Assembly (NCBI GenBank): GCA_013178225.1
Contig: JABLXE010000005.1
Span: 62,001-126,000 of the forward strand
DNA from: Methanotrichaceae archaeon
Lineage (GTDB): Archaea; Halobacteriota; Methanosarcinia; Methanotrichales; Methanotrichaceae
Reading direction: 5' to 3'
DNA: 64,000 bases
Position numbers and translations under genes: made by a program. Positions 1 through 64,000 of the stretch are shown here, in pieces (within the stretch, counting starts at the first letter, position 1; every line of letters begins with the position of its first letter). Under the pieces are notes generated by a model that was given only the letters and a program-made list of their open reading frames with translations, did not search any database and was not told the DNA's origin.

Positions 1-2
1 TG

Positions 3-1313
3 TCCTGGGGAGTTCCTTTCCCTGGACACAATGAGCTGGTGGTCTATGTGTGGGTTGACGCCCCCATCGGCTACATCTCCTTTTCCGAAGAGTGGTGCGA
101 AAAGAGCGGACGAAACTGGAAGGCATACTGGAAAGACGGGGCCCGGATAATACACTTCATAGGCGGAGACATCGTCTATCACCACTGTATCTTCTGGCCG
201 GCCATGCTGAAAGGCTCCGGCTACACTCTTCCTTCCGCAGTTGTGGCCAGCGGAATGCTGAAGATCGATGACCGCAAGTTCTCCAAGTCCCGCGGATATG
301 TGATCTGGGTAATTGATGACTACCTCGAAAAGGGACTGCATCCGGACCTGTTGCGTTACTATCTGGCCAGCTACACCTCTCACACCAAGGAGGTGAACTT
401 TGCCTGGAAGATATTCGCCGATAAGGTCAACACCGAGCTGGTGGGCGCTCTCGGAAACTTCATCAACCGGGCTTTGACCTTCACCGCCAAGAACTTCGAC
501 GGGAAGGTGCCGAATGGAGAGATAGACCCAGAAGTCTTGAAGAAGATCGAGGCCGTGATGCAGGAGATGACTTCCGCCCTGGAAGAGTATGAGTTCAAGA
601 AGATGTGCGATGGCGTGATGGCCCTGGCCGATTACGGGAACATATACTTCCAGTCTCACGAGCCCTGGAAGCTCATAAAGACCGATCGAGAATCGGCAGG
701 AGCGGTGCTGCGAAGCTGTCTTCAGATCGCCAAGGCTCTGGCCGTCTTCATGGAGCCGGTCATGCCCTCCAAGATGGACGCCGCCGGAAGGCAGCTCGGA
801 CTTCCGGGGCCTGTCGGCGAGATGCTCTTTTGCGAGGCCCTGGCTCCGATGGAAGAGGGTGCGGACCTGGGCCATCCGGAGCTGCTTTTTAGCCGGATGG
901 AGGAAGCACAGGTAAAGGAGCTTGACCGGGTGTTCAAGGAACGGATCCGGCAAGCAGACGCTCGAGAGAAGACGAAAACGGAGGAGAAAAAATTGATCTC
1001 TTACGACCAATTCCAAGCCCTTGATATCAGAGTGGGCGAGATTTTGCAGGCAGAACGCATTAAGGGCTCGAACAAGCTCCTCAAGTTGATGGTGAGCCTT
1101 GGCGACGAGACCAGGCAGGTGGTGGCCGGAATCGCCACCAATTATGCCCCTGAAGACCTGGCCGGCCGGCAGATCGCAGTGCTGGCAAACCTTGAACCGG
1201 CCAAGCTCTTCGGTGTGGAGTCTCAGGCCATGATCCTGGCAGCAGACGTAGACGGTGCAGCTGTGTTGCTGGGTCCGGAAAAACGGGTGGCTCCGGGATC
1301 GAAGGTGCGGTAG
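3..1313 (+). CDS. metG: Methionyl-tRNA synthetase, C-terminal part (5' truncated by window edge)
   Basis: Charges tRNA-Met with methionine in the cytoplasm. The frame is open to the window edge, and the codons before the first candidate GTG already read SWGVPFPGHNE, a conserved part of the class I catalytic core, so the true start lies upstream. The second signature of class I synthetases, KFSKS, is at about nt 276-290. An anticodon-binding helical region follows. The last ~105 residues (from ISYDQFQALDIRVGE) form the EMAP II/Trbp111-like OB-fold tRNA-binding domain, fused here as in many archaeal and bacterial MetRS. The stop is 9 nt before the atwA ATG. Identification is very secure. Confidence 0.97.
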   Translation, partial: SWGVPFPGHNELVVYVWVDAPIGYISFSEEWCEKSGRNWKAYWKDGARIIHFIGGDIVYHHCIFWPAMLKGSGYTLPSAVVASGMLKIDDRKFSKSRGYVIWVIDDYLEKGLHPDLLRYYLASYTSHTKEVNFAWKIFADKVNTELVGALGNFINRALTFTAKNFDGKVPNGEIDPEVLKKIEAVMQEMTSALEEYEFKKMCDGVMALADYGNIYFQSHEPWKLIKTDRESAGAVLRSCLQIAKALAVFMEPVMPSKMDAAGRQLGLPGPVGEMLFCEALAPMEEGADLGHPELLFSRMEEAQVKELDRVFKERIRQADAREKTKTEEKKLISYDQFQALDIRVGEILQAERIKGSNKLLKLMVSLGDETRQVVAGIATNYAPEDLAGRQIAVLANLEPAKLFGVESQAMILAADVDGAAVLLGPEKRVAPGSKVR

Positions 1314-1322
1314 GTGTATCCA

Positions 1323-3026
1323 ATGCTGCAGGTCGAGAATTTATACAAGACTTATCAGCTCTCCGACAAGGAGATAGTAGCTCTGCAGGACGTGAGCTTT
1401 GCTGCCGAACAGGGCGAGATCCTGGGCATCCTGGGCAAGAGCGGCGGCGGCAAGACGACACTCATGAAGATCCTGCGCGGAATCGAGCGCTTTGACTCCG
1501 GCCGGATAATCCTGGACGGCCTGACCATCACACCTGAGAGCAGCGATGATGATCTGCGAAAGCTGCTCTCCATGACCGCCATACATCTGCAGAGGGACTT
1601 TGCTCTGTGGACGGAGTCTGCCCTTAATAACGTGGTCCGGAGGGTGAATGCCCGCACCACCGGCTATGAGGTGCTGCCCACAACGGACGATCCAAACTAT
1701 GATTCGATCTATGCCGAGGCCATGTATTACCTGCAGCTGGTGGGCCTCGATCGGAGGGCCTTGCAACTGGCAACCATTCTCAGCGGCGGAGAGAAGCAGC
1801 GGCTGCTGATAGCCCGGCAGCTGGCCAAGAAACCGCAGCTGCTGCTCTTAGATGAGCCGGCCACCATGGCCTGCCCCGCCACCAAGCAGGAGGTCTTGGA
1901 CGCCATCAAGAAGGTGAACCAGGAACTGGGCCTGACCATCCTGGTGGTCTCGCACCTTCCGGAGATTCACGAGTACCTGGCAGACCGCATCATCTGGCTG
2001 GAAGGAGGACGGATGGTGGCGGAAGGGCAGCCCAGGGAGATCATGAAGAGGTTCCTCTCCCAGATCGGAAAGCCTGAACCCCTGGCCCCCCGGCCCCCCG
2101 CCAATCCGGTGATCCGGGCTCAGGGGATTTACAAGCGAAACTACCTGGTGGGGCCGGGAGAGATCCTGAGGATTGAGGACCTGAACCTGGACATCAACCA
2201 GGGGGAGATCACCTCGATAATCGGCTCCAGCGGATCTGGCAAGACCACGGTCCTAAAGATCATAGAAGGGCTGCGAATGCCCGATGACGGAACCGTGTTC
2301 TATCGGCTGGGCGACCTCTGGGTGGACATGCTCAACTATTCTCCGGAAAGAATGTCTGTGCGCCGGTCGCTGGGCATCATGTACCAGGAGTTCGCGCTCT
2401 ACCAGACCGAGACCATCCTGGAGCAGATCGCATACCAGCTGGGAGTGAAGGGTCAGGATGTGATAGAGAACGCCCGCGCCGTTTCCGAGGAGCTGGGAAT
2501 CAGCGACAAGGTCCTGGATGTGATCTACACCCTGACCGACATGAACGAAGACGATGCCAAGGCGGCTCTCGAGTCCTTGGGCCTTACCCGCGACATATTC
2601 AAAGAGCTGTTCCCCAGGTTCCCCGCCGCCGAAGCGCGCCGGTTTTCCGAATCGGTCTTCGGGCCCCTGTCTCTGGACCCCGAGGTGCTGAACAAACTGC
2701 CGGCACAGCTCAGCGGGGGCGAGCGGGTGAGGGCATCGCTGGCCATACTGCTGGCCGCAAAGCCCTCGATCCTGATACTGGACGAACCCTTCGGCGACAT
2801 AGATCCGATAACGCTGCGCGAGGTCTCCAATGCATTGAAGAGGATCAACTCGGAGTTCGGAACCACGATCCTTCTGGTCAGCCATCACGTGGACTTTGTA
2901 AAAGAGGTCTCTCACCGCGCAGTGCTGATCGAGGACGGAAAGATCGCCTCCGACGGCGATCCGGCAGCGGTTTGCGATCAGTTTTTGGCCAGATGTGATG
3001 CCGCCTACCTGAGATCTGAGGCTTAG
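1323..3026 (+). CDS. atwA: Methyl-coenzyme M reductase system component A2 (tandem ABC ATPase)
   Basis: Soluble twin ATPase that supports ATP-dependent reductive activation of methyl-CoM reductase. Two complete ABC cassettes lie in one 567-residue chain: first Walker A GKSGGGKTT, signature LSGGEKQR and Walker B LLLLDEPATM; second Walker A GSSGSGKTT, signature LSGGERVRA and Walker B ILILDEPFGD. There are no membrane helices, and the layout and length fit AtwA rather than a transporter. A GTG directly after the metG stop is in frame, but ATG at 1323 is preferred because GGTG at 1315-1312 region lies a few bases upstream of it and the protein then starts MLQVENLYKTY, the normal ABC start. What else: another twin-ABC protein such as RLI is excluded because the ferredoxin-like N-terminus is absent. 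Confidence 0.88.
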   Translation: MLQVENLYKTYQLSDKEIVALQDVSFAAEQGEILGILGKSGGGKTTLMKILRGIERFDSGRIILDGLTITPESSDDDLRKLLSMTAIHLQRDFALWTESALNNVVRRVNARTTGYEVLPTTDDPNYDSIYAEAMYYLQLVGLDRRALQLATILSGGEKQRLLIARQLAKKPQLLLLDEPATMACPATKQEVLDAIKKVNQELGLTILVVSHLPEIHEYLADRIIWLEGGRMVAEGQPREIMKRFLSQIGKPEPLAPRPPANPVIRAQGIYKRNYLVGPGEILRIEDLNLDINQGEITSIIGSSGSGKTTVLKIIEGLRMPDDGTVFYRLGDLWVDMLNYSPERMSVRRSLGIMYQEFALYQTETILEQIAYQLGVKGQDVIENARAVSEELGISDKVLDVIYTLTDMNEDDAKAALESLGLTRDIFKELFPRFPAAEARRFSESVFGPLSLDPEVLNKLPAQLSGGERVRASLAILLAAKPSILILDEPFGDIDPITLREVSNALKRINSEFGTTILLVSHHVDFVKEVSHRAVLIEDGKIASDGDPAAVCDQFLARCDAAYLRSEA

Positions 3027-3046
3027 CTGCCAGCCGGGACGATAAG

Positions 3047-4171
3047 ATGATGGAGATGGATCAGGAACTGGAAGAGATCTACCAGCAGGTGGCCGATCAG
3101 ATATCGGTGGAAGAGTTTTCAGACCGGGTGGAAGAGAAGGTCACCCTGATGGCCGGCCTGTGCGACCGCCGCACTGCTGCCATGCTTGTGGCCCGCGAGC
3201 TTGGAGCGTCCGACGTCTTGACCAAGATCGGACGCATCCGGCCGGAGACCGGAAACGTGACCTTCGTTGGCCGGGTCCTCAACGTACCGGATGTTCGCGA
3301 GTTCATGCGATCCGACGGGTCTACGGGAAGGGTGGCCAGCCTGACATTGGGAGACGAAACCGGAACGGTCAGGGTCTCTTTATGGGACGAGACGACCGAT
3401 CTGATCAAGTCCGGCGACATAAAGGTTGACCAGTGCCTGAAAATTCGAGGCCTGGCCAAAGAGGGCTATTCCGGAACAGAGGTCAGCCTGGGCAGAAGCG
3501 GCGGCCTGGAGGAGGTAGACCAGGACATCCGGGCCCGCATTGAGCCTTACAAGATCGAAGAGCTTCGGCGGGACATGAGCGATGTGAACCTGGTGGCAAG
3601 GGTGATCGACCCCGGGATGGCTCGCGAGTTCCTGCGAAAGGACGGGACCCGTGGCCTGGTGAGGACGGTTCTGCTGGGAGATGAGACCGGCAAGGTCCGC
3701 CTGACCTTGTGGGACGATCAGGCCGGCCAGGATCTGGCCGAAGGCGAGACCCTGGAGGTCATAAACGCCACTGTACGGGAGCGCTATGGAGGCCTCGAGA
3801 TACAGACCGGCGGCTATTCGGCCATCAGGAAGAGCGCGCAAAAGGTGAACTTCAAGGAGACCATGGTCCCGGTAAAGGACCTGCAACCGGGAACAATCGT
3901 CAGCCTGGAGGGTTTCGTCACCGGACTGGGCGAGGTGCGGGAGTTTCAGAGGCAGGATGGATCGCAGGGCCAGGTGGCCAACATCTACCTCTCGGACCAG
4001 ACCGGCCGGGTCAAAGTGGCACTATGGGGCGATCACGTCCGCCTGATCGAGGGCCTGGACCTGGGATACAAGGCGAAGCTGATCGATGCCCAGGTCAAGA
4101 GCGGCTGGAACGAAGAGCTGGAGATCAGCTGCGGATGGCGCACCAGGATTACTTTCGCCCCGCCCGATTAA
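3047..4171 (+). CDS. RPA-like single-stranded DNA-binding protein with three OB folds
   Basis: Binds single-stranded DNA during replication and recombination. After a helical N-terminus (~60 residues) three similar OB-fold units follow, at roughly residues 65-155, 170-265 and 280-370. Each carries the same landmarks: REF(M/L/Q)R.DG at the start and GDETG.VR..LWD or SDQTGRVKVALWG in the middle. No C-terminal zinc finger is visible, unlike some archaeal RPA subunits. It lies 42 nt upstream of radA in the same direction, a typical archaeal pairing of the ssDNA binder with the recombinase. ATG codons at residues 1, 2 and 4 make the exact start uncertain by a few residues. Confidence 0.9.
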   Translation: MMEMDQELEEIYQQVADQISVEEFSDRVEEKVTLMAGLCDRRTAAMLVARELGASDVLTKIGRIRPETGNVTFVGRVLNVPDVREFMRSDGSTGRVASLTLGDETGTVRVSLWDETTDLIKSGDIKVDQCLKIRGLAKEGYSGTEVSLGRSGGLEEVDQDIRARIEPYKIEELRRDMSDVNLVARVIDPGMAREFLRKDGTRGLVRTVLLGDETGKVRLTLWDDQAGQDLAEGETLEVINATVRERYGGLEIQTGGYSAIRKSAQKVNFKETMVPVKDLQPGTIVSLEGFVTGLGEVREFQRQDGSQGQVANIYLSDQTGRVKVALWGDHVRLIEGLDLGYKAKLIDAQVKSGWNEELEISCGWRTRITFAPPD

Positions 4172-4213
4172 CTAAATTAAGGATCGAAGACCATTTCCTG
4201 TTCTGAGGATTAG

Positions 4214-5194
4214 ATGGCGATAAAATTACTGGAAGACCTGCCGGGTGTCGGCCCGGCCACTGCTGAGAAGCTGCGCGAGGCAGGTTTTAACACTATAGAG
4301 GCTCTGGCTGTCGCCTCTCCCGGCGAACTGGTGGCCTGTGCCGATGTTGGCGAGTCCACTGCCGCCAAGATCATAGCGGGCGCCCGTGAGGCCGCTGATA
4401 TCGGCGGATTTGAGACCGGCGATCAGGTTCTGGAGCGGAGGAAGCGAGTGGGAAAGGTCACCACCGGCAGCAAGAGCCTGAACGAGCTGCTGGGCGGGGG
4501 CATGGAGACCCAATCAATCCTGGAGCTTTACGGAGAGTTCGGCTGCGGGAAGACCCAGATAGCGCACCAGATGGCGGTCAACGTGCAGCTGCCAATCGAG
4601 ATGGGCGGAATGAACGGCTCGGCCATCATAATCGATACCGAGAACACCTTCCGGCCGGAAAGGATCGAGCAGATGGTGAAAGGTCTTCCACCTGCCCCGG
4701 ACGGCCAGGACTGGGACCCAAAGGAGTTCTTGGGGCACATTCACGTGGCCCGGGCCTTCAACTCCAATCACCAGATTCTGCTGGCGGAAGAGGGGGCGCT
4801 GGAGCTGGCCGAGAAGCTCAGGGAGACGGAAAAGCCGGTTAGATTGCTGGTTGTGGATTCGGTGACCGCTCACTTCCGGGCGGAGTACGTGGGCCGGGGC
4901 ACACTGGCCAACCGCCAGCAGAAACTGAACAAGCATCTGCACGACCTGATGCGCTTCTCCGATCTGAACAACGCCCTGATCCTGATCACCAACCAGGTGA
5001 TGGCCAAGCCCGATACCTTCTTCGGCGACCCCACCAAGCCGGTGGGAGGGCATGTTCTGGGACATACCGCCACCTTCCGGGTCTACCTGCGCAAGTCCAA
5101 GGGCGAGAAGCGCATAGCCCGCCTGGTGGACTCGCCCAACCTGCCCGACGGTGAGGCGGTCTTTTCGGTTACCACGGAGGGCTTGAGGGATTGA
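4214..5194 (+). CDS. radA: DNA repair and recombination protein RadA
   Basis: Archaeal RecA/Rad51 recombinase that forms filaments on ssDNA and drives strand exchange. The N-terminal helix-hairpin-helix domain (residues ~3-60, [15 protein letters not shown]) is followed by the ATPase core with Walker [10 protein letters not shown] at 107-115 and Walker B LLVVDSV at 212-218. The 326 residues match the family. Shine-Dalgarno-like GAGGATTAG directly precedes the ATG. Upstream is the RPA gene; the stop overlaps the TTG start of the next gene by 4 nt (TTGA), so the three genes are probably cotranscribed. No intein is present. Confidence 0.98.
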
Positions 5195-5874
5195 TCCGCG
5201 CCCTGGTGGTGGATATCGACGGCACCCTGACCGACGAGAACCGGGTGCTCTGCCCACAGGCAGTCGAGGCTCTGAGGTGCATCAAGCTGCCGGTGATCCT
5301 GGCCACCGGCAACACCCACTGCTTCACGCGCACGGTCTCGGTGCTCCTGGGAACTCCCAGGATCTTCATATCCGAAAATGGCGGCGTGGTCTCGTACTCC
5401 GAGAAGGAGACGGAGATACTGGCCGATCTGAAAAGATGTGAGAAGGCCTTTGAAGAGCTGAGCCGGATCTTTCCCCTGGAAAGACACAACGCCGACACCC
5501 CAAGCTACAGATTCACCGATATTGCTTTGAAGCGGAATTTCGATGTTGCAAAGGCTGCGGATTATGTCCGGGCGCACGATCTGGAGGTGGATATCATAGA
5601 TACCACCTTTGCCGTTCACATCAAGGACCAGAGGGTCAGCAAGGGCACGGGTCTACTGCGGGTGGCAGAGAAGATGGGCCTTCGGCCAGCGCAGTTCGCG
5701 GCCATCGGCGATAGCGGAAGCGACCTCCCCATGTACGAGATAGCTGGCTTTCGGGCCTCTGTCGCCAACGCCACCCCTGAGCTGAAGGAGGCTTCCGATT
5801 ACGTCTCGCCCAGCAGCTATGGACTGGGCTTCTCTGAGATCGTGAAGCACATGTATGAAGAGCGGATGTTCTAG
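5191..5874 (+). CDS. Archaeal phosphoglycolate phosphatase (HAD superfamily)
   Basis: A HAD hydrolase of 227 residues expected to dephosphorylate 2-phosphoglycolate. Motif I is DIDGTLT near residue 9 (nucleophile Asp and acid/base Asp), motif II is ATGN at ~37-40, and motif III/IV is GDSGSDLPM near 173-181. The small cap between motif II and III (C2 cap) and the start [17 protein letters not shown] match the archaeal PGPase family; sucrose-phosphate-phosphatase-like relatives share the fold, so the substrate is inferred. Translation starts at TTG 5191 inside the radA stop (TTGA overlap). The 3' end runs convergently into the next gene by 4 nt. Confidence 0.85.
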
Positions 5875-6524
5875 GACTTTTCCAGCTCTTGCAGCAGCCT
5901 GGCCCAGTTGTTCTCGCAGATGATCCACCAGCCCAGCGTCTCTTTGGCCAGCTCTCGAGCCGCCGGACAGAAGGCGTCAACTGCCAGGTGATAGGGCATC
6001 TCGGGAAGCGGCGGATGCAGGGGATATTTTTTGCAGGTGGCCGGACGGATGTCGTAGATCTGGCAGCCTTTCTCATCCGGATCGTAAAACGGGCAGGGCT
6101 GTTTCAGCACCCAGGCCTTCAGCTCTTTATCGTGCCGGCAGAGCGATTTGAGCCTCTTCTTGCCCACGCGCTCAGCAATCCTCTCGAAATCCTCATCTTC
6201 CAAATAGAGGCCGGCTCCGGGAGTGTAGCAGCATCTGCCGCAGTTCTGGCAGCAGAACCTCTCCCAGAACAGGCTCACCCCCTGAATGGACTCGGGCCTC
6301 CTCGGGTCCCGGGCGGGAAGGGGCAGGGCAATATCGAACGGGACCGTCTGGCCATGATCGATCTTCCGGAACTGCTCCTCGCGTTTTTGCACCGACCAGT
6401 GAGGCCTCTGCGCCAGAAGCTCCGTGTGCCTGCCCTGCCGCTTCAGATCCACACAGGATGACAGGCAGAGCTGATGGCAGAGCTTGCGCACCTTCAGCAG
6501 CCGGTCGCGGCCAATCTCACTCAT
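5871..6524 (-). CDS. YkgJ-type cysteine-cluster protein (first of three)
   Basis: Member of the YkgJ/UPF0153 family, whose conserved cysteines are thought to bind a metal, probably zinc or an iron-sulfur centre; no reaction is established. The core motif CCQNCGRCC is at residues 91-99, followed by CPFY at ~143-146, GCQIYDIRPATC at ~153-164 and a late Cys near 187, the usual spacing of the family. An extra N-terminal part (residues 1-60) carries C16, C20 and C24. It is convergent with, and overlaps by 4 nt, the phosphatase gene. Two other family members lie at 8988-9812 and 32963-33598. Confidence 0.85.
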   Translation of the reverse strand: MSEIGRDRLLKVRKLCHQLCLSSCVDLKRQGRHTELLAQRPHWSVQKREEQFRKIDHGQTVPFDIALPLPARDPRRPESIQGVSLFWERFCCQNCGRCCYTPGAGLYLEDEDFERIAERVGKKRLKSLCRHDKELKAWVLKQPCPFYDPDEKGCQIYDIRPATCKKYPLHPPLPEMPYHLAVDAFCPAARELAKETLGWWIICENNWARLLQELEKS

Positions 6525-6664
6525 ATCCTGGCATCTACTGGGAAGCTTTAGCCATAAATGGTTTTTCGGTCCCGGGCAATTACTTTCGCCCTGCCCGGAT
6601 TCGACTTATGCCTTTTGGCAACTGCATTGGTCTTGATTTACAGTTCAATGAGGGTTTGAGTTCA

Positions 6665-7126
6665 ATGAGCAAGAATCAAGAAATTGCCAAACTGGCCTCA
6701 GATCTGGCCCGTGCCCAGGATGAAATTCGCCGCTACAACGAAGAGCTGATCAAGCTTTCTCAGAGGTTCGGACGCATGATGCCAAGGCTGCAGAAGCTGG
6801 AGACGCCGGCCATACTGTCCTGGTTCGGGCATTACAACCAGCTGAAGGACTCGGCCAGGAAGCTGGACCAGGAGATGGAATCGCTCTTGAATGGCGGACA
6901 AATGGCTGGAAATCCGCTGCTCGATTCCCAGGCCGGCTATTACTGTTCACAGAGGGCCAGGCTCGGCTCCAAGATGGAGGTCCTGGACGACGTTTTGGCC
7001 GGCATGATCGAGGACCTGCTGGAAAACAGCGCTCTAGAAGGCCCGCAGAAGGAGGAGATGAGAACCGTGCTCAATCATGCTATGCAACACACCGGCGCAA
7101 GAGAAACCGATCCCCTTCCGGCCTGA
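6665..7126 (+). CDS. Hypothetical coiled-coil protein, 153 aa
   Basis: No family recognised. The first ~45 residues (from SKNQEIAKLASDL) show heptad-like spacing with many charged residues and should form a coiled coil. A middle region with WFGHYNQLKDSARKLDQEME is also helical, and the C-terminus is polar. There are no transmembrane segments and a single Cys. An open frame extends upstream to 6458, but that part overlaps the start of the divergent YkgJ gene and has no protein-like character. ATG 6665 is preferred, with a GAGGGTTTGAG stretch upstream. It stands alone between a divergent gene and the GyrI-like gene. Confidence 0.7.
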   Translation: MSKNQEIAKLASDLARAQDEIRRYNEELIKLSQRFGRMMPRLQKLETPAILSWFGHYNQLKDSARKLDQEMESLLNGGQMAGNPLLDSQAGYYCSQRARLGSKMEVLDDVLAGMIEDLLENSALEGPQKEEMRTVLNHAMQHTGARETDPLPA

Positions 7127-7227
7127 AATTGCCGATTGGAGTTGCGAACTGGGAATTGTGGAAACGGGACCTGATGAAACAGAACTTAATTTATGTCATA
7201 AGAAACTCATGACAATGGGTGGCAAAC

Positions 7228-7716
7228 ATGTCCGAGCCGAAGATTGCGATCAAGAATGTTGGAGAGATGAAGGTGGCCAGCCTGCAATACAAGGGACTGC
7301 CCTTCCAGGAGACCGTCCCCAGAGCTTTCGGCGAGCTTATGAAATGGATGAAGCAAAAGGGGCTGTCAATGCTTCCTGGCTCGCCCTGGGGCTTGACGCT
7401 GTACTACGACGATCCGAAGGCCGTCGCTTCTGAAGACGTGCGCTTTAAGGTGGCGGTTCCAGTTCCAGAGGATGCGCCAATTCTTGCTGATGGACTGGCA
7501 CAGGTAGAGACGATCCCACCTTATCGAGCTGCATATCTGACCGTACGAGGCAGCTATGAAAATCTGGAGGCCGTTTACCAGAGGCTGGCGGCCTGGGTGT
7601 ATCAAAACGGTTACCTGATATCCGATGCACCTCGCGAGGTCATGATCAAATGGAGCGAGAATATGCCGCCGGAGGACTGGGTAACGGAGATCCATTTCCC
7701 CATTGAGCCGCAATAA
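7228..7716 (+). CDS. GyrI-like / AraC effector-binding domain protein
   Basis: A stand-alone small-molecule-binding domain of 162 residues (GyrI-like, SOUL/BRE superfamily). Landmarks are the opening strand KNVGEMKVASLQYKG, the central GLTLYYDDP, the strand PPYRAAYLTVRGSYENL and the terminal WVTEIHFPI, typical of the duplicated beta-alpha-beta-beta fold. There is no DNA-binding domain, so it is likely a ligand sensor or sequestration protein. GTG at 7219 is in frame, but ATG 7228 has GGTGG five bases upstream and is chosen. It sits alone before the universal stress gene; the ligand is unknown. Confidence 0.8.
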   Translation: MSEPKIAIKNVGEMKVASLQYKGLPFQETVPRAFGELMKWMKQKGLSMLPGSPWGLTLYYDDPKAVASEDVRFKVAVPVPEDAPILADGLAQVETIPPYRAAYLTVRGSYENLEAVYQRLAAWVYQNGYLISDAPREVMIKWSENMPPEDWVTEIHFPIEPQ

Positions 7717-7796
7717 TTCGCCAGGCTGGCTCCTGGCCCGAGAAAAAGAGCCAAAATAGTTATAATGTGGCCGGCCAGATGGACACATCCGATTTC

Positions 7797-8267
7797 ATGT
7801 TCGAGAGAATACTGATCGCGACGGACGGCTCCAAGCACAGCGAGCAGGCGGCAGCAATTGGAGTCGAGCTGGCCAGAACGTCCAAGGGAAAGGTATGGGC
7901 AATCTATGTCGCGGATACCGGCCAGTATATTCCAGTGGGCGGTCTTGTACCTCCCTTTGGCGATGTAAACCCCTATGTTATGGACGAAACAGTCATCGGC
8001 CTGCGGGACTTCATCCTGGAAGAGGGAAAAAAGGCTGCTCAGAGGGTGACGGAAATTGCCGATAAGCGAGGGGTCCCCTGCGAGAAGATGATCGTCGAAG
8101 GCCACCCTGCCAGCGAGATAATGCGAATGGCAGAAGAAGAGAAGATGGACCTCATAGTGATGGGCAGCATAGGCAAGACCGGCATTGAGAAGATCCTCCT
8201 GGGAAGCGTGGCCGAGAAAGTGGTCCGCAATTCAAAAATTCCGGTGCTTCTGATTCCAGTTGGTTGA
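7797..8267 (+). CDS. Universal stress protein, UspA family
   Basis: Nucleotide-binding stress-response protein of the Usp fold. The N-terminus FERILIATDGSKHSEQA and the C-terminal ATP-binding motif G-x2-G-x9-G-S (GSIGKTGIEKILLGS) are intact, so it probably binds ATP. The frame is open from GTG 7767 with another ATG at 7779; the family normally begins just before the first strand, so ATG 7797 is favoured. A TTATAATG stretch at 7760-7767 could be the TATA box of a short-leader transcript starting near 7790, which would support this start. Partner and signal are unknown. Confidence 0.88.
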   Translation: MFERILIATDGSKHSEQAAAIGVELARTSKGKVWAIYVADTGQYIPVGGLVPPFGDVNPYVMDETVIGLRDFILEEGKKAAQRVTEIADKRGVPCEKMIVEGHPASEIMRMAEEEKMDLIVMGSIGKTGIEKILLGSVAEKVVRNSKIPVLLIPVG

Positions 8268-8346
8268 CAAATGAGGCCTTAAAATCGCTCTTCGCTGAAT
8301 TGTGTGGGTGAGGTCCGTCAAAGATTACAGCATCTGTGCCTGCTCT

Positions 8347-8391
8347 CGTCTCTGTGGTTGGGATAGAGCATCGCGGTTGACCGCAGAGACG
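8347..8391. repeat. Imperfect inverted repeat, candidate dispersed palindrome
   Basis: Arms at 8347-8359 (CGTCTCTGTGGTT) and 8379-8391 (GACCGCAGAGACG) match at 11 of 13 positions, with a 19-nt loop; both differences are compatible with G-U pairing in RNA. The adjoining bases GCGGAGACACAGAG extend the purine-rich pattern. Short elements of this wording recur in unrelated prokaryotic genomes, from memory, so it may be a REP/MITE-like remnant. Confidence 0.4.
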
Positions 8392-8522
8392 CGGAGACAC
8401 AGAGAATTTGCGATTAAAGTTCACCCATACTTAATAGCGAGGAGCCCTTAAAATGCGGCTTTTCTTGCGCCCGGCCTTTCTCGCACCAGCAACGTCAGAA
8501 TGGCCAAAATTCGCCTGCATAG

Positions 8523-8540
8523 GGCGAAATGTATATAATC
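8523..8540 (+). promoter_or_regulatory. BRE/TATA promoter for the zinc-ribbon gene
   Basis: GGCGAAAT followed by GTATATAATC matches an archaeal BRE plus TATA box. A start ~25 nt downstream would give a leader of roughly 85-90 nt before ATG 8651. Confidence 0.5.
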
Positions 8541-8650
8541 CTGAGCCACTACATTTTCATGGCTGCATGGCATTGCTCAAAAAGAGTTCATTGAGATGTT
8601 TTTGTAGCACCATCGATTCTCTGAATCGATCCTAAGGTAGAGTGAAATCA

Positions 8651-8830
8651 ATGGAAGGATATGGAAACAGAGGCGGCTTCAACCGAGGCCCAAGAGAGAT
8701 GCACGATGTGGTCTGTTCAGATTGTGGCAAGCAGTGCCAGGTTCCCTTCAAGCCTGACGGCACCCGACCGGTGTACTGCCAGGATTGCTATCAAAAGCAC
8801 AGACCAGCCAGGTCTCCCAGGCGCTATTAA
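8651..8830 (+). CDS. Small zinc-ribbon protein, CxxC-x17-CxxC family
   Basis: A 59-residue protein with a glycine/arginine-rich start and one zinc ribbon: CSDC, then 17 residues including VPFKPDGTRPVYC, then CQDC. This exact spacing and the VPFkP..RPVYC wording define a widespread small family whose role is not known; a nucleic-acid or protein contact is plausible because of the basic tail (KHRPARSPRRY). GTG 8642 is in frame upstream, but ATG 8651 with AAGGTAGAGTGA before it is preferred. It has its own promoter and no operon partner. Confidence 0.85.
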   Translation: MEGYGNRGGFNRGPREMHDVVCSDCGKQCQVPFKPDGTRPVYCQDCYQKHRPARSPRRY

Positions 8831-8987
8831 ACCGATTTGATTATCCTGCTAATCGATTGCGTTTTAGCCAGAATGGCATAGTTCCGCGGGCTGCGGAAAA
8901 GAAAAGACCGGGTCCGGCATCGGCCCCGTAAATTTTTTGTATATTCTCTTGTAGTCATAACGGTTTGAACCGGGATCTGAGGACGTT

Positions 8988-9812
8988 ATGAATGACGATT
9001 GGAGTGCAGATTTAAAGCGCCGGTTCATGACTTTGCAGCGCCTCTGGGACCTGAAACCCGGCAATGACCTGGCCGAACTGGAGCAGGCAGAGGCCAAAAT
9101 GAACGACCTGATCTCCGAGGAATACGAGCCCTATTTCAGCGGCAACGCTGCACTTCATATCCTCTCCCGATGCCAGCGCTGCGGCCTGTGCTGCCGGAAC
9201 GAAGCGGCCGTTGCTCTCTCTTCAGAGGACTCGCGCAGAATAGCCAGACGTTTGGGACTCGGCCTGAAGAAGTTCATGATCGAATACACCCGGCCGCATG
9301 CCCTGAAGGACCCGCAGATCGGAAGCGCCAGGATGGTCAAGAGAAAGAGCGACCAGAGCTGCATATTTTACGATCCGAGCCTGCCTGGTTGTACCGTGCA
9401 GGAAGCAAAGCCCCAGGTATGCCGCGCAGCTTACTACCTAACTAAAATGAATCTGCTGCTGTGCGACCAGAACCACAGGTTCAGCTCCTTTCCCAGCTGC
9501 CCTGCCGATTTGAAGCTGCGCTCTGAACTTCAGGACTATGTAGCTCTGCTTTCGCCTGACCCGGAAGCAATGGATCAGGTGGTCCAATCCTTCAGTTCGG
9601 ACCGGCCTGAGATCAGGCTCTTCAGATCTCTGCTGCGCCTGAAGGGCATGGAGATCTATTTCGGCAAAGAGACGGCAGAGGAGTTGAGACGAGCGGCGAA
9701 CTTAAAGAGGCTGCCACACAAGGATGAGTTGAATGAAGTCGCTTTTCTTTATGCGGCCGCCCTGCTTAAAGACGAATGCCCTGAAGAGCATGGCCGCCGG
9801 CATACAATTTAA
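8988..9812 (+). CDS. YkgJ-type cysteine-cluster protein (second of three)
   Basis: A 274-residue relative of YkgJ. The cluster motif CQRCGLCC is near residues 62-69, followed by CIFYDPSLPGC (~125-135), QVCRAAYY and later FPSCP, matching the family's Cys positions. The N-terminal ~55 residues and the C-terminal ~80 residues are helical additions not found in the 211-residue copy. The ATG is preceded by TGAGGACGTT. No operon partner is visible: the next gene is convergent. Function is unknown beyond probable metal binding. Confidence 0.82.
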   Translation: MNDDWSADLKRRFMTLQRLWDLKPGNDLAELEQAEAKMNDLISEEYEPYFSGNAALHILSRCQRCGLCCRNEAAVALSSEDSRRIARRLGLGLKKFMIEYTRPHALKDPQIGSARMVKRKSDQSCIFYDPSLPGCTVQEAKPQVCRAAYYLTKMNLLLCDQNHRFSSFPSCPADLKLRSELQDYVALLSPDPEAMDQVVQSFSSDRPEIRLFRSLLRLKGMEIYFGKETAEELRRAANLKRLPHKDELNEVAFLYAAALLKDECPEEHGRRHTI

Positions 9813-9886
9813 AATACCATACAACTATAAAAGAAAAAATTCTAAAGATCGAATTAAATGAGATGAATTACGGGATTCAGGTAAGA

Positions 9887-11059
9887 TCAGACCCGCCAGA
9901 TCTCCTGCGGCAGCCGGGTCAGCCTCTCTGCGCCGTTTGAAGTGGTCAGGAAGGTATCTTCGATTCCCACCACACCTTGATCGGGATAAATCATCTTGGG
10001 CTCAACGGCCACGGTCATATTCTCCTGGATAACGTGATCTAGCGGCCCTAAAACCGGGTATTCGTCCAGCTCCATGCCCACTCCATGGCCTATGAAGCCG
10101 CATTTTTGTCCGGAAGGGCCTCCCAGATAATTTTCAAATCCCAGCTCCGCTCCTACCGTCTCGGAGAGCCGGAAAATTTCTCTCGCATCACGCTCCGGAC
10201 GCAGTTCGTCAGCCAGGCGTCTCTCGATCTCCAGAGTCGCGCCGTAGGCCTCCTCCAGCTCGGACGGGAGCCTTCCGAGACAGAATATCCTGGTGGCATC
10301 CGCAATGTAGCCGTTGTAAATGCCCACCATATCCACAAATACAGGCTCGTTGCGCCGGATCTTGCGAAATCCTGCCCCCTGGGGAAAGAGCAGTGAGGTT
10401 CCCCGTCCGCCGGTGGGCGAGGCCAGGAAGCTCGGAACGGCAGCATCAGGACCAGACATGATGTGCCCCAGAGGAACAATGCTGTTAAACCGCCTAAAGC
10501 GCAGAGAGCCCTGGTGGCCCATGAATCTCATCGCCGATTCGACCTGGCACATCAGCTCCACCTCTCTCATGCCCTCATGCAGAAAATCGGGAACTGAAGC
10601 GATTCCCGAATCAAGCATCCTGGCCGCTTCTCTGATGAGAGAGATCTCGAACTCGGATTTAACTGAGCGCAGGTGCTTGATGTCCTCTGATACGTCGACC
10701 AGCTTTGCATCTCCCAAGGCCTCATCTACCCGGTGGTAAAGGCCATGGGGAAGAACGTCCCACTCAAGTCCTATGGCTGCGCCGGACGGGATATTCAAGT
10801 CGCGCTTCAGGTTTTTCAGGCTTCGAAGCGGCCTTACATCAAGCGGTGACTCCTGGGCCGCCCGCTCAAAGCTCTTCCTGACCATTACCACGGGATAGCC
10901 ATCGCGGGGAACGTAGACCAGCCCGTCCTGGGCAGTCCCCGAGAAATAGCACATGTCAACGGCCTGAAAGACGATAGCTCCATCCTTTTCGCCCATTTTG
11001 GCCTGAAATCTCCTGATTCTCTCGTCAATCTCCGATTTTGGGTGCAAAAGATAGTCCAT
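9887..11059 (-). CDS. M24 family Xaa-Pro peptidase
   Basis: A dinuclear metallopeptidase of the creatinase/aminopeptidase P fold that should remove an N-terminal residue before proline. The N-terminal creatinase-like domain covers residues ~1-150. The C-terminal pita-bread domain shows all five metal ligands: Asp in FVDMVG, Asp in IADATR, His in GFIGHGVG, Glu in VAVEPKM and Glu in VGIEDTF. The frame runs up to an ATG at 11134; ATG 11059 (MDYLLHPKSEIDERI) is preferred because GAGG lies 8 nt upstream and the extra 25 residues are low in structure. A bacterial creatinase role cannot be excluded, but no creatine genes are near. Confidence 0.88.
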   Translation of the reverse strand: MDYLLHPKSEIDERIRRFQAKMGEKDGAIVFQAVDMCYFSGTAQDGLVYVPRDGYPVVMVRKSFERAAQESPLDVRPLRSLKNLKRDLNIPSGAAIGLEWDVLPHGLYHRVDEALGDAKLVDVSEDIKHLRSVKSEFEISLIREAARMLDSGIASVPDFLHEGMREVELMCQVESAMRFMGHQGSLRFRRFNSIVPLGHIMSGPDAAVPSFLASPTGGRGTSLLFPQGAGFRKIRRNEPVFVDMVGIYNGYIADATRIFCLGRLPSELEEAYGATLEIERRLADELRPERDAREIFRLSETVGAELGFENYLGGPSGQKCGFIGHGVGMELDEYPVLGPLDHVIQENMTVAVEPKMIYPDQGVVGIEDTFLTTSNGAERLTRLPQEIWRV

Positions 11060-11368
11060 TGCCAAAGCCTCTGGTTCAGGTGCTGACATTTCGTTGACCG
11101 GCATCCCATTTATAATCCCATGTTTCCAATTCATGAGCCGTTGAATTTGATATTGCGATCTTCGCTAGCCCCTGCATTTCATAGACCGGTTCGGGTTTGA
11201 CTTTTCATTTCAGGCATAAATAGTGATGCGATAATCGTGCAGGACCCGTGAACTTCGACCTTGATGGAGCCAGATGTTTTGGGCGTGCTACTCCATCAGC
11301 AACCTATCATTCAGGGTTATCGATTTCTCCTGAGGCCCGACTAAACGTATGTTGATGAGGACCCAAGC

Positions 11369-11620
11369 TCACGAACAAGCCGACCCGCAAGACCCATTCG
11401 AGGATGCAAAATGCCCCTCATGCGGGCCTTGCCGGCTCAAGGCAGTTTGGATAGAGGAGGGATGAACGGAAAATAACAGCTCAGCGATGATGAAGTCTTC
11501 CGGGCTGGCCAGATTGATGCCGCCCTTAAGCCTGTTGCTGCTGCGGGATTCGACTACAATCCGATGGGCCTTTTCCTTTTTTGTTTTTGTGGCATAACTG
11601 CCAAAGATATATATTTTCAA
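11369..11620 (-). pseudogene. Possible remnant of a nucleotidyltransferase-like gene
   Basis: The 83-residue frame starts IYIFGSYATK, resembling the IYLFGSyArG motif of minimal nucleotidyltransferases, and continues with NLASPEDFIIAELL, a phrase frequent in nucleotidyltransferase/toxin-associated proteins. The DxD motif expected after GSY is missing and the C-terminus is unlike any domain, so if it was a gene it is broken. Low confidence; it may be chance. Confidence 0.25.
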
Positions 11621-11707
11621 GCTGATGAAAGGCCTAAATTGGCTTTTGATATTAAGCTAATTTTGCAATTTAAGGTATAATCAGGCAATTCCTAAGACTA
11701 GGCCGCC

Positions 11708-11718
11708 GCCTTTATAGT
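11708..11718 (+). promoter_or_regulatory. TATA box for the 35-aa membrane protein gene
   Basis: GCCTTTATAGT is a good archaeal TATA box. Transcription would begin near 11738 and give a leader of about 35 nt containing GGAGGTG. Confidence 0.4.
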
Positions 11719-11772
11719 CCTGAAAGGTGCGCTTTCATTCAGGATGCTTAGATCCTAATTGGAGGTGAAAGA

Positions 11773-11880
11773 ATGGATTTCATGTCCCAAGTCTATGCTG
11801 TTGTTCTTTTCGGCGCGCTGGTGGTTCTGCTGCCCTGGGGATTAAATAAGTGGTCGGATTCGAAATCTGGCGTCAGATAA
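11773..11880 (+). CDS. 35-aa single-pass membrane protein, copy 1
   Basis: Unrecognised family. The protein starts MDFMSQVYAVVLFGALVV, which is one hydrophobic helix (residues ~6-24), then LNKWSDSKSGVR, a short basic tail that predicts the C-terminus on the cytoplasmic side. A strong GGAGGTG Shine-Dalgarno stands 5 nt before the ATG and a TATA box lies 55 nt further up. A second copy at 33790-33897 shares MD.MSQV.A.V.FGALVV.LP..LNKW.DS.SG.R, and its leader is also conserved, which makes both very likely real. It stands alone; a role as a small subunit of a membrane complex is a guess. Confidence 0.8.
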   Translation: MDFMSQVYAVVLFGALVVLLPWGLNKWSDSKSGVR

Positions 11881-12048
11881 TTGATGTTGATACTTAAGAT
11901 AACAATTTTTTATATTATGTTAATTATTGATAATAATGATATTTAAAGCAGGCCCATTCATTTATTATGGGCCATCCATTTATATTTCAAGAACCTGACG
12001 TCGCGCCTTTTATATCAAGCGAAGGGGGTCAGGAAAATCAAACGGCAT

Positions 12049-12945
12049 CTAATCCCCCAAAAACTCTCCCAGAGTGAACTGATCCAAGACCTGAACCTCC
12101 TTGGACTTGTGTTCGATCGAAAGCATGTCCATCAGCAGAAATGCATTTCTCACGGATTTGGATCGAGCATGGTTGTTGAAATATACTAATGCCTTGGAGA
12201 CCTTCAGCTCGGCCTCTCTTATGCAAGGCACCCAATCCTCAAGCTGCTCTTTCTTATAGAGATAGTCATACCTGTCCAGCCGGTGATCTCCTTCCTTCTC
12301 CCCTTTGTACCAGATATCGTAATTCCGGCCGTGAAAGCGCACATAGGCGTGATCTGCCGTCTGCTCTCGACTCATATGAGACCCGGGACCATCGACCAGG
12401 ACATTGGCAACGTTTCTCTCCCTCAAAATCTCCAAAACAGCAGGATCGATCTCTTTTTCGCTTTCGTCCAGCCAGCTCCTGTGCCTGAACTCCACTGCAT
12501 AGCCATACTTTTCGCAAGAAACCGCTTCCAGCAATCCCTTCAGCATAATGATAGCAGATCCCTCGTTCCTGAAGTAGGGGGAAAGCTGGAATAGCACACC
12601 AGCCAAGAGGTCCTGTTCCGCCAGCGGCTTAACACAGGTTTTCTCAAAAGAGGTGGCCCAATAGATGGCCTTCTCCGGATCGCCCTCTACAAGCGCCCTG
12701 TGGGTTACCAGCTGCGGCACCTTGACCGAGTATTCGAATCCCTCCTGGGCGCCGGCCTTCTTTATCCAGGACTGGACTTGCCGGTCACCTGGCGGCCGGT
12801 AAAACGTGCTGTTGATCTCCACCGTCTTGAAGAACTGCGCATAGTAGGCGAACCACTCGTCCTTCTTTTGAGCCATGCCAATGGGATAGAACCGGCCCAC
12901 CCAGTCATCGTAAGACCAGCCGCTACAGCCCACGAGAATAGTCAT
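12049..12945 (-). CDS. DUF72 (YecE family) protein
   Basis: A TIM-barrel-like protein of unknown function, 298 residues, the usual length. The N-terminal VGCSGWSYDDWVGRFYP, the EINSTFYRPP strand and the later YVRFHGRN and YFNNHA motifs are hallmarks of the DUF72 family. There is no signal peptide. It starts at ATG 12945 and has no same-strand neighbour, so the context gives no hint of substrate. Confidence 0.93.
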   Translation of the reverse strand: MTILVGCSGWSYDDWVGRFYPIGMAQKKDEWFAYYAQFFKTVEINSTFYRPPGDRQVQSWIKKAGAQEGFEYSVKVPQLVTHRALVEGDPEKAIYWATSFEKTCVKPLAEQDLLAGVLFQLSPYFRNEGSAIIMLKGLLEAVSCEKYGYAVEFRHRSWLDESEKEIDPAVLEILRERNVANVLVDGPGSHMSREQTADHAYVRFHGRNYDIWYKGEKEGDHRLDRYDYLYKKEQLEDWVPCIREAELKVSKALVYFNNHARSKSVRNAFLLMDMLSIEHKSKEVQVLDQFTLGEFLGD

Positions 12946-13127
12946 TGCAGAGTTATTACCCGGAGACAGCTATAATAAAATTTGCTCCCATTGATTGCCC
13001 CTGGGCCCACAAGATGCTGCCCCCCCAAAGTAAGAGTCCAGGTCAAGTGACGGCTGGCAGGCAGTGGGCAGCAAGAGATCAGCAAAGTTGATATTCTACA
13101 ACATTATCCTCCCGCCCGGAGGGAAAT

Positions 13128-13610
13128 ATGAACAGTCATTATCTCCACGTGATTTTCATCCTGCTGCTGACGGTGGGACCTGCAATCTCAATCCAGTCCC
13201 AGGACGGCAGCAACCAGGAAAATGGAACGATTGCAGACAACACGCTGGCGAATTCCACGGGGAATTCGTCTCTGAACCTGAGCGCCTTGAACCTCACATC
13301 CGCCAATGACACTGCCTTGAACAATACCACTCAGAACATAACCGCCCTGAATCTGAGCACCCTGAACGGCGAAATTCCTGCTGCCGTTTTCATCAGTGAA
13401 ATGGCCGACAGGGCTCCATTGGTCGCCGCAACAGCATCCTCTGCTCAGGCATCATCCCAGCCTGAAGGATCGGTTCTGCTGGGACCCGAGATTGGAGGAC
13501 TGGATCCGTTTAACCCCAAGCACGTGGAAGTCGAACCCGCCGAGATTGGCATGCCGATTAAGCCGTTGCGGAACACAGGCGACATGGTATTCGTCTGCGA
13601 TATCGTATGA
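13128..13610 (+). CDS. Secreted protein with dense N-glycosylation sequons
   Basis: 160 residues: a signal peptide (hydrophobic core VIFILLLTVGPAISI), then a region (residues ~28-85) made of Asn/Leu/Thr/Ser with at least nine N-x-S/T sequons, including repeated LNL-(S/T) units, then a plain C-terminus rich in Pro and Glu. It is likely exported and heavily glycosylated at the cell surface. GGAGGGAAAT precedes the ATG. No homologous domain is recognised and it has no operon partner. Confidence 0.75.
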   Translation: MNSHYLHVIFILLLTVGPAISIQSQDGSNQENGTIADNTLANSTGNSSLNLSALNLTSANDTALNNTTQNITALNLSTLNGEIPAAVFISEMADRAPLVAATASSAQASSQPEGSVLLGPEIGGLDPFNPKHVEVEPAEIGMPIKPLRNTGDMVFVCDIV

Positions 13611-13794
13611 GCGAGATCCGCTTCTTCCCATTTTAAAGGAGGCCATCCCGGCCCGCCCAATTTAGATAGTTTCAGGAGCGCAAGATATTATGCTCAATGG
13701 CAACATAGTATCATTTGGGCTTTGATCTGAGAATGGTATGCCTCCAGGACAAAGCCTGGTTTTATGAATTTTCGCAAAATAGGAGCGGTAAACT

Positions 13795-13953
13795 ATGTGT
13801 GCCCTATGTGGATGCGGGATAGATGCAGCTGAGGGTGAGTCGATGTTTGCCAAGGTATATCGATGTGCAGACTGCGGACACGTCTTTTCTGCAATGGGCA
13901 TTCGCCCGCGATGCAAGAGCTGCCGATCCCAGAATGTGAAGCGACAGAGGTAG
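13795..13953 (+). CDS. 52-aa zinc-ribbon protein
   Basis: Starts MCALCGCGIDAAEGESMF and carries CADC at ~24-27 and CKSC at ~40-43, so two CxxC pairs could bind one zinc while CxxCxC at the N-terminus could hold another metal. The basic end SQNVKRQR resembles rubredoxin/zinc-ribbon proteins that touch nucleic acid or electron carriers. Preceded by AGGAGCGGT seven bases before the ATG. The Cys spacing and SD make chance unlikely; the function is unknown. Confidence 0.75.
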   Translation: MCALCGCGIDAAEGESMFAKVYRCADCGHVFSAMGIRPRCKSCRSQNVKRQR

Positions 13954-14122
13954 ACGGAAATTTCATGAATAAATTGGTCTAAAAAGACTAAGGATCCCTG
14001 GATCATCGCAGTAAATCGAAAATAAAATGCTGGCAATCCCTGGGCCATAAAGGATTTTGTGCTGCCCCGCTAGGTCAATCTGCACCTGCCACCAAATATT
14101 CCAGCACCCAAGGGCTAGAGAC

Positions 14123-14728
14123 CTACACCCCGGAGCTGGCCTCCGTGTCAAGGCTCACCTTTCCTGCATGGATGCGTTTGCTCTCCATCAGGAAGAGTGC
14201 CAGGCAGCCCAGGATGCACATACCACCTGCCATGAGGAAGGTGGCGGTAAACCCCACCAGGCTGGCGATCCCTGCCCCAACCGCACCTGTTAGCGCCGTT
14301 CCAAGTCCGGTGGAGGTCGAGTATACCGACCACTGGAAGCTTTCCCTTCCCCGGTCCAGGTTGGCGGACCACAGGCCCAGCCAGGTGGGGTAGGCAAGCC
14401 CGCTGCCGAGACCGTAGATTATCTCGGCTGCATAGATCTGATAGATGCTGCCGGCGGTCACGTAAATCACGGGCACGGCGGCCATGAGCAGCGTCCCCAG
14501 CAACAGCCATGCAGCCTTGTTCTTCTGCCCGTCCACGTATTTGCTGAAAGGCAGCTGCACCAGGGACTTTGTGAGCAAGAATAGGGCGCTCGCTAATCCT
14601 GCGGCAAAAACCGTACCTCCAGTTACTCCATCGTTTATGAAGATGGCCAGAATAGGCTGGATCAGGCCAAAGCCTGTGAGCACGAAGATATCTGAGAGCA
14701 TCAGGATCTTCATGGTGCGGTTCATCAT
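14123..14728 (-). CDS. Half-size MFS-type membrane protein
   Basis: 201 residues with about six transmembrane segments, equal to one half of a major facilitator superfamily transporter. The N-terminus ILMLSDIFVLTGFGLIQPILAIF and the loop KYVDGQKNK (equivalent to the MFS motif A region between helices 2 and 3) are recognisable. It starts at ATG 14728 behind a strong GGAGGTGA, and the stop comes after a charged tail (ESKRIHAGK), so the gene is not obviously cut. It may act as a dimer or be a shortened transporter. No second half is found on either side. Confidence 0.72.
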   Translation of the reverse strand: MMNRTMKILMLSDIFVLTGFGLIQPILAIFINDGVTGGTVFAAGLASALFLLTKSLVQLPFSKYVDGQKNKAAWLLLGTLLMAAVPVIYVTAGSIYQIYAAEIIYGLGSGLAYPTWLGLWSANLDRGRESFQWSVYSTSTGLGTALTGAVGAGIASLVGFTATFLMAGGMCILGCLALFLMESKRIHAGKVSLDTEASSGV

Positions 14729-15135
14729 AGCGAGTCACCTCCAAGATTTAGGGTATAATTATAATCTGTATTTTATACAAGAAGTGCCTGCCGGTGCCAT
14801 CTCTGGACGCAATAATCACCGTCACAGTTGGCAGAGCGATAAGGGGCAAGCTAAAGTGCTAGAAAAGGGATATTATAAGCTAGATCTGAGACTAATCAGA
14901 TATATGAGTATGCTTAGCTCCATCCGGACTTTATTCTGCGAGTATTACTATATAACTCTTTCCATGTGATAACCGATAGCACGCGACGGAAAAAAGGAGA
15001 ATCCAGCCCGTTCTCATTCCGCTCCGTGAAAGGAAGTCAAAGGCTGGCTCATCTCATGGGCCCCTCTTCAGCTAAGGAAGAAGACTTCGCCAATAGCGGC
15101 TTTCAATATCGGAACAAAAAGATGCGGGCATTTCC
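14729..15135. other. Intergenic region, nothing convincing
   Basis: AT-rich spacer upstream of the MFS-type gene and downstream of the split surface-protein gene. A plus-strand frame at 14966-15181 has no protein-like composition. No RNA or repeat was recognised. Confidence 0.5.
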
Positions 15136-16919
15136 TCAGCCCACCATTGATATGCCACCAAATTCGATTTCATCCAGGTAGAACGATCCGTTCAGTGATT
15201 TGGCGGTCATTGAATAGTCGCCTGATGGAAATCCGGTGGTGTTGACGCTCAAGTTGAACTTGCCGTTAACTACGATCTTCTTGTCCAGGGTCAGGGTCAG
15301 CAGCACCTGAGAGGAGTTATCAAGGGCATCGCCGAATATCTTTGCGTGATAGCTTCCCGGAGAGATCAGATCCGATGCGGCCTCTGCAACTCCGTCCTGA
15401 GCCACAATCTGTTCGGTGACCCAAGTTCTGGTCTCGTTCTTGCCGTCGGGCTTCTGGTCTTTCCGCAAGCCGATGTTCAGGTTCTTCACTCCTTTGGCCA
15501 CAACTGTGAAATTGTTGGGCTTATCAGGCATGTAGAGACCATCCATCTGGTAAGCGTATCCATTTCTGGAGCCGTTGACTTCAAATGGAGTGGAGATCGG
15601 GGGAATGTTGATCCCCACGATATCCTGGCTGAACCTGCCGGAGAAGACGGGGATGGCCTCCTCAATAACAAAGGTGAAGAGGATTTCGCCCTGGCCCGAT
15701 CCGGAGATGGTCTTTTCGGGATAGACGGGATCGACGAACTGGCTGTAGTTGTAGGGTTGAGTGATGTAAACCTCGGGAGTTATATCGCTCAGGGACCAGT
15801 TCTTGCCGGAAAGTGCTAGGTTCTTGAGAATGTAGGGACCATCAATGCCGCTATTCCAGATAGACTTGCCGTCAAAATCAAGATGCATCTCGTTCTTTCC
15901 CTGGATTAGAAGGGCATGGTCAATTCCCCATACAATTTCCCGCCCTCGTTGGTCAAATAGGCTTCCGGTAAGGGTGTATTCTCCTGAATCTGGAACGTAC
16001 GTTCCTACTGAAACGGCAAGAAAATCATAGAACCCATCATCGTTGCTATCGATGCCCTGATCGTCGTATTCTCCAGTAAATCTCGCAAGATTTGAGGCCG
16101 CCTCTGTCCTATCGTACGCTCGAGTCGTGTAAGACTCATCGAGATGACCGAGTTCCATTCCATTTTGGGAAGAGATGGTCAAGTTTATGAGGCGTCTCCT
16201 GCCTTGAGAGCTGTTTCCGTAAAAATTGAGCAAAATAAATGGGGCTCCGGGCTGCAAGGATGAGGCATTTTCGGCATGGATCTCCCCGCCGTTTTCATCG
16301 CGCAGAGTTCCCATAACTGTTATTTGTTCAGGGGAGAAAACATTTACTCCAACCTTTACCACAATATAATCTAACCTCCCATCATAATCCCGATCTACGG
16401 CGTAGTCGGAGAAAAGTCCGTTGAATTCATTTTTTTTTTGGAATCCGTTACCAGCGAAAGGGTCTTATTCTCTAGAATATCCACCAATAGACAGTAGTCG
16501 TCTGTTTCGCTGGACACATTTGCTGCGTTGATTACGGCAGTCCAATTTCCAATCTCAGGGTCCTGCAGCAGATAGAACTCAAAATTATCTCCTTTCTGAT
16601 GATCAATTGAATTTGATTCCACCAGGGCATCAGTTCCTTGCGGCGTTTGGATTTTAAGCTGGAGGCCGCTGTCCTTCTTCGACCAATTCAAGATGAATAG
16701 TAGGCTATTGGTTTCATTTACGACGGGAATTGTCTGCGATATGCTGGCACTAGGCATGATTTTCCCACAAAATTGAGCTTCTTGGGGTTTATCGATGCTC
16801 TGCTGCGATCCAGGGACAAACATGACGGCGCCAGATACTACGACCGCGACGCTGCAAATGATTAAGGTGGCAACTAGCTTTAGAAATATACGTGAACCGT
16901 TTTTCCTGCAATTCCTCAT
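15136..16919 (-). pseudogene. Secreted surface protein gene split by a poly-A frameshift
   Basis: Two frames, 16395-16919 (174 aa) and 15136-16362 (408 aa), belong together. The upstream part has a signal peptide or anchor (residues ~12-32, LVATLIICSVAVVVSGAV) and several sequons. At the coding-strand A10 run (T10 at 16430-16439 on the plus strand) the frame is lost and stops 12 codons later. Read with one extra A, the sequence goes SKKKNEFNGLFSDYAV and on through DRDYDGRLDYIVV into the second frame. The downstream part holds a matching unit DSNDDGFYDFLAV, so the repaired region is clearly coding. The run contains the classic A-AAA-AAA slippery site, so -1 slippage, phase variation, real decay or an assembly error are all possible. 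The domain type is unknown; Ca-binding DxDxDG loops are likely. Confidence 0.8.
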
Positions 16920-16984
16920 AAGATCTCTCCTCTAAGAAGGCTCATCATCTGGCAGAGGTAAAAAAAATATGTTGGATCATTGAA

Positions 16985-17410
16985 TCAAGTTGGAACTTGC
17001 CCTAATGGAAGCACAGCGATCTGGATGACTCTGGGCGTACTATATAAATCTAATTCCTGCACAAAATACTTTGCTGGCTCCCCGTCGACTTCGTATTGCT
17101 TGGTAACGCAGCAATAGCACCATTCCTGACAGATCTGATACTGATTGTACTTATCCACGGTATATTGATATTGATACCATCGTACCCAGGTTCCACCACA
17201 CGCGTCCTGGAAGGTGCCAGCTGGCGTCCAGTAAGTAACGGTCTGCGAGCTGACGTACTCAAGAATCAAATTTCCGCATTCAGTATGGCAACACCCGCAG
17301 CAATCCGCGCCATAAACAGGCATAACTGCGGTCAACAACATGAGCAAAGCAAGGCCCACCATCGAACCTGCCTTTTTTAATAAAGGATTACTATTATAAT
17401 TTATTCTCAT
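16985..17410 (-). CDS. Secreted cysteine-rich protein
   Basis: 141 residues. The signal peptide (GSMVGLALLMLLTAVMPVYGA) should be cleaved after Ala. The mature part has a Cys-dense start CCGCCHTEC, a middle rich in Trp/Tyr (TWVRWYQYQY) and a second cluster CQEWCYCC. It likely folds with disulfides or binds metal outside the cell. The frame begins at 17446, but ATG 17410 has GGAGTGAT upstream and starts the positively charged signal peptide. Adjacent to the split surface protein; no family recognised. Confidence 0.72.
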   Translation of the reverse strand: MRINYNSNPLLKKAGSMVGLALLMLLTAVMPVYGADCCGCCHTECGNLILEYVSSQTVTYWTPAGTFQDACGGTWVRWYQYQYTVDKYNQYQICQEWCYCCVTKQYEVDGEPAKYFVQELDLYSTPRVIQIAVLPLGQVPT

Positions 17411-17933
17411 CGATATCACTCCGACCTGCTGCTCCGGATCTGGCAAACATCTTTTTGTGATTCTTCTACCGGCAGGATTAATTATTTTCAGATTTTATTA
17501 AATCTTTTGATAATATTAGAGCACCTATTTTCTTGATTCTATGCGATCACTTGTGAAAACCGGATAGTCATCTACCAGGGGTCTTTCCAAATCTGTGGAT
17601 TCACCCTAAATTGATGCTGAAGCTTTAACCTCCTACAGCGCTAACTATGCAAGCATTCTATTTGATATAAATATATTTCTCAACATATCTTAAAAATATA
17701 ATAAGTTTTAGCTGAGATATGGATAAATTTCCCTATGAAATATCTATATTTATTCAATTTGCTGCTGAAAGATGTCTGAAAACTATGGATACGTTAAGCC
17801 TAGACAAAGAGGAGGTGGATAGCCATCAGGCATTCTTATTTGATTTTTATCCTGTGCCGATGTCCTTGATGACCCAATTAAGAATATCTCCGGGTCGCCA
17901 TATCAATTATAAATAACGACAAAAAAAAATAGT
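17411..17933. other. AT-rich intergenic region
   Basis: Upstream of the Cys-rich protein gene and downstream of gyrA. A frame at 17719-17916 (65 codons) lacks an SD and has no recognisable features. The very A/T-rich stretch 17660-17705 may hold promoters. Confidence 0.5.
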
Positions 17934-20324
17934 TTAACTAATCCTCGCCACTGCTGCCACCTCATCGCCAGGCTTCACGTTCATGATCCGCACGCCCTGA
18001 GTGGCCCGACCCTGTACGCGAATGCCGCTGGCAGAGACTCTTATCACCACGCCATCCTTGGTCGTTACCAGCAGCTCGTCCTCTTCGGTCACGGCCGTCG
18101 AGCAGCAGACCTGCCCCTTCTTCATGTCGATGTTCTTGACACCTTTTCCGCCGCGCCTCTGCAGCGGATACTCCTCCATCTCCGTCCTCTTGCCGTAGCC
18201 CTGAGTGGTAACTGTCAGAAGGGTTGAGCCGGATTTCACCACGTCCATGCTGATGATCTCATCCTCGGCTCCTAGACTCATGGCCTTGACCCCCATGGTC
18301 CCGCGATTGCTGGCCCGCACATCGCTCTCTCTGAACCGGATGGCCTTTCCCCGGCGGGTGGCCACCAGCAGATCCTGGCCGTCGGCTGTGAGCCTCGCCG
18401 CAACCAGGCTGTCGCCCTTGAGGTTTACGGCCTTGATCCCGCCCTTGCGGGGGTTCGAAAACGCTCGGATGGGCATCTTGATGATGTTTCCGCTCCGGGT
18501 AACGAGCACGATATAGCCATCGGCATCAAAGCTCTTCACCGGTATGGCTCCAGTCAGGCTTTCGTCGGGCTCCAGATGAAGGAGGTTTACGATGGACTTG
18601 CCCCGGGCCGCCCTCCCCATGGCCGGAACCTCATAAACTTTGAGCCAGTGGGCCTTGCCCTTATCGGTAAAGAACAGCAGATAGTCCTTGGTGGAGGCAG
18701 TGAACACGTCGGTCACGAACTCCTCGCTCTTGGTCTCGGCACCGACAACTCCCCTGCCCCCGCGCCTCTGCATACGGTAGGTGGCCACAGGCTGCCGCTT
18801 GATGTATCCGGAGCTGGTGATGTTCACCGCTACCTCCTCTTCCTGGATCAGATCCTCGTTGGTTACCTCGCCCTCGGCCTCGATGATCTGAGTCCTTCTA
18901 TCATCACCATAGTTCTGAACCAGTTCCTGCAGCTCCTCTTTAATGATGTTCAGCACCTCTAGGCTGCTTCCCAGAATCTGCTTTAGCCGGGCTATGGTCC
19001 GCTCCAGCTCTGCTGCTTCAGATACTATCTTCTCCTGTTCAAGGCCTGTCAGGCGCTGCAGCCTCATATCCAAAATGGCCTTGGCCTGCTCCTCGCTCAG
19101 GCCAAAGGCGGCTACCAGCCCGGTTCGGGCATCGTTTGGCGTAGCCGCTGCCTTGATGATCCTTATTACCTCATCGATGTTGCGAAGGGCTATCAGCAGG
19201 CCGGCCAGAATGTGAGCACGCCGCTCGGCCTGCTCCAGCTCGAACCTAGTGCGCCTCTCGATCACCTGAACCCGGTAATCGATGTAATGCTGCAGCGTAT
19301 CCTTGAGCGGCAGATACTTGGGGAGGCCGTCCACCAGAACCAGGTTGATTATGCCGTAGCTGCTCTGAAGCGCAGTGTGCTTGTGAAGCTGGTTTAAGAC
19401 GACGTGGGCGTTAAATCCACTCTTAACCTCTATTACCATGCGGATTCCGTCCTTGTCCGACTCGTCTCTCAGATCCGATATCCCCTCCAGCCGCCCGGCC
19501 TTGACCATCTCGGCCATATCCTCGATCAGCTTGGCCTTGTTCACCTGGTAGGGAAGCTCGGTAAAGATGATGCGAGTGCCCCTTGATCGCTCCTCGATCT
19601 CAGACTTGGCCTGCAGAATAATGGTTCCCCTGCCGGTGAGATAAGCGCTCTCGATGCCCGTTCTTCCCAGAATGAATCCGCCGGTGGGAAAATCCGGGCC
19701 GGGAAGATGCTCCAAAAGCTCGGCCAGGGTGGAATCGGGGTTATCTATCAGGTGCATGATCGCCGCCGCCAGCTCGTTCAAGTTATGCGGCGGAATATTG
19801 GTGGCCATTCCCACTGCAATTCCCGTGGAGCCGTTGAGCAGCAGATTGGGAAGCTTTGCCGGCAGAACTGACGGCTCCTTCAGCGAGCCGTCGTAGTTGG
19901 GCAGAAAATCAACCGTATCTTTTTCGATATCCTGCAGCATTTCGCCGGCGATGCGGGAGAGCCGGACCTCGGTGTAACGCATAGCTGCGGCAGGATCTCC
20001 GTCGATTGACCCGAAGTTACCCTGGCCGTCGATCAGCGGATAGCGCATGGAAAAGCCCTGAGCCATCCGGACCATGGTATCGTAGATGGCTGCGTCCCCG
20101 TGAGGATGGTACTTACCCATCACGTCACCCACCACGCGCGCCGACTTCTTGAAGGGCTGATCGTGGGTCATCCCCTGCTCGTACATGGCGTAGAGAATGC
20201 GCCGATGAACCGGCTTTAGGCCGTCTCTCACATCCGGGAGCGCTCTTCCCACAATTACGCTCATGGCGTAGTCGATGTAAGAGGACTTCATCTCCTCGGT
20301 GATGTTAACCTGAACTTCTGTCAA
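17934..20324 (-). CDS. gyrA: DNA gyrase subunit A
   Basis: Breaks and rejoins DNA for ATP-driven negative supercoiling with GyrB. The breakage-reunion domain is intact with catalytic Tyr117 in [11 protein letters not shown], preceded by the [22 protein letters not shown] quinolone-region motif. The C-terminal half has six pinwheel repeats, including the GyrA box QRRGGKG (at about residue 730). The 796 residues are normal for archaeal/bacterial GyrA; this is a horizontally acquired gyrase common to Euryarchaeota of this group. The start is TTG 20324 with GTGAGG 6 nt upstream. It follows gyrB by 11 nt, so the two form an operon. Confidence 0.97.
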
Positions 20325-20335
20325 TGCTGCCTCAC

Positions 20336-22234
<1,899 letters not shown>

Positions 22235-22280
22235 TTATGCCTCCTGAATAAATAGGACCGTAATGAAATGACTTAAGCAG

Positions 22281-22295
22281 ATATAAGCTTTTCCC
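22281..22295 (-). promoter_or_regulatory. Promoter of gyrB-gyrA
   Basis: On the minus strand GGGAAAAG-CTTATAT is a BRE plus TATA box; transcription would start near 22262. Confidence 0.55.
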
Positions 22296-22427
22296 TTAAA
22301 TATATCAAACTTTTTATTCAAAAAATGCTGAGTCACACTCTCTATCGTATCTCTGTTCCCACCAGAAGCTAGCCATTATCGGACAAGGATAAAAAATTTG
22401 CCACAATACCCGTCTTTTTTGTGACCG

Positions 22428-22512
22428 CCCGGACCCTAGATATCAGCCCATAGCAGGCCGACCCGTCCTGGACCGCTGAATAGGGATTTCGGTTGCAGCT
22501 TTGGGGTCCGGG
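22428..22512. other. Candidate structured RNA or cruciform
   Basis: CCCGGACCC at 22428-22436 is the exact reverse complement of GGGTCCGGG at 22504-22512. The enclosed 67 nt holds smaller pairings such as CAGG/CCTG. Strand and function cannot be told from the sequence. Confidence 0.3.
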
Positions 22513-22573
22513 GACATCTTGAAGCCGGTTCAACATATTATAATAATTTATCAGCAAGAACCCTTTCAATGGA

Positions 22574-22599
22574 CCCGGGCCCGGGCGAAAAGTATTAAT
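22574..22599 (+). promoter_or_regulatory. Promoter and palindrome upstream of the Lrp-type gene
   Basis: The perfect palindrome CCCGGGCCCGGG (22574-22585) directly abuts BRE CGAAAAG and TATA TATTAATT (22586-22599). A start near 22620 leaves a ~30-nt leader. The palindrome could be an operator. Confidence 0.45.
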
Positions 22600-22648
22600 T
22601 CAGGAATGTGCAGAAGCTGAGGTTCACAGTGGGGGAATTAATATAGTA

Positions 22649-22924
22649 ATGGCATTGACGATGATAAAGGTTCAGCCGGGACATGAAATATCGGCTTATG
22701 ACGATCTTCGGACTCGTTCCGGCGTGAAAGACGTATACCGTCTCTTTGGCGAGTACAACTTCTTCCTGGTCCTGCATGCAGAAGAAATTTCGGGTTTGAA
22801 CCGGATTCTGCAGGAAGTAAAGGAAGAGGATAGAGTAGTTGACAGCGGCCCCCTCCTCTTGACCGGAGAAAGCGATCCGGCTAATGCGGCCCACCTCAAG
22901 GTTGGGGGAGCGGTCCTGAGCTGA
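22649..22924 (+). CDS. Stand-alone Lrp/AsnC RAM-domain protein
   Basis: 91 residues comprising only the ligand-binding (RAM) domain of Lrp/AsnC regulators: the opening strand LTMIKVQPGHE, DVYRLFGEYNFFLVLHAE in the middle and VDSGPLLLTGES near the end follow the alpha-beta sandwich. The DNA-binding helix-turn-helix is missing, as in the known stand-alone RAM proteins, so it may bind amino acids and modulate a full-length partner. ATG 22649 is 30 nt from the predicted transcription start. It stands alone, convergent with the DUF35 gene. Confidence 0.82.
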   Translation: MALTMIKVQPGHEISAYDDLRTRSGVKDVYRLFGEYNFFLVLHAEEISGLNRILQEVKEEDRVVDSGPLLLTGESDPANAAHLKVGGAVLS

Positions 22925-22983
22925 AAAAAGCAGGATGAATAGTCCTGAAGCCAAAGTGCTGAGATCTAAAATTCGAGTCCGTT

Positions 22984-23397
22984 TCAATCACAGCAGGTTT
23001 CTTCGATAGGGGCGAACTTGGTGCCGTAGTAAATGATTCCTCTTTCGCCCTCTTTTCCGAGTATTCTGAAAACCGGCCGCACCCTCATCCCTATCTTCAC
23101 GCCGTCCGGGGCTGAAACGATCTGGCCGGTGATCCTAGGCCCCTCGTCCAGCTCAATTATTGCCAGATGATAGGGCGTAAGCCTATCGAAGTCCTCAGTG
23201 GCGTTGTGAATTGTGGTGTAAGTGATGACGGTCCCCGTTCCTTTGAACTTGCATTCCTCCAGCTGTGCACCTCTGCGGCAGTTGGGGCAGATGTTCCTGG
23301 GCGGGAAAAAGCTCTCATTGCAGCTGGTGCAATGGGTTCCTATGAGGCTGTACCGCTGGGGTATGCATCTCCAGAACCTTGGCGCGTGAGTGGTCAT
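22984..23397 (-). CDS. DUF35 Zn-ribbon/OB-fold protein of the thiolase-HMG-CoA synthase complex
   Basis: Bridging subunit of 137 residues. In methanogens a DUF35 protein holds thiolase and HMG-CoA synthase together and passes acetoacetyl-CoA between them; here the three genes are adjacent. The zinc ribbon is CTSCNESFFPPRNICPNC; the OB fold follows (GTVITYTTI, GPRITGQIV). The frame is open to 23466, but ATG 23397 is preceded by AGGTGAT and lies 4 nt after the thiolase stop. The substrate-channelling role is taken from the family and the context. Confidence 0.88.
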   Translation of the reverse strand: MTTHAPRFWRCIPQRYSLIGTHCTSCNESFFPPRNICPNCRRGAQLEECKFKGTGTVITYTTIHNATEDFDRLTPYHLAIIELDEGPRITGQIVSAPDGVKIGMRVRPVFRILGKEGERGIIYYGTKFAPIEETCCD

Positions 23398-23401
23398 GAG
23401 A

Positions 23402-24565
23402 TCACCTGGACAGAATATGAACGATAGCTGTTCCGCCTGAGCCGCCGACGTTATGGGTGAGCCCAATCTCTGCCTCCTCCAACTGACGACGGCCGGCCTC
23501 GCCCCGTAGCTGCAGAACGATCTCGTAGGCCTGCTTGATTCCTGTGGCTCCGACGGGATGGCCGCATGCTTTCAGCCCTCCGGAGGTGTTAACGGACAGG
23601 CTCGACCCCAGTGCCGTCAATCCCTCTTCAGTCGCGATGCCGCCCTGACCTTTCTCGAAGAAGCCCAGATCCTCAATGGCCAGGATCTCGCCGATGGTGA
23701 AGCAATCATGCACCTCGGCCACGTCAACCTGTTTGGGCTCAATTCCGGCCTGGGAAAAGGCAGCGCGAGCGGCATGAACTGTGGCATCAAGCGTGGTCAG
23801 GTCCCGGCGGTCGTGAAGGGCCAGAGTGTCGCTGGCCTGGGAGCTGGCGGCAATCCTTACCGGAGTATCGCTGAGCCTTCCGGCCATCTCGGTTGGTGCC
23901 AGGATCACCGCAGCCGCGCCATCGGATATGGGTGAGCAGTCCAGGACGTGCAGAGGATCTGCAACCATGGGCGAATTCTCCACGTCATCAACTGTGACCT
24001 CCATGTGATACTGGGCTATGGGATTGAAGCAGGCATGATGGTGGTTCTTGACCGCGACCATTGCCATCTGCTCGTGCGTGGTGCCGAAGCGACGCATGTG
24101 CAGCCTGGCCATCATGGCGTAGAGCGCGGGAAACGTGGCTCCGAAGAAGCATTCCCACTCCCGGTCCGCTGCGGAGGCGAGCGCATCAGCGGCGGTTCCG
24201 CTGGAGACATCGGTCATCTTCTCCACGCCTGCCGCAATGACCACGTCCTGGTAGCCGCTGGCAACCGCTAAAACGGCCTGCCGCAGGGCCAGCCCCCCTG
24301 ATGCACAGGCGGCCTCTACCCTGGTGCTCGGAATATGGAGCCGAGACAGGCCGGCATAATCCGATATCAGCGCTCCGATGTGCTCCTGTTCTACAAAACG
24401 GCCTCCGCTCATGTTTCCCACATAGAGCGCATCGATCTCTTCGCCGGTGACACACGCATCTTCGATGGCCATGATCCCGGCCTCAGCCACCATGTCGCGC
24501 AATGATGCATCCCATCGCTCTCCGAACTTGGTGCAGCCCACCCCAATGATTGATACCGGCCTCAT
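23402..24565 (-). CDS. Archaeal acetyl-CoA acetyltransferase (thiolase)
   Basis: Condenses two acetyl-CoA to acetoacetyl-CoA for mevalonate and thus for archaeal lipids. 387 residues. The nucleophile is Cys87 in VEAACASGG; the second set is HDCF near the middle and GHPVGATG near the C-terminus, the His and Gly motifs of the SCP2-type thiolase branch used in archaea. The ATG overlaps the HMG-CoA synthase stop by 4 nt (ATGA) and the DUF35 gene follows after 4 nt, so translation is coupled. The upstream frame extension to 24655 is inside the neighbouring gene and rejected. Confidence 0.93.
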
Positions 24566-25608
24566 ATTCTCAGCTTGCCCTTGTGCTTGGCATACATGGC
24601 ATAGTCGAGGTACTGGGCTTTGCCGATATAATCCCTTACGGTCGGAGCGCCGCACCGGATCTCGTCAATTCCCTCCTTCACCCTCAAGCTGAAGGCATCG
24701 CTCCCCGCTCCCGAGCCGAAGCTGGTCACGAATATCCGGTCTCCGGGGCGGGCTATGTCCAGGGTGGCAGCCAGTCCAATCAGACAAGAGCCGGAATAGG
24801 TATTTCCGATCATGGGAACGACCAGACCGGGCTCTATCTGCTCCCTGGAAAAGCCCAGCTTGGCGGCGACCCTCACCGGGAATTTGCCATTGGGCTGATG
24901 AAAAACCGCATAATCGTAATCGCCAGGCTCGGTTCCCAGCTTCTTCAGGAGACCTCTGGCTGCGCTGGAGACGTGCTTGAAATACGCCGGCTCGCCGGTG
25001 AAGCGACCCCCGTGTTCGGGATAGGGCATCCCCTCACGCCTCCAGAAGTCAGGGGTATCTGTAGTGAAGGAGTAAAAGCCCTCGATCTCAGCGGCCAAAT
25101 CCTCGCGGCCGATGACATAAGCCGCACCTCCAGCAGCCGCGGTGTACTCCAGCATATCGCCCGGAGCGCCCTGGCTCACATCTGAGCCGATGGCAATTCC
25201 TAGATCTATCAGGCCTGAGCTCACCAGGCCGAGGCAGGCCTGTATGGCAGCCGTTCCGGCTTTGCAGGCAAATTCAAAATCGGCCGCCGTAAATGCAGAT
25301 GAGGCACAAACCGCCTCTCCTACGATGGTGCCGGTGGGCTTGACGGCGTACGGGTGGCTCTCAGAGCCAGCATAGATTGCTCCGATCCTCTTGGGGTCCA
25401 GGTTGGCCCTCATGAGCGCGTTTCTTGCGGCTTCCACGGCAATGGTGACCGAGTCCTCATCCACATCCGGAACGGACTTCTCAAAGACCCGGAGGCTCTC
25501 GGAGATGTCTTCTCCGTTGTCCCAAACGCGGGAGATCTCATTCAACCTTATCCTGAACCTTGGGATGTAGACTCCATAGCTTACAATGCCTGATGCCAAA
25601 TAGGTCAC
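24562..25608 (-). CDS. Hydroxymethylglutaryl-CoA synthase (archaeal type)
   Basis: Makes HMG-CoA from acetoacetyl-CoA and acetyl-CoA, the second step of the mevalonate pathway. 348 residues, the archaeal length. The acyl-binding Cys is C115 in [10 protein letters not shown], the catalytic Glu lies near [12 protein letters not shown], and the His is in FHQPNGKFP. The GTG start at 25608 overlaps the upstream regulator's stop (GTGA); TTG at 25599 with AGGTGA 7 nt before is an equally good start. Its position between the regulator and the thiolase shows a regulator-HMGCS-thiolase-DUF35 operon. Confidence 0.95.
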
Positions 25609-26327
25609 CTTTTGCTGAGGCTGCTGGATATCTCTTCTACCGAAAAGAGAGTGGTCATGAGAGGTATGTTCTCCACCCGAGCGATCTTCATAGCCACCTC
25701 ATCGACCTCGGAGGGCTCCAATCCCTGGAGGATTACGGCACCGGGTTTCAGGTTGCTTATGCGCACTGCGACCATGGGCGACTTCCCGGAATGTATGCCG
25801 GTAAAAATCAGAGCCCGTGCAGTGCTTCGACCGTAGATCTTCTGGAACTGCTCCGGCATCAGCTCAACTATGGCCTTCACGCTATTGATTATCGTATATC
25901 CCCAGATGGTTACATTGGTATTTCCGGAGATCACGCTGGCATTCAGCCATCCGGCCATGTCTGAGAGCATGACGGGCTCCTGGTACTCGCATATGCTGCA
26001 GATGGCATCAAGACCCAGAATATCCCCGAACATGTTTTCATAGGCCCGCAATATATTACAGCCCCGAAGCTCATCGATCTTCAGGAGAGCATCAATTATT
26101 TTAGAAACGATCATTATTCCGGGAGATTTTCGTCTCCCGCTCTCGTAATCGGATATCACGGAGGGCGAGATGCCCAGGTAAGTAGAGAGATCGGTCTGGG
26201 TAATGCCAAAGTTCCTTCTCCATTTCCTGAGGGTCTCGCCCGGGTTTTGGGACAAGGTGATCTCACCTGCGATCTTCTCTGCCAGCAGCCCTCGTGCATT
26301 GGAGATCTCCCCTCCGCCGGAATTCAT
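25605..26327 (-). CDS. HTH transcriptional regulator heading the mevalonate operon
   Basis: 240 residues. The Cro/C1-type helix-turn-helix is at residues ~35-90 ([31 protein letters not shown]). The C-terminal ~140 residues form a conserved ligand-sensing-like domain ([36 protein letters not shown]) found in archaeal regulators of this type. The frame extends into the tRNA gene upstream; ATG 26327 is chosen since its AAGGGAT leader and TATA box at 26352-26358 place the transcript start right at the ATG. A CTAGA-N7-TCTAG dyad wraps that TATA box, so autoregulation is probable. It directly overlaps the HMG-CoA synthase start. Confidence 0.85.
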
Positions 26328-26346
26328 AATCCCTTGACAGGTCAAA

Positions 26347-26363
26347 CTAGAATATAAATCTAG
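26347..26363 (-). promoter_or_regulatory. Dyad operator over the TATA box of the mevalonate operon
   Basis: CTAGA (26347-26351) and TCTAG (26359-26363) are perfect inverted arms around ATATAAA, which on the minus strand reads TTTATAT, the TATA box. A protein bound here would block TBP. Confidence 0.6.
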
Positions 26364-26418
26364 CGAAAAGTGATTCGGCATTCGCCGTACGCTGAAATAT
26401 CGATTAAAATTGAGTTCA

Positions 26419-26511
26419 TGCGTCGACCGGGATTCGAACCCGGGTTGTAGGCTTGCTTCGCAGTACATGCTGCTTGGAAGGCCCAAGTCATAACCACTAG
26501 ACCATCGACGC
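26419..26511 (-). tRNA. tRNA-Gly (UCC) with a 21-nt intron
   Basis: The acceptor stem GCGTCGA/TCGACGC, D arm, T arm CCGGG-TTCGAAT-CCCGG and anticodon stem TGGGC/GCCTA are complete. The loop reads C-T-TCC-A-A, so the anticodon is TCC. A 21-nt intron (26454-26474) interrupts after position 37, the canonical archaeal site, as expected for bulge-helix-bulge splicing. CCA is not encoded. Confidence 0.95.
26454..26474 (-). other. tRNA-Gly intron
   Basis: 21 nt between nucleotides 37 and 38 of the tRNA; removal restores a 7-nt anticodon loop. Contains a small internal hairpin GCAG/CTGC. Confidence 0.85.
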
Positions 26512-26624
26512 CCGGCACTAGATAACATAAGATGGACTTAACTGTTTCGATCGAAATGCTGCTCAAAGCCGGGGAGTTTCAATGGCGTACCAAAAATGGA
26601 AAAAAGGTCTCATAAAGGCCCTAA

Positions 26625-26759
26625 GGCCAAGAGAATATTCTCGCGGGGCAATAAGGCCCGTGCTGCGGCGGCCACGAGCCGTTTTTTTAGAAAAATATTG
26701 TGGCCAAGATGGGAGGATTTGGCCAAATATTTTGGGCTATTGGCCAATTTGGCCAATAG
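26625..26759. repeat. Hairpin-rich spacer with clustered GGCCAA motifs
   Basis: Four palindromes in ~130 nt: GAGAATATTCTC (26631-26642); GGCCCGTG/CACGAGCC (26655-26680); AAAATATTGTGGCCAA with TTGGCCAAATATTTT (26692-26733); and a perfect 11-bp pair CTATTGGCCAA-T-TTGGCCAATAG (26737-26759). GGCCAA occurs at 26625, 26702, 26721, 26742 and 26751, with two more at 26856 and 26949. The region could be regulatory DNA, a structured RNA or a terminator array. Confidence 0.6.
26655..26688 (+). terminator. Hairpin plus T7 terminator-like element
   Basis: GGCCCGTG pairs with CACGAGCC (one mismatch), followed by GTTTTTTT. It looks like an intrinsic terminator on the plus strand, although no plus-strand gene upstream is supported. 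Confidence 0.35.
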
Positions 26760-26807
26760 TAGCCTATCGGCATCCTAGGATCGAATTTGGTCAATTGCTC
26801 GTGCTGC

Positions 26808-26894
26808 TTAAGCTCCAACGGTCATGCCAAAGCCCACAAGCAAAATGAACGCCACGGCCAATACCCCGATCCAATATGGCAAAACGCTTGACAT
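26808..26894 (-). CDS. 28-aa single-pass membrane protein
   Basis: A very small protein beginning MSSVLPYWIG and continuing as one hydrophobic helix to the end (VLAVAFILLVGFGMTVGA). A strong AGGAGG Shine-Dalgarno stands 6 nt before the ATG, which is the main reason to believe it. It resembles single-helix stabilising subunits of membrane complexes in size only; no family is recognised. It lies between the hairpin-rich spacer and the carS region and is transcribed away from carS. Confidence 0.65.
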   Translation of the reverse strand: MSSVLPYWIGVLAVAFILLVGFGMTVGA

Positions 26895-27282
26895 TTTTAG
26901 CCTCCTGTTTCGTATATTTCAGATATCTCATCTACGCCGGCCGCTCCTGGCCAAATTACATTCAGCTAAAATGAAATTTAACTTTTTTGGTAAAAAAGCC
27001 ATTTTGTTAGCCACCCATAATCCACAATAATATATGAGAAAAATAATTTAATACTTAAAATTTTGTTTTCTTATAGAATATTTTTTAGCCCCATATCATT
27101 TAAATCTAGCAAATAAGGACGCAAAACGCGCATTCAATGCTCAATAGGTAAATCTACCGGGTTGCTTCTGAGTAATGCGGTCTTCGTACCGTCTCCTGAC
27201 TAGGGCTTGCCAAATCGTTCTTTCCCATGCGAAATTTCGTGAGAAAATTTGATATATCCGCGAGGATGCGAGATTCAAAGAG
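26895..27282. other. AT-rich spacer between the 28-aa protein and carS
   Basis: Divergent promoter region. Contains one more GGCCAA (26949-26954) and A/T-rich runs around 27020-27090. No gene or RNA is supported. Confidence 0.5.
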
Positions 27283-27819
27283 ATGTTCCCGCTCTTTACT
27301 GCAATATGGTTGATGCTTCCAGCCTATATCCCCAACAACTGCGCAGTTCTGTTCGGTGGAGGCAGGCCCCTGGATATGGGCAAAACGTTTCAAGATGGCA
27401 AGCGAGTCCTAGGAGACGGAAAAACGTTTCGTGGGACCATTGCAGGGACCGTTTGCGGCCTTGTTGCTGGCCTGCTGCTAAACCAGGTCGCTCATTTGCT
27501 GGCAATGCCCTCGTTTGGTACAGGCCTCGCTCAGATCCCTATCCTCTTCGGACTATCATTTGGGGCCATGCTTGGCGATATCGTGGCGGCATTTTTCAAG
27601 CGGCGACTGGGGCTCAAGAGGGGGGCGCCTTTATTTGTCATCGACCAGCTTGACTTCGTGTTTGGAGCTTGGGCACTCACCCTGATCCTTGCGCCTCAGT
27701 GGTTCTGGGCGAATTTCACACCCACAATTATCATAATAATATTGATAATCACCCCCATCCTGCACCGGCTCACGAATATTATCGGTTATAAATTAGGCGC
27801 AAAAAAAGAACCATGGTGA
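27283..27819 (+). CDS. carS: CDP-archaeol synthase
   Basis: Transfers CMP from CTP to digeranylgeranylglyceryl phosphate, activating the archaeal lipid for head-group attachment, in the membrane. 178 residues with four to five transmembrane helices. The conserved cytoplasmic motif [10 protein letters not shown] (DGKTFRG) near residues 46-55, the [15 protein letters not shown] loop just before it, and DQLDFVFGA near 121-129 identify the CarS family. The leader before ATG 27283 shows only weak SD. It lies before the mtr operon but has its own leader region and is probably separate. Confidence 0.93.
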
Positions 27820-27886
27820 GCCTTCTTTAATTTTCCCGCCACTATATCAGTATCTTCACACTCCTTCCAAATAGGTTCGGCCATCG

Positions 27887-27901
27887 CGAAAGCTTTATAA
27901 G
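27887..27901 (+). promoter_or_regulatory. Promoter of the mtr operon
   Basis: CGAAAGCTTTATAAG matches BRE plus TATA box. A start near 27925 would give a leader of about 60 nt ending in GGAGGAGG before mtrE. Confidence 0.65.
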
Positions 27902-27985
27902 TTTAGGTAATTGATACCAAGAGCGTTATAGCCAATTTTATCGCGGAAAATTATGAAATTGGCGAAATGAAAAGGAGGAGGAAAA

Positions 27986-28891
27986 ATGGACGCATTTAGC
28001 ATGGGGCTCGTAGCTGCTATGGGTGCCCTTGCGACGGTTGCGGGAGCTTCTGAGGATATCGAGTCGGATATAGGTTCTCAGAGCAACCCCAACTCGCAGG
28101 TCCAGCTGGCCGCTCAGGTTGGAAATCCCCACAGGATTTACAACAAGGCCATCTCTGGAGAACCGCCCGCCAACGCCCTATGGGCAGCTACAGCGGCCAT
28201 CGTAGCTTATATGCTTATCACGGCTTTCCAGATGCCAGCGTTCTCTGCCTTGGTAATAGGTGCTTCAGTAGCGGCTCTTTTTAACGGAGTATTTTCGATG
28301 AGCTCCTATTTTGGCAGGAACGCCAGCCAGGCGAGGTTCAATCAGTGGATCTATCTGGATATAGTACGATACACGACGCCATCGATCATGGCACATGCAT
28401 GGATAACATCGTTTTGTATTGCGACCATCTCTTACATCATGGCCTATATGTTGCCAACTCCACATCCTTTCCCAATGCCGATTATTGCTCTGATTTGGGG
28501 CTTGGCTGTGGGAGCTATCGGATCATCAGTGGGCGACATTCACTATGGCGGTGAACGTGAGTTCCAGAACAGGGCATTCGGATGCGGTCTGAACACCATG
28601 CTCTCCGGAAACATCGTGAGAAAGGCAGAGGCCGGCCTCAGAAATTCCGTGGACAACGCCTGGTTCTGTACCAAGTTCGGCGGCCCGGCTACCGGAATGG
28701 GATTTGGCCTGACGGTCTTCCTGGATAACTGGAGATCAACGGTATTCGATCCCGTGACTCAGGCACCCTACGCCATCGCTATGGGGATTTTCTTTATCAT
28801 TGTGATGACCCTCTATGCCAACTATGTTGAAAAGTCGGCAAGGAGAAAATACGGCCCGTATCCCGAATACAAGGGGGACGTTGCGGCATGA
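27986..28891 (+). CDS. mtrE: Tetrahydromethanopterin S-methyltransferase subunit E
   Basis: Membrane subunit of the N5-methyl-tetrahydrosarcinapterin:coenzyme M methyltransferase, which couples methyl transfer to sodium export. 301 residues with about six transmembrane helices, and conserved loops such as GSQSNPNSQVQLAAQVGNPH and GDIHYGGEREFQN. MtrC, D and E are thought to form the sodium channel part. First gene of the operon: AAAAGGAGGAGG leads the ATG and a TATA box lies 90 nt upstream. The stop overlaps mtrD by 4 nt (ATGA). Confidence 0.97.
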   Translation: MDAFSMGLVAAMGALATVAGASEDIESDIGSQSNPNSQVQLAAQVGNPHRIYNKAISGEPPANALWAATAAIVAYMLITAFQMPAFSALVIGASVAALFNGVFSMSSYFGRNASQARFNQWIYLDIVRYTTPSIMAHAWITSFCIATISYIMAYMLPTPHPFPMPIIALIWGLAVGAIGSSVGDIHYGGEREFQNRAFGCGLNTMLSGNIVRKAEAGLRNSVDNAWFCTKFGGPATGMGFGLTVFLDNWRSTVFDPVTQAPYAIAMGIFFIIVMTLYANYVEKSARRKYGPYPEYKGDVAA

Positions 28892-29577
28892 ACTTTGATA
28901 TTAATACCATTGTCTATCTGCTGGAGATCATCGTCGGTGGTCTTCTGGTAGGTATCGGCGTTCACTTCGTTCCTGTAGGTGGAGCGCCTGCTGCCATGGC
29001 CCAGGCTACCGGTATTGGTACCGGCACAGTGCAGCTGGCAGCGGGTTCCGGTTTGACCGGTCTTCTGGCCGCCGGCTTGATGATGTCGGTAACGGATAAC
29101 ATCTGGGTAATTCTCGCTTCAGGAGCGGTTGGCGCAGGAATCATGATCGATGCGACAATGCTCACCGGAAGCTGGATATACGCCTATGCGGTGGGAGCGC
29201 CATTTGCATCGGCTAAGGTCACCTACGATCCAATAACCGGCTGGTCTCAGCCACCCTATATATCACCCGGCACAGTCGGTCAGGGAATCCCCACCATCTG
29301 CTTCGTCAGCGGGACGATCGGCGGAATGATGGGAGGACTTGGCGGCGCTATGATCTATTATCCGCTTTACCTGATTAACGGAAATGCCGCCCTTTCCGCC
29401 ATGTTCGCCATAGGGATATTCCTGGTGAACGCGGTGCTGGCATCATGGAACATCCAGGGCACAATCGAAGGATTCCATGACCCCAAGTTCAAGAAGTGGC
29501 CCTTTGCCTTCAGGGCCTGCGCTGTAGCCAGCGTTCTCCTGGCGATTGCCGCAGTAATGATCACCGGAGGTGCCTGA
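28888..29577 (+). CDS. mtrD: Tetrahydromethanopterin S-methyltransferase subunit D
   Basis: Membrane subunit of Mtr, 229 residues with about six helices. The motifs HFVPVGGAPAAMAQATG and the C-terminal FHDPKFKKWPFAFRAC are typical; the large loop YDPITGWSQPPYISPGTVGQG lies between helices. The ATG overlaps the mtrE stop, and the MtrC ATG overlaps its end by 8 nt, so the three membrane subunits are translated together. Confidence 0.96.
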   Translation: MNFDINTIVYLLEIIVGGLLVGIGVHFVPVGGAPAAMAQATGIGTGTVQLAAGSGLTGLLAAGLMMSVTDNIWVILASGAVGAGIMIDATMLTGSWIYAYAVGAPFASAKVTYDPITGWSQPPYISPGTVGQGIPTICFVSGTIGGMMGGLGGAMIYYPLYLINGNAALSAMFAIGIFLVNAVLASWNIQGTIEGFHDPKFKKWPFAFRACAVASVLLAIAAVMITGGA

Positions 29578-30406
29578 AATGTCGGTAGGTGGAGGAGCAG
29601 GCGGTGCACCGTCTGCAATTGATGCCAAGAAGCTCAGGATATACGGCCTGGTAGGATCCGTAGTCGGGATATATCTAGCAGCCATCCTCAACAGCGCCCT
29701 TAACACCACGCTGTTCTCCTTTGTAGGAGCTGTGGCGTCCATCTTTGCAGTAGTAATGGGAGCCAACGCTGTACGCAGAGTGTGCGGCTACGGCATCGGC
29801 ACGGGCGTTCCGTCAATCGGAATGCTGGCTCTGGGAATGGGCATTATTGCCACCATGTTCGGCCTGTCTGTTGCAGAGGCCATGGGCTTTGGACTGCTTG
29901 GACCTATAATCGCCCTGGTTTACGCCATGGTCTTCGGCTACATCATCGGCGTTATCGCCAACAAGGTCATCAAGTTCAACATCCCCGTGATGGAGGAAGG
30001 CAATGCAGACCTGTCCGCAGCGGGCACAATGGCCATTTTGGGCTGGAGCTTCGCAATTTCCGGATCCCTGAGCTACGATGCAATAGTGACCAACGTCCTC
30101 ATGACCGGTTACATAGCCATAATCTTCATCGCCGGCGGTCTTGCCATACTGCATCCCTTCAATGCCTGCTTGGGTCCTGATGAAAAACAGGATAGAACTC
30201 TTGTGAACGGCATAATGATCGGCGGGTTGGCCATGGTTGCTACGGGAATCGCAGCCATTTCGACCCAGGGGTTAGCCTCTGGACTGCTGCTAACGGTCAT
30301 AGGATTCATTGTCTGGTACTACTTCTTCATGTGGTACTACAGACTGACCAAGAGAGACGCATCCGCCGTGGTCGGAACAGGGCTTCTGCCCCCGAGCGCA
30401 CAATGA
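29570..30406 (+). CDS. mtrC: Tetrahydromethanopterin S-methyltransferase subunit C
   Basis: Third channel subunit of Mtr, 278 residues and about eight hydrophobic segments. The N-terminus is a Gly-rich short cytoplasmic tail (SVGGGAGGAPSAIDAKKL). Conserved patches include VRRVCGYGIGTGVPSIGMLALGMG and HPFNACLGPDEKQDRT. The ORF starts at ATG 29579-adjacent position; the first codon at 29570 (ATGCCTGAAATGTCG) gives MPEMSV, and the second ATG (29579) is also possible with GGAGGTGCCTGAA before it. Confidence 0.95.
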   Translation: MPEMSVGGGAGGAPSAIDAKKLRIYGLVGSVVGIYLAAILNSALNTTLFSFVGAVASIFAVVMGANAVRRVCGYGIGTGVPSIGMLALGMGIIATMFGLSVAEAMGFGLLGPIIALVYAMVFGYIIGVIANKVIKFNIPVMEEGNADLSAAGTMAILGWSFAISGSLSYDAIVTNVLMTGYIAIIFIAGGLAILHPFNACLGPDEKQDRTLVNGIMIGGLAMVATGIAAISTQGLASGLLLTVIGFIVWYYFFMWYYRLTKRDASAVVGTGLLPPSAQ

Positions 30407-30418
30407 GGAGGTCAGGAT

Positions 30419-30772
30419 ATGGGATTTGTCAGAGTATCACCTGAACTGGGTCTGATCTTCGATCCCATGAAGGGTGTAGTATCCGAGCAGAGGGCAGATG
30501 TAGTCCTCTACACCCTGGACCCGGTATTTGAACGGCTGGAGAAGCTGGACAAGATTTCAACCGATCTCGTCAACCAGCTTAGTCCGGACAACGAGCTCTT
30601 ATCATCCTATGCCAATAGGGGCAAGGCCTCTTACATAGCTGGCCTTTACACCAATATCTGGATGGGCTTCATCCTGGGACTGGTGCTTTCGTTCGTGGTG
30701 CTGGTTGCCATGGCCATGAGCAATCCCGATAGCATAGAGATTGTAAGAAAAGCACTAAGTGGAGGTGCCTGA
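30419..30772 (+). CDS. mtrB: Tetrahydromethanopterin S-methyltransferase subunit B
   Basis: Small peripheral/single-helix subunit, 117 residues: a soluble N-terminal part (VRVSPELGLIFDPMKGVV, then a coiled coil FERLEKLDKISTDLVNQL) and one transmembrane helix at residues ~80-103 (IWMGFILGLVLSFVVLVAMAM). MtrB sits on the stalk of the complex. SD is GAGGTCAGGAT before the ATG; the gap from mtrC is 12 nt. It ends 1 nt before mtrA. Confidence 0.93.
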   Translation: MGFVRVSPELGLIFDPMKGVVSEQRADVVLYTLDPVFERLEKLDKISTDLVNQLSPDNELLSSYANRGKASYIAGLYTNIWMGFILGLVLSFVVLVAMAMSNPDSIEIVRKALSGGA

Positions 30773-30773
30773 G

Positions 30774-31505
30774 ATGGCGCTTAAGAAAAAACCAGCAGAG
30801 CCCTGGCCTGTGATCACAGGAGAGTACGAGGTAGGAAATCCAGAGAGCCCTGTAGTGGTCTGTACTTGCGGATCGCACCTTCATAACAAGGATCTCATCG
30901 CTGCGGGGGCGGCACTGGCCGGACCCTGTAAGACTGAGAACATCGGCATAGAGAAGATGGTGGCCAACGTGGTCTCCAATCCCAACATCAGATACATTCT
31001 GGTAACAGGAATGGAGGTCAAAGGCCACATCACGGGGCAGGCTATAGATGCCTTTACCCAGAGCGGAATCGATAAAGAAGGGCGGATTATTGGGGCCAAA
31101 GGTGCCATCCCCTTCATCCAGAATCTGACTCCCGAATCCATCGAGAGGTGGAAGACTCAGGTTCAGGCCGTGATGATGATGGACACCGAAGATGCGGGCG
31201 CCATCACCGGCAAAATCAGGGAACTGGTCTCCAAAGACCCCGGTGCCTTAGATGTTGAGCCCATGATCATTGAGATCAAGGAGGGCGGAGAAGAAGAAGG
31301 CGGAGCAGCCCTTAAACCCATGGCTGCGGAGGTAGTGGAGATTCGGTCCAGGATGCGGGCTATGGATGCTGCCATTACCAATACCGGCATTCTCAATAAG
31401 CTGCAGGCAGGCATCTACGCAGGCAAGATCGAGGGCATTGCCCTGGGAATGACCCTGGTTCTGGTGCTGTTTGGCATTATACTCAAGGCCGCGGGAGGGA
31501 CCTGA
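30774..31505 (+). CDS. mtrA: Tetrahydromethanopterin S-methyltransferase subunit A
   Basis: Corrinoid-carrying subunit of Mtr, 243 residues. The cobalamin-binding domain covers residues ~1-180: PWPVITGEYEVG at the start, GPCKTENIGIEKMVANV, the conserved KGHITGQAID with its His (the cobamide ligand region in the family), and GAKGAIPFIQNLTPE. A single C-terminal membrane helix (IALGMTLVLVLFGIIL) anchors it. The frame begins at 30759 but ATG 30774 lies directly behind GGAGGTGCCTGAG. Compare the soluble paralogue at 46948-47589. Confidence 0.97.
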   Translation: MALKKKPAEPWPVITGEYEVGNPESPVVVCTCGSHLHNKDLIAAGAALAGPCKTENIGIEKMVANVVSNPNIRYILVTGMEVKGHITGQAIDAFTQSGIDKEGRIIGAKGAIPFIQNLTPESIERWKTQVQAVMMMDTEDAGAITGKIRELVSKDPGALDVEPMIIEIKEGGEEEGGAALKPMAAEVVEIRSRMRAMDAAITNTGILNKLQAGIYAGKIEGIALGMTLVLVLFGIILKAAGGT

Positions 31506-31507
31506 GG

Positions 31508-31735
31508 ATGGCAGAGGAGATATTATACGGGCAGGGGATGCCCACGGTTGTAGAGCCCAATATGCCTCTGGTCGACAATTTGGTCGAGGATATGAGGTAC
31601 AAAGGTCAGCTACTGGCCCGAGAGACCAAGCTCAGCTCCGGCGTTATCAGCACGGTATCGATAGGATTTGCCATCGGGTTCATCCTGGCTGTGGTGATGA
31701 TGCTTGGGCCGTTTGCCTTCGTGGGAGGGATGTAA
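31508..31735 (+). CDS. mtrF: Tetrahydromethanopterin S-methyltransferase subunit F
   Basis: 75 residues. The soluble N-terminus contains PNMPLVDNLVEDMRYKGQLLARE, a motif shared with MtrA's C-terminal region, and a single helix follows (TVSIGFAIGFILAVVMML). Two nt separate it from the mtrA stop; SD is GGGAGGGACCTGAGG. It ends 4 nt before the mtrG ATG. Confidence 0.92.
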   Translation: MAEEILYGQGMPTVVEPNMPLVDNLVEDMRYKGQLLARETKLSSGVISTVSIGFAIGFILAVVMMLGPFAFVGGM

Positions 31736-31739
31736 AACT

Positions 31740-31985
31740 ATGGCGGATGATAACAAACCGGTCGTACCAGTTGCCGTAGTGGATCCTGATCAGTTCCGTG
31801 AAATCATGGGCCGGCTGGACAGAATCGAGGAGAAAGTTGAATTCTACTCCAGCGAGAAATATATGCGGGCTGGAAAGTCAATAGGCAGAGATCTTGGCAT
31901 GGTCTACGGGATCTGTGCAGCGCTGATATTAGTACTGGCCTATGTCTTGTTTGTATATGCTGGCAACTGGGTGAGGGTGATTTGA
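31740..31985 (+). CDS. mtrG: Tetrahydromethanopterin S-methyltransferase subunit G
   Basis: 81 residues: a polar N-terminus VVPVAVVDPDQFREIMGRLDRIEEKVEFY with a coiled-coil helix, then one membrane helix (LGMVYGICAALILVLAYVLFVYAG). The frame begins at 31704, but ATG 31740 behind GGGAGGGATG is the start. It directly abuts mtrH. Confidence 0.92.
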   Translation: MADDNKPVVPVAVVDPDQFREIMGRLDRIEEKVEFYSSEKYMRAGKSIGRDLGMVYGICAALILVLAYVLFVYAGNWVRVI

Positions 31986-32921
31986 ATGTTCAGGTTTGAC
32001 AGAAAGCAAGAAGTCTTAGATTTCGGCAAGTTCAAGGTTGGGGGTCAGCCTGGTGAGTACCCCACATGCTGCATCGGCACCATGTTCTATGCCAGGCACA
32101 AGATAGTCTCGGATCCGGAGCACGGCGTGTTCGATAAGGCCGCTGCAGAGAGGCTGTGGAATACACAGGTAGAGATGAGCGAGATTACCGGAAACTCGTG
32201 CATGAACCAGATCGTGGCCGAGAGCAACGAGGCCATGGCCAAGGAGATCGACTGGTTCGTGGGACTGTCGGATTATCCGTTCCTGGTAGACTCATCAGCT
32301 CCCGAGGTGCGAGCCTTCGGCGTCAAGTACGCAACCGAGATCGGCGTGGCAGACCGGGCTATCCACAACTCCATCAATGCCTCCATCACCGATGAGGAGC
32401 TGAAGGCAGTTAAGGAGAGCGACCTGGATGCTGCTATTGTGCTGGCCTTTAACGCCATGGAGAAGGGGACCAAGGGCAAGATGGATATCTTGACCAAGGC
32501 CTCCGGCGGTGCCAAAAAGGGCATGCTCGAGTTCGCCAAGGAGTGCGGCATCACCCGCCCCCTGATCGACACTGCAGCCATGCCCCTGGGCAACGGATCG
32601 GGCGCTACCTACCGTGCCTGCATTGCCGTCAAGGCCATGCTGGGACTGCCGGTCGGAGGAGGCTTCCACAACGCCGCCTCTGCCTGGGACTGGATGAAGA
32701 AGTGGAAGAAACAGCACAAGGAAGCCTTCGCTCCGGTCGATATCGGCTCCAACCTGGTAGCCGGAATCGTGGGTGCCGATTTCTACCTCTATGGTCCCAT
32801 CGAGAACGCTGCCATGGTGTTCCCGGCTGCGGCCATGGTGGACATCATGAAGGCTGAGTCCGCAGTAGAGCTGGGCCTGGAAGTCCAGACTGAGGACCAC
32901 CCCATAAAGAAGACGATGTAA
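31986..32921 (+). CDS. mtrH: Tetrahydromethanopterin S-methyltransferase subunit H
   Basis: Soluble subunit that transfers the methyl group from methyl-tetrahydrosarcinapterin to the cobalt of MtrA. 311 residues, a TIM-barrel pterin methyltransferase fold. Landmarks: FGKFKVGGQPGEYPT near the start, PFLVDSSAPEVR, NAMEKGTKGKMDIL and PLGNGSGATYRACIAVKAMLG. Last gene of the operon, starting 0 nt after the mtrG stop with GGTGA as SD. The T-rich stretch after the stop suggests a terminator, with read-through to a YkgJ-type gene possible. Confidence 0.97.
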   Translation: MFRFDRKQEVLDFGKFKVGGQPGEYPTCCIGTMFYARHKIVSDPEHGVFDKAAAERLWNTQVEMSEITGNSCMNQIVAESNEAMAKEIDWFVGLSDYPFLVDSSAPEVRAFGVKYATEIGVADRAIHNSINASITDEELKAVKESDLDAAIVLAFNAMEKGTKGKMDILTKASGGAKKGMLEFAKECGITRPLIDTAAMPLGNGSGATYRACIAVKAMLGLPVGGGFHNAASAWDWMKKWKKQHKEAFAPVDIGSNLVAGIVGADFYLYGPIENAAMVFPAAAMVDIMKAESAVELGLEVQTEDHPIKKTM

Positions 32922-32927
32922 AAGGCA

Positions 32928-32952
32928 TCCTCTTCTTTTCATCTCTTTTTGA
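32928..32952 (+). terminator. T-rich terminator after mtrH
   Basis: The spacer is TCCTCTTCTTTTCATCTCTTTTTG, a series of oligo-T runs typical of archaeal termination sites. It lies 7 nt after the mtrH stop. Confidence 0.45.
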
Positions 32953-32962
32953 AGGTATTTTC

Positions 32963-33598
32963 TTGCCCAGGGTTCTGGTCAAGGCTGCATTTGAAGGCTT
33001 GAGCTTTGAATGCCAGCGCTGCGGCTCATGCTGCCATCACCGCAGGCCTCAGGAATTCGACGACCTGGTTCCGCTCTCAAGGCTGAAGGAGTTCTGGGAG
33101 AAGTCCAATTTGATTTACCTCACGCAAAAAGACGTAACCAACATCTTCAGCCGCTACAAACACCCTCCGGAGACGTTTGTGGATACGCTCTACCCGTACG
33201 ACTGCAAGAGCGTAAAGGTTGAGGACGGCGGCAGAAAGATCATCCTGGATCTTCCGGTTATGAAGAGCCGTGAGGATACCACTTGCGTTTTCTATGAGAA
33301 AAGCGGCTGCCAGGTGTATTCTCAGCGTCCCAAAGCGTGCCGGCTCTTTCCCTTCAGAGTAGAAGAGGAGACCGCCGCCAACGGTGATATAATCCTCAAC
33401 ATAAGCTACAATCCCAGCTGTCCCGGCATAGGAAAAGGACGCCGCGTGGACCCGAGAAAGCTTGAGAAGCTGGTGGTCGAACAGTTCCTGCTCAGAACGG
33501 AAGAGGTCGCGTCTCAAGTCAGGGAGCTTCAGGCGAAGGGAAAAATAGCTGCCGATGCGCAGGTATTCAGAAGCCATCCCGGCCGAAAGAAAGCATAA
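32963..33598 (+). CDS. YkgJ-type cysteine-cluster protein (third of three)
   Basis: 211 residues. FECQRCGSCCHH is near residue 15-25; further Cys motifs are DTTCVFYEKSGCQVYSQRP, KACRLFPF and NPSCPGIG, which complete the family's set. It starts at TTG 32963 with AAGGT upstream and lies 41 nt after mtrH in the same direction, so read-through from the mtr operon may supply expression. Whether it matures a metal centre related to Mtr is only a guess; the other two family members in the window have no such neighbour. Confidence 0.82.
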   Translation: MPRVLVKAAFEGLSFECQRCGSCCHHRRPQEFDDLVPLSRLKEFWEKSNLIYLTQKDVTNIFSRYKHPPETFVDTLYPYDCKSVKVEDGGRKIILDLPVMKSREDTTCVFYEKSGCQVYSQRPKACRLFPFRVEEETAANGDIILNISYNPSCPGIGKGRRVDPRKLEKLVVEQFLLRTEEVASQVRELQAKGKIAADAQVFRSHPGRKKA

Positions 33599-33789
33599 AT
33601 CTGGCAACACCGGCAGTTCTGGTCCAGCGCGCGAGCAGGCCAGTGGCCAAGAAAGAACGCTAGATCAGGCCAGCCCCAGATCCTCAACCACCTGCAGCTC
33701 AGGATGGCCACAGCACAAAGTTTATCATGGCCCAGGGCAAAAGACAAATTCACACAAAGCCTTTTTAACTGCTCGGGAGGTGAAAGGAT

Positions 33790-33897
33790 ATGGATCTCAT
33801 GTCTCAGGTATTGGCAATAGTGATATTCGGAGCATTGGTGGTAATACTTCCCCTGTTCTTGAACAAATGGGCTGACAGCAGGTCTGGCAGGAGATAA
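33790..33897 (+). CDS. 35-aa single-pass membrane protein, copy 2
   Basis: MDLMSQVLAIVIFGALVVIL is one membrane helix; the tail LNKWADSRSGRR is basic. 22 of 35 residues equal copy 1 at 11773-11880 in an ungapped alignment by eye. The SD GGGAGGTGAAAGGAT and the start of the coding sequence are shared with copy 1. It is 870 nt downstream of mtrH and preceded by CCTTTTTAAC, a possible TATA box. Function unknown; the conservation between copies argues strongly that both are translated. Confidence 0.82.
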   Translation: MDLMSQVLAIVIFGALVVILPLFLNKWADSRSGRR

Positions 33898-33925
33898 GCG
33901 TCAAGGGCGCTACGTCATCCCTGGC

Positions 33926-34183
33926 TCATCTCATTTTGCAATTTTTATTATAATGCGGGCAATTGGTATTGTTACAGACGTCAACTCTTGCCGCTTCAGT
34001 GGAAAGGATTAAAATGTGGTCCAGACGGTCGATTATATCGCTTGCCGCTCGCTCCGCTTCGGCCGCCCTCAGCGCCTCATCCGCCCTGCGCCTTATGTCG
34101 TCTGCCCCTATTCGGCTCTGATTTAGGGATCTCATCTCCCGTTCCAGCCCTTCCACGATCTCCAGCCAATGGGTCCCATCCAA
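33926..34183 (-). CDS. Small conserved-looking protein with CPHY-type Cys motif
   Basis: 85 residues, not recognised. A helical N-terminal part (LEIVEGLEREMRSLNQ, RRRADEALRAAEAERAASDI) is followed by VDVCNNTNCPHYNKNC, three Cys and a His that could bind a metal. The start is TTG 34183, with GGGTGGAGG about 8 nt upstream; the longer frame to 34519 overlaps the marker-12 gene and is rejected. It follows marker protein 12 after 32 nt and is probably cotranscribed. Confidence 0.65.
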   Translation of the reverse strand: MDGTHWLEIVEGLEREMRSLNQSRIGADDIRRRADEALRAAEAERAASDIIDRLDHILILSTEAARVDVCNNTNCPHYNKNCKMR

Positions 34184-34215
34184 GCTTTCAGGCCTCCACC
34201 CTTTTCCAGAGGCGC

Positions 34216-35172
34216 TTATTGCCAGAGGCTCTCCACATTTCCGTCTACGGGAAGCCCCAGGATCTCTCTTTCCCCACCATAGATATCCTGAGCTATGCAC
34301 GCACATCCCTTGGCCGCGGCGCACCTGCCCAGAACCTGAACATCTTTTTTCAGAAGTAGGCAGACCCGCTCTAAAATGAGGTCGGCCGGGCTTCCGGCCA
34401 GATAGATCACCGGACAATCTTCGCCCAGGTCGGAGAGCAACACCCTCAGTGCCGCGATCTCCATGGCCGCGAACAGAGCGAGCGTCTCCAGGGCATAAGA
34501 CCTCTCTTGAGACGTGCACTCTTCAAGGCTGCTCCTGCCCATCTTGGAGAGGATTCCACCGGCCGTGAAGGCCTGATTTGCACTGATGGCTGACGCATCT
34601 ACGCGCCTGATGGCCTCCACATCCAGAGGACCCTGCATGAGGCCCGGAGCGAAGATGGGGGCATCTATTGCTCCAACGATTCTTCCTCTGGCCACAGCCA
34701 TGGTAACTGTGTTGGAGCTGGCATCGGATATGATGAAGCTCCGGACGCCTTCTCTGAAGGCCCCGTAGGCCAGGCCCACCTTCTCCGGGCTCATGCCGTG
34801 CGAGAAGACCTTCATCCTCACGTCCACGTCGCTGGACCTGTGTATTCCCGGAAGGAGCACTGTTGGCCAGCCCGAGTCCCTGATGGCCTCAAAGACCCGG
34901 GTGCCTCCCCCTACGTGAAGACCTGCCCCGTCTTGCTGAACCAGTCCGCGATTGCTGGCATCCTGCAGCCTCACAATGCGGGTCAGCCCGTCGCCCATGG
35001 AATAGGTGAGAGCCGCCAGATCGACCTCGGAGATGTCAAGGTTTTGCCTGATTCCCTGCAGGATTTCGGAGGGAGAAAGGCTGCTCGCCTGCACCCGGGA
35101 AAGCTCCCAGCATCTGCCCTCTTCGGTGGCAAATCTTATGGCTTTGGTTCCGTGATCCACACCTAAGAACAT
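34216..35172 (-). CDS. Methanogenesis marker protein 12 (ASKHA-fold)
   Basis: 318 residues with the sugar-kinase/Hsp70 ATPase fold. The phosphate loop FLGVDHGTKAIRFA opens the protein, AALTYSMGDGLTRI and FIISDASSNTVTMAVARG follow, and VIYLAGSPADLI lies in the second lobe. The pattern matches the methanogen-restricted marker 12 family rather than a sugar kinase. Its role is not known, only that it co-occurs with methyl-CoM reductase. Starts at ATG 35172; the small protein downstream likely belongs to the same transcript. Confidence 0.82.
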   Translation of the reverse strand: MFLGVDHGTKAIRFATEEGRCWELSRVQASSLSPSEILQGIRQNLDISEVDLAALTYSMGDGLTRIVRLQDASNRGLVQQDGAGLHVGGGTRVFEAIRDSGWPTVLLPGIHRSSDVDVRMKVFSHGMSPEKVGLAYGAFREGVRSFIISDASSNTVTMAVARGRIVGAIDAPIFAPGLMQGPLDVEAIRRVDASAISANQAFTAGGILSKMGRSSLEECTSQERSYALETLALFAAMEIAALRVLLSDLGEDCPVIYLAGSPADLILERVCLLLKKDVQVLGRCAAAKGCACIAQDIYGGEREILGLPVDGNVESLWQ

Positions 35173-35318
35173 TCAATCAGCTCAATTTAGGCCTCTGGCC
35201 GGGTAAGGATATTTCGCCTGAGCCTTCGTAAGCGTATCCGGCGAAAAGCTCCATGATCGGGAGCAAAAAACCAAAGTCTGTCGATTGATTCCAGGACGAC
35301 ATGCCGGATTTGCTAAAT

Positions 35319-36218
35319 TCAAACACCATCGACCAGCTTTAGCAGGCTCTCTGCAAGTTTCAGGCTATCTCTCTTCGTTCTCATGAGGGTGCTCATGCGT
35401 ACGCAATTTCCCCCGTAGCTGCTATTTTTATCCACCACGAGGGTATCCACCTTGCCCAGAAGCGAGGCGACGCCCCGGTCATCGGCGGAAACGCCGGAAG
35501 CGGCCATGAACTTGGGTGCGGGGCCGCTCACAGGTTTATCGCCGACGAATGGACTGATGGCGATAACGCGCTTATCCTCCAGCCGCTCTCGCACGCCCGG
35601 CAGGGAGAGGATTGGTCCGATGCTGGAGACCGGATTGCTGGGGCCGATTATAACCGTGTCCTCTTTCTCCAGAAGATCCAGAAATCCCTGGCTGGGAAGA
35701 GCCTTTTCAATTCCCCTGATCTTAACCGATTTGACCTCCGGCCGTCCCCGCCTGGCCACCCAGAAATCCTGGAAGTGCATCACTCCCTCGGAGGTGGAGA
35801 CGAAGGTGGAGACGGAATCGTCGGTCATGGGCACCACCTTCTGCCCAAGGCCCAGCCCTTTGGTCAGGGCCTCAGTGGCCAGGCTCAGCTTGACTCCCTG
35901 ACGCAGCAGGTCGGAGCGAAAGATGTGCACCGCCCGGTCTTTTTCGCCCAGGGCCAGCTTCTCTTCTACACCCAGCATCAGCAAGAAGTCGTGAGTCAGA
36001 GTGCGGTCGCCCTTGATCCCCCACCATCTCTTGGTATCGATCATGTCCGCCAAGGTGTAAATTACCGAATCGATATCCGGGCAGACATAGTTGCCGGAAA
36101 GCCACAGGTCTTCCGCGGTGTTTACCACGACCGACAGATCCTCTGGAGAGATCATCTCCTTAAGCCCCCATAGCAGCTTGGGGGTACCGGTTCCGCCGCT
36201 TAATACCAGCATTCTCAC
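35319..36218 (-). CDS. cofD: 2-phospho-L-lactate transferase
   Basis: Joins the activated lactyl phospho-group to the deazaflavin Fo, making F420-0. 299 residues. Family marks: VLSGGTGTPKLLWGLKE at the N-terminus, NTAEDLWLSGNYVCPDIDSV, and GPSNPVSSIGPIL, which bind GDP/phosphate and Fo. GTG 36218 overlaps the zpr1 stop; ATG 36212 (MLVLSGGTGT) is equally possible. It is the last gene of a six-gene operon with cofG. Confidence 0.95.
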   Translation of the reverse strand: MRMLVLSGGTGTPKLLWGLKEMISPEDLSVVVNTAEDLWLSGNYVCPDIDSVIYTLADMIDTKRWWGIKGDRTLTHDFLLMLGVEEKLALGEKDRAVHIFRSDLLRQGVKLSLATEALTKGLGLGQKVVPMTDDSVSTFVSTSEGVMHFQDFWVARRGRPEVKSVKIRGIEKALPSQGFLDLLEKEDTVIIGPSNPVSSIGPILSLPGVRERLEDKRVIAISPFVGDKPVSGPAPKFMAASGVSADDRGVASLLGKVDTLVVDKNSSYGGNCVRMSTLMRTKRDSLKLAESLLKLVDGV

Positions 36219-36784
36219 GCGTCCAGGAGTATCATTCCGGTCTTCAGTCCGGCGATCTCTTCCTCAGTCAGCTCGGATCTTACCGCCTTGTCCGAGGCTA
36301 TGATGCTGTTTCCCAGAGGATCCTCAATCATAAAAGTGAGCTTGAAACGGCCTTCCAAAGCCAGGGCGATGTTCTCGAGAATCTCCTCACCGCGACACGT
36401 CTTTTCAGCGTCACCTGCTTCACGCGCCGAGCGGGTGGCAAAGGCCACCATGTCGGTGATTCTGGCCAGGACCCCTTCCACATTGGATATGTAGCACTCC
36501 GAGGCCGGGCCGGGCTCGATGTCCACTCCGATCTCCGGGACCCGAATGGTTCCGGACGAGGAACGGATGATCCTGGCGTTCAGATCCTCGACCTCCGTGA
36601 CCTCCATAGTGTAGCGCGCCGGCTCCTTCTGGCTCAACAGAATAGTATCGCTATGTCTAAAACCGCAGCTGCAAGTGCCAGCAATGATCATCGCTTCCCC
36701 GAAACACGGAATGTCCTGTGTCTCCCAGATGAAGTCCATCTGCGAGAGGCATACCGGACAGCGAGATGTGGTCGTTAAATTCAA
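36215..36784 (-). CDS. ZPR1-type zinc finger protein
   Basis: 189 residues, half of the eukaryotic ZPR1. The zinc finger is CPVC at residues ~9-12 with C..C in AGTCSCGFRHSD; the beta-rich ZPR1 domain follows, ending in LTEEEIAGLKTGMILL. In eukaryotes ZPR1 assists elongation factor 1A folding; the archaeal role is not shown. TTG 36784 overlaps the sepF stop (TTGA), with a strong GGAGGAAGAGA in front. Confidence 0.88.
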   Translation of the reverse strand: MNLTTTSRCPVCLSQMDFIWETQDIPCFGEAMIIAGTCSCGFRHSDTILLSQKEPARYTMEVTEVEDLNARIIRSSSGTIRVPEIGVDIEPGPASECYISNVEGVLARITDMVAFATRSAREAGDAEKTCRGEEILENIALALEGRFKLTFMIEDPLGNSIIASDKAVRSELTEEEIAGLKTGMILLDA

Positions 36785-37146
36785 TCTCTTCCTCCGACTA
36801 CCTTTTCCCGGTCGATCTTCACGCCGTTCGGAACAACAGCCACCAGGTCATCGCCTACTCCGGCGATATCGCCCGATACGTCATCGACCGCTTTCTTGAG
36901 CTCGCCAATAGCTCTGTCCAGTGCAGCCTTGTCGCGCTTGAGCCCGGTGATGTCCACCAGCACGATGTTTCCAGCGTAGACCTCTTGCTTTATCTCAGGC
37001 AGCACTTCGATCTTGTTCAGATCTGCTACCCGCAGGAGGATCTCGGCCGATTCTCTCGGTTCTTCGAACTGAGCGAGATCGATGTGAGTGTAGTCCTCGC
37101 CCGCGGGTTTGCCAATGAACTTGAGTCTTTCTAAGAAGCCGGCCAT
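36781..37146 (-). CDS. sepF: Cell division protein SepF
   Basis: Anchors FtsZ to the membrane in archaea that have FtsZ. 121 residues with the N-terminal amphipathic membrane-targeting helix (MAGFLERLKFIG) and the SepF core (YTHIDLAQFEEPRESAEILLRV, GNIVLVDITGL, GDIAGVGDDLVAVVPNGVKI). TTG 37152 is in frame but ATG 37146 has GAGGGG 8 nt before it. It overlaps zpr1 and follows a small membrane protein. Confidence 0.92.
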   Translation of the reverse strand: MAGFLERLKFIGKPAGEDYTHIDLAQFEEPRESAEILLRVADLNKIEVLPEIKQEVYAGNIVLVDITGLKRDKAALDRAIGELKKAVDDVSGDIAGVGDDLVAVVPNGVKIDREKVVGGRD

Positions 37147-37195
37147 ATCCAACCCCTCAACTGAGAAATATGTATTATTATATTTATATTTGCCG

Positions 37196-37378
37196 TCATC
37201 TGACGTCCATCAGCTTGATCCCGGCAAATCCCATGGAGACCATGAACAGGAGCACGACCAGGACAAATCCCTGGGACCTCAGTTCTGCCGGAAATGCCAG
37301 CTGTACCGCCAGCAAGAGGACGGTCATAAGCAGCACAAGCCCTGTGCTTATGCCTATTTCAAGCCATTTCTTAATCAC
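37196..37378 (-). CDS. Small protein with two transmembrane helices
   Basis: 60 residues: IGISTGLVLLMTVLLLAVQLAF is helix 1, a short loop PAELRSQG follows, and FVLVVLLFMVSMGFAGIKL is helix 2. It starts at GTG 37378 (20 nt after the cofG stop) with AGGAT 6 nt upstream. It is inside the operon just upstream of sepF, so a role in the division membrane site is possible, but no family is recognised. Confidence 0.7.
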   Translation of the reverse strand: MIKKWLEIGISTGLVLLMTVLLLAVQLAFPAELRSQGFVLVVLLFMVSMGFAGIKLMDVR

Positions 37379-37398
37379 GAAATCCTGAACTGCTCATA

Positions 37399-38385
37399 TC
37401 AGAGATAATCCTTACGCCGAAGCCCATCCCCGTCTGCCAGGGAACGGATCACATCTTCGGTCCTTTCGCCGTACCATCCCTTCAGGATAAAAGCGGGATA
37501 TACCGGCAGCCTTTCCCGGAGATGGTAGCCCTTCAGCCTGGACGAGAGATCCTCAAGCGACGGCCAGGGGCGAGAGGGATTGATCCAGTCGGGAGTAATC
37601 GAGCTAATACCCCCCAGATCATCAGCTCCGGACCGGGCCAGCTCCAGAGGATCGGAGAGGTTAGGAGGCACCTGCACCGCCACACCGGAGGGCAGAATGG
37701 ACCGGGCCAGCTCAACGGTTTGCCGCATCAGATCTTCGCCTGGCGGAGGGTAATTCTCCAGGGCCGTTTTAGGCTTGGGGTCCAGAGGCTGGATGATCAC
37801 CTCCTGGATATGGCCGAAGTCCTGGTGCAACCCTGCGATCTTTTGCAGAGAGGCAATCCGGTCATCCCGGGATTCTCCGATTCCGACCAGGATTCCGGTG
37901 GTAAACGGTATCTTGAGGCGCCCTGCCCTGGCCATGAAGTCCAGCCTCAGCCGAGGGTCCTTTCCGGGACTGCTGTCGTGGGCCTCGAGATGAGCCGTCG
38001 TCTCCAGCATCAGGCCCAGGGAGGCGTTTAAGGGAGCCAGCGTCTCCAGATCCTCCTGGCTCAGAACCCCGGCGTTGGTGTGGGGAAGAAGCCCCTCGTC
38101 CAGCGCCATCTCGCACAGCTCTGCCAGGTACTCGATGAAATCGGATGCACCAACAGATGACAGGAGCCCGGCAAAGCCGCTCTCCATCCAGGGCATCTCC
38201 CCTAAGGTGAAGAGAGCCTCACTGCAGCCTGCTTGCCCCCCTTCCGCCAGCAACCTCCCGACCTCGGACCTGGATAGGAGCTTTCCCTCCCCCGGTTCGC
38301 GCCGGAAAGAACAGTAGCCGCACCTGTTCCGGCACAGGTTGGTCACGGGGACAAAGACGTTTCGGGAGTAGGTCAGGCGCCGCAT
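37399..38385 (-). CDS. cofG: 7,8-didemethyl-8-hydroxy-5-deazariboflavin synthase subunit CofG
   Basis: Radical SAM subunit that, with CofH, builds the Fo chromophore of F420 from tyrosine and a pyrimidine. 328 residues. The SAM-cluster motif is [12 protein letters not shown] (CxxxCxxC). GILVGIGE and QPLDPKPKT are further family marks. ATG 38385 is favoured; TTG 38403 in frame would overlap the UPF0179 stop. CofH is not in the window. Its operon with cofD links both F420 steps. Confidence 0.95.
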
Positions 38386-38386
38386 T

Positions 38387-38836
38387 TCAGCGGCGGAACT
38401 CAACCAGCTTCAGCACGTTTCCGCAGGGACACTCTTCCGGAGCCTCGCCCACGACCTCCACCACGGTGTACCGCTCTCCAGCCTTCAGGCCGCTGGGATG
38501 GCATATCTCGTACATGCTGCAATCGGTCTCGTCGCACCGGACCGGCTCAAAGACTATCTTGGAGCCGGGAAAGGCCTTTCGGGCATCGAAGGCGGCAATT
38601 ATGGGGCTTTCGGCGACCTCCACGGCGCGCACTCCTGCCTCGTGAATGGGACACTCGTGAACCAGCTCTCCGCGGATGCCGAGCACTCTATATCGGTGAT
38701 GGGGCTCCAAGTTTATGCAGGTGTTTCTGAGCTTGCACGTATCGCACTCCGGGGTGGGGCCAAAGAAAGTAAATTCCATTCCAATAGTGGCGAGCTTTGT
38801 GCCTATTAATGTGATCTGGGTAGCTGCTTCTGACAC
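38387..38836 (-). CDS. UPF0179 family protein
   Basis: 149 residues typical of the archaeal UPF0179 family: [21 protein letters not shown] near the N-terminus, then [16 protein letters not shown], and the C-terminal CPCGNVLK. Three Cys-rich stretches suggest one or two metal sites. Function is unknown. GTG 38836 is 7 nt after GGAGG. First gene of the six-gene cofG-cofD-sepF operon. Confidence 0.9.
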
Positions 38837-38881
38837 TTTTTGTCCTCCGTTGGTTCATTTATTGATTGATAATTATTATAT

Positions 38882-39967
38882 TTAGATTATGTTGGTTGCT
38901 TCTGCTGCAGTAGCTGCCGCTTTTCTGGTCAGCCCGGAGTCAAGTATGGTGTATCTCTCCGGCCGAATGTTATGGGCAGAGGTCAGGGCATCAATTACCG
39001 TCTCTTCATCCAAGCCCAGGCCGGAGGCCGTGACCGGCGCACCCACCTCTATCAGTGCTTCGCGGATGGTCTCCCAGTCTCCTCCGTGCAGGTACATCAT
39101 CACTATGGTGCCCAGACCACAAAGCTCGCCATGCAGGGCCCTTCCGGGGACGATCCTGTTGACCGCATGGGCAAACTTATGCTCGGAACCGCTGGCCGGC
39201 CGTGAGGACCCCGCAATGCTCATGGCCACGCCGCTCGATATCAGGGCTTTGACTACCGTCCTGGCCGATTCTTCCAGGCCCGGCCTGATGGTTGGGGCCA
39301 GCTCCACGATCAATCTCGCGGTCATGCCGGACAGGGCCGCAGCATACTCGCTGTATTCCTCATTTCTGAGGCGATGGGCCAGCTGCCAGTCCAGGAGCGC
39401 GGTATAATTTGATATTATGTCGCCGCATCCGGCGGAAAGAAGCCTGGCCGGAGCCTGGGATATAATACGAGTATCGGCGACGATTGCTAAAGGTGCCTGT
39501 GCGGGTACAGAGGTGGTCTCGCCGTTCACGGTCAATGAGGCCTGAGCCGAGCAGATGCCATCGTGGGAGGCGGCGGTGGGAATGCTCAGGAAGGGTAAAT
39601 CCACGCGAATAGAGGCCAGCTTGGCGATATCTATCGACCGGCCTCCGCCTATTCCTATGATGAATCCGGCATTAATCTCTTTCGCCGCATCTTCCGCTCG
39701 ATCGACCTCTTCCAGCTTGGATGCGCTGGCAATCAGCAACTGGGGCTCAAATCCGCTCTCTTCCAGCAGGCTTGAGGCCTCTCTGCCTGCCGTCTCCAGG
39801 GTGTTCGGGCCGGTTACAATCAGGGCCCGGCCTTTGAGTTTCAGGTCGGTGCAGATCTCGCCAATCTCTCCTATGACACCGCTGCCTACCGCTACCTTGC
39901 GGGGAAGCTCCATCCACTTCGATCTGCTCAACCGCCTCACCACTAAAACAGGCCTAGTAGCCTTCAT
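38882..39967 (-). CDS. egsA: sn-Glycerol-1-phosphate dehydrogenase
   Basis: Reduces dihydroxyacetone phosphate to glycerol-1-phosphate, the backbone of archaeal lipids. 361 residues. NAD(P)-binding motif GIGGGRSIDIAKLA and metal-binding residues in SIPTAASHDGICSAQASL, SGCGDIISNYTALLDW-like stretch (AGCGDIISN) and the HAVNRIVPGRALHGELCGLG motif with its two His are all present. Start ATG 39967 gives an N-terminal stretch ending KWMELPRKVAVG, which resembles the usual N-terminus. It pairs functionally with carS at 27283. Confidence 0.95.
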   Translation of the reverse strand: MKATRPVLVVRRLSRSKWMELPRKVAVGSGVIGEIGEICTDLKLKGRALIVTGPNTLETAGREASSLLEESGFEPQLLIASASKLEEVDRAEDAAKEINAGFIIGIGGGRSIDIAKLASIRVDLPFLSIPTAASHDGICSAQASLTVNGETTSVPAQAPLAIVADTRIISQAPARLLSAGCGDIISNYTALLDWQLAHRLRNEEYSEYAAALSGMTARLIVELAPTIRPGLEESARTVVKALISSGVAMSIAGSSRPASGSEHKFAHAVNRIVPGRALHGELCGLGTIVMMYLHGGDWETIREALIEVGAPVTASGLGLDEETVIDALTSAHNIRPERYTILDSGLTRKAAATAAEATNII

Positions 39968-39993
39968 CGTTTCTGCAGTATAAAACCGTATCC

Positions 39994-40752
39994 TCAGCTG
40001 GTCACAATCTCGGATTTCAGATCGGCTAGGATGCGGTCGCGAATTCCGTTGACCTCGGTGCTGGTCCGGACTCTGGGCCGAGGAATATCGATTGATATTA
40101 CATCTTTAATCCTTCCGGGTCGTGCAGACATTATGACTATGCGATCGGCCAGGTAAATGGCCTCGTCTACGCTGTGCGTGACGAAGACCACGGTGCTCCT
40201 CTCCTCTTCCCAGATGCGCAAAAGCTCTGACTGCATGATGTTCCTGGTCTGAGCATCCAGCGCCCCGAAGGGCTCGTCCATCAGCAGGGCCTTGGGGTCG
40301 TTTACCAGAGCACGGGCTATGGCCACCCTCTGCTTCATGCCTCCCGACAGCTCATGGGGATAGCGGTCAGAGAAACGCTCCAGGCCCACCATCTTCAGAT
40401 ACTGCTTCGACCGCTCCAGCCGCTCTTTCTTGTTCACCCCTTTAAGCTCCAGGCCGAAAGCGATGTTGTCGATGACCGTTCTCCAGGGAAACAGAGAGTA
40501 TTCCTGAAAGACCATTCCCCTCTCCGGACCGGGGCCCATAATCAGATCGCCATCTAGGTACACGCTTCCGGAGGAGGGATCATCCAATCCGGCTATGATG
40601 CGCAGGAGTGTGGTCTTGCCGCAGCCGGAGGGGCCGATGAAACAGACGAACTCATGATCTCGAATGCTCAGGTTTATGTCCTGCAAAGCCTCCATATCCT
40701 GGCCGTCCACCTGAAAGAGCTTGCCGACGTTTTTTATCTCCAGAAGTGCCAT
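39994..40752 (-). CDS. ABC transporter ATPase (nitrate/taurine type), orphan
   Basis: 252 residues, one cassette with Walker A GPSGCGKTT, signature LSGGMKQRVAIARAL, Walker B ALLMDEPFGALDA and the GMVFQEYSLFPW Q-loop region. The sequence groups with SsuB/TauB/NrtD-type importers. No permease or substrate-binding gene is nearby, so it may serve a permease elsewhere. ATG 40752; it lies 26 nt upstream of egsA and could share its transcript. Confidence 0.88.
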   Translation of the reverse strand: MALLEIKNVGKLFQVDGQDMEALQDINLSIRDHEFVCFIGPSGCGKTTLLRIIAGLDDPSSGSVYLDGDLIMGPGPERGMVFQEYSLFPWRTVIDNIAFGLELKGVNKKERLERSKQYLKMVGLERFSDRYPHELSGGMKQRVAIARALVNDPKALLMDEPFGALDAQTRNIMQSELLRIWEEERSTVVFVTHSVDEAIYLADRIVIMSARPGRIKDVISIDIPRPRVRTSTEVNGIRDRILADLKSEIVTS

Positions 40753-40929
40753 TCTGAAAGCAATTTACCCGTCCGTCAGGTATAGCTCTTTCCATCCTTC
40801 ATTCATTGTTTCCGGTATGAGATAGCCAAGCACTTTTTATGTTGAAGAATTGAGAAGTAAAGTCATCCGGCCCTGAAGTGTCTGATCGGTCTCTCCGAAG
40901 GATGCCTGGGATCGTTTTGGAGGTGGCGA

Positions 40930-42270
40930 TTGAGAAATATCTCCGTGTCTGCAGTCGAGAGCCTCATTGAGAAGAGGGATTGGCCTGCTCTGCGCAGGGC
41001 TCTGGTCACCCAGCCGCCTGCAGAGGTCGCAGACCTGCTTTTGCACCTGGAACGGTCAGAGAAGGCCCTGGTGTTTCGCGCCATGCCCCGCCAGTTCTCG
41101 GCCTCGGTCTTCTCTTATCTTGAGTCCAAGGACAAGGATGAGCTGCTCCAGGATCTGACCAACGAGGAGACCAGGCAGCTCCTGGCAGACATGAAGCCTG
41201 ATGACCGCACCGAGCTTTTAGAGGAGCTTCCCGGCCAGGCGACTCAGCGCCTGTTGAACGTTCTGGGGCCGGCGGACCTGAAAGAGGCCCGCTGGCTGCT
41301 TGGCTACCCCGAAGAAAGCGTCGGGCGGCTGATGACCCCGGAGTACGTGGCGGTCCGCCCGGAGTGGACGGTGGGGCAGGCCATGCAGCACATTCGCGCT
41401 AAGGGCCAGGACAGCGAGACCATAAACGTGGTCTATGTCACCGATTCTCGCTGGAAGCTCTTAGGCACGCTCGGGCTGCGACAGCTGATACTGGCCCCTC
41501 CCACCGAGATCGTCGAGCACATCATGAATACTCACCTGATCAGCCTCTCGGCCTTTGAGGATCGCGAGGAGGTGGTGCGGGCCATGCAGCGCTATGATGT
41601 CTCCGTTTTACCGGTGGTGGACTCAGACGGAGTTCTGCTGGGCATCGTGACTGTGGACGACGTGCTGGATGTGGCTCAGGAAGAGACCACTGAGGACTTC
41701 CAGAAGGCGGCAGCGGTCGAGCCCCTGGACACCGACTACAGCGAAGCCAGCACCCTGTCGCTATTTCGAAAACGCATCCTGTGGCTTATGGCCCTGATCC
41801 TGGTGAGCCTTCTCTCGTCCGGGATCATCGCCGCCTACGAGGACACCCTGGCCTCAGCCATTGCCCTGGCCTTCTTCATCCCGCTGCTGATAGGCAGTGG
41901 CGGCAATACCGGCTCTCAGTCTGCAACCCTCATGATCCGGGCGCTGGCAACCGGAGATATAGAGCTTTCCCAGTGGGGACCGGCACTGGCCAAGGAGATG
42001 GCAGTGGGCCTCCTGCTGGGGCTGGTCATGGGAGCCACCAGCAGCCTGCTGGGCCTGTTTCGAGGCGGCTTTCAGATCGGGATGGTGGTGGGGCTGACCA
42101 TGATGCTGATCGTCTTTTTAACCGATATCATAGGGGCCGCACTTCCCTACCTCCTGACCAGGCTGGGGATGGACCCGGCGGTGGCCAGCAGCCCGCTCAT
42201 CGCCTCCATCGCCGATGCCATGGGGCTGATGATCTACTTCAGCGTGGCCAGCATCATACTTGATATCTGA
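40930..42270 (+). CDS. mgtE: Magnesium transporter MgtE
   Basis: Mg-gated Mg channel/transporter in the membrane. 446 residues: N-terminal superhelical domain (~1-130, with LVFRAMPRQFSASVFSYL), two CBS domains (~135-260, GRLMTPEYVAV and DRWK..LGTLGLRQL then VSVLPVVDSDGVLLGIVTVDDVLDV), a connecting helix, and five transmembrane helices including PLLIGSGGNTGSQSATLMIRAL, the ion-path motif. It starts at TTG 40930 with GGAGGTGG 4 nt upstream. Confidence 0.95.
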   Translation: MRNISVSAVESLIEKRDWPALRRALVTQPPAEVADLLLHLERSEKALVFRAMPRQFSASVFSYLESKDKDELLQDLTNEETRQLLADMKPDDRTELLEELPGQATQRLLNVLGPADLKEARWLLGYPEESVGRLMTPEYVAVRPEWTVGQAMQHIRAKGQDSETINVVYVTDSRWKLLGTLGLRQLILAPPTEIVEHIMNTHLISLSAFEDREEVVRAMQRYDVSVLPVVDSDGVLLGIVTVDDVLDVAQEETTEDFQKAAAVEPLDTDYSEASTLSLFRKRILWLMALILVSLLSSGIIAAYEDTLASAIALAFFIPLLIGSGGNTGSQSATLMIRALATGDIELSQWGPALAKEMAVGLLLGLVMGATSSLLGLFRGGFQIGMVVGLTMMLIVFLTDIIGAALPYLLTRLGMDPAVASSPLIASIADAMGLMIYFSVASIILDI

Positions 42271-42396
42271 GGATCAAAAGAGGGGAGTCGCACCTCAGGC
42301 CCCAGAAACGAGTAGGGACGGGTGCGATATATGCTACTACTAGCATTATTTTGCACCTGCCCGGTTATCCGTCTTGTCCGCGAGAGGCGAAAGTAT

Positions 42397-43221
42397 TCAG
42401 GTCTTTTCCGGCTTTTCGAGAAGTCCGGTCTTCTTTAGAATCTCGCCGGAGCGGGCATGGGGCTTTCGCGAGACGGTATTTCCGGCTTTTTCCAGCTCCC
42501 GGGCCTCACCGGCCAGACCTGCTGCCGCCCGCATGACCTCGTGGCCGGCTGCCGCCGCCAGGGCGATCTTATCCAGTTCTTTAAGCCGGAAGCAGGCCTG
42601 AGCATCGATTGCGGCCACGGTCTGGGCCATGTGAAGCGCACCTATGGCCTTGGCCTGTGCATACGGGTTCTGGAAGTCCATCCTCTCGGCGCACTTCTCG
42701 GGAGTGGCCAGGATCTGAGGAAGCTTGGGCGCGCCTTCTGCCACGCTGGCCATGGCCCTATCCAGCTCTTCCTGCACCAGGCGCACCGCTCCGCAGACGG
42801 ACAGGACCTTGAGGGCATCGGCATTGAAGAGCGCCATCTCTGACGGGTCCAGGAACTCGCGCTTGGCACCGATCAGGGGATCAACGGGCAGAATGATGTA
42901 GCCAAAGCCTTCAGCAGCTATGGTATCACGCTGCTCCTTCTTGGTCGGGCCGTCAGAGATCACGATTACAGGAAGGCCCTTAAAAGCGCTTCTGGCCGCT
43001 GTTGGTCCTGGCGTGGCGGAGTTGGGGCTGCTGATCACCACCAGCTGCGGCTCCCACATCTTCAGCTCGGCTGCGGCCTCGCCCTCCTTCTTGGTCATCT
43101 TGGGGCCGAAGCTCAATACCTTGAACTCGATGTCTGTTCTCTCTGCAATCTCGTCCAAGGCCAGATCGACGGCCAGAGACGTGGCGATGTTTCCCAGTTT
43201 AATGAAGCCGATCTTGAACAT
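42397..43221 (-). CDS. mtd: F420-dependent methylenetetrahydromethanopterin dehydrogenase
   Basis: Reversible hydride transfer between F420 and methylene/methenyl-tetrahydro(methano/sarcina)pterin in the C1 branch. 274 residues, the family length. KIGFIKLGNIATSLAVDLALDE opens it; FGPKMTKKEGEAA, SPNSATPGPTAARSAF and ISDGPTKKEQRD are the conserved pterin- and F420-contacting loops. SD GAGGGCTG leads to ATG 43221. Its presence says methyl oxidation or reduction via F420 is possible in this organism. Divergent from hisC. Confidence 0.97.
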   Translation of the reverse strand: MFKIGFIKLGNIATSLAVDLALDEIAERTDIEFKVLSFGPKMTKKEGEAAAELKMWEPQLVVISSPNSATPGPTAARSAFKGLPVIVISDGPTKKEQRDTIAAEGFGYIILPVDPLIGAKREFLDPSEMALFNADALKVLSVCGAVRLVQEELDRAMASVAEGAPKLPQILATPEKCAERMDFQNPYAQAKAIGALHMAQTVAAIDAQACFRLKELDKIALAAAAGHEVMRAAAGLAGEARELEKAGNTVSRKPHARSGEILKKTGLLEKPEKT

Positions 43222-43351
43222 AGCAGCCCTCGAAGAGAGTAAAAAATAAAAGCATTGCGATTTTTGGGCTGACCTCCCTTTAATTTGGCCGGCCCATTGC
43301 CGTGGTTTTATATTCGGCCGGATCCTATGGAAGGTCCCAAGTGAGAATTCC

Positions 43352-44407
43352 TTGAGAGATTACTCCTCCAACCTGATGCCCCACCTCAGGGACCTCGTGC
43401 CCGACGATGCCGGGCCGGACCCGAAAGAGGCCCTGAAACGCTACGGCCTCCCTCCTGATGAGCTGATAATCCTCAGCCGCAACGAGAGCTCTTTTCCCCC
43501 CAGCCCTGCGGCTTTGCGGGCTCTGAAGAGCGGTGAGGTAAGCAGGTATCCGGATGCGGGACGGTTCATGGAGGCTCTTTCCGCTTACGCCGGCCTTCCC
43601 GAAGACAATATCGTGATTGGGGCAGGAATGGACGAGGTGATCGCGACGTCCGCCCGGCTTTTCCTGGGGCCAGGCGACAGGGCGCTGATCCCCGTTCCAA
43701 CTTACACTTACTACGAGGTGGTGGTCCGGATGTGCGGGGCCATTCCGCAATTCTCGAAAAGGCAGAGCAACTTCTCCGTGGACCCGGAGATTCCGGAGGA
43801 CGCGAAGCTGATCTTTCTCTGCTCTCCCAACAACCCCACGGGAAGCACGACTTCTGAGGAGACGGTCAGAGCCATAGCCGAGAGCAGCAGAGGAATAGTA
43901 TTTCTGGACGAGGCCTACGCCGAGTTCGCAGGACGAAGCCTGTCCGGGCTGGTGGAGGAGTACCGGAATCTGATCGTGGGAAGAACGCTCTCCAAGGCCT
44001 TTGGCCTGGCCGGCCTCCGGTTGGGCTATGCCCTGGCCCCGAGGTGGATGGCAGAGCAATACCGGCGAATAGCGCCCCTTTTCAGCATCAGCGCGCCCTC
44101 TTTGGCCGCAGGGACGGCCGCCTTGAAAGATCTGGACCACATGCAAGAGACGGTCAGGAGGACGATCTCCGAGCGCGAACGGATGAGGCGAAGGCTTCCT
44201 GGTGCCTGCCCCTCGGAGGGAAATTTCCTGTTCCTGCGCACGCAGAACAGGTCGGACCTGGTGACCGAGAGACTGCTTTTAAAGGGCATTCTGGTCAGGG
44301 ATTGTTCATCCTTCAGGGGGGCGGGCGATCGCTGCATCAGAGTGACGGTCGGAACGCCTGCGCAAAACGACCGCTTCCTGGAGGCCCTGGCGGAAGCGGA
44401 CCGATGA
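43352..44407 (+). CDS. hisC: Histidinol-phosphate aminotransferase
   Basis: PLP enzyme of histidine biosynthesis (or a close aromatic/threonine-phosphate relative). 351 residues. The PLP-binding Lys is in GRTLSKAFGLAGLRLGY; LSRNESSFPPSPAA at the N-terminus and SPNNPTGS are family marks, and FLDEAYAEF carries the Asp that pairs with PLP. It starts at TTG 43352; GTGAG lies 6 nt before. No other his gene is nearby, so the exact substrate is not certain. Confidence 0.88.
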   Translation: MRDYSSNLMPHLRDLVPDDAGPDPKEALKRYGLPPDELIILSRNESSFPPSPAALRALKSGEVSRYPDAGRFMEALSAYAGLPEDNIVIGAGMDEVIATSARLFLGPGDRALIPVPTYTYYEVVVRMCGAIPQFSKRQSNFSVDPEIPEDAKLIFLCSPNNPTGSTTSEETVRAIAESSRGIVFLDEAYAEFAGRSLSGLVEEYRNLIVGRTLSKAFGLAGLRLGYALAPRWMAEQYRRIAPLFSISAPSLAAGTAALKDLDHMQETVRRTISERERMRRRLPGACPSEGNFLFLRTQNRSDLVTERLLLKGILVRDCSSFRGAGDRCIRVTVGTPAQNDRFLEALAEADR

Positions 44408-44427
44408 AATATCGATGAAATATTAGC

Positions 44428-44829
44428 CTATTCCGAGATCGCTATGGTCCCCTGGTCGGCATCAACCTTCACCCAGGTTCCGCGCTCCAGCTGCAGCACC
44501 TCTTCAGGCACCCGATCCACCAGGGGAATGCCGCTGATAATGGCCCCCACAGCCACTATGGCCTCCGACCTGAGGTTTACCATGGCCGCCGGCGCAAGGC
44601 CCCTCTTCTGCAGCCGATAGATCACGTAAGAGCCCACCGTGGACCCTTTTCCGCCGGGAAAGATCAGCACCTTGCCACAGATGCATTCGCCGTAAAGCTC
44701 GTGCGAAGGGTCAACCACCTTTCCCGTCTCCGGATCGACGTTTCCCAAGAACGAGATGGCCTCCCGGGTACAGAGAGCAGGCCCGCTGGCGCAGCCGCTG
44801 GCAACCTTATGGCAGCGGATCTCCCTCAT
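44428..44829 (-). CDS. Phosphomevalonate dehydratase small subunit (aconitase X swivel)
   Basis: 133 residues, the DUF126 swivel domain. With the large subunit it dehydrates mevalonate 5-phosphate to trans-anhydromevalonate phosphate in the archaeal mevalonate route. Conserved VASGCASGPALCTREAISF, the loop GKVLIFPGGKGSTVGSYV and WVKVDADQGTIAI fit the family. The ATG overlaps the large subunit stop (ATGA) behind GGAGGGG; the extra N-terminus of the longer frame is rejected. Confidence 0.88.
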   Translation of the reverse strand: MREIRCHKVASGCASGPALCTREAISFLGNVDPETGKVVDPSHELYGECICGKVLIFPGGKGSTVGSYVIYRLQKRGLAPAAMVNLRSEAIVAVGAIISGIPLVDRVPEEVLQLERGTWVKVDADQGTIAISE

Positions 44830-46001
44830 GCCGGCCCCTCCTCCGTGGCGGCACGAATACAATCCTTGGTGCTGGAAAACCCGGCTTTGACCCCGCAGAG
44901 GCCCGGTAGGTAGGAGAGCGCCTTTCCCGAGTTGACCAGCATCTTGGAGAATCGCTCACTTGCAGGCGAGACCACCATGCAGGTGTCGCACAGCACCCGC
45001 GCCCCACTGGCCTCGATCTTCCGCACCAGATCGGGCCGGGCCTCGGCGGTCTTTCTGGCGGTGCAGATCCACAGCTCCTTGGTAACCTTCTTTTCCTCGA
45101 GCAGATCTGCGACCCTCTCCAGCTCCTGAACCGAGCAGTGAGGGCATCCCAGAGCCACGATCTCCGCGCCGGAGCCGGGATGATGTTCGTAGACCTCCTC
45201 GATCTCCTCGCGCCCGAGAGAAAGCGTCTCCTCCGACTCGAGGGGCAGCGGCGGAGAGAAGGTCACGCCCTCAACATAGTACAGGGCCACTGAGCCGCTG
45301 GCGGCCATGGCCGCCCCCAGGGCCTTCAGCTCGTCCCGCAAGGGCCGGGACCTGAGCCTGAAGAGGGGAACGCCGTCCTTCACGATCCTCCCGGCCACGA
45401 ACCCCAGGGCTCCGTAGTCAGACCCCGCAAGGTCGGCATCTACTTTGATCAGGTGAGTCGGCCTACGGCACTCGTCCAGGTGATATCCGTAAGCAGGAGT
45501 CTTTCCGATGAGAGCTGCCGCCAGGGCCGACGGACCTCCTTCACGATTGGTCCGGGCACCGATAACAGAGTTGGCGTAAGACACGGCAGAGGACTCGCTC
45601 CAGGCCAGGTGATCGCCGGGGCGGGCCAATTCGTCGTAGATCTGATAGGGCGTGCAGGTGCAGTCAATGGTGATTCCCAGCCGCCGGTACGCCTCCACGG
45701 TCTGTAGCTGTTTGGAGGCGAACTCTTCGGAGATCCCCATCTCCTGCCAGCGGCAGAGGTCCATTCCCGCCGGATTAAGAATGCTGGGAACGACCACCTG
45801 TCCATTCAGGTCTCTGATCCACTCCAAACCGGCATCGCCGATGTTCTTGAAGGACACCCCGGCAATCTGCACGCTTCTGACAGGTATCAGGCGCTCTGCT
45901 CCGTAGATGTCGCCCAGGGCCACCAGTATCTCCATCATCCGGCGTGAAGTCTTACCGCACTCTCCGGACAGCGTCCGCTCCTCTTCCTGGCTGAGGTACA
46001 T
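44826..46001 (-). CDS. Phosphomevalonate dehydratase large subunit (aconitase X catalytic)
   Basis: 391 residues of the DUF521 aconitase-X domain. The Fe-S cluster cysteines are in GCPHCS, LCDTCMVVSP-like stretch (VLCDTCMV) and LCGVKA. Family and pair partner show it to be mevalonate-5-phosphate dehydratase rather than a hydro-lyase of another acid; this rests on archaeal pathway knowledge. A TATA box at 46027-46034 places the transcript start at about 46003, so the mRNA is probably leaderless at ATG 46001. Confidence 0.9.
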   Translation of the reverse strand: MYLSQEEERTLSGECGKTSRRMMEILVALGDIYGAERLIPVRSVQIAGVSFKNIGDAGLEWIRDLNGQVVVPSILNPAGMDLCRWQEMGISEEFASKQLQTVEAYRRLGITIDCTCTPYQIYDELARPGDHLAWSESSAVSYANSVIGARTNREGGPSALAAALIGKTPAYGYHLDECRRPTHLIKVDADLAGSDYGALGFVAGRIVKDGVPLFRLRSRPLRDELKALGAAMAASGSVALYYVEGVTFSPPLPLESEETLSLGREEIEEVYEHHPGSGAEIVALGCPHCSVQELERVADLLEEKKVTKELWICTARKTAEARPDLVRKIEASGARVLCDTCMVVSPASERFSKMLVNSGKALSYLPGLCGVKAGFSSTKDCIRAATEEGPA

Positions 46002-46025
46002 TGCTTTGGGCTTTATGCCTCCCCG

Positions 46026-46034
46026 GTATAAATC
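46026..46034 (-). promoter_or_regulatory. TATA box of the phosphomevalonate dehydratase genes
   Basis: GATTTATAC on the minus strand, about 25-30 nt before ATG 46001, fits a leaderless archaeal promoter and separates this pair from the MtrA/H-like genes upstream. Confidence 0.5.
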
Positions 46035-46037
46035 GGT

Positions 46038-46970
46038 TCAGGCCAGCCTGAAGATGGGATGCTCGGGAACGGGCCACACCTCCAGATCGCGCACAGCCTC
46101 TGCCACCAGGATATCGGACATGGCTGCCACCGGAAAGATGCTGCTCGCGTTCTCTATCGGCCCGTAAAGCAGGAAGTCGCCGGCAGCCAGAAGCTGCATT
46201 GCCGCAGCTGCCGCATCACAGAAACTCCTGGTCTGCCGGTCTTTGCCCTTGAGCCAGCTCCAGGCGCTGACGGCGTTGTGAATTCCCGAGCCCACCGGGA
46301 GGCCCAGACGGGCCTTGGCAACCACCGAGAATCTCAATGCCGCCCCGGCACCGCTTCCAAGCGGCACCACCCCGGGATCCAGAAGCAGGTTTTTCATCCC
46401 CAGCTCTCCGGCCAGCGGGATCAAACCCTGATCTCGAACTGTCCCTCCAGTCTCAAGAACCGCCATGGAGCCGTCAACTCCCGGAACCGCGGGGTTGTAG
46501 GCCAGGACGATGGCCGAGTCGATCTCGGACTCCTGCAATGCCTGCGCCTCTTCATCGCCTGTCGCCAGGCTCAGGCTGTTGTAGACCACTAGATCCGCGA
46601 GCCCCAGCTCGGAGACCAGTCCGGCCATGGCAGAACGAACCCTCGAATCTGCCGAGTCGATGATCAGGGGTCCGTCCCAGGTGGCCTCCACGAACTCCAG
46701 GTAACGCTCGAAGGCCTGGGCGGTGCGGGAAAATAGATGCAGAATCGCAGGATTGCCGGTCTCCTGTGAGAGTTCCGCCTGTCTGTTAATCAGAGCCTCG
46801 GCCCGCTCCCGGTCGAAGAGGCCTCGGTCCTCGTCCTGGACCAGACGCTGTCCCTGATAGAAGATGGTGCCGCAAAGCACCGTCGGATGCTCGCCCGGCT
46901 GGCCGCCAAGCCTCACACCCCCCACATTTGCCACCGTTTGCTCGCGCTCAAACCGGAACAGGATCGACAC
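46038..46970 (-). CDS. MtrH-like methyltransferase, second copy
   Basis: 310 residues; a clear relative of MtrH. LGGQPGEHPTVLCGTIFYQGQ, PLIIDSADSRVRS and VVPLGSGAGAALRFSVVAKARLGLPVG mirror 31986-32921, but divergence is considerable, so it is not a recent copy. It overlaps the MtrA-like gene by 23 nt. Its GTG start sits within GGGAGGTG, leaving no separate SD; translation coupling is likely. Together with the soluble MtrA it may methylate a corrinoid from, or to, a substrate other than CoM. Confidence 0.85.
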   Translation of the reverse strand: MSILFRFEREQTVANVGGVRLGGQPGEHPTVLCGTIFYQGQRLVQDEDRGLFDRERAEALINRQAELSQETGNPAILHLFSRTAQAFERYLEFVEATWDGPLIIDSADSRVRSAMAGLVSELGLADLVVYNSLSLATGDEEAQALQESEIDSAIVLAYNPAVPGVDGSMAVLETGGTVRDQGLIPLAGELGMKNLLLDPGVVPLGSGAGAALRFSVVAKARLGLPVGSGIHNAVSAWSWLKGKDRQTRSFCDAAAAAMQLLAAGDFLLYGPIENASSIFPVAAMSDILVAEAVRDLEVWPVPEHPIFRLA

Positions 46971-47589
46971 CTCCCTTGACCAGCCAGGCGGCCGTATTCA
47001 TGACCACGCCTGCCCCCAGGTGCAGATCGCCCTGGCCGTCTGCGACGGGAAGCGATCTGGCCCTCCTCTTGAAGACCAGGAAGGGCTCCTGGGGATAAGG
47101 CCCTTTCCGGCAGGAATAGGACCTGACCAGGGCCTCGATCTCCTCCTGGTCCAGAAGTCCGATCCGGTCCACGATCTCCACCTGGTCCTGAAACCGGGCT
47201 ACAGCCTCGGCGGGAAGGTTCTGAATGAAAGGTATGGCACCCTTGGACCCCACGATACGGCCGTTGTCATCGATTCCGTTCCGGTGAAGGGCCAAAATGG
47301 CATCTCCGGGCAGATGGCCCTTGGACTCCGGCCCGCAGATCAGCAGATAGCGCAGGTTGGAATTGGATATCAAGTTGGCCACGATCTTTTCAACTCCCAG
47401 GTTCTCGGTCTTGCAGGGACCGTAGATAGCCGCGCCCTTGACCTTCATCTGGGCGGCCAGGGTCACCACTGCCACCCTGCCCTCCGGGTCGACCACCGTG
47501 AAGTCCCCCCGAACCGGAGGCCAGGGCTCAGAACAGTTCTTCCTGGAGGTGGCGCACCCGGGATTTGCAGCAGGAGTCTCTTGAATCAT
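46948..47589 (-). CDS. Soluble MtrA-like corrinoid protein
   Basis: 213 residues. PWPPVRGDFTVVD, YGPCKTENLGVEKIVANLIS, the His-containing SKGHLPGDAI and GSKGAIPFIQNLP correspond to the cobalamin domain of MtrA. The C-terminal membrane anchor of the true MtrA is missing: the end (LGAGVVMNTAAWLVKGG) is not a membrane helix. No mtrB-G genes accompany it, so it is not part of a sodium-pumping complex. It precedes the MtrH-like gene in the same operon and is divergent from a winged-helix regulator. Confidence 0.85.
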   Translation of the reverse strand: MIQETPAANPGCATSRKNCSEPWPPVRGDFTVVDPEGRVAVVTLAAQMKVKGAAIYGPCKTENLGVEKIVANLISNSNLRYLLICGPESKGHLPGDAILALHRNGIDDNGRIVGSKGAIPFIQNLPAEAVARFQDQVEIVDRIGLLDQEEIEALVRSYSCRKGPYPQEPFLVFKRRARSLPVADGQGDLHLGAGVVMNTAAWLVKGGVDPVPV

Positions 47590-47780
47590 GGTACTGTCAT
47601 CGAAGGCCTTTTAATGCTTAAATTTTTTACCTTGCTTGGGAATTGAGAGCTGGATTGCCCGATCGATCGTGTCCTCCGGAATATCTATGAAAAATTGAAA
47701 TATGATCGTATGACTAATAGGACGTGAACAATGGATCAACCTAATTTGGCCAGAAGTCCGGAAAGGATTGGTGGCTGCAG
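47590..47780. promoter_or_regulatory. Divergent promoter region, MtrA-like / winged-helix gene
   Basis: 191 nt. On the minus strand TAAAAAATTTAAGC and CATTAAAAGG are TATA candidates close to ATG 47589. A CGATCGATCG palindrome at 47660-47669 lies between the two genes and could be a regulator site. On the plus strand GGTGG leads to ATG 47781. Confidence 0.4.
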
Positions 47781-48170
47781 ATGACCGCCTACAAGGAGCG
47801 AATACTGAAGGTCATAGACGACTCGGAAGTGGGCCTCACGACCGTTGATGTGGCCAAACAGGCCGGGGTCAGCAAGACCACGGTGATCAAGTACCTCTCG
47901 GTCCTCAGATCCGAGGGCCAGGTAGAGTTTGTCGAAGTAGGACCGGCCAAGCTGTGGAGGATCACGGGCCGGATGGAAAAGCCCGCTTTGGAGCATCCCC
48001 GCCCAACTGACAGACGTGTGGATATCGAAGCCCTGCCCGTGGTTGATATAGATCTGGGCAATGGAGATGACAAGACGCTCTACTTCTCGTTTCGGGTCAA
48101 TCCCGAGCAGATCTGTGCCCTCTTGAAACAGGCCAAGAAATGCGACTGCAAAACTGCAGAACCTTGTTGA
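47781..48170 (+). CDS. Winged-helix regulator with C-terminal Cys-rich tail
   Basis: 129 residues. The winged helix-turn-helix is at ~1-60 (GLTTVDVAKQAGVSKTTVIKYLSVLRSEGQVEFV, GPAKLWRI). The linker is rich in Pro and charged residues; the C-terminus ends in KQAKKCDCKTAEPC, which may sense redox or metal. ATG 47781 follows GGTGG. It is divergent from the MtrA-like gene and 12 nt upstream of the double KaiC-like gene, so it could regulate either. Confidence 0.75.
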   Translation: MTAYKERILKVIDDSEVGLTTVDVAKQAGVSKTTVIKYLSVLRSEGQVEFVEVGPAKLWRITGRMEKPALEHPRPTDRRVDIEALPVVDIDLGNGDDKTLYFSFRVNPEQICALLKQAKKCDCKTAEPC

Positions 48171-48182
48171 TGGTGTTTTGCG

Positions 48183-49538
48183 ATGCTTGTACCACGTGAG
48201 ATACGGAATTTCTTCAGCATCGAAAGAGGCCAGACCCTGCTGGTGAAAGGACTTCCCGGAACTGGAAAGACGACCCTGGCCCTGGAGATCATGAACTCCC
48301 TGTGCAAGAAAGATAACGGGCTTTACATCTCCACCCGGGTCGATCCGGTGAGGCTGTGCAAAACCAACCCCTGGATAAAGGAAGTCCTGCCCTCAAAAAA
48401 CGTCATCAACGCCACCCAGACCAAGCTCCTGGATAGCCTGCGTAAGCTTCGGCGAGAGCTAACAGATTACTATGCGGTCATGGATTTCTTCCGGGTCTTC
48501 TTCGAGGAGGCCGAGGACATGGATGATCCGATGGTGGTGATCGATAGCTGGGACGCAGTTTTAAACTACACCTCCCAGATGATCGGCAACTCTCAGCACA
48601 GCTTCGAGCAGAACATCTGCGAGTTTGCGCGTGACCTTGACACTCACCTGATCTTCGTCAGCGAATTCGACAGCGTCATGCCGCTGGACTATATCGTGGA
48701 CGGCGTCGTGACCATGGAGAGCTTCCGGCTGCGGAGTGAGGACAGAAGCGGAATGCGGACCCGCTTCGCACGCCAGATTCGCCTTGACAAGCTGAGGGGG
48801 GTGGAGATCAAGCAGAAGACCTACACCGCCACCCTTCACGGAGGCCGTTTCAGGTACTTCGAGCCCTACCGCGGGGAGCGCGATGCAAGAATTTCCCCCG
48901 TTGACGTCGTGCGGATCCCCGATCCCGGCAAGGAATGCATCTCTACCGGAATTCCCGATCTGGATGCCGTCACCAGGGGGCTGAAGTACGGCTCCTGCAA
49001 CGTCTTCGAGATCGACCACTGGGTCGGAAAGCGCTACTATCAGATAATTACCGCCCTGGCCTCCAACGCCATAAAAAACGGCAGAGGGGTGTTCATCCTG
49101 CCCAGCATAGGGTACCAGCTGAGCCCCAAGGACATCTTCGTTCCCACCAATGTGATCGTGGCCCAGCCGGAGGGAGAAGACGCCTCGGCCTGGGGAAAAG
49201 AGGTGGTGGAAAAGTGGGACCTGCTGCGGGAGAGGACCGGCCGGCCCATATTGAACATCATCGGCATGGATGCAATCGAGTTCGCCTTTGGCTACAAGGA
49301 ACTGCTGAACATGGCCAACCTCATGATGCACAAATGGAAGGAGACCAACGACATCAATGTCCTGGTGGTCAAGAACGGCCAGGAGAGCCTCAACATGGCC
49401 GTCCACACCGCAGATACCTACTTCCTGGTGAGCGAACTCAACGGCGGCCTCTGCCTTTACGGGGTCATCCCCAGAACGGAGCCCTTCAACATGCTCGTGG
49501 AAGATAGAAACAAGATCAGCCTGACGCCCATCGTCTAG
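48183..49538 (+). CDS. Double KaiC/GvpD-like ATPase with degenerate second half
   Basis: 451 residues. The first RecA-like domain has Walker A KGLPGTGKTTLA (residues ~22-33) and a Walker B at MVVIDSWDA (~118-126). After a linker a second domain begins at CISTGIPDLDAVTRGLKYGS, but the Walker A position reads EIDHWVGKRYYQ, so ATP binding is lost there. The layout resembles GvpD-type and other RecA-like signal ATPases of archaea. No gas-vesicle gene is near. It follows the winged-helix gene by 12 nt and is probably an accessory regulator with it. Confidence 0.72.
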   Translation: MLVPREIRNFFSIERGQTLLVKGLPGTGKTTLALEIMNSLCKKDNGLYISTRVDPVRLCKTNPWIKEVLPSKNVINATQTKLLDSLRKLRRELTDYYAVMDFFRVFFEEAEDMDDPMVVIDSWDAVLNYTSQMIGNSQHSFEQNICEFARDLDTHLIFVSEFDSVMPLDYIVDGVVTMESFRLRSEDRSGMRTRFARQIRLDKLRGVEIKQKTYTATLHGGRFRYFEPYRGERDARISPVDVVRIPDPGKECISTGIPDLDAVTRGLKYGSCNVFEIDHWVGKRYYQIITALASNAIKNGRGVFILPSIGYQLSPKDIFVPTNVIVAQPEGEDASAWGKEVVEKWDLLRERTGRPILNIIGMDAIEFAFGYKELLNMANLMMHKWKETNDINVLVVKNGQESLNMAVHTADTYFLVSELNGGLCLYGVIPRTEPFNMLVEDRNKISLTPIV

Positions 49539-49571
49539 GCTCTCCTGTTTCCCGGCTTTTTCTCAGCGACC

Positions 49572-50081
49572 TTATATCGAGGCTTTGATCTTGTGCCCGC
49601 GAGCGATCTGCGCTGCCGCATCGCGGCGCATGATCTCCGCGAACTCCTCCTGCTCGGCAAACACCAGGGTGCCGGTGGGACAGGCGGAAACGCAGGCCGG
49701 AACCATCAGGCTGGGGCACAGATCGCACTTGACCGCGATCTTGACCTCCTTTTGTCTTCCCACCATGCCGTAGGGACAGACCATGGCGCACATCCAGCAA
49801 CCGATGCACATCGACTCGTCTTTGGTCACAATTCCGGTGATGGCATCCTTGACTGTGGCTCCAACCCGGCACACCTCAACACAGGGAGCATCCTCGCAGT
49901 GGCGGCAGACCATGGGCATCTTCACGCCCTCCGGGTTCTCCACGTAGAGCCGCTTTCGGGGCCTGGGCGTCTCAGCCATGGCCCCGAACAGGTTATGCGA
50001 TTTGGAATGCTCCACAGCACAGGCAATCTCGCAGGACTTGCAGCCCATACAGCGGTCCAGTCGAACGAATATCTCCTTCAT
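49572..50081 (-). CDS. cooF: CooF-like 4Fe-4S electron-transfer protein
   Basis: 169 residues, carries electrons from CO dehydrogenase to a membrane or soluble acceptor. Four cysteine sets are visible: CMGCKSCEIAC, CRHCEDAPCVEVC, CIGCWMCAMVC and CDLCPSLMVPACVSAC, so four [4Fe-4S] clusters as in CooF/HycB. ATG 50081 lies 2 nt after the cooS stop, so translation is coupled. No Ech-type hydrogenase or CooA regulator is in the window. Confidence 0.9.
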   Translation of the reverse strand: MKEIFVRLDRCMGCKSCEIACAVEHSKSHNLFGAMAETPRPRKRLYVENPEGVKMPMVCRHCEDAPCVEVCRVGATVKDAITGIVTKDESMCIGCWMCAMVCPYGMVGRQKEVKIAVKCDLCPSLMVPACVSACPTGTLVFAEQEEFAEIMRRDAAAQIARGHKIKASI

Positions 50082-50083
50082 CC

Positions 50084-51928
50084 TTACAACCCCAGCTTTT
50101 TCCGCTGGCTATCGATATGATCGATCATCAACCTGGCAGCCTGTATCGGCTCCGGCTCTACGGCAAAGGACGCGCCCACGACCGATGCCGCTCCTTCGGT
50201 CAGAAGGCCGGCCACCTCCGGGCTTCCCAGAACCGGTGGAACGGTGCCAAGAACCGTGTAAACTCCGGACGAAACCACATAGGCGCCGATCGAGACCGCC
50301 TTTTCGCTCATCCATTCAGGGGCTGCGCCAGCAGCGGGCAGGTCGCTTATGTCCACGCCCAGGGCGTTGGCTATGGCCGCAGCGGCTACCAGAATTCTGC
50401 TGATATCCACGCAGGAGCCCATATGCAGGACCGGCGGCACTCCCAGCGCCTTGCACACGCCCTTCAATCCCTCGCCGGCCAGGTCCGCGGCTTCCGGCAG
50501 CAGAAGTCCTTCCTTGGCGCAGGCGATGGCATTGCAGCCGGTGGTGACCACCAGCACGTTGTTCTTGATCAGTTCCTTGACCAGGTTGACGTGGCCGTAG
50601 TCGTGCTTGATCTTGGGATTATTGCAGCCCACCACCGCTCCGATTCCCCGAACGGCTCCGCTCTTGATCGCCTCCAGCAGGGGGTCCAGCGTTCCACCCA
50701 GCGCTTCGACAATAGCCTCGACTGAGAAGCCCACCATGGCGTCCGACTTGACATCCGGAATCCTGACCTTTGCCGGGTTCCGGTTGGCGTAGTTCAACAC
50801 CGCGGCCTTGACTATGTCCTTGGCAGTCTCGTAGGCCGACTCCTCATGAAACTCCATGTGAATGGCCCCCGGGAACTTGGCCTTGGGCGAGGTGGAGATG
50901 AACTTGGTGTGGTAGCAGCCGGCAAGAGCGCCCAGCGCGGGCATGATGCACTGAACGTCCACCACTATGGCTTCCACCGCTCCGGTGGCCACGGCCAGCT
51001 CCTGCTGCAGGAAGTTGCCTGCCGTTGGCACGCCGTGACGCATGAGCAACTCGTTTCCGGTACAGCACATCCCGGCCACGTTGATTCCCGCGGCACCCTG
51101 TGCTTCTGCCAGCCTGAGCAGCTCGGGATCGGATGCGGCAGCTACAATCATCTCAGAGAGGATGGGCTCGTGGCCGTGTATGATCACGTTCACCTTATCT
51201 TCATCCAGGACGCCGAGGTTGACCTGAGATCTCACCGGCTTCGGAGTGCCGAACATGACATCCTGAATCTCGGTGGCGATCATGGAGCCGCCCCAGCCGT
51301 CAGCGATGCTGGCGCGCAGACCCTGCAGTATCAAATGGACGTAGTCGTTGTCGACACCGATGTGGGTCCGGTGCATGATCTCCACGATCTCGCGGTCGAT
51401 GCCGCGCGGATCGATGCCCAGCTTCTGCCACAGCTCCTGCCGCTTTTTCGGTGCGCGGCGGGTGAACTGGATGGGGCCGTCTTGCTTTCCGAACTCGGCC
51501 ATGACCGCCTCGGCCAGAGCTATCTGGCTCTGTACCCCGTATTCATCCATCAGCCGCTGCATCTTGGCGCTGTCCCTTACCTGATACGACGGTGCTTTGC
51601 CCTGGGACAGGAGAAGAAAAGTCTTGGCTGCATCTCTGCCGTGATCCGAATGAGCGGCAGCGCCGGCGGCGATGCTTCGCAGCAGGTTTCTGGCCACCAT
51701 TATGTCCGCGGTAGCTCCACAGACTCCCTTGCTGGGACCTTCACCAAAGGGGTCAATCCTGCAGGGGCCCATGTTGCAGTTGCGGCAGCATAGCCCGGCT
51801 TCCCCAAATCCGCACTGCGGCTTTTGCTTCTCAAGGCGATCCCACGCGGTCTCCAGGCCTGCTCTGGCTGCCACCACAAGCATTTCCTGGCTGGCCTGGT
51901 CAATTGATTTCTCACGAGCCTCCTTCAC
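50084..51928 (-). CDS. cooS: Anaerobic carbon monoxide dehydrogenase catalytic subunit
   Basis: Oxidises CO to CO2 at a Ni-Fe-S cluster. 614 residues. The N-terminal CGFGEAGLCCRNCNMGPCRI binds clusters B and D; HAEPI-like GHEPILSEM carries the proton-relay His, and CMPALG, GCYHTKF, VGCNNPK, TTGCNAIACA and GSCVDI hold the C-cluster ligands and surroundings. It is the bacterial CooS type, not the archaeal CdhA type. The start is GTG 51928. The unusual A/T-rich upstream region 51929-52080 is the promoter. Confidence 0.95.
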   Translation of the reverse strand: MKEAREKSIDQASQEMLVVAARAGLETAWDRLEKQKPQCGFGEAGLCCRNCNMGPCRIDPFGEGPSKGVCGATADIMVARNLLRSIAAGAAAHSDHGRDAAKTFLLLSQGKAPSYQVRDSAKMQRLMDEYGVQSQIALAEAVMAEFGKQDGPIQFTRRAPKKRQELWQKLGIDPRGIDREIVEIMHRTHIGVDNDYVHLILQGLRASIADGWGGSMIATEIQDVMFGTPKPVRSQVNLGVLDEDKVNVIIHGHEPILSEMIVAAASDPELLRLAEAQGAAGINVAGMCCTGNELLMRHGVPTAGNFLQQELAVATGAVEAIVVDVQCIMPALGALAGCYHTKFISTSPKAKFPGAIHMEFHEESAYETAKDIVKAAVLNYANRNPAKVRIPDVKSDAMVGFSVEAIVEALGGTLDPLLEAIKSGAVRGIGAVVGCNNPKIKHDYGHVNLVKELIKNNVLVVTTGCNAIACAKEGLLLPEAADLAGEGLKGVCKALGVPPVLHMGSCVDISRILVAAAAIANALGVDISDLPAAGAAPEWMSEKAVSIGAYVVSSGVYTVLGTVPPVLGSPEVAGLLTEGAASVVGASFAVEPEPIQAARLMIDHIDSQRKKLGL

Positions 51929-52387
51929 GATATCAATCCTCTTTATTTCACTATTAATTATAATAATCGCACTAAATTCTATCTGAAAGTACTTAATTCT
52001 TATCGCTAACTTAAATATATTTTAATAAGTTTAATAAATACAATACCGGACTATTTCATCCCATATTTGCTCATAAAGAAAAAAATTGCCTACATATTCC
52101 CTGAATCTGTAGAATTGCGGACCGACCATGCTATACGCTGTCAAGATACATGCCCTTCAAGAATTCCGGCGATACTTCCCCCAACCCCGGCGCAATCCGG
52201 CCAGACGATGGCGGATTCGCAGACTGTCTTGCCAGTTGCAGAAAAATGCAATCCCACCGGGGTAAAAATTTTCTGAATCCGGATTTTTCGGAAGTTCCAG
52301 CCCGATCATCCCAGACCACTTCATCGATTCCGGTCAACAATGCTTATCTACTGGCGGTTACAATAATTGCAATGGAGTGAATGGGTT
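51929..52387. other. AT-rich promoter region of cooS and spacer
   Basis: 51930-52060 is over 75% A/T by eye, with several TATA-like runs such as AAAATATATTTAAG on the minus strand. The remainder contains short frames without coding character and the leader of the next plus-strand gene. No RNA is recognised. Confidence 0.5.
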
Positions 52388-53239
52388 TTGAACTGTCTCG
52401 GAAAATTATTGTTGCTGGTCGCCCTCATAGTCCTGACTTTTTCTCCGACCCCGGCCAGATTTTATAAGATCACCGAGCTTGATACCGGCTGGACCACGGG
52501 GCTGCGGCAAAGCCTGAACGCCTCTGTGGACGTTTCCGGAGAGGCGATTGGCGAAGGGAAATACTACCGCTACACCCAAATGGACTTCAACGACGTCAGG
52601 ATGGCCGAACGCATATCGGCTGCCAACGGCACCATGGACACTGCCGAGCGTATCCGTCTCAAGGCCGAAGCCAGCGGAACCGTAGAGCTTGTGGCGGTGA
52701 AGAATCCGGGAGACCAGAACTACACCCTCACCGTAAACGAGACCTGGCCGGTGGCCATGGCCGCGGCAAGGCGCATGGATTACATTGGCCGGGGCATTTC
52801 AGATAGGGAATCGTTCGGCAATAACCTCGACTACGTGGGCGCATCCTTTTATGGAGCCACAGATTTGAAAAAAGAAAGGACGTGTTATCTGGAGCTCACC
52901 AATGTCTGGTTTGAGGCCTTCATGAACAATACCACCAAGGTCCTCTACTACGACCATTTCCGCCCTAACAAGACCACGGAGTACAGCCTGACCTCGCGCT
53001 CTTCCGGACTGGCGGTGCTAAGCTTCAAACAGTTCAAAGACAGAGCCCCGGTAAACGAGGGCGAGGAGAGATATTCAGGCAATTTCAGCCTTTCCCGCAA
53101 GATCTTCTTGGCCTCCTCTCGCTACAATGCCACAGACCTGTGGGCCGGCCAGCTGGAGTGCTGCCTGGGTCTGAAAGACAGATCCCTATTCGAAAAAAGG
53201 GTCTTCGGAAGTGATGGGAATTGTCTCTTAAGCGGTTAA
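52388..53239 (+). CDS. Secreted protein with sequons (first of a pair)
   Basis: 283 residues. A signal peptide (CLGKLLLLVALIVLTFSPTPA) leads into a beta-rich domain with repeated aromatic-Thr strands; sequons include NASV, NGTM, NYT and NNTTKVLYYD. The start is TTG 52388 with GGAGTG upstream; TTG 52367 is the alternative. It overlaps the next gene by 19 nt, and both appear to be surface proteins of unknown function. No family recognised. Confidence 0.7.
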   Translation: MNCLGKLLLLVALIVLTFSPTPARFYKITELDTGWTTGLRQSLNASVDVSGEAIGEGKYYRYTQMDFNDVRMAERISAANGTMDTAERIRLKAEASGTVELVAVKNPGDQNYTLTVNETWPVAMAAARRMDYIGRGISDRESFGNNLDYVGASFYGATDLKKERTCYLELTNVWFEAFMNNTTKVLYYDHFRPNKTTEYSLTSRSSGLAVLSFKQFKDRAPVNEGEERYSGNFSLSRKIFLASSRYNATDLWAGQLECCLGLKDRSLFEKRVFGSDGNCLLSG

Positions 53240-53991
53240 TGGCATTCATGCTTCTTGCGTCCATCTGTGCATCTCCCGCGGCTGTAGCATACAGTCCAGA
53301 CCTTGATTTTTCGTACCGGCTGTCAGACGACAATGCTGAAGCTCAGGCCGTGATAACCGATCAGGACGGCGATCTGACCAGCGCCACATTCTACGCAATC
53401 GATGAGAATAGCAGCAAGGTGATATGGACTGAGTACCGGATGATCGAGGGGGAAAAAGCCAGCCTCAACTTCACCTGGCCGCTTCAGAGCTGGTGGGCCG
53501 GCAACGGCACAGACCTTGTGGGTCCTATGCTGGTGGTCAATACCATTGGCATGCCCACTTCAGAAGCGCCCTACGAGGCCCTGTCCGCGCCAGCGGTGCT
53601 TAAGCCGTATCCCGGTTCCCAGGACAGAACAACCCTCGCCTATTTCGACCAGGATGGCGTCTTCCACTCTCTGGTGGGTCTTGACGGAGCCAGCTACTAC
53701 AAATCCAGAGAGCTGCTGGGGGCAACCGACCCTGGGGCATCGTACGGACTGTATGTCAAAAACAACCTCTCACTGTGGGAGGGCCAGACTTCCCTCCGCT
53801 TCTTCAGCCTGTACCACAACCGATCTTTATCGCCCTATCCGCCTCTGATGCTGGAGAGGTCCCCCATTCAGCATTTCACCATTCTCCTGGAGAGGAAGGA
53901 TGCGCCCCAAGGCCGGTATCTGCTGGAGGTGGAGGCCGAAGATTCACAGGGCAGCAAGACCCGCAAAATCAGAGAAATGACGCTACGATGA
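53221..53991 (+). CDS. Secreted protein with sequons (second of a pair)
   Basis: 256 residues with a signal peptide (RLMAFMLLASICASPAAVAYS), an Ig-like or jelly-roll beta fold implied by alternating strands, and sequons NSSK, NFTW, NGTD and NRSL. A central stretch (KPYPGSQDRTTLAYFDQDGV) and the acidic end (EAEDSQGSKTRKIRE) are typical of exported archaeal proteins. TTG 53221 is the probable start. It shares a transcript with the preceding gene. Function unknown. Confidence 0.7.
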   Translation: MSLKRLMAFMLLASICASPAAVAYSPDLDFSYRLSDDNAEAQAVITDQDGDLTSATFYAIDENSSKVIWTEYRMIEGEKASLNFTWPLQSWWAGNGTDLVGPMLVVNTIGMPTSEAPYEALSAPAVLKPYPGSQDRTTLAYFDQDGVFHSLVGLDGASYYKSRELLGATDPGASYGLYVKNNLSLWEGQTSLRFFSLYHNRSLSPYPPLMLERSPIQHFTILLERKDAPQGRYLLEVEAEDSQGSKTRKIREMTLR

Positions 53992-54103
53992 CCGCATTCC
54001 AGGGCAGGGCAGGCGGCATATCTTAAGCAGCCTGCTGAAAAGAAGACCTGCCTTGCGGCAGTTTCGTTTCTCTTTTTTCGAAAATAGAGATAAACAGAGA
54101 TAA

Positions 54104-54177
54104 AGCCTCGGGCGGGATTCGAACCCGCGACCTCGTCCTTACCAAGGACGCGCTATACCGAGCTAAGCTATCGAGGC
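54104..54177 (-). tRNA. tRNA-Thr (GGU)
   Basis: Cloverleaf complete: acceptor GCCTCGA/ccgaggc region, D arm GCTTAGCTCGGTATAGC, anticodon stem CGTCC/GGACG with loop TTGGTAA (anticodon GGT), T arm GCGGG-TTCGAAT-CCCGC. No intron; the 3' CCA is not encoded. Confidence 0.95.
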
Positions 54178-54313
54178 GCCATGAGCCCCTTGTGCTCCCT
54201 ATTCTTGTAGTTTTCGGTAGAGGCACGATCGGTACCCACATGGCAGCAACATCCCCCTTGTGGTGCGGCCCGCACATGAGCGCGGCAGCATCGTCTTCTC
54301 CCCAGGCTGCTGC

Positions 54314-55486
54314 TCAACTCCCATCCGGAGGCCGCAGGATGGACTCGTAGGCCACCTCAGTCCTCTTGGCTATGCGGTCCCAGCTGAACTCAGCATCGAT
54401 CCTCTCGCATCCGGCGCTGGCCAGCTTCTTCATCTCCTCAGGATGGCTGAGCAGCCGGTTTATGCACCAGGCAATGGACTCGGGCTGGATATAGGCCAAA
54501 AGGCCGTCATCGAAGTTCTTGACGATGGAGATCGCCTCTGTTGCCACCAGAGGCTTGCAGGCATCCCAGGCTTCCAGCACTACCACCCCAAAGGGCTCAT
54601 TTCTGCTGGGCATGCACACCAGGTCACAGGCATTCATCAGCTCTTCTTTGTCAGCACCGGAAGTGTAGCCCAGGAACCGGCAGGCGTCTTTTACTCCCAG
54701 CTCCGAAGCCCGACGCTCGCAATCCGCCTTCATGCCGCCTTCGCCGATGAAAACGAAACGCGCATCGGGACGCATGGAGAGAATCTTAGGTATGGCCTCC
54801 ACCAGGAGGTCAGGCCCCTTCTGAAAGCTCATCCTTCCGCAAAACAGGATGACCGGCGCAAGAGGGTGAATGCCCAGCCTCTCCTTGACCCGTCCCGCAT
54901 CGAGGGACCGCCTCATCTTGCCCTTCATGATGCCGTTAGGTATGATGCGAATTTTATCTTCGGGAAGGGAGTAGATCCACTTAAGCTCGTCCACCATGCG
55001 CCTGGTGGTAACGATCACCAGTGATGACTCGTAACAGCCCATCCACTCCAGATGGGAGATCTGCTTGGACACACCATCTCCGAAGTTGTTGCCGTTTCGT
55101 CCCCACTCCGTGCTGTGCATGGTGAGAAACATTGGGATGGAATAGACATCCTTAATGCGTTTTAGGGCCCTCACCGGATGCCAGTCGTGCCCGTGAACTA
55201 CGTCGAAATCGCCAAAGAGCCTCTGCACCGCCCCAAAGCGATCGAACATGGAGTCACACATTTTATCCATCTGATACAATATATCTCCAGAGCTGTCGGA
55301 ATCAACCCTCTGATAGTGAACGCCATTGATCCGGTCGTAAGAGTCGAAATCGCCCCTTCGCGTGAAGATGTGTACTTCATGGCCCCTTCTGGCCAGCGCC
55401 TCTGAAATCTCGGAAACGTGTGGAGCCACGCCGCCAACCTTAACTGAATACAGGCTCTCCCAGGAGAACATTCCAATTCGCATCAA
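54314..55486 (-). CDS. Glycosyltransferase family 4
   Basis: 390 residues, a retaining GT-B enzyme. RIGMFSWESLYSVKVGGVAPHVSEIS is the N-terminal Rossmann start of the glycogen-synthase-like GT4 group; the C-terminal RMSFQKGPDLLVEA and PSRNEPFGVVVLEAW (E-x7-E motif) form the sugar-nucleotide site. Its acceptor cannot be told, but it sits beside the glycogen genes and shares their strand, so an alpha-glucan or a surface glycan is likely. The start MMR at 55486; the second Met may be the real one. Confidence 0.85.
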   Translation of the reverse strand: MMRIGMFSWESLYSVKVGGVAPHVSEISEALARRGHEVHIFTRRGDFDSYDRINGVHYQRVDSDSSGDILYQMDKMCDSMFDRFGAVQRLFGDFDVVHGHDWHPVRALKRIKDVYSIPMFLTMHSTEWGRNGNNFGDGVSKQISHLEWMGCYESSLVIVTTRRMVDELKWIYSLPEDKIRIIPNGIMKGKMRRSLDAGRVKERLGIHPLAPVILFCGRMSFQKGPDLLVEAIPKILSMRPDARFVFIGEGGMKADCERRASELGVKDACRFLGYTSGADKEELMNACDLVCMPSRNEPFGVVVLEAWDACKPLVATEAISIVKNFDDGLLAYIQPESIAWCINRLLSHPEEMKKLASAGCERIDAEFSWDRIAKRTEVAYESILRPPDGS

Positions 55487-55667
55487 TTCACCGTTATAAA
55501 TTGCAATATGCAGCCTAGATCAATTCTTAGTACACTGCGATCAATCTCGGGACAGCAATCAACCAACATGATGGCCGCGAACCGACCCGCTAAGAAATCC
55601 CTGATGTTGGGGACGAACATTGCCATTAAATTATCAGCCCGATAATTGATTAATCTTTCGGTTTTCG

Positions 55668-56642
55668 CTATGCCTGAGAGAGTTCGCTGGCTGCAATTTC
55701 CGGCGGAACGGGATTTATGAAGATTCCAGTTCCCTTTTCAAAGCCTGCTATCTTGGTGATCACCGGCTGGACTCTGATGCTCATGTGATAGCCCGATGAA
55801 AGCTGAAAGATCATGCAATTGTAAGGTGGGTCGTCCAGAAGGATTTTCAGACGCCTCAGGACGTCGCCCAGCAAAGACGCGAGATCATGTCTTGCCGGAT
55901 CATCCACCTCCTGAAGATTGCTGATACAGGCCTTAGGAAGCAGCCAGATCTCGTAAGGGCTCATGCTATAATAGGGAGCAATCGCTATCCATCTGCGGTT
56001 CTGCTCGATCAGACGCCTTGATGCGGCCTCTCGCTCGACTATATTGCAATAAGGACAGAAGCCCGATTGAGAGATAGCCGAGACCTCCCGCAAAATGGCA
56101 GGAGGGATCACCGGAAGGGTCACCAGCTGGGTGTGGGTGTGGCTGAGCGACGCTCCGGCCCGGTCGCCCCAGTTCTTGAAGATGGAAACGTAAGCCGTTC
56201 CGGAGTCTTGACAGTGATACATGTACCGGTTACAGTAGACCCGGATCAGAAGCTCCAGCTCGTCCTGGCTGAAGTCTGCCGGGCTTTTCTCGTGATCCGG
56301 TGACTCGACGATCACCTCGTGCCTCCCCCTTCCGGGAAGCGCAATCCATTCAATGGACGGAGGAAGCGGCTCGGGCACCATTGCGGCATACAGGTTCTGA
56401 AACACCCGTGCGCTCCAGGGACGGACCCTGTCGCCCTCAGAATCGGCCAGGATGCCGCCGTCCGTGTAGACCGCCGTTGCCGGTGGGGTCTGATGCTCAT
56501 TTCCGGGGCAGAAAGGGCAGGTCGACGAATCGCCCCGAAAACTCTTCTCCTTTTTGAAGTCTGACGGCCTCTTTCTGCGCTCAGTGGAGATGATGCAATA
56601 CTCGTCCAGGAAATAGTGCCGCCTTATCTCCGGCGTTCCAAT
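55668..56642 (-). CDS. galT: Galactose-1-phosphate uridylyltransferase-like protein
   Basis: About 324 residues of the GalT/HIT-like fold; transfers UMP or phosphate between sugar phosphates. RRHYFLDEYCIISTERRKRPSDF is the N-terminus, the zinc motif CPFCPGNE follows, and the active-site triad is SLSHTHTQLV (H-x-H-x-Q). CPYCNIVERE is a second Zn pair. No ATG/GTG/TTG stands in frame near the expected start: the codon at 56642-56640 is ATT, and the next proper start lies ~40 codons up inside the previous gene. So the start or the sequence is unusual. It is the end gene of the glycogen operon. Confidence 0.82.
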   Translation of the reverse strand: MGTPEIRRHYFLDEYCIISTERRKRPSDFKKEKSFRGDSSTCPFCPGNEHQTPPATAVYTDGGILADSEGDRVRPWSARVFQNLYAAMVPEPLPPSIEWIALPGRGRHEVIVESPDHEKSPADFSQDELELLIRVYCNRYMYHCQDSGTAYVSIFKNWGDRAGASLSHTHTQLVTLPVIPPAILREVSAISQSGFCPYCNIVEREAASRRLIEQNRRWIAIAPYYSMSPYEIWLLPKACISNLQEVDDPARHDLASLLGDVLRRLKILLDDPPYNCMIFQLSSGYHMSIRVQPVITKIAGFEKGTGIFINPVPPEIAASELSQA

Positions 56643-57841
56643 GCCCCCTCGTACAGCGTAAGCGTCCGCTCGGCGGCCTTTTGCCAGGTGAAAAGAGAAA
56701 GCACTCGCTTGCGGGCATTTTGTCCCCATCCCTCGATCTTTTTCGGGTCGTCCAGCAGCAAGTTGATTCCCCAGGCGATGTCCTGCGGGCTGCGCCCGTT
56801 TACGTGAACTCCGGTGGGCTTTTCCGCGGCGGGATTTTCCACGATCTCCGCTAGGCCGCTGGTGCCGGCAGCACCAACCACTGCCGGTTTGGCCATAGCG
56901 GCAGCCTCCAGGCCCACTATGCCGAAAGGCTCGTAAAGGCTCGGAAAGACGCAGATATCCGCCAGCGCGTAATGCAGCATCTTCTCCTGCGGGCTCAGGA
57001 AATCCGTAACAACGGTTGCCAGGCCGGAAGCCTCTGCCTCCTTGGCCGCATGTTCCAGCGATCCCTTGCCGACCACCAGCAAACGGGAACGGGGATGCTT
57101 CTCGACAACATCCGACATGGCGCAAAGAAGCTGGAGTACACCCTTGACCGGCTCCAGCCGCCCCACGAAGAGAATTACGGGATCGCCCTTCGAAAAGCCG
57201 TATCGTTCCCGCAATGCCTGCAGATCCTCCTCTTCGGCCCGTGCGGGATCGAAGAACTCTGCATCCACGCCGTGGTAGCAGACTCCGATCTTCTCTTCTG
57301 CCACACCCAGGCCCACCAGCTCTCGCTTCATGGCTTCCGAGACCGTCAGCACCAGATCGGCCACCTCAGCGCCTCTTTTTTCCAGCGCCACCAGCTGGGA
57401 ATTGGGGTGCTCGGACCGCCCCGCCTCCAGGCCGTGGACGTGATAGATCATGGGAAGGCCCTTCCTCCTGGCGGCCATGCCCCCGAAAAGGCTAAGCCAG
57501 TCATGAGCGACGCAAAGGTCGAAAGGCCCTTCCCTCAGCAGGTCTGAGGCCGCCAGCTGGTTGTAGCTTAAGAGATCAAACAGAAATGAGAGGCCTTCAC
57601 CCCAGGCCAGGCTCTCCGGTGAGAGAAATATCTCCAGGCCGTCTCTCATGGGAACAGGCGTCTCCCGAAATACCTCCACCCCGCCAGAGTCCTCGTAGCC
57701 CTTCAGCTTACCGTCCCCCCAGCTAAAAACCGATACCCTCTGACCTAAGCGGCTCAGCTCTCTGGAGATCAGGTCTACGTACACACCCAGACCGCCGTAA
57801 ACCAAAGGCGGATACTCCATGCTCAGATATGCTATTCTCAT
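56624..57841 (-). CDS. Glycogen synthase-like glycosyltransferase (GT4/GT5)
   Basis: 405 residues. RIAYLSMEYPPLVYGGLGVYVDLI is the KxGGL-type nucleotide-sugar start of GT5/GT4 starch/glycogen synthases; YHVHGLEAGR, FVGRLEPVKGV and PSLYEPFGIVGLEAA complete the active site. It should elongate an alpha-glucan. The frame opens at 57946, but ATG 57841 lies 24 nt after the GT3 gene's stop. It overlaps GalT's 5' end by 19 nt. Confidence 0.85.
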   Translation of the reverse strand: MRIAYLSMEYPPLVYGGLGVYVDLISRELSRLGQRVSVFSWGDGKLKGYEDSGGVEVFRETPVPMRDGLEIFLSPESLAWGEGLSFLFDLLSYNQLAASDLLREGPFDLCVAHDWLSLFGGMAARRKGLPMIYHVHGLEAGRSEHPNSQLVALEKRGAEVADLVLTVSEAMKRELVGLGVAEEKIGVCYHGVDAEFFDPARAEEEDLQALRERYGFSKGDPVILFVGRLEPVKGVLQLLCAMSDVVEKHPRSRLLVVGKGSLEHAAKEAEASGLATVVTDFLSPQEKMLHYALADICVFPSLYEPFGIVGLEAAAMAKPAVVGAAGTSGLAEIVENPAAEKPTGVHVNGRSPQDIAWGINLLLDDPKKIEGWGQNARKRVLSLFTWQKAAERTLTLYEGALERRR

Positions 57842-57864
57842 TCTTATCGCATCCTGCTTGACGG

Positions 57865-59649
57865 CTAAGCTGTGAGGTTCTTGTAGTACTCCAGCACCGG
57901 CTCCTTCCAGCTGAACTGCTTGGCTAGGGAGAAGGACTCCTCGCACAAGAGCCTGTATTTGACCTCGTCCTCCAGGTAGGTCCAGGTGAAGTAGTCCATA
58001 GCCAATGCATAGTCCATCACCATCTCCTGGGGCTGCTGCTCCATATTGTCGACCACGATCACCCCGCCCAATCCCGATACGCGTCTCTTGATCTTCTTGA
58101 GGGCATCGGAAAAGCCTGCAGCCCTGCTGACGATGCTGGGGGTACCCTCCCGTCCGGCCTCAAGGGCCGTGAGCAGGAAGGGCTCGTATTGAGAGGGGAA
58201 TATCCCCGCCACACAGCCGGCCATGATCTCATCGGCTTTCATGCCCAGGCCGCCGTCGTCAGGTCCCACCCACTGCGGATAAAGCATGGCAGCGACCAGC
58301 CTCTTTCCCGAGATCAGCTCTCTCTCATCCAGCCCTCGATCCTTGATCATATTCTCGAGCCGGATCTCATCTCCCACCAGCACCTCGGGGGTGAGATTGA
58401 CAGGGAAGCCCTCGGGCAGCTTTTCCTTGAGCTTAGGGCCGTGAGCGGTGATCAGGAAGCACACCACACGCACCTCTTCTACATGGCGCTGTCCGATCAA
58501 TCTGTGTTTCAGGAGGTGATCCTGCAACACCAGGCCGTCGATCAGCTGGGGGTATCCCTTATTCTCCACTTCAATTCTGGATATGGTGAAGATGGGAATT
58601 ACATTTTCGGGATCGATGGACTTGCCATCGTGAAACTTGAACAGGTTCTCGGATACGAACTTCTGCATCCGCGCTCTGCAGCGATCCTTCTTGGCCCAAT
58701 CGATGTCCTCGCATTCTACGTCTATTCCGTTTCTAACCACGACTCCCTTCATGTGGTAGAAGAGCATGGCCTCCTTCATGGTGGAGTCGCCGACGAAAGT
58801 GACCACGTCCGCATAGCGAGCCAGCGACTCCAGGGTCGCAAAGCCCATAGGAGTTCCAGGATCCATCTTCGAGTCCCCGGAGAGAATCTTGGCCAGAGAT
58901 CTGTGGCCTGCGGTTCTGCCAGGAACGGTGGCATGCAGAGTGGCCATGGTTCTCACCGGCACGCCGAGCTTTTTCAGCCTGGCTATGGCATAAAAGGCTC
59001 CGAACTCATGACAGTGCAAAGAGACGCGGATCTTGGGCATCACCGATTTGGCGAACTCCGAGACCGCTTCATCCTTGTATTTTTCCGTCAGGTCCTCGTG
59101 AGTGAGGGACAGACCTCTCACCAGCTCCGAGACTGCATAGGAGAGATTCAGATAGTGGTTGTACTCACCACCGTAGTTGGCCCTCTCGTACACCATGGAG
59201 TCCAGGCCCAGAAGCTGATAGGCCTCGGTCTTGACGGCATTGTTGAGGGTCAACTGCTGGCCTTTCCAGGCGATCATGTGGGATTGGAAGTTATTGGTGT
59301 TAAAGAGGAGGTATTGAACTGCAATGCCCTCAATCATCCTTTTTGCGCCCACCACCTCTATCCCCTGCGAGGCCAGGCCAGTCAGCACTGATTGCAGATC
59401 CGGTCCGGGGTCCAGCTTATCCAGCGAGGATATGTCGGTAACCCGGTTCTTGCTGGTATGCCAGTCGGACCCGGGAGAGGGATAGTAGGGGCCGGCTACC
59501 AGTATCTTGGTATCTCGGTCGATTTCCCCCCTGGCCGCCAGCCTGGCCAGGGTCACGGCCTCAGCATCGATCACGTTCCAGATGCCGCCCAGCTTGTTGG
59601 AGACGGGACCCCCTTCCTCGGCGGCCAGAACCAGCCATCGCTCAATCAT
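57865..59649 (-). CDS. Glycogen synthase, GT3 (eukaryote-like) type
   Basis: 594 residues of the Gsy family usually seen in eukaryotes and a few prokaryotes: LAAEEGGPVSNKLGGIWNVI at the N-terminus, ANYGGEYNHYLNLSYAVSE, and the acid residues in PSQYEPFLLTALEAGREGTPS. It transfers glucose from UDP-glucose to glycogen. ATG 59649 with GAGGT 7 nt before is the start; the longer frame to 59697 lies in the KaiC gene. Second glycogen synthase type in this operon. Confidence 0.9.
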   Translation of the reverse strand: MIERWLVLAAEEGGPVSNKLGGIWNVIDAEAVTLARLAARGEIDRDTKILVAGPYYPSPGSDWHTSKNRVTDISSLDKLDPGPDLQSVLTGLASQGIEVVGAKRMIEGIAVQYLLFNTNNFQSHMIAWKGQQLTLNNAVKTEAYQLLGLDSMVYERANYGGEYNHYLNLSYAVSELVRGLSLTHEDLTEKYKDEAVSEFAKSVMPKIRVSLHCHEFGAFYAIARLKKLGVPVRTMATLHATVPGRTAGHRSLAKILSGDSKMDPGTPMGFATLESLARYADVVTFVGDSTMKEAMLFYHMKGVVVRNGIDVECEDIDWAKKDRCRARMQKFVSENLFKFHDGKSIDPENVIPIFTISRIEVENKGYPQLIDGLVLQDHLLKHRLIGQRHVEEVRVVCFLITAHGPKLKEKLPEGFPVNLTPEVLVGDEIRLENMIKDRGLDERELISGKRLVAAMLYPQWVGPDDGGLGMKADEIMAGCVAGIFPSQYEPFLLTALEAGREGTPSIVSRAAGFSDALKKIKRRVSGLGGVIVVDNMEQQPQEMVMDYALAMDYFTWTYLEDEVKYRLLCEESFSLAKQFSWKEPVLEYYKNLTA

Positions 59650-59659
59650 TTCGTGGACC

Positions 59660-60391
59660 TCACGGGTAGGGCGAGAGATTCGAGATGGATAGCCCATCGT
59701 CGGATATGTCCAGCACTCTAATGGAGTTGGTGATCTTGGACCCGCGCATCTTCATGATGAAGATGGACCTGATCAGCGAGTTTCCGATCCGCTCTCGATT
59801 CAAGATCGTGGCGGAGTCGGCACCGTACTCCAGGTACTGGTTCATGCCGAAGGCCGTTCCAATGGTAATTACGGACGTCGTGCCGCTGGTGCGCAGGCTC
59901 CCAAAGAGGTCATCTACCAGAGACCTGACCTTGAAGGGAGATTCAACCGATAGGAAAAGAGCGGTCAGGTCGTCAATAAAGAGCCGCTGGGGCTTGAAAT
60001 CCTGGAGCTTTCGCTCCACCATCTTGCGGAAGTTTATCAAAAACTCCACCGGATCGACCTCGATGCTCTTCTGCAGCCTCAGCACCGGATCAGTGACGTC
60101 CACTATGCTCAGCTTGCCCTGCTTTTCCAGGTCGGACAAGTCCCATCCAAAGGAGGATCGCATTTCCCTCTTCAGAAACTCGGCGGTCTCTGAAGGCGTG
60201 ATTATCATCCCCTTCTCCCCAATATCAGCACCGTAATAGATGTACTGACTGGCAAAGACGGTCTTGCCCGAACCGGACGGCCCGGTTATGGTATTAACAG
60301 TTCCCCGGTGGAAGCCACCATCCACCATTTCATCAAAGCCGGGAATCCCGGACTTGACCCTGGGAAACTCATCAGGTTGACTTGTTGCCAA
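59660..60391 (-). CDS. Single-domain KaiC-like ATPase heading the glycogen operon
   Basis: 243 residues. RVKSGIPGFDEMVDGGFHRG opens the KaiC domain; Walker A TGPSGSGKT (residues ~36-44) and Walker B RLFIDDLTALF (~136-146) are intact, and SFKVRSLVDDL shows the later KaiC strand. TTG 60391 is preceded by GGAGCGGT. A TATA box at 60438-60448 drives it with a short leader. It is the first gene of the operon KaiC-GT3-GT4/5-GalT; only 10 nt separate it from GT3, so a control role in glycogen synthesis is plausible. Confidence 0.85.
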   Translation of the reverse strand: MATSQPDEFPRVKSGIPGFDEMVDGGFHRGTVNTITGPSGSGKTVFASQYIYYGADIGEKGMIITPSETAEFLKREMRSSFGWDLSDLEKQGKLSIVDVTDPVLRLQKSIEVDPVEFLINFRKMVERKLQDFKPQRLFIDDLTALFLSVESPFKVRSLVDDLFGSLRTSGTTSVITIGTAFGMNQYLEYGADSATILNRERIGNSLIRSIFIMKMRGSKITNSIRVLDISDDGLSISNLSPYP

Positions 60392-60437
60392 AATAACCGC
60401 TCCCTCATCATTTAAACGCGATAATTGTGCCTCGATC

Positions 60438-60448
60438 CTTATATAATT
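60438..60448 (-). promoter_or_regulatory. TATA box of the KaiC-glycogen operon
   Basis: TTATATAAG on the minus strand lies about 50 nt before TTG 60391, with the likely transcription start near 60418. Confidence 0.45.
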
Positions 60449-60517
60449 TCATTACAAAAGTAGTTAGTCCTTTCGGTAAATGACAAATGCGAAGGATGTA
60501 AATATTTTAGAGGCCAA

Positions 60518-62002
60518 TTGAAGTATTATATGACCGATGTATCCCTCTGCTTTGAGGTTCACCAGCCTCTGCGATTGAAAAAGAATTTCTTTTGGGAGAA
60601 GTCGATCTTCAAGAGGAACATCCCCGGCCTCTTGGAATTCTATTTTGACGACGGAGAAAACAGGCGGATTTTCGATCGCGTCTCCTCCAAGTGCTATCTG
60701 CCGGCCAACCGGGTTATTTTGGACTGCATCCGCAAGTTTTTGCACACGGAGCGGCCCTTCAAGGTTGCCTACAGCTTGTCAGGTGTTTTCCTGGAACAGT
60801 GCCGGCGGTACAACCCCCAGGTTCTGGACTCATTCATAAAGCTGGTTGATAGCGGCGGCGTGGAGCTGATGGAGCAGACCTACTATCATTCGCTGGTAAG
60901 CCTCTTTGACTCCCCGGCAGAGTTCTACGAGCAGGTGAAGATGCACCGAGAGCTGATCTGGGACATATTCGGAACCAGGCCCCAGACTTTCGAGAACACC
61001 GAGCTGATCTACAGCGACCGGATCGCCGAACTGGTTGCGCCCCTGGGATACAAGGCCATCTTCACCGAGGGAGTCATCGCCGATCCCAACTATGTGTACA
61101 AAGCCCAGGATCAGGATCTGGCCCTGCTGCTCCGCAACTACCAGCTCACCGACGACATAGGATTTCGGTTCTCTTCCCGGTGGTGGGAAGAGTATCCGCT
61201 GACCGCCGACAAGTACGCAGCCTGGCTGGCAAATACGCCCGGCCAGTGCATCAATCTGTTCTGCGATTACGAGACCTTCGGCGAGCACCAATGGGAGGAG
61301 ACCGGGATATTCGAATTCCTGCGCCACCTCCCACAGGCTGTCCTGAAGTGGGACAATTTGCGGTTCTCCACTCCCGCCGAGCTGGCCCGTCAGTACGCTC
61401 CGGAAAGAGAGCTGAGCGTGAAGGAGCCCGTTTCCTGGGCGGACCTGGAGAGGGATACCAGCTGCTGGCTGGGAAACTCGCTGCAGCAGGCCTGCTTTCT
61501 TTACTTAAAGCAGCTGGAAATGCCGGTGAAGGAGAGCCAGGACCGGATGCTTATGGAGATCTGGAGGCTTTTCGGGCTCTCGGATCATCTTTACTACATG
61601 TTCACCCACGGTGGGGGCCCGGGCGAAGTGCACAGCTACTTCAGCCCTTACGGCAACCCCTACGACGCAGCGGTGACCTACTTCAGCGTGCTGGCCGACT
61701 TTCACAGCCGCCTGAAGGACGAACTGGTGCTGGCCGATCAGCCCTTTCGCTTCGCCACCGGAGTAGACGAGTTCACAGGACAGGAGGCCTGGAGCCTGGC
61801 AGGACTCCTCCGGATAATGCCCGATGTGGAGGCAAGCTCGCTCGAATATCACACCAGGCGAGGAGATCTCACCTCCTGGGCTCGATTCAGCCTGAGACGG
61901 GAGGAACTGGCCGATAGAATATCGAAATTGTCAAGCCTCAAGGGCGAGGCTTTGAGAGAGGGGCTGCTGCGGGCGGCGGCCTCCGCCCTGGAGGAGAGAT
62001 GA
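60518..62002 (+). CDS. GH57 glycoside hydrolase (alpha-amylase/glucanotransferase type)
   Basis: 494 residues, a (beta/alpha)7 enzyme cutting or moving alpha-1,4-glucan. VSLCFEVHQPLRLKK is conserved region 1, TFENTELIYSD the putative region 3 area, FCDYETFGEHQWEETG region 4 with the acid/base Asp/Glu, and PFRFATGVDEFTGQEAW the C-terminal part. The nucleophile is likely a Glu in FENTELIY. Start is TTG 60518 behind GAGGCC; ATG 60530 is the alternative. It overlaps the debranching gene by 4 nt. Confidence 0.87.
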   Translation: MKYYMTDVSLCFEVHQPLRLKKNFFWEKSIFKRNIPGLLEFYFDDGENRRIFDRVSSKCYLPANRVILDCIRKFLHTERPFKVAYSLSGVFLEQCRRYNPQVLDSFIKLVDSGGVELMEQTYYHSLVSLFDSPAEFYEQVKMHRELIWDIFGTRPQTFENTELIYSDRIAELVAPLGYKAIFTEGVIADPNYVYKAQDQDLALLLRNYQLTDDIGFRFSSRWWEEYPLTADKYAAWLANTPGQCINLFCDYETFGEHQWEETGIFEFLRHLPQAVLKWDNLRFSTPAELARQYAPERELSVKEPVSWADLERDTSCWLGNSLQQACFLYLKQLEMPVKESQDRMLMEIWRLFGLSDHLYYMFTHGGGPGEVHSYFSPYGNPYDAAVTYFSVLADFHSRLKDELVLADQPFRFATGVDEFTGQEAWSLAGLLRIMPDVEASSLEYHTRRGDLTSWARFSLRREELADRISKLSSLKGEALREGLLRAAASALEER

Positions 62003-63858
62003 GCCTGTTCTCAAGTTTTGAGGAGGGGACGACTCCGGAGTGGCTGCTGTCCAACGGCCTCGGCGGGTACGCGTCTTCGACCGCTGTTGGGGCCAATACC
62101 CGCGCCTACCACGGACTGCTGGTGGCGGCCATGTCTCCGCCGGTCGAACGGACGCTTCTTCTTTCATCCCTGGACGAGGAGCTGAACGGGATCGCTCTGG
62201 CCAATCATCAATATCCTGGAGCCATCCACCCCCAGGGCTTCAAGTTCCTGCAGGACTTCCGGCAGGATCCACTGCCCCGTTTCTCTTACCGGGCGGACGG
62301 CCTGGAGGTCGAGAAGACCGTCTGCATGGTTTGCGGCGAGAATACGGTCCTGATCAGATACCGGCTGAACGGCCAGGGCCGCATGCGGGTGGTGCCGCTG
62401 GTTCACTGCCGGAGCTTTCATGCAGCCACCGGCCTTCCGGCTATCAGCCAGGAGCCGGCCGCCCAGGGCACCTTCCTTGACGCTGGCTGCCGCACGGCCC
62501 TGCTCTCGGACAAAGCCCGCTTCACCGCCAGAGAAGATGTCTACAGGAGCTTCGAATACCAGGCGGAGCGTCTTCGCGGGCTGTCCTGGAGAGAGGACCT
62601 CTTCAGCCCGGGCCATTTCGACCTGGAATTTGCTGGAGAGACCACCTTTTTCATAATGGCCTCCACCTGGCGGACTTCTATGCCGGACGCGGAAAGGGCG
62701 TTCGAGTCCGTGATGGCTCGGCACAACGGCCTGAAGGCCCCTGTTCCGGAGCTGGCCAGTGCTGCTGACAGCTTCGTGGTTCGCAGGGGAACCGGCAGAA
62801 GCATCATCGCCGGATACCACTGGTTCGACGACTGGGGCCGGGACGCCATGGTCGCGCTGCCTGGCCTGCTGCTGACCACAGGAAGGTTCGAGGAGGCAAG
62901 AGAGGTCCTGAAGACCTTTGCCGGTTCCATGAAGGACGGGGTCCTGCCCAACGACCTGGGTGCCGGGTCCTACAACACTGTGGACGCTTCTTTGTGGTTT
63001 GTCAGGGCGGTCGGCAGCTATTTCCGCTACACGAAAGACCTGCAGTTCCTGCGCCAGATGTGGCCGGCCTTAAAAAGCGTGGTCCGGCGCTACTCGGGAA
63101 AAGGAGAAGGCTTCGGGATGGACTCCGACGGCCTGATCGCCTCCGGCCCGGCTCTGACCTGGATGGATGCCCGCGTGAACGGAAGAGCGGTGACTCCCCG
63201 GGAAGGAAAGGCCTGCGATATCAACGCCCTGTGGTACCAGAGCCTCACCATGGCCGCCACGCTGGCGGAAGCCCTGGACGAGCCCTGGGACGTGACACTG
63301 GCCGATCGGGTGAAGGAGAGCTACCAGCACTTCTGGAACGCCGAGAGGGGCTGCCTGTTCGATGTCCTGGACCACGAAGATGCATCTATTCGTCCCAACC
63401 AGATATTTGCCGCGGCAATTCCCGATCTCCTGCCACTCATCAAGAGAAAGAGCATCTTAGAAGTGGTGACTCGCGAACTGCTCACCCCTTACGGCCTCCG
63501 TACCCTTTCACCCAACGATTACCGCTACACCGGACGCTACCGGGGCGGTCCGGAGGAAAGGGATTTCGCCTACCACCAGGGAACGGTCTGGCCCTGGCTG
63601 ATGGGGCCCTACATCAGCGCCCTGGTCTCAACCAGCGAGTATTCGCAGCAGAGCCGGGAAAAGGCCGGAGAGCTGCTGAGGCCGCTTATAAATCTCAACT
63701 CTTCGGGGATGGACACCATTCCCGAGGTGTTCGACGGCGACCTTCCCCAGATGCCAGGAGGCTGCATATCCCAGGCCTGGTCGGTAGCCGAGATCCTCAG
63801 GGCCTGGCATGAAGACGTGAATGGCGGTCAAGAAAATGCTTATCTGCGGGACGATTAG
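61999..63858 (+). CDS. Glycogen debranching enzyme (amylo-alpha-1,6-glucosidase)
   Basis: 619 residues. The N-terminal GDE_N beta domain has WLLSNGLGGYASSTAVGANTR; the C-terminal (alpha/alpha)6 GDE_C domain shows WFDDWGRDAMVALPG, with the catalytic Asp, then NDLGAGSYNTVDASLWF and FAYHQGTVWPW. It removes alpha-1,6 branches. ATG 61999 overlaps the GH57 stop (ATGA). The pair GH57-debranching is the catabolic arm facing the synthetic operon on the other strand. Confidence 0.93.
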   Translation: MSLFSSFEEGTTPEWLLSNGLGGYASSTAVGANTRAYHGLLVAAMSPPVERTLLLSSLDEELNGIALANHQYPGAIHPQGFKFLQDFRQDPLPRFSYRADGLEVEKTVCMVCGENTVLIRYRLNGQGRMRVVPLVHCRSFHAATGLPAISQEPAAQGTFLDAGCRTALLSDKARFTAREDVYRSFEYQAERLRGLSWREDLFSPGHFDLEFAGETTFFIMASTWRTSMPDAERAFESVMARHNGLKAPVPELASAADSFVVRRGTGRSIIAGYHWFDDWGRDAMVALPGLLLTTGRFEEAREVLKTFAGSMKDGVLPNDLGAGSYNTVDASLWFVRAVGSYFRYTKDLQFLRQMWPALKSVVRRYSGKGEGFGMDSDGLIASGPALTWMDARVNGRAVTPREGKACDINALWYQSLTMAATLAEALDEPWDVTLADRVKESYQHFWNAERGCLFDVLDHEDASIRPNQIFAAAIPDLLPLIKRKSILEVVTRELLTPYGLRTLSPNDYRYTGRYRGGPEERDFAYHQGTVWPWLMGPYISALVSTSEYSQQSREKAGELLRPLINLNSSGMDTIPEVFDGDLPQMPGGCISQAWSVAEILRAWHEDVNGGQENAYLRDD

Positions 63859-63871
63859 GAAGAGCTGAAGC

Positions 63872-64000
63872 ATGAAGGTCCTCTTCTTCGACCCCTTCTC
63901 CGGAGCATCGGGCGACATGATCATGGGCAGCCTGATCGACCTTGGAGCCGATGCGGCCGCCATCACAAGAACGGTGGAATCGGTGGGCTGCACTCTCGAA
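63872..64000 (+). CDS. larC: Nickel-pincer cofactor synthesis protein LarC, N-terminal part (cut by window edge)
   Basis: The visible 43 codons read [19 protein letters not shown] and then [19 protein letters not shown], the invariable start of the LarC (DUF111) family, which inserts nickel into the pincer nucleotide cofactor. It starts 13 nt after the debranching stop with ATG 63872, but no lar partner is in view. The 3' end lies outside. Confidence 0.9.

Follow-up and report, generated by a model that had tools for sequence, protein, structure and literature searches.

A Soluble MtrA/MtrH-Type Gene Pair in a Methanotrichaceae Archaeon: a Candidate Two-Protein Methyltransferase of Biosynthesis

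The mtxA–mtxH Locus

Which methyl acceptor could be served by a soluble MtrA and a stand-alone MtrH that are encoded outside the mtr operon? The question is raised by a locus in the window analyzed here, a stretch of 64,000 nt from a contig of a Methanotrichaceae archaeon. As the original prediction had stated, both open reading frames are present between positions 46038 and 47589, on the minus strand, and they match the Pfam families MtrA and MtrH. The mtxA gene (46948..47589, minus strand, ATG start) encodes a soluble MtrA-like corrinoid protein of 213 amino acid residues, an assignment based on the Pfam match (E = 1.2e-55), the conserved residues, the structural model and the tree. The mtxH gene (46038..46970, minus strand, GTG start) overlaps mtxA by 23 nt and encodes a predicted MtrH-like TIM-barrel methyl-pterin:corrinoid methyltransferase of 310 residues (Pfam MtrH, E = 9e-104; tree). 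The only other copies of MtrA and MtrH in the whole genome are those of the complete mtr operon of the window, namely mtrA (30759..31505, plus strand) and mtrH (31986..32921, plus strand), which fall in the mtr clade of the trees and share 46 and 39% identity with mtxA and mtxH, respectively. The pair is thus well diverged from the operon copies, as had been proposed.

The Pfam MtrA match stops at residue 168 of 212 in MtxA, and no hydrophobic helix was found after the domain. In place of the membrane helix, the C-terminus carries a polar tail of ∼25 residues with the motif GDxxxGxxVxxDxxAW, which is conserved within the family and partly among relatives. Genes for the channel subunits (MtrB-G) were absent at 46–48 kb, the mtr operon being located elsewhere in the window. 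Given that MtxA is soluble and that no channel subunits are encoded at the locus, the pair is unable to pump sodium by itself, and with neither an anchor on MtxA nor MtrB-G genes alongside, membership of the Mtr complex (mtrEDCBAFGH) was rejected. The loss of the anchor and of the channel subunits had been correctly read from the DNA.

The predicted winged-helix regulator was confirmed as a DNA-binding protein gene (47781..48170, plus strand; HTH matches, synteny) divergent from mtxA, and it adjoins a gene for a KaiC/GvpD P-loop ATPase-like protein (48183..49538, plus strand; Pfam GvpD_P-loop, E = 6.3e-21; synteny). Beyond these are a polyferredoxin gene (49572..50081, minus strand; Fer4_11, E = 1.3e-18) and, beside it, a CooS-type carbon monoxide dehydrogenase gene (50084..51928, minus strand; TIGR01702, 713 bits, cut-off 478; synteny). 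Downstream of mtxH are the genes for the large (44826..46001, minus strand; Pfam AcnX, E = 1.4e-148; synteny) and small, or swivel, subunits (44428..44862, minus strand; Pfam AcnX_swivel_put, E = 2.3e-34) of aconitase X, a syntenic neighbor for which no functional relation is claimed, followed by a gene matching NCBIfam PRK00994 (42397..43221, minus strand; 378 bits, cut-off 297; synteny). The neighbors of mtxAH in the window are mtd, acnX and cooS, and mesC is not among them.

Corrinoid and Pterin Sites

Previous studies have shown that the cobalt ligand of MtrA is His84, which is hydrogen-bonded to Glu54, with Asp17, Lys52, Thr53, Asn55, Gly57 and Asn64 nearby (PMC4915002). His92 of MtxA occupies the cobalt-ligand position, and the window MtxA has every one of these cobalamin-site residues; the equivalents of His84, Glu54, Asn55, Gly57 and Thr53 were invariant in 103/103 MtxA rows. 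The AlphaFold model of MtxA (mean pLDDT 82.8; core mostly >90, tail low) matched the cobalamin-loaded soluble MtrA homolog 5LAA with a TM score of 0.88 by target length and 51% identity. For MtrH, pterin contacts have been modeled at Asp102, Asn128, Asp195 and Asn229 (PMC10998594); PDB alignments mapped these to D105, N131, D198 and N232 of the window MtxH, all invariant in 17/17 MtxH. The corrinoid His and the MtrH barrel are therefore kept, as claimed; the loss of this His, which would have undone the proposal, was not observed.

Residues that set MtxA apart from the operon MtrA were also found. Val81, three residues ahead of the cobalt ligand, is replaced by Ser in 103/103 MtxA; Gly33 is replaced by Ala; and His35 is not conserved except in the rows from mcr-less relatives. 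Residues 33–35 of MtrA lie within a patch modeled as touching MtrC (PMC10998594), and the changes there would fit a release from the membrane complex. Taken together, the residues and the predicted fold are compatible with corrinoid binding and methyl transfer by MtxAH. The methyl shuttle between methyl-pterin and another carrier that was originally suggested appears to be the natural reading of the retained catalytic residues, and soluble methyl-pterin/corrinoid transfer is, judging from the sequences, very probably what the pair does.

Family Membership and Phylogeny

The pair belongs to MtxA/MtxH, a known but uncharacterized family that was named for group II mtrA and subgroup II mtrH and for their operon with mtxX (PMC4632066, PMC3087415). 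In maximum-likelihood trees, the window proteins grouped with mtxA/mtxH of Methanosarcinaceae and ANME-2, apart from the operon copies: the operon clade of the MtrA tree was separated with an SH-aLRT of 98, and in the MtrH tree the Mtx clade had an SH-aLRT of 93 and the Methanotrichaceae MtxH one of 100. The trees were computed quickly and not bootstrapped, and MtrA is a short protein, which leaves the order of the inner branches uncertain. The family was found through most Methanosarcinia, and the order mtxA then mtxH recurs in families f2, f3, f8, f14 and f18 and in ANME-2. The affiliation with a known MtrA-like group that had been considered stood, in the form of the MtxA/MtxH clade. Membership of MtgA was rejected, as the MtrH-like protein reached 195 bits and the cut-off of that model is 550 (NF047990). 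The soluble methyl shuttle of the original prediction is retained in this light, and its protagonists are, according to the trees, members of an existing family and not orphans. The best NCBIfam model for mtxA, NF010654 (PRK14053 ‘methyltransferase’), gave 237 bits, under its cut-off of 279.

In Methanosarcinaceae, mtxX, mtxA and mtxH are adjacent. In our genome, mtxX is at G000:C23:203810 and the pair is on contig G000:C24, and mtxX was unlinked to mtxAH in all Methanotrichaceae where it was found. Adjacency to mtxX was treated as an operon-associated trait and not as a property defining the MtxA/MtxH proteins.

Further MtrA-type sequences were encountered in the survey. A soluble MtrA-like clade of Methanosarcinaceae (loci L170-L174), possibly the published group III, keeps the cobalt-ligand His and has an altered GAIPF segment. 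Another protein (L277:925-1854, genome G002), on a very long tree branch, combines an MtrA-like domain with a tail reading by eye as a GYF-type domain (WYVFKDNMQYGPLDPSMIIEWLREGRI). In addition, a highly divergent second mtr cluster was present in Methanotrichaceae genus g5 (L275:305-4952 in G004; L276:7914-12570 in G012). Compared with the operon of the window, its proteins showed identities of 42% (MtrE), 40% (MtrD), 30% (MtrC), 39% (MtrA) and 38% (MtrH), and the cluster resembles the ‘Mtr2’ of ANME-2 (PMC9012536).

Distribution and the Published Role

Harms and Thauer (1997), cited in PMC4632066, proposed that the pair carries the methyl group of trimethylamine or methanol to the pterin; as presented there, the proposal rests on the known presence of the pair in Methanosarcinales. 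Among 37 Methanotrichaceae genomes, MtxA was found in 35 and MtxH in 34, and neither MtaB nor MtmB was found in any of them, our genome included. Conversely, all seven genomes of a Methanosarcinaceae genus (g17, presumably Methanolobus) have both MtaB and MtmB, and none of the seven has mtxA or mtxH. Since the pair is kept where these methyltransferases are lacking and is missing where both occur, methylotrophy fails as a general role, and we regard it as extremely improbable.

The fold of the known soluble methylcorrinoid:coenzyme M (CoM) methyltransferases is that of the URO-D family. No URO-D family protein was found in our genome, and any such protein was found in only 2 of the 37 Methanotrichaceae genomes. 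With MtaB, MtmB and URO-D-type proteins all absent from the whole genome, the linked substrate methyltransferase that was to be sought elsewhere did not turn up and is not likely to exist.

The Pair in Families without McrA

The sample comprised 148 genomes of the phylum, and in three of its families (f8, f14 and f18; genomes of 0.7–1.6 Mb) a single MtrH-like gene was found, with 45–48% identity to MtxH. McrA was absent from all nine genomes of these families that carry the gene, six of which are at least 94% complete, and a second, mtr-type MtrH was not found in the three families. One further f8 genome (76% complete) had no MtrH-like gene. At each of the eight loci read, the gene adjoins an MtxA, and the proteins sampled in the trees fell inside the Mtx clade.

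Downstream of mtxAH and in the same orientation, f8 and f18 carry the genes for methanogenesis marker 14 (mmp14), a MesA-type methionine synthase (mesA; NF002119, 327–329 bits, cut-off 258) and a thymidylate synthase of the methanogen type (thyA). The gap before mmp14 is 0.65 kb in f8 and ∼0.4 kb in f18, where it follows an intervening DHH-type gene; no tRNA was found in the mtxH–mmp14 gap. The arrangement is therefore described as close linkage and not as an operon. One f14 genome has marker 14 and thymidylate synthase at the locus and lacks mesA there. In ANME-2 and f18, mtxH is followed by a gene of ∼350 residues, which was considered as a methyltransferase or methyl acceptor and was rejected, as it had no Pfam match and showed a DHH-type phosphoesterase motif by eye. 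The retention of mtxAH in f8, f14 and f18 (L190-L194 and L210-L212), together with marker 14 and thymidylate synthase at the loci read in f8, f18 and one f14 genome, may be a remnant of lost methanogenesis.

These families bear on the possibility that MtxH and MtxA form a soluble bypass of Mtr, exchanging the methyl group between tetrahydrosarcinapterin (H4SPT) and CoM without sodium coupling, the CoM half being performed by MtxX or another protein. The chemistry of MtrA and MtrH suggests that the ancestral acceptor was CoM, and mtxX, which occurs throughout the methanogens (PMC3087415), belongs to the mtxXAH operon of Methanosarcinaceae. However, mtxAH is kept in three mcr-less families, where methyl-CoM has no obvious use, and mtxX is unlinked in Methanotrichaceae. 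Our genome also has no known second enzyme for such a bypass, since the URO-D type MT2 is absent, and an acetate user would presumably waste its only sodium-pumping methyl transfer. Transfer to CoM is thus considered unlikely.

Gene Neighborhood across Relatives

In the Methanotrichaceae loci read, mtxAH is flanked by the divergent winged-helix gene and the KaiC/GvpD-like ATPase gene, with two-subunit aconitase X and mtd downstream; in several genera, a CooS-type CODH and a ferredoxin lie beyond the regulator genes. The mtd and cooS neighbors, in the window and in these genera, would agree with a link to CODH/ACS (the Wood-Ljungdahl pathway), in which MtxA swaps methyl groups with the corrinoid iron-sulfur protein or routes the methyl group of acetate to the oxidation branch, and for other archaea it has been proposed that MtrAH feeds methyl groups into this pathway (PMC9635834). 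However, CdhD/CdhE are known to perform the H4SPT step already, and the neighborhood is not conserved beyond Methanotrichaceae: in f3, f8, f14 and f18 the neighbors are rfcL and other housekeeping genes, the divergent neighbor in f8, f14, f18 and Methanosarcinaceae being the gene for the replication factor C large subunit. A CODH/ACS role is therefore judged unlikely.

In most Methanotrichaceae, the winged-helix gene has kept its place next to mtxA, also where mtxH was relocated. In genus g10, a rearrangement has parted mtxA, which remains with the winged-helix and KaiC-like genes, from mtxH, which remains with acnX and mtd, and both genes are kept. This would be expected if MtxA were a corrinoid or methyl-pterin sensor, or a corrinoid store, acting with the divergent gene pair. 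Against such a regulatory or scavenging role, the loci of Methanosarcinaceae, ANME-2, f8, f14, f18 and the genera g6 and g11 lack the winged-helix/KaiC-like pair, and the two partners in methyl transfer have been retained with complete active sites, which makes it very unlikely. At the g10 loci (L043/L044, L048/L049 and L066/L067), mtxA lies by uvrB, together with a TPR gene, and mtxH by uvrC; the TPR, UvrB and UvrC neighbors in g5 and g10 were classed as housekeeping genes.

A Possible Link to Methionine Synthase

Core methionine synthases accept methylcobalamin as a methyl source in vitro, and a methyl-corrinoid protein is presumed to be the source in the cell; the predicted donors are MtrA for MesA and the corrinoid iron-sulfur protein for MesC, the form found in Methanosarcinales and Methanotrichales (PMC7857596). 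Earlier work cited in PMC7005905 had named MTH124 or MtrH as candidate partners. A comparative genomics study of 2022 gave a corrinoid protein as the donor of the methionine methyl group in methanogens and described its identity as unknown (PMC9012536).

Our genome has one MesC-like gene (G000:C3:11961–12905), which is unlinked to mtxAH and whose score of 374.6 bits is just below the curated cut-off of 387 (NF004712). The Zn-ligand positions are kept: His, His, Glu and Cys occur where they do in the MesC of Methanosarcinaceae. The gene lies 6 nt downstream of one reading by eye as threonine synthase (L232:6950-9285, G000:C3), and this adjoining gene supports its identification as a methionine synthase. 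NF004712 detected MesC in 59 of 61 relatives, and a PF01717 search for methionine synthase found it in none of the 61, presumably as MesC is too distant.

Covariation of evolutionary rates was analyzed for eight proteins in 15 Methanotrichaceae genomes, with the mean of the other proteins removed. When MtrA/MtrH alone served as the control, nearly every pair looked correlated, and a leave-two-out control was used instead. The partial correlation was 0.47 (p = 0.003) for MtxH–MesC and 0.42 (p = 0.0005) for MtxA–MesC, compared with 0.67 for the positive control MtrA–MtrH and 0.39 for MtxA–MtxH. Two pairs without an expected link reached similar values (MtrH–KaiC, 0.46; MtxA–AcnX, 0.43), so the covariation is weak support for the link. 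Moreover, MesC is present in genus g17 and in genomes G018, G034 and G051, all without mtxAH. MtxA is therefore not indispensable for MesC, and another donor must exist in these genomes.

Proposed Function

In the proposed mechanism, MtxH would take the N5-methyl group of methyl-tetrahydrosarcinapterin, or of a related methyl-pterin, and would transfer it to the Co(I) corrinoid that MtxA binds via His92, a half-reaction that we infer from homology and the intact residues. From methyl-MtxA, the methyl group would then go on to an acceptor in the cytosol, with no sodium being moved. This acceptor most likely belongs to anabolism, and the best guess would be the core methionine synthase, namely MesC here and MesA in the mcr-less relatives. 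MtxA/MtxH would on this reading be a soluble two-protein methyltransferase for biosynthesis with methionine synthase as its best-guess acceptor, to which we assign a probability of roughly 0.4. An anabolic rather than catabolic role, taken separately, seems reasonably probable, and methionine synthase as the acceptor is a tentative assignment. It is more doubtful that, in Methanosarcinia and mcr-less relatives alike, MtxH–MtxA is the methyl-corrinoid donor on which core methionine synthases rely, the methyl group passing from methyl-pterin to MtxA and then, through MesC or MesA, to homocysteine.

If this is correct, the Mtr machinery would have a soluble branch devoted to anabolism, which has outlived methanogenesis in some lineages, and, with MtxA as the donor, an uncharacterized gene pair of the major acetate-using methane producers would be given a function. 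Even without a role in methionine synthesis, the distribution contradicts the sole published functional proposal that we found for the pair. As an object the pair is of low novelty; what is new is the evidence contradicting the published role, the presence of the pair in mcr-less genomes and the methionine synthase link, which together lead to a testable hypothesis on the methyl donor of methionine.

Comparison with Known Systems

The methylcorrinoid:tetrahydrofolate methyltransferase MtgA (6SJ8) is, like MtxH, a stand-alone MtrH-like barrel, but MtxH scores under the NCBIfam cut-off for MtgA, and no glycine betaine genes were seen at the mtxAH locus. The cytoplasmic MtrA homolog of Methanothermus fervidus (5LAA, PMC4915002), a soluble MtrA domain with cobalamin, is the best structural match to MtxA. 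Members of its group share 60-97% identity with membrane-associated MtrA (PMC4915002), whereas the window MtxA shares 46% with its own operon MtrA and is further set apart by an additional conserved tail and by a partner gene of the MtrH type. With the Na+-translocating Mtr complex (8Q3V, 9QTP/9QTS), the pair has in common the fold, the corrinoid and pterin sites and presumably the first half-reaction; it differs in the missing anchor helix of MtxA, in the lack of MtrB-G at the locus and in the Mtx-specific residue changes. The closest system is the mtxXAH operon. The window locus departs from it by having no adjacent mtxX and by its divergent winged-helix/KaiC-like pair and acnX–mtd neighbors, and it agrees with it in the common clade in both trees, the absence of a membrane helix, the order of mtxA and mtxH and the equivalent of His84.
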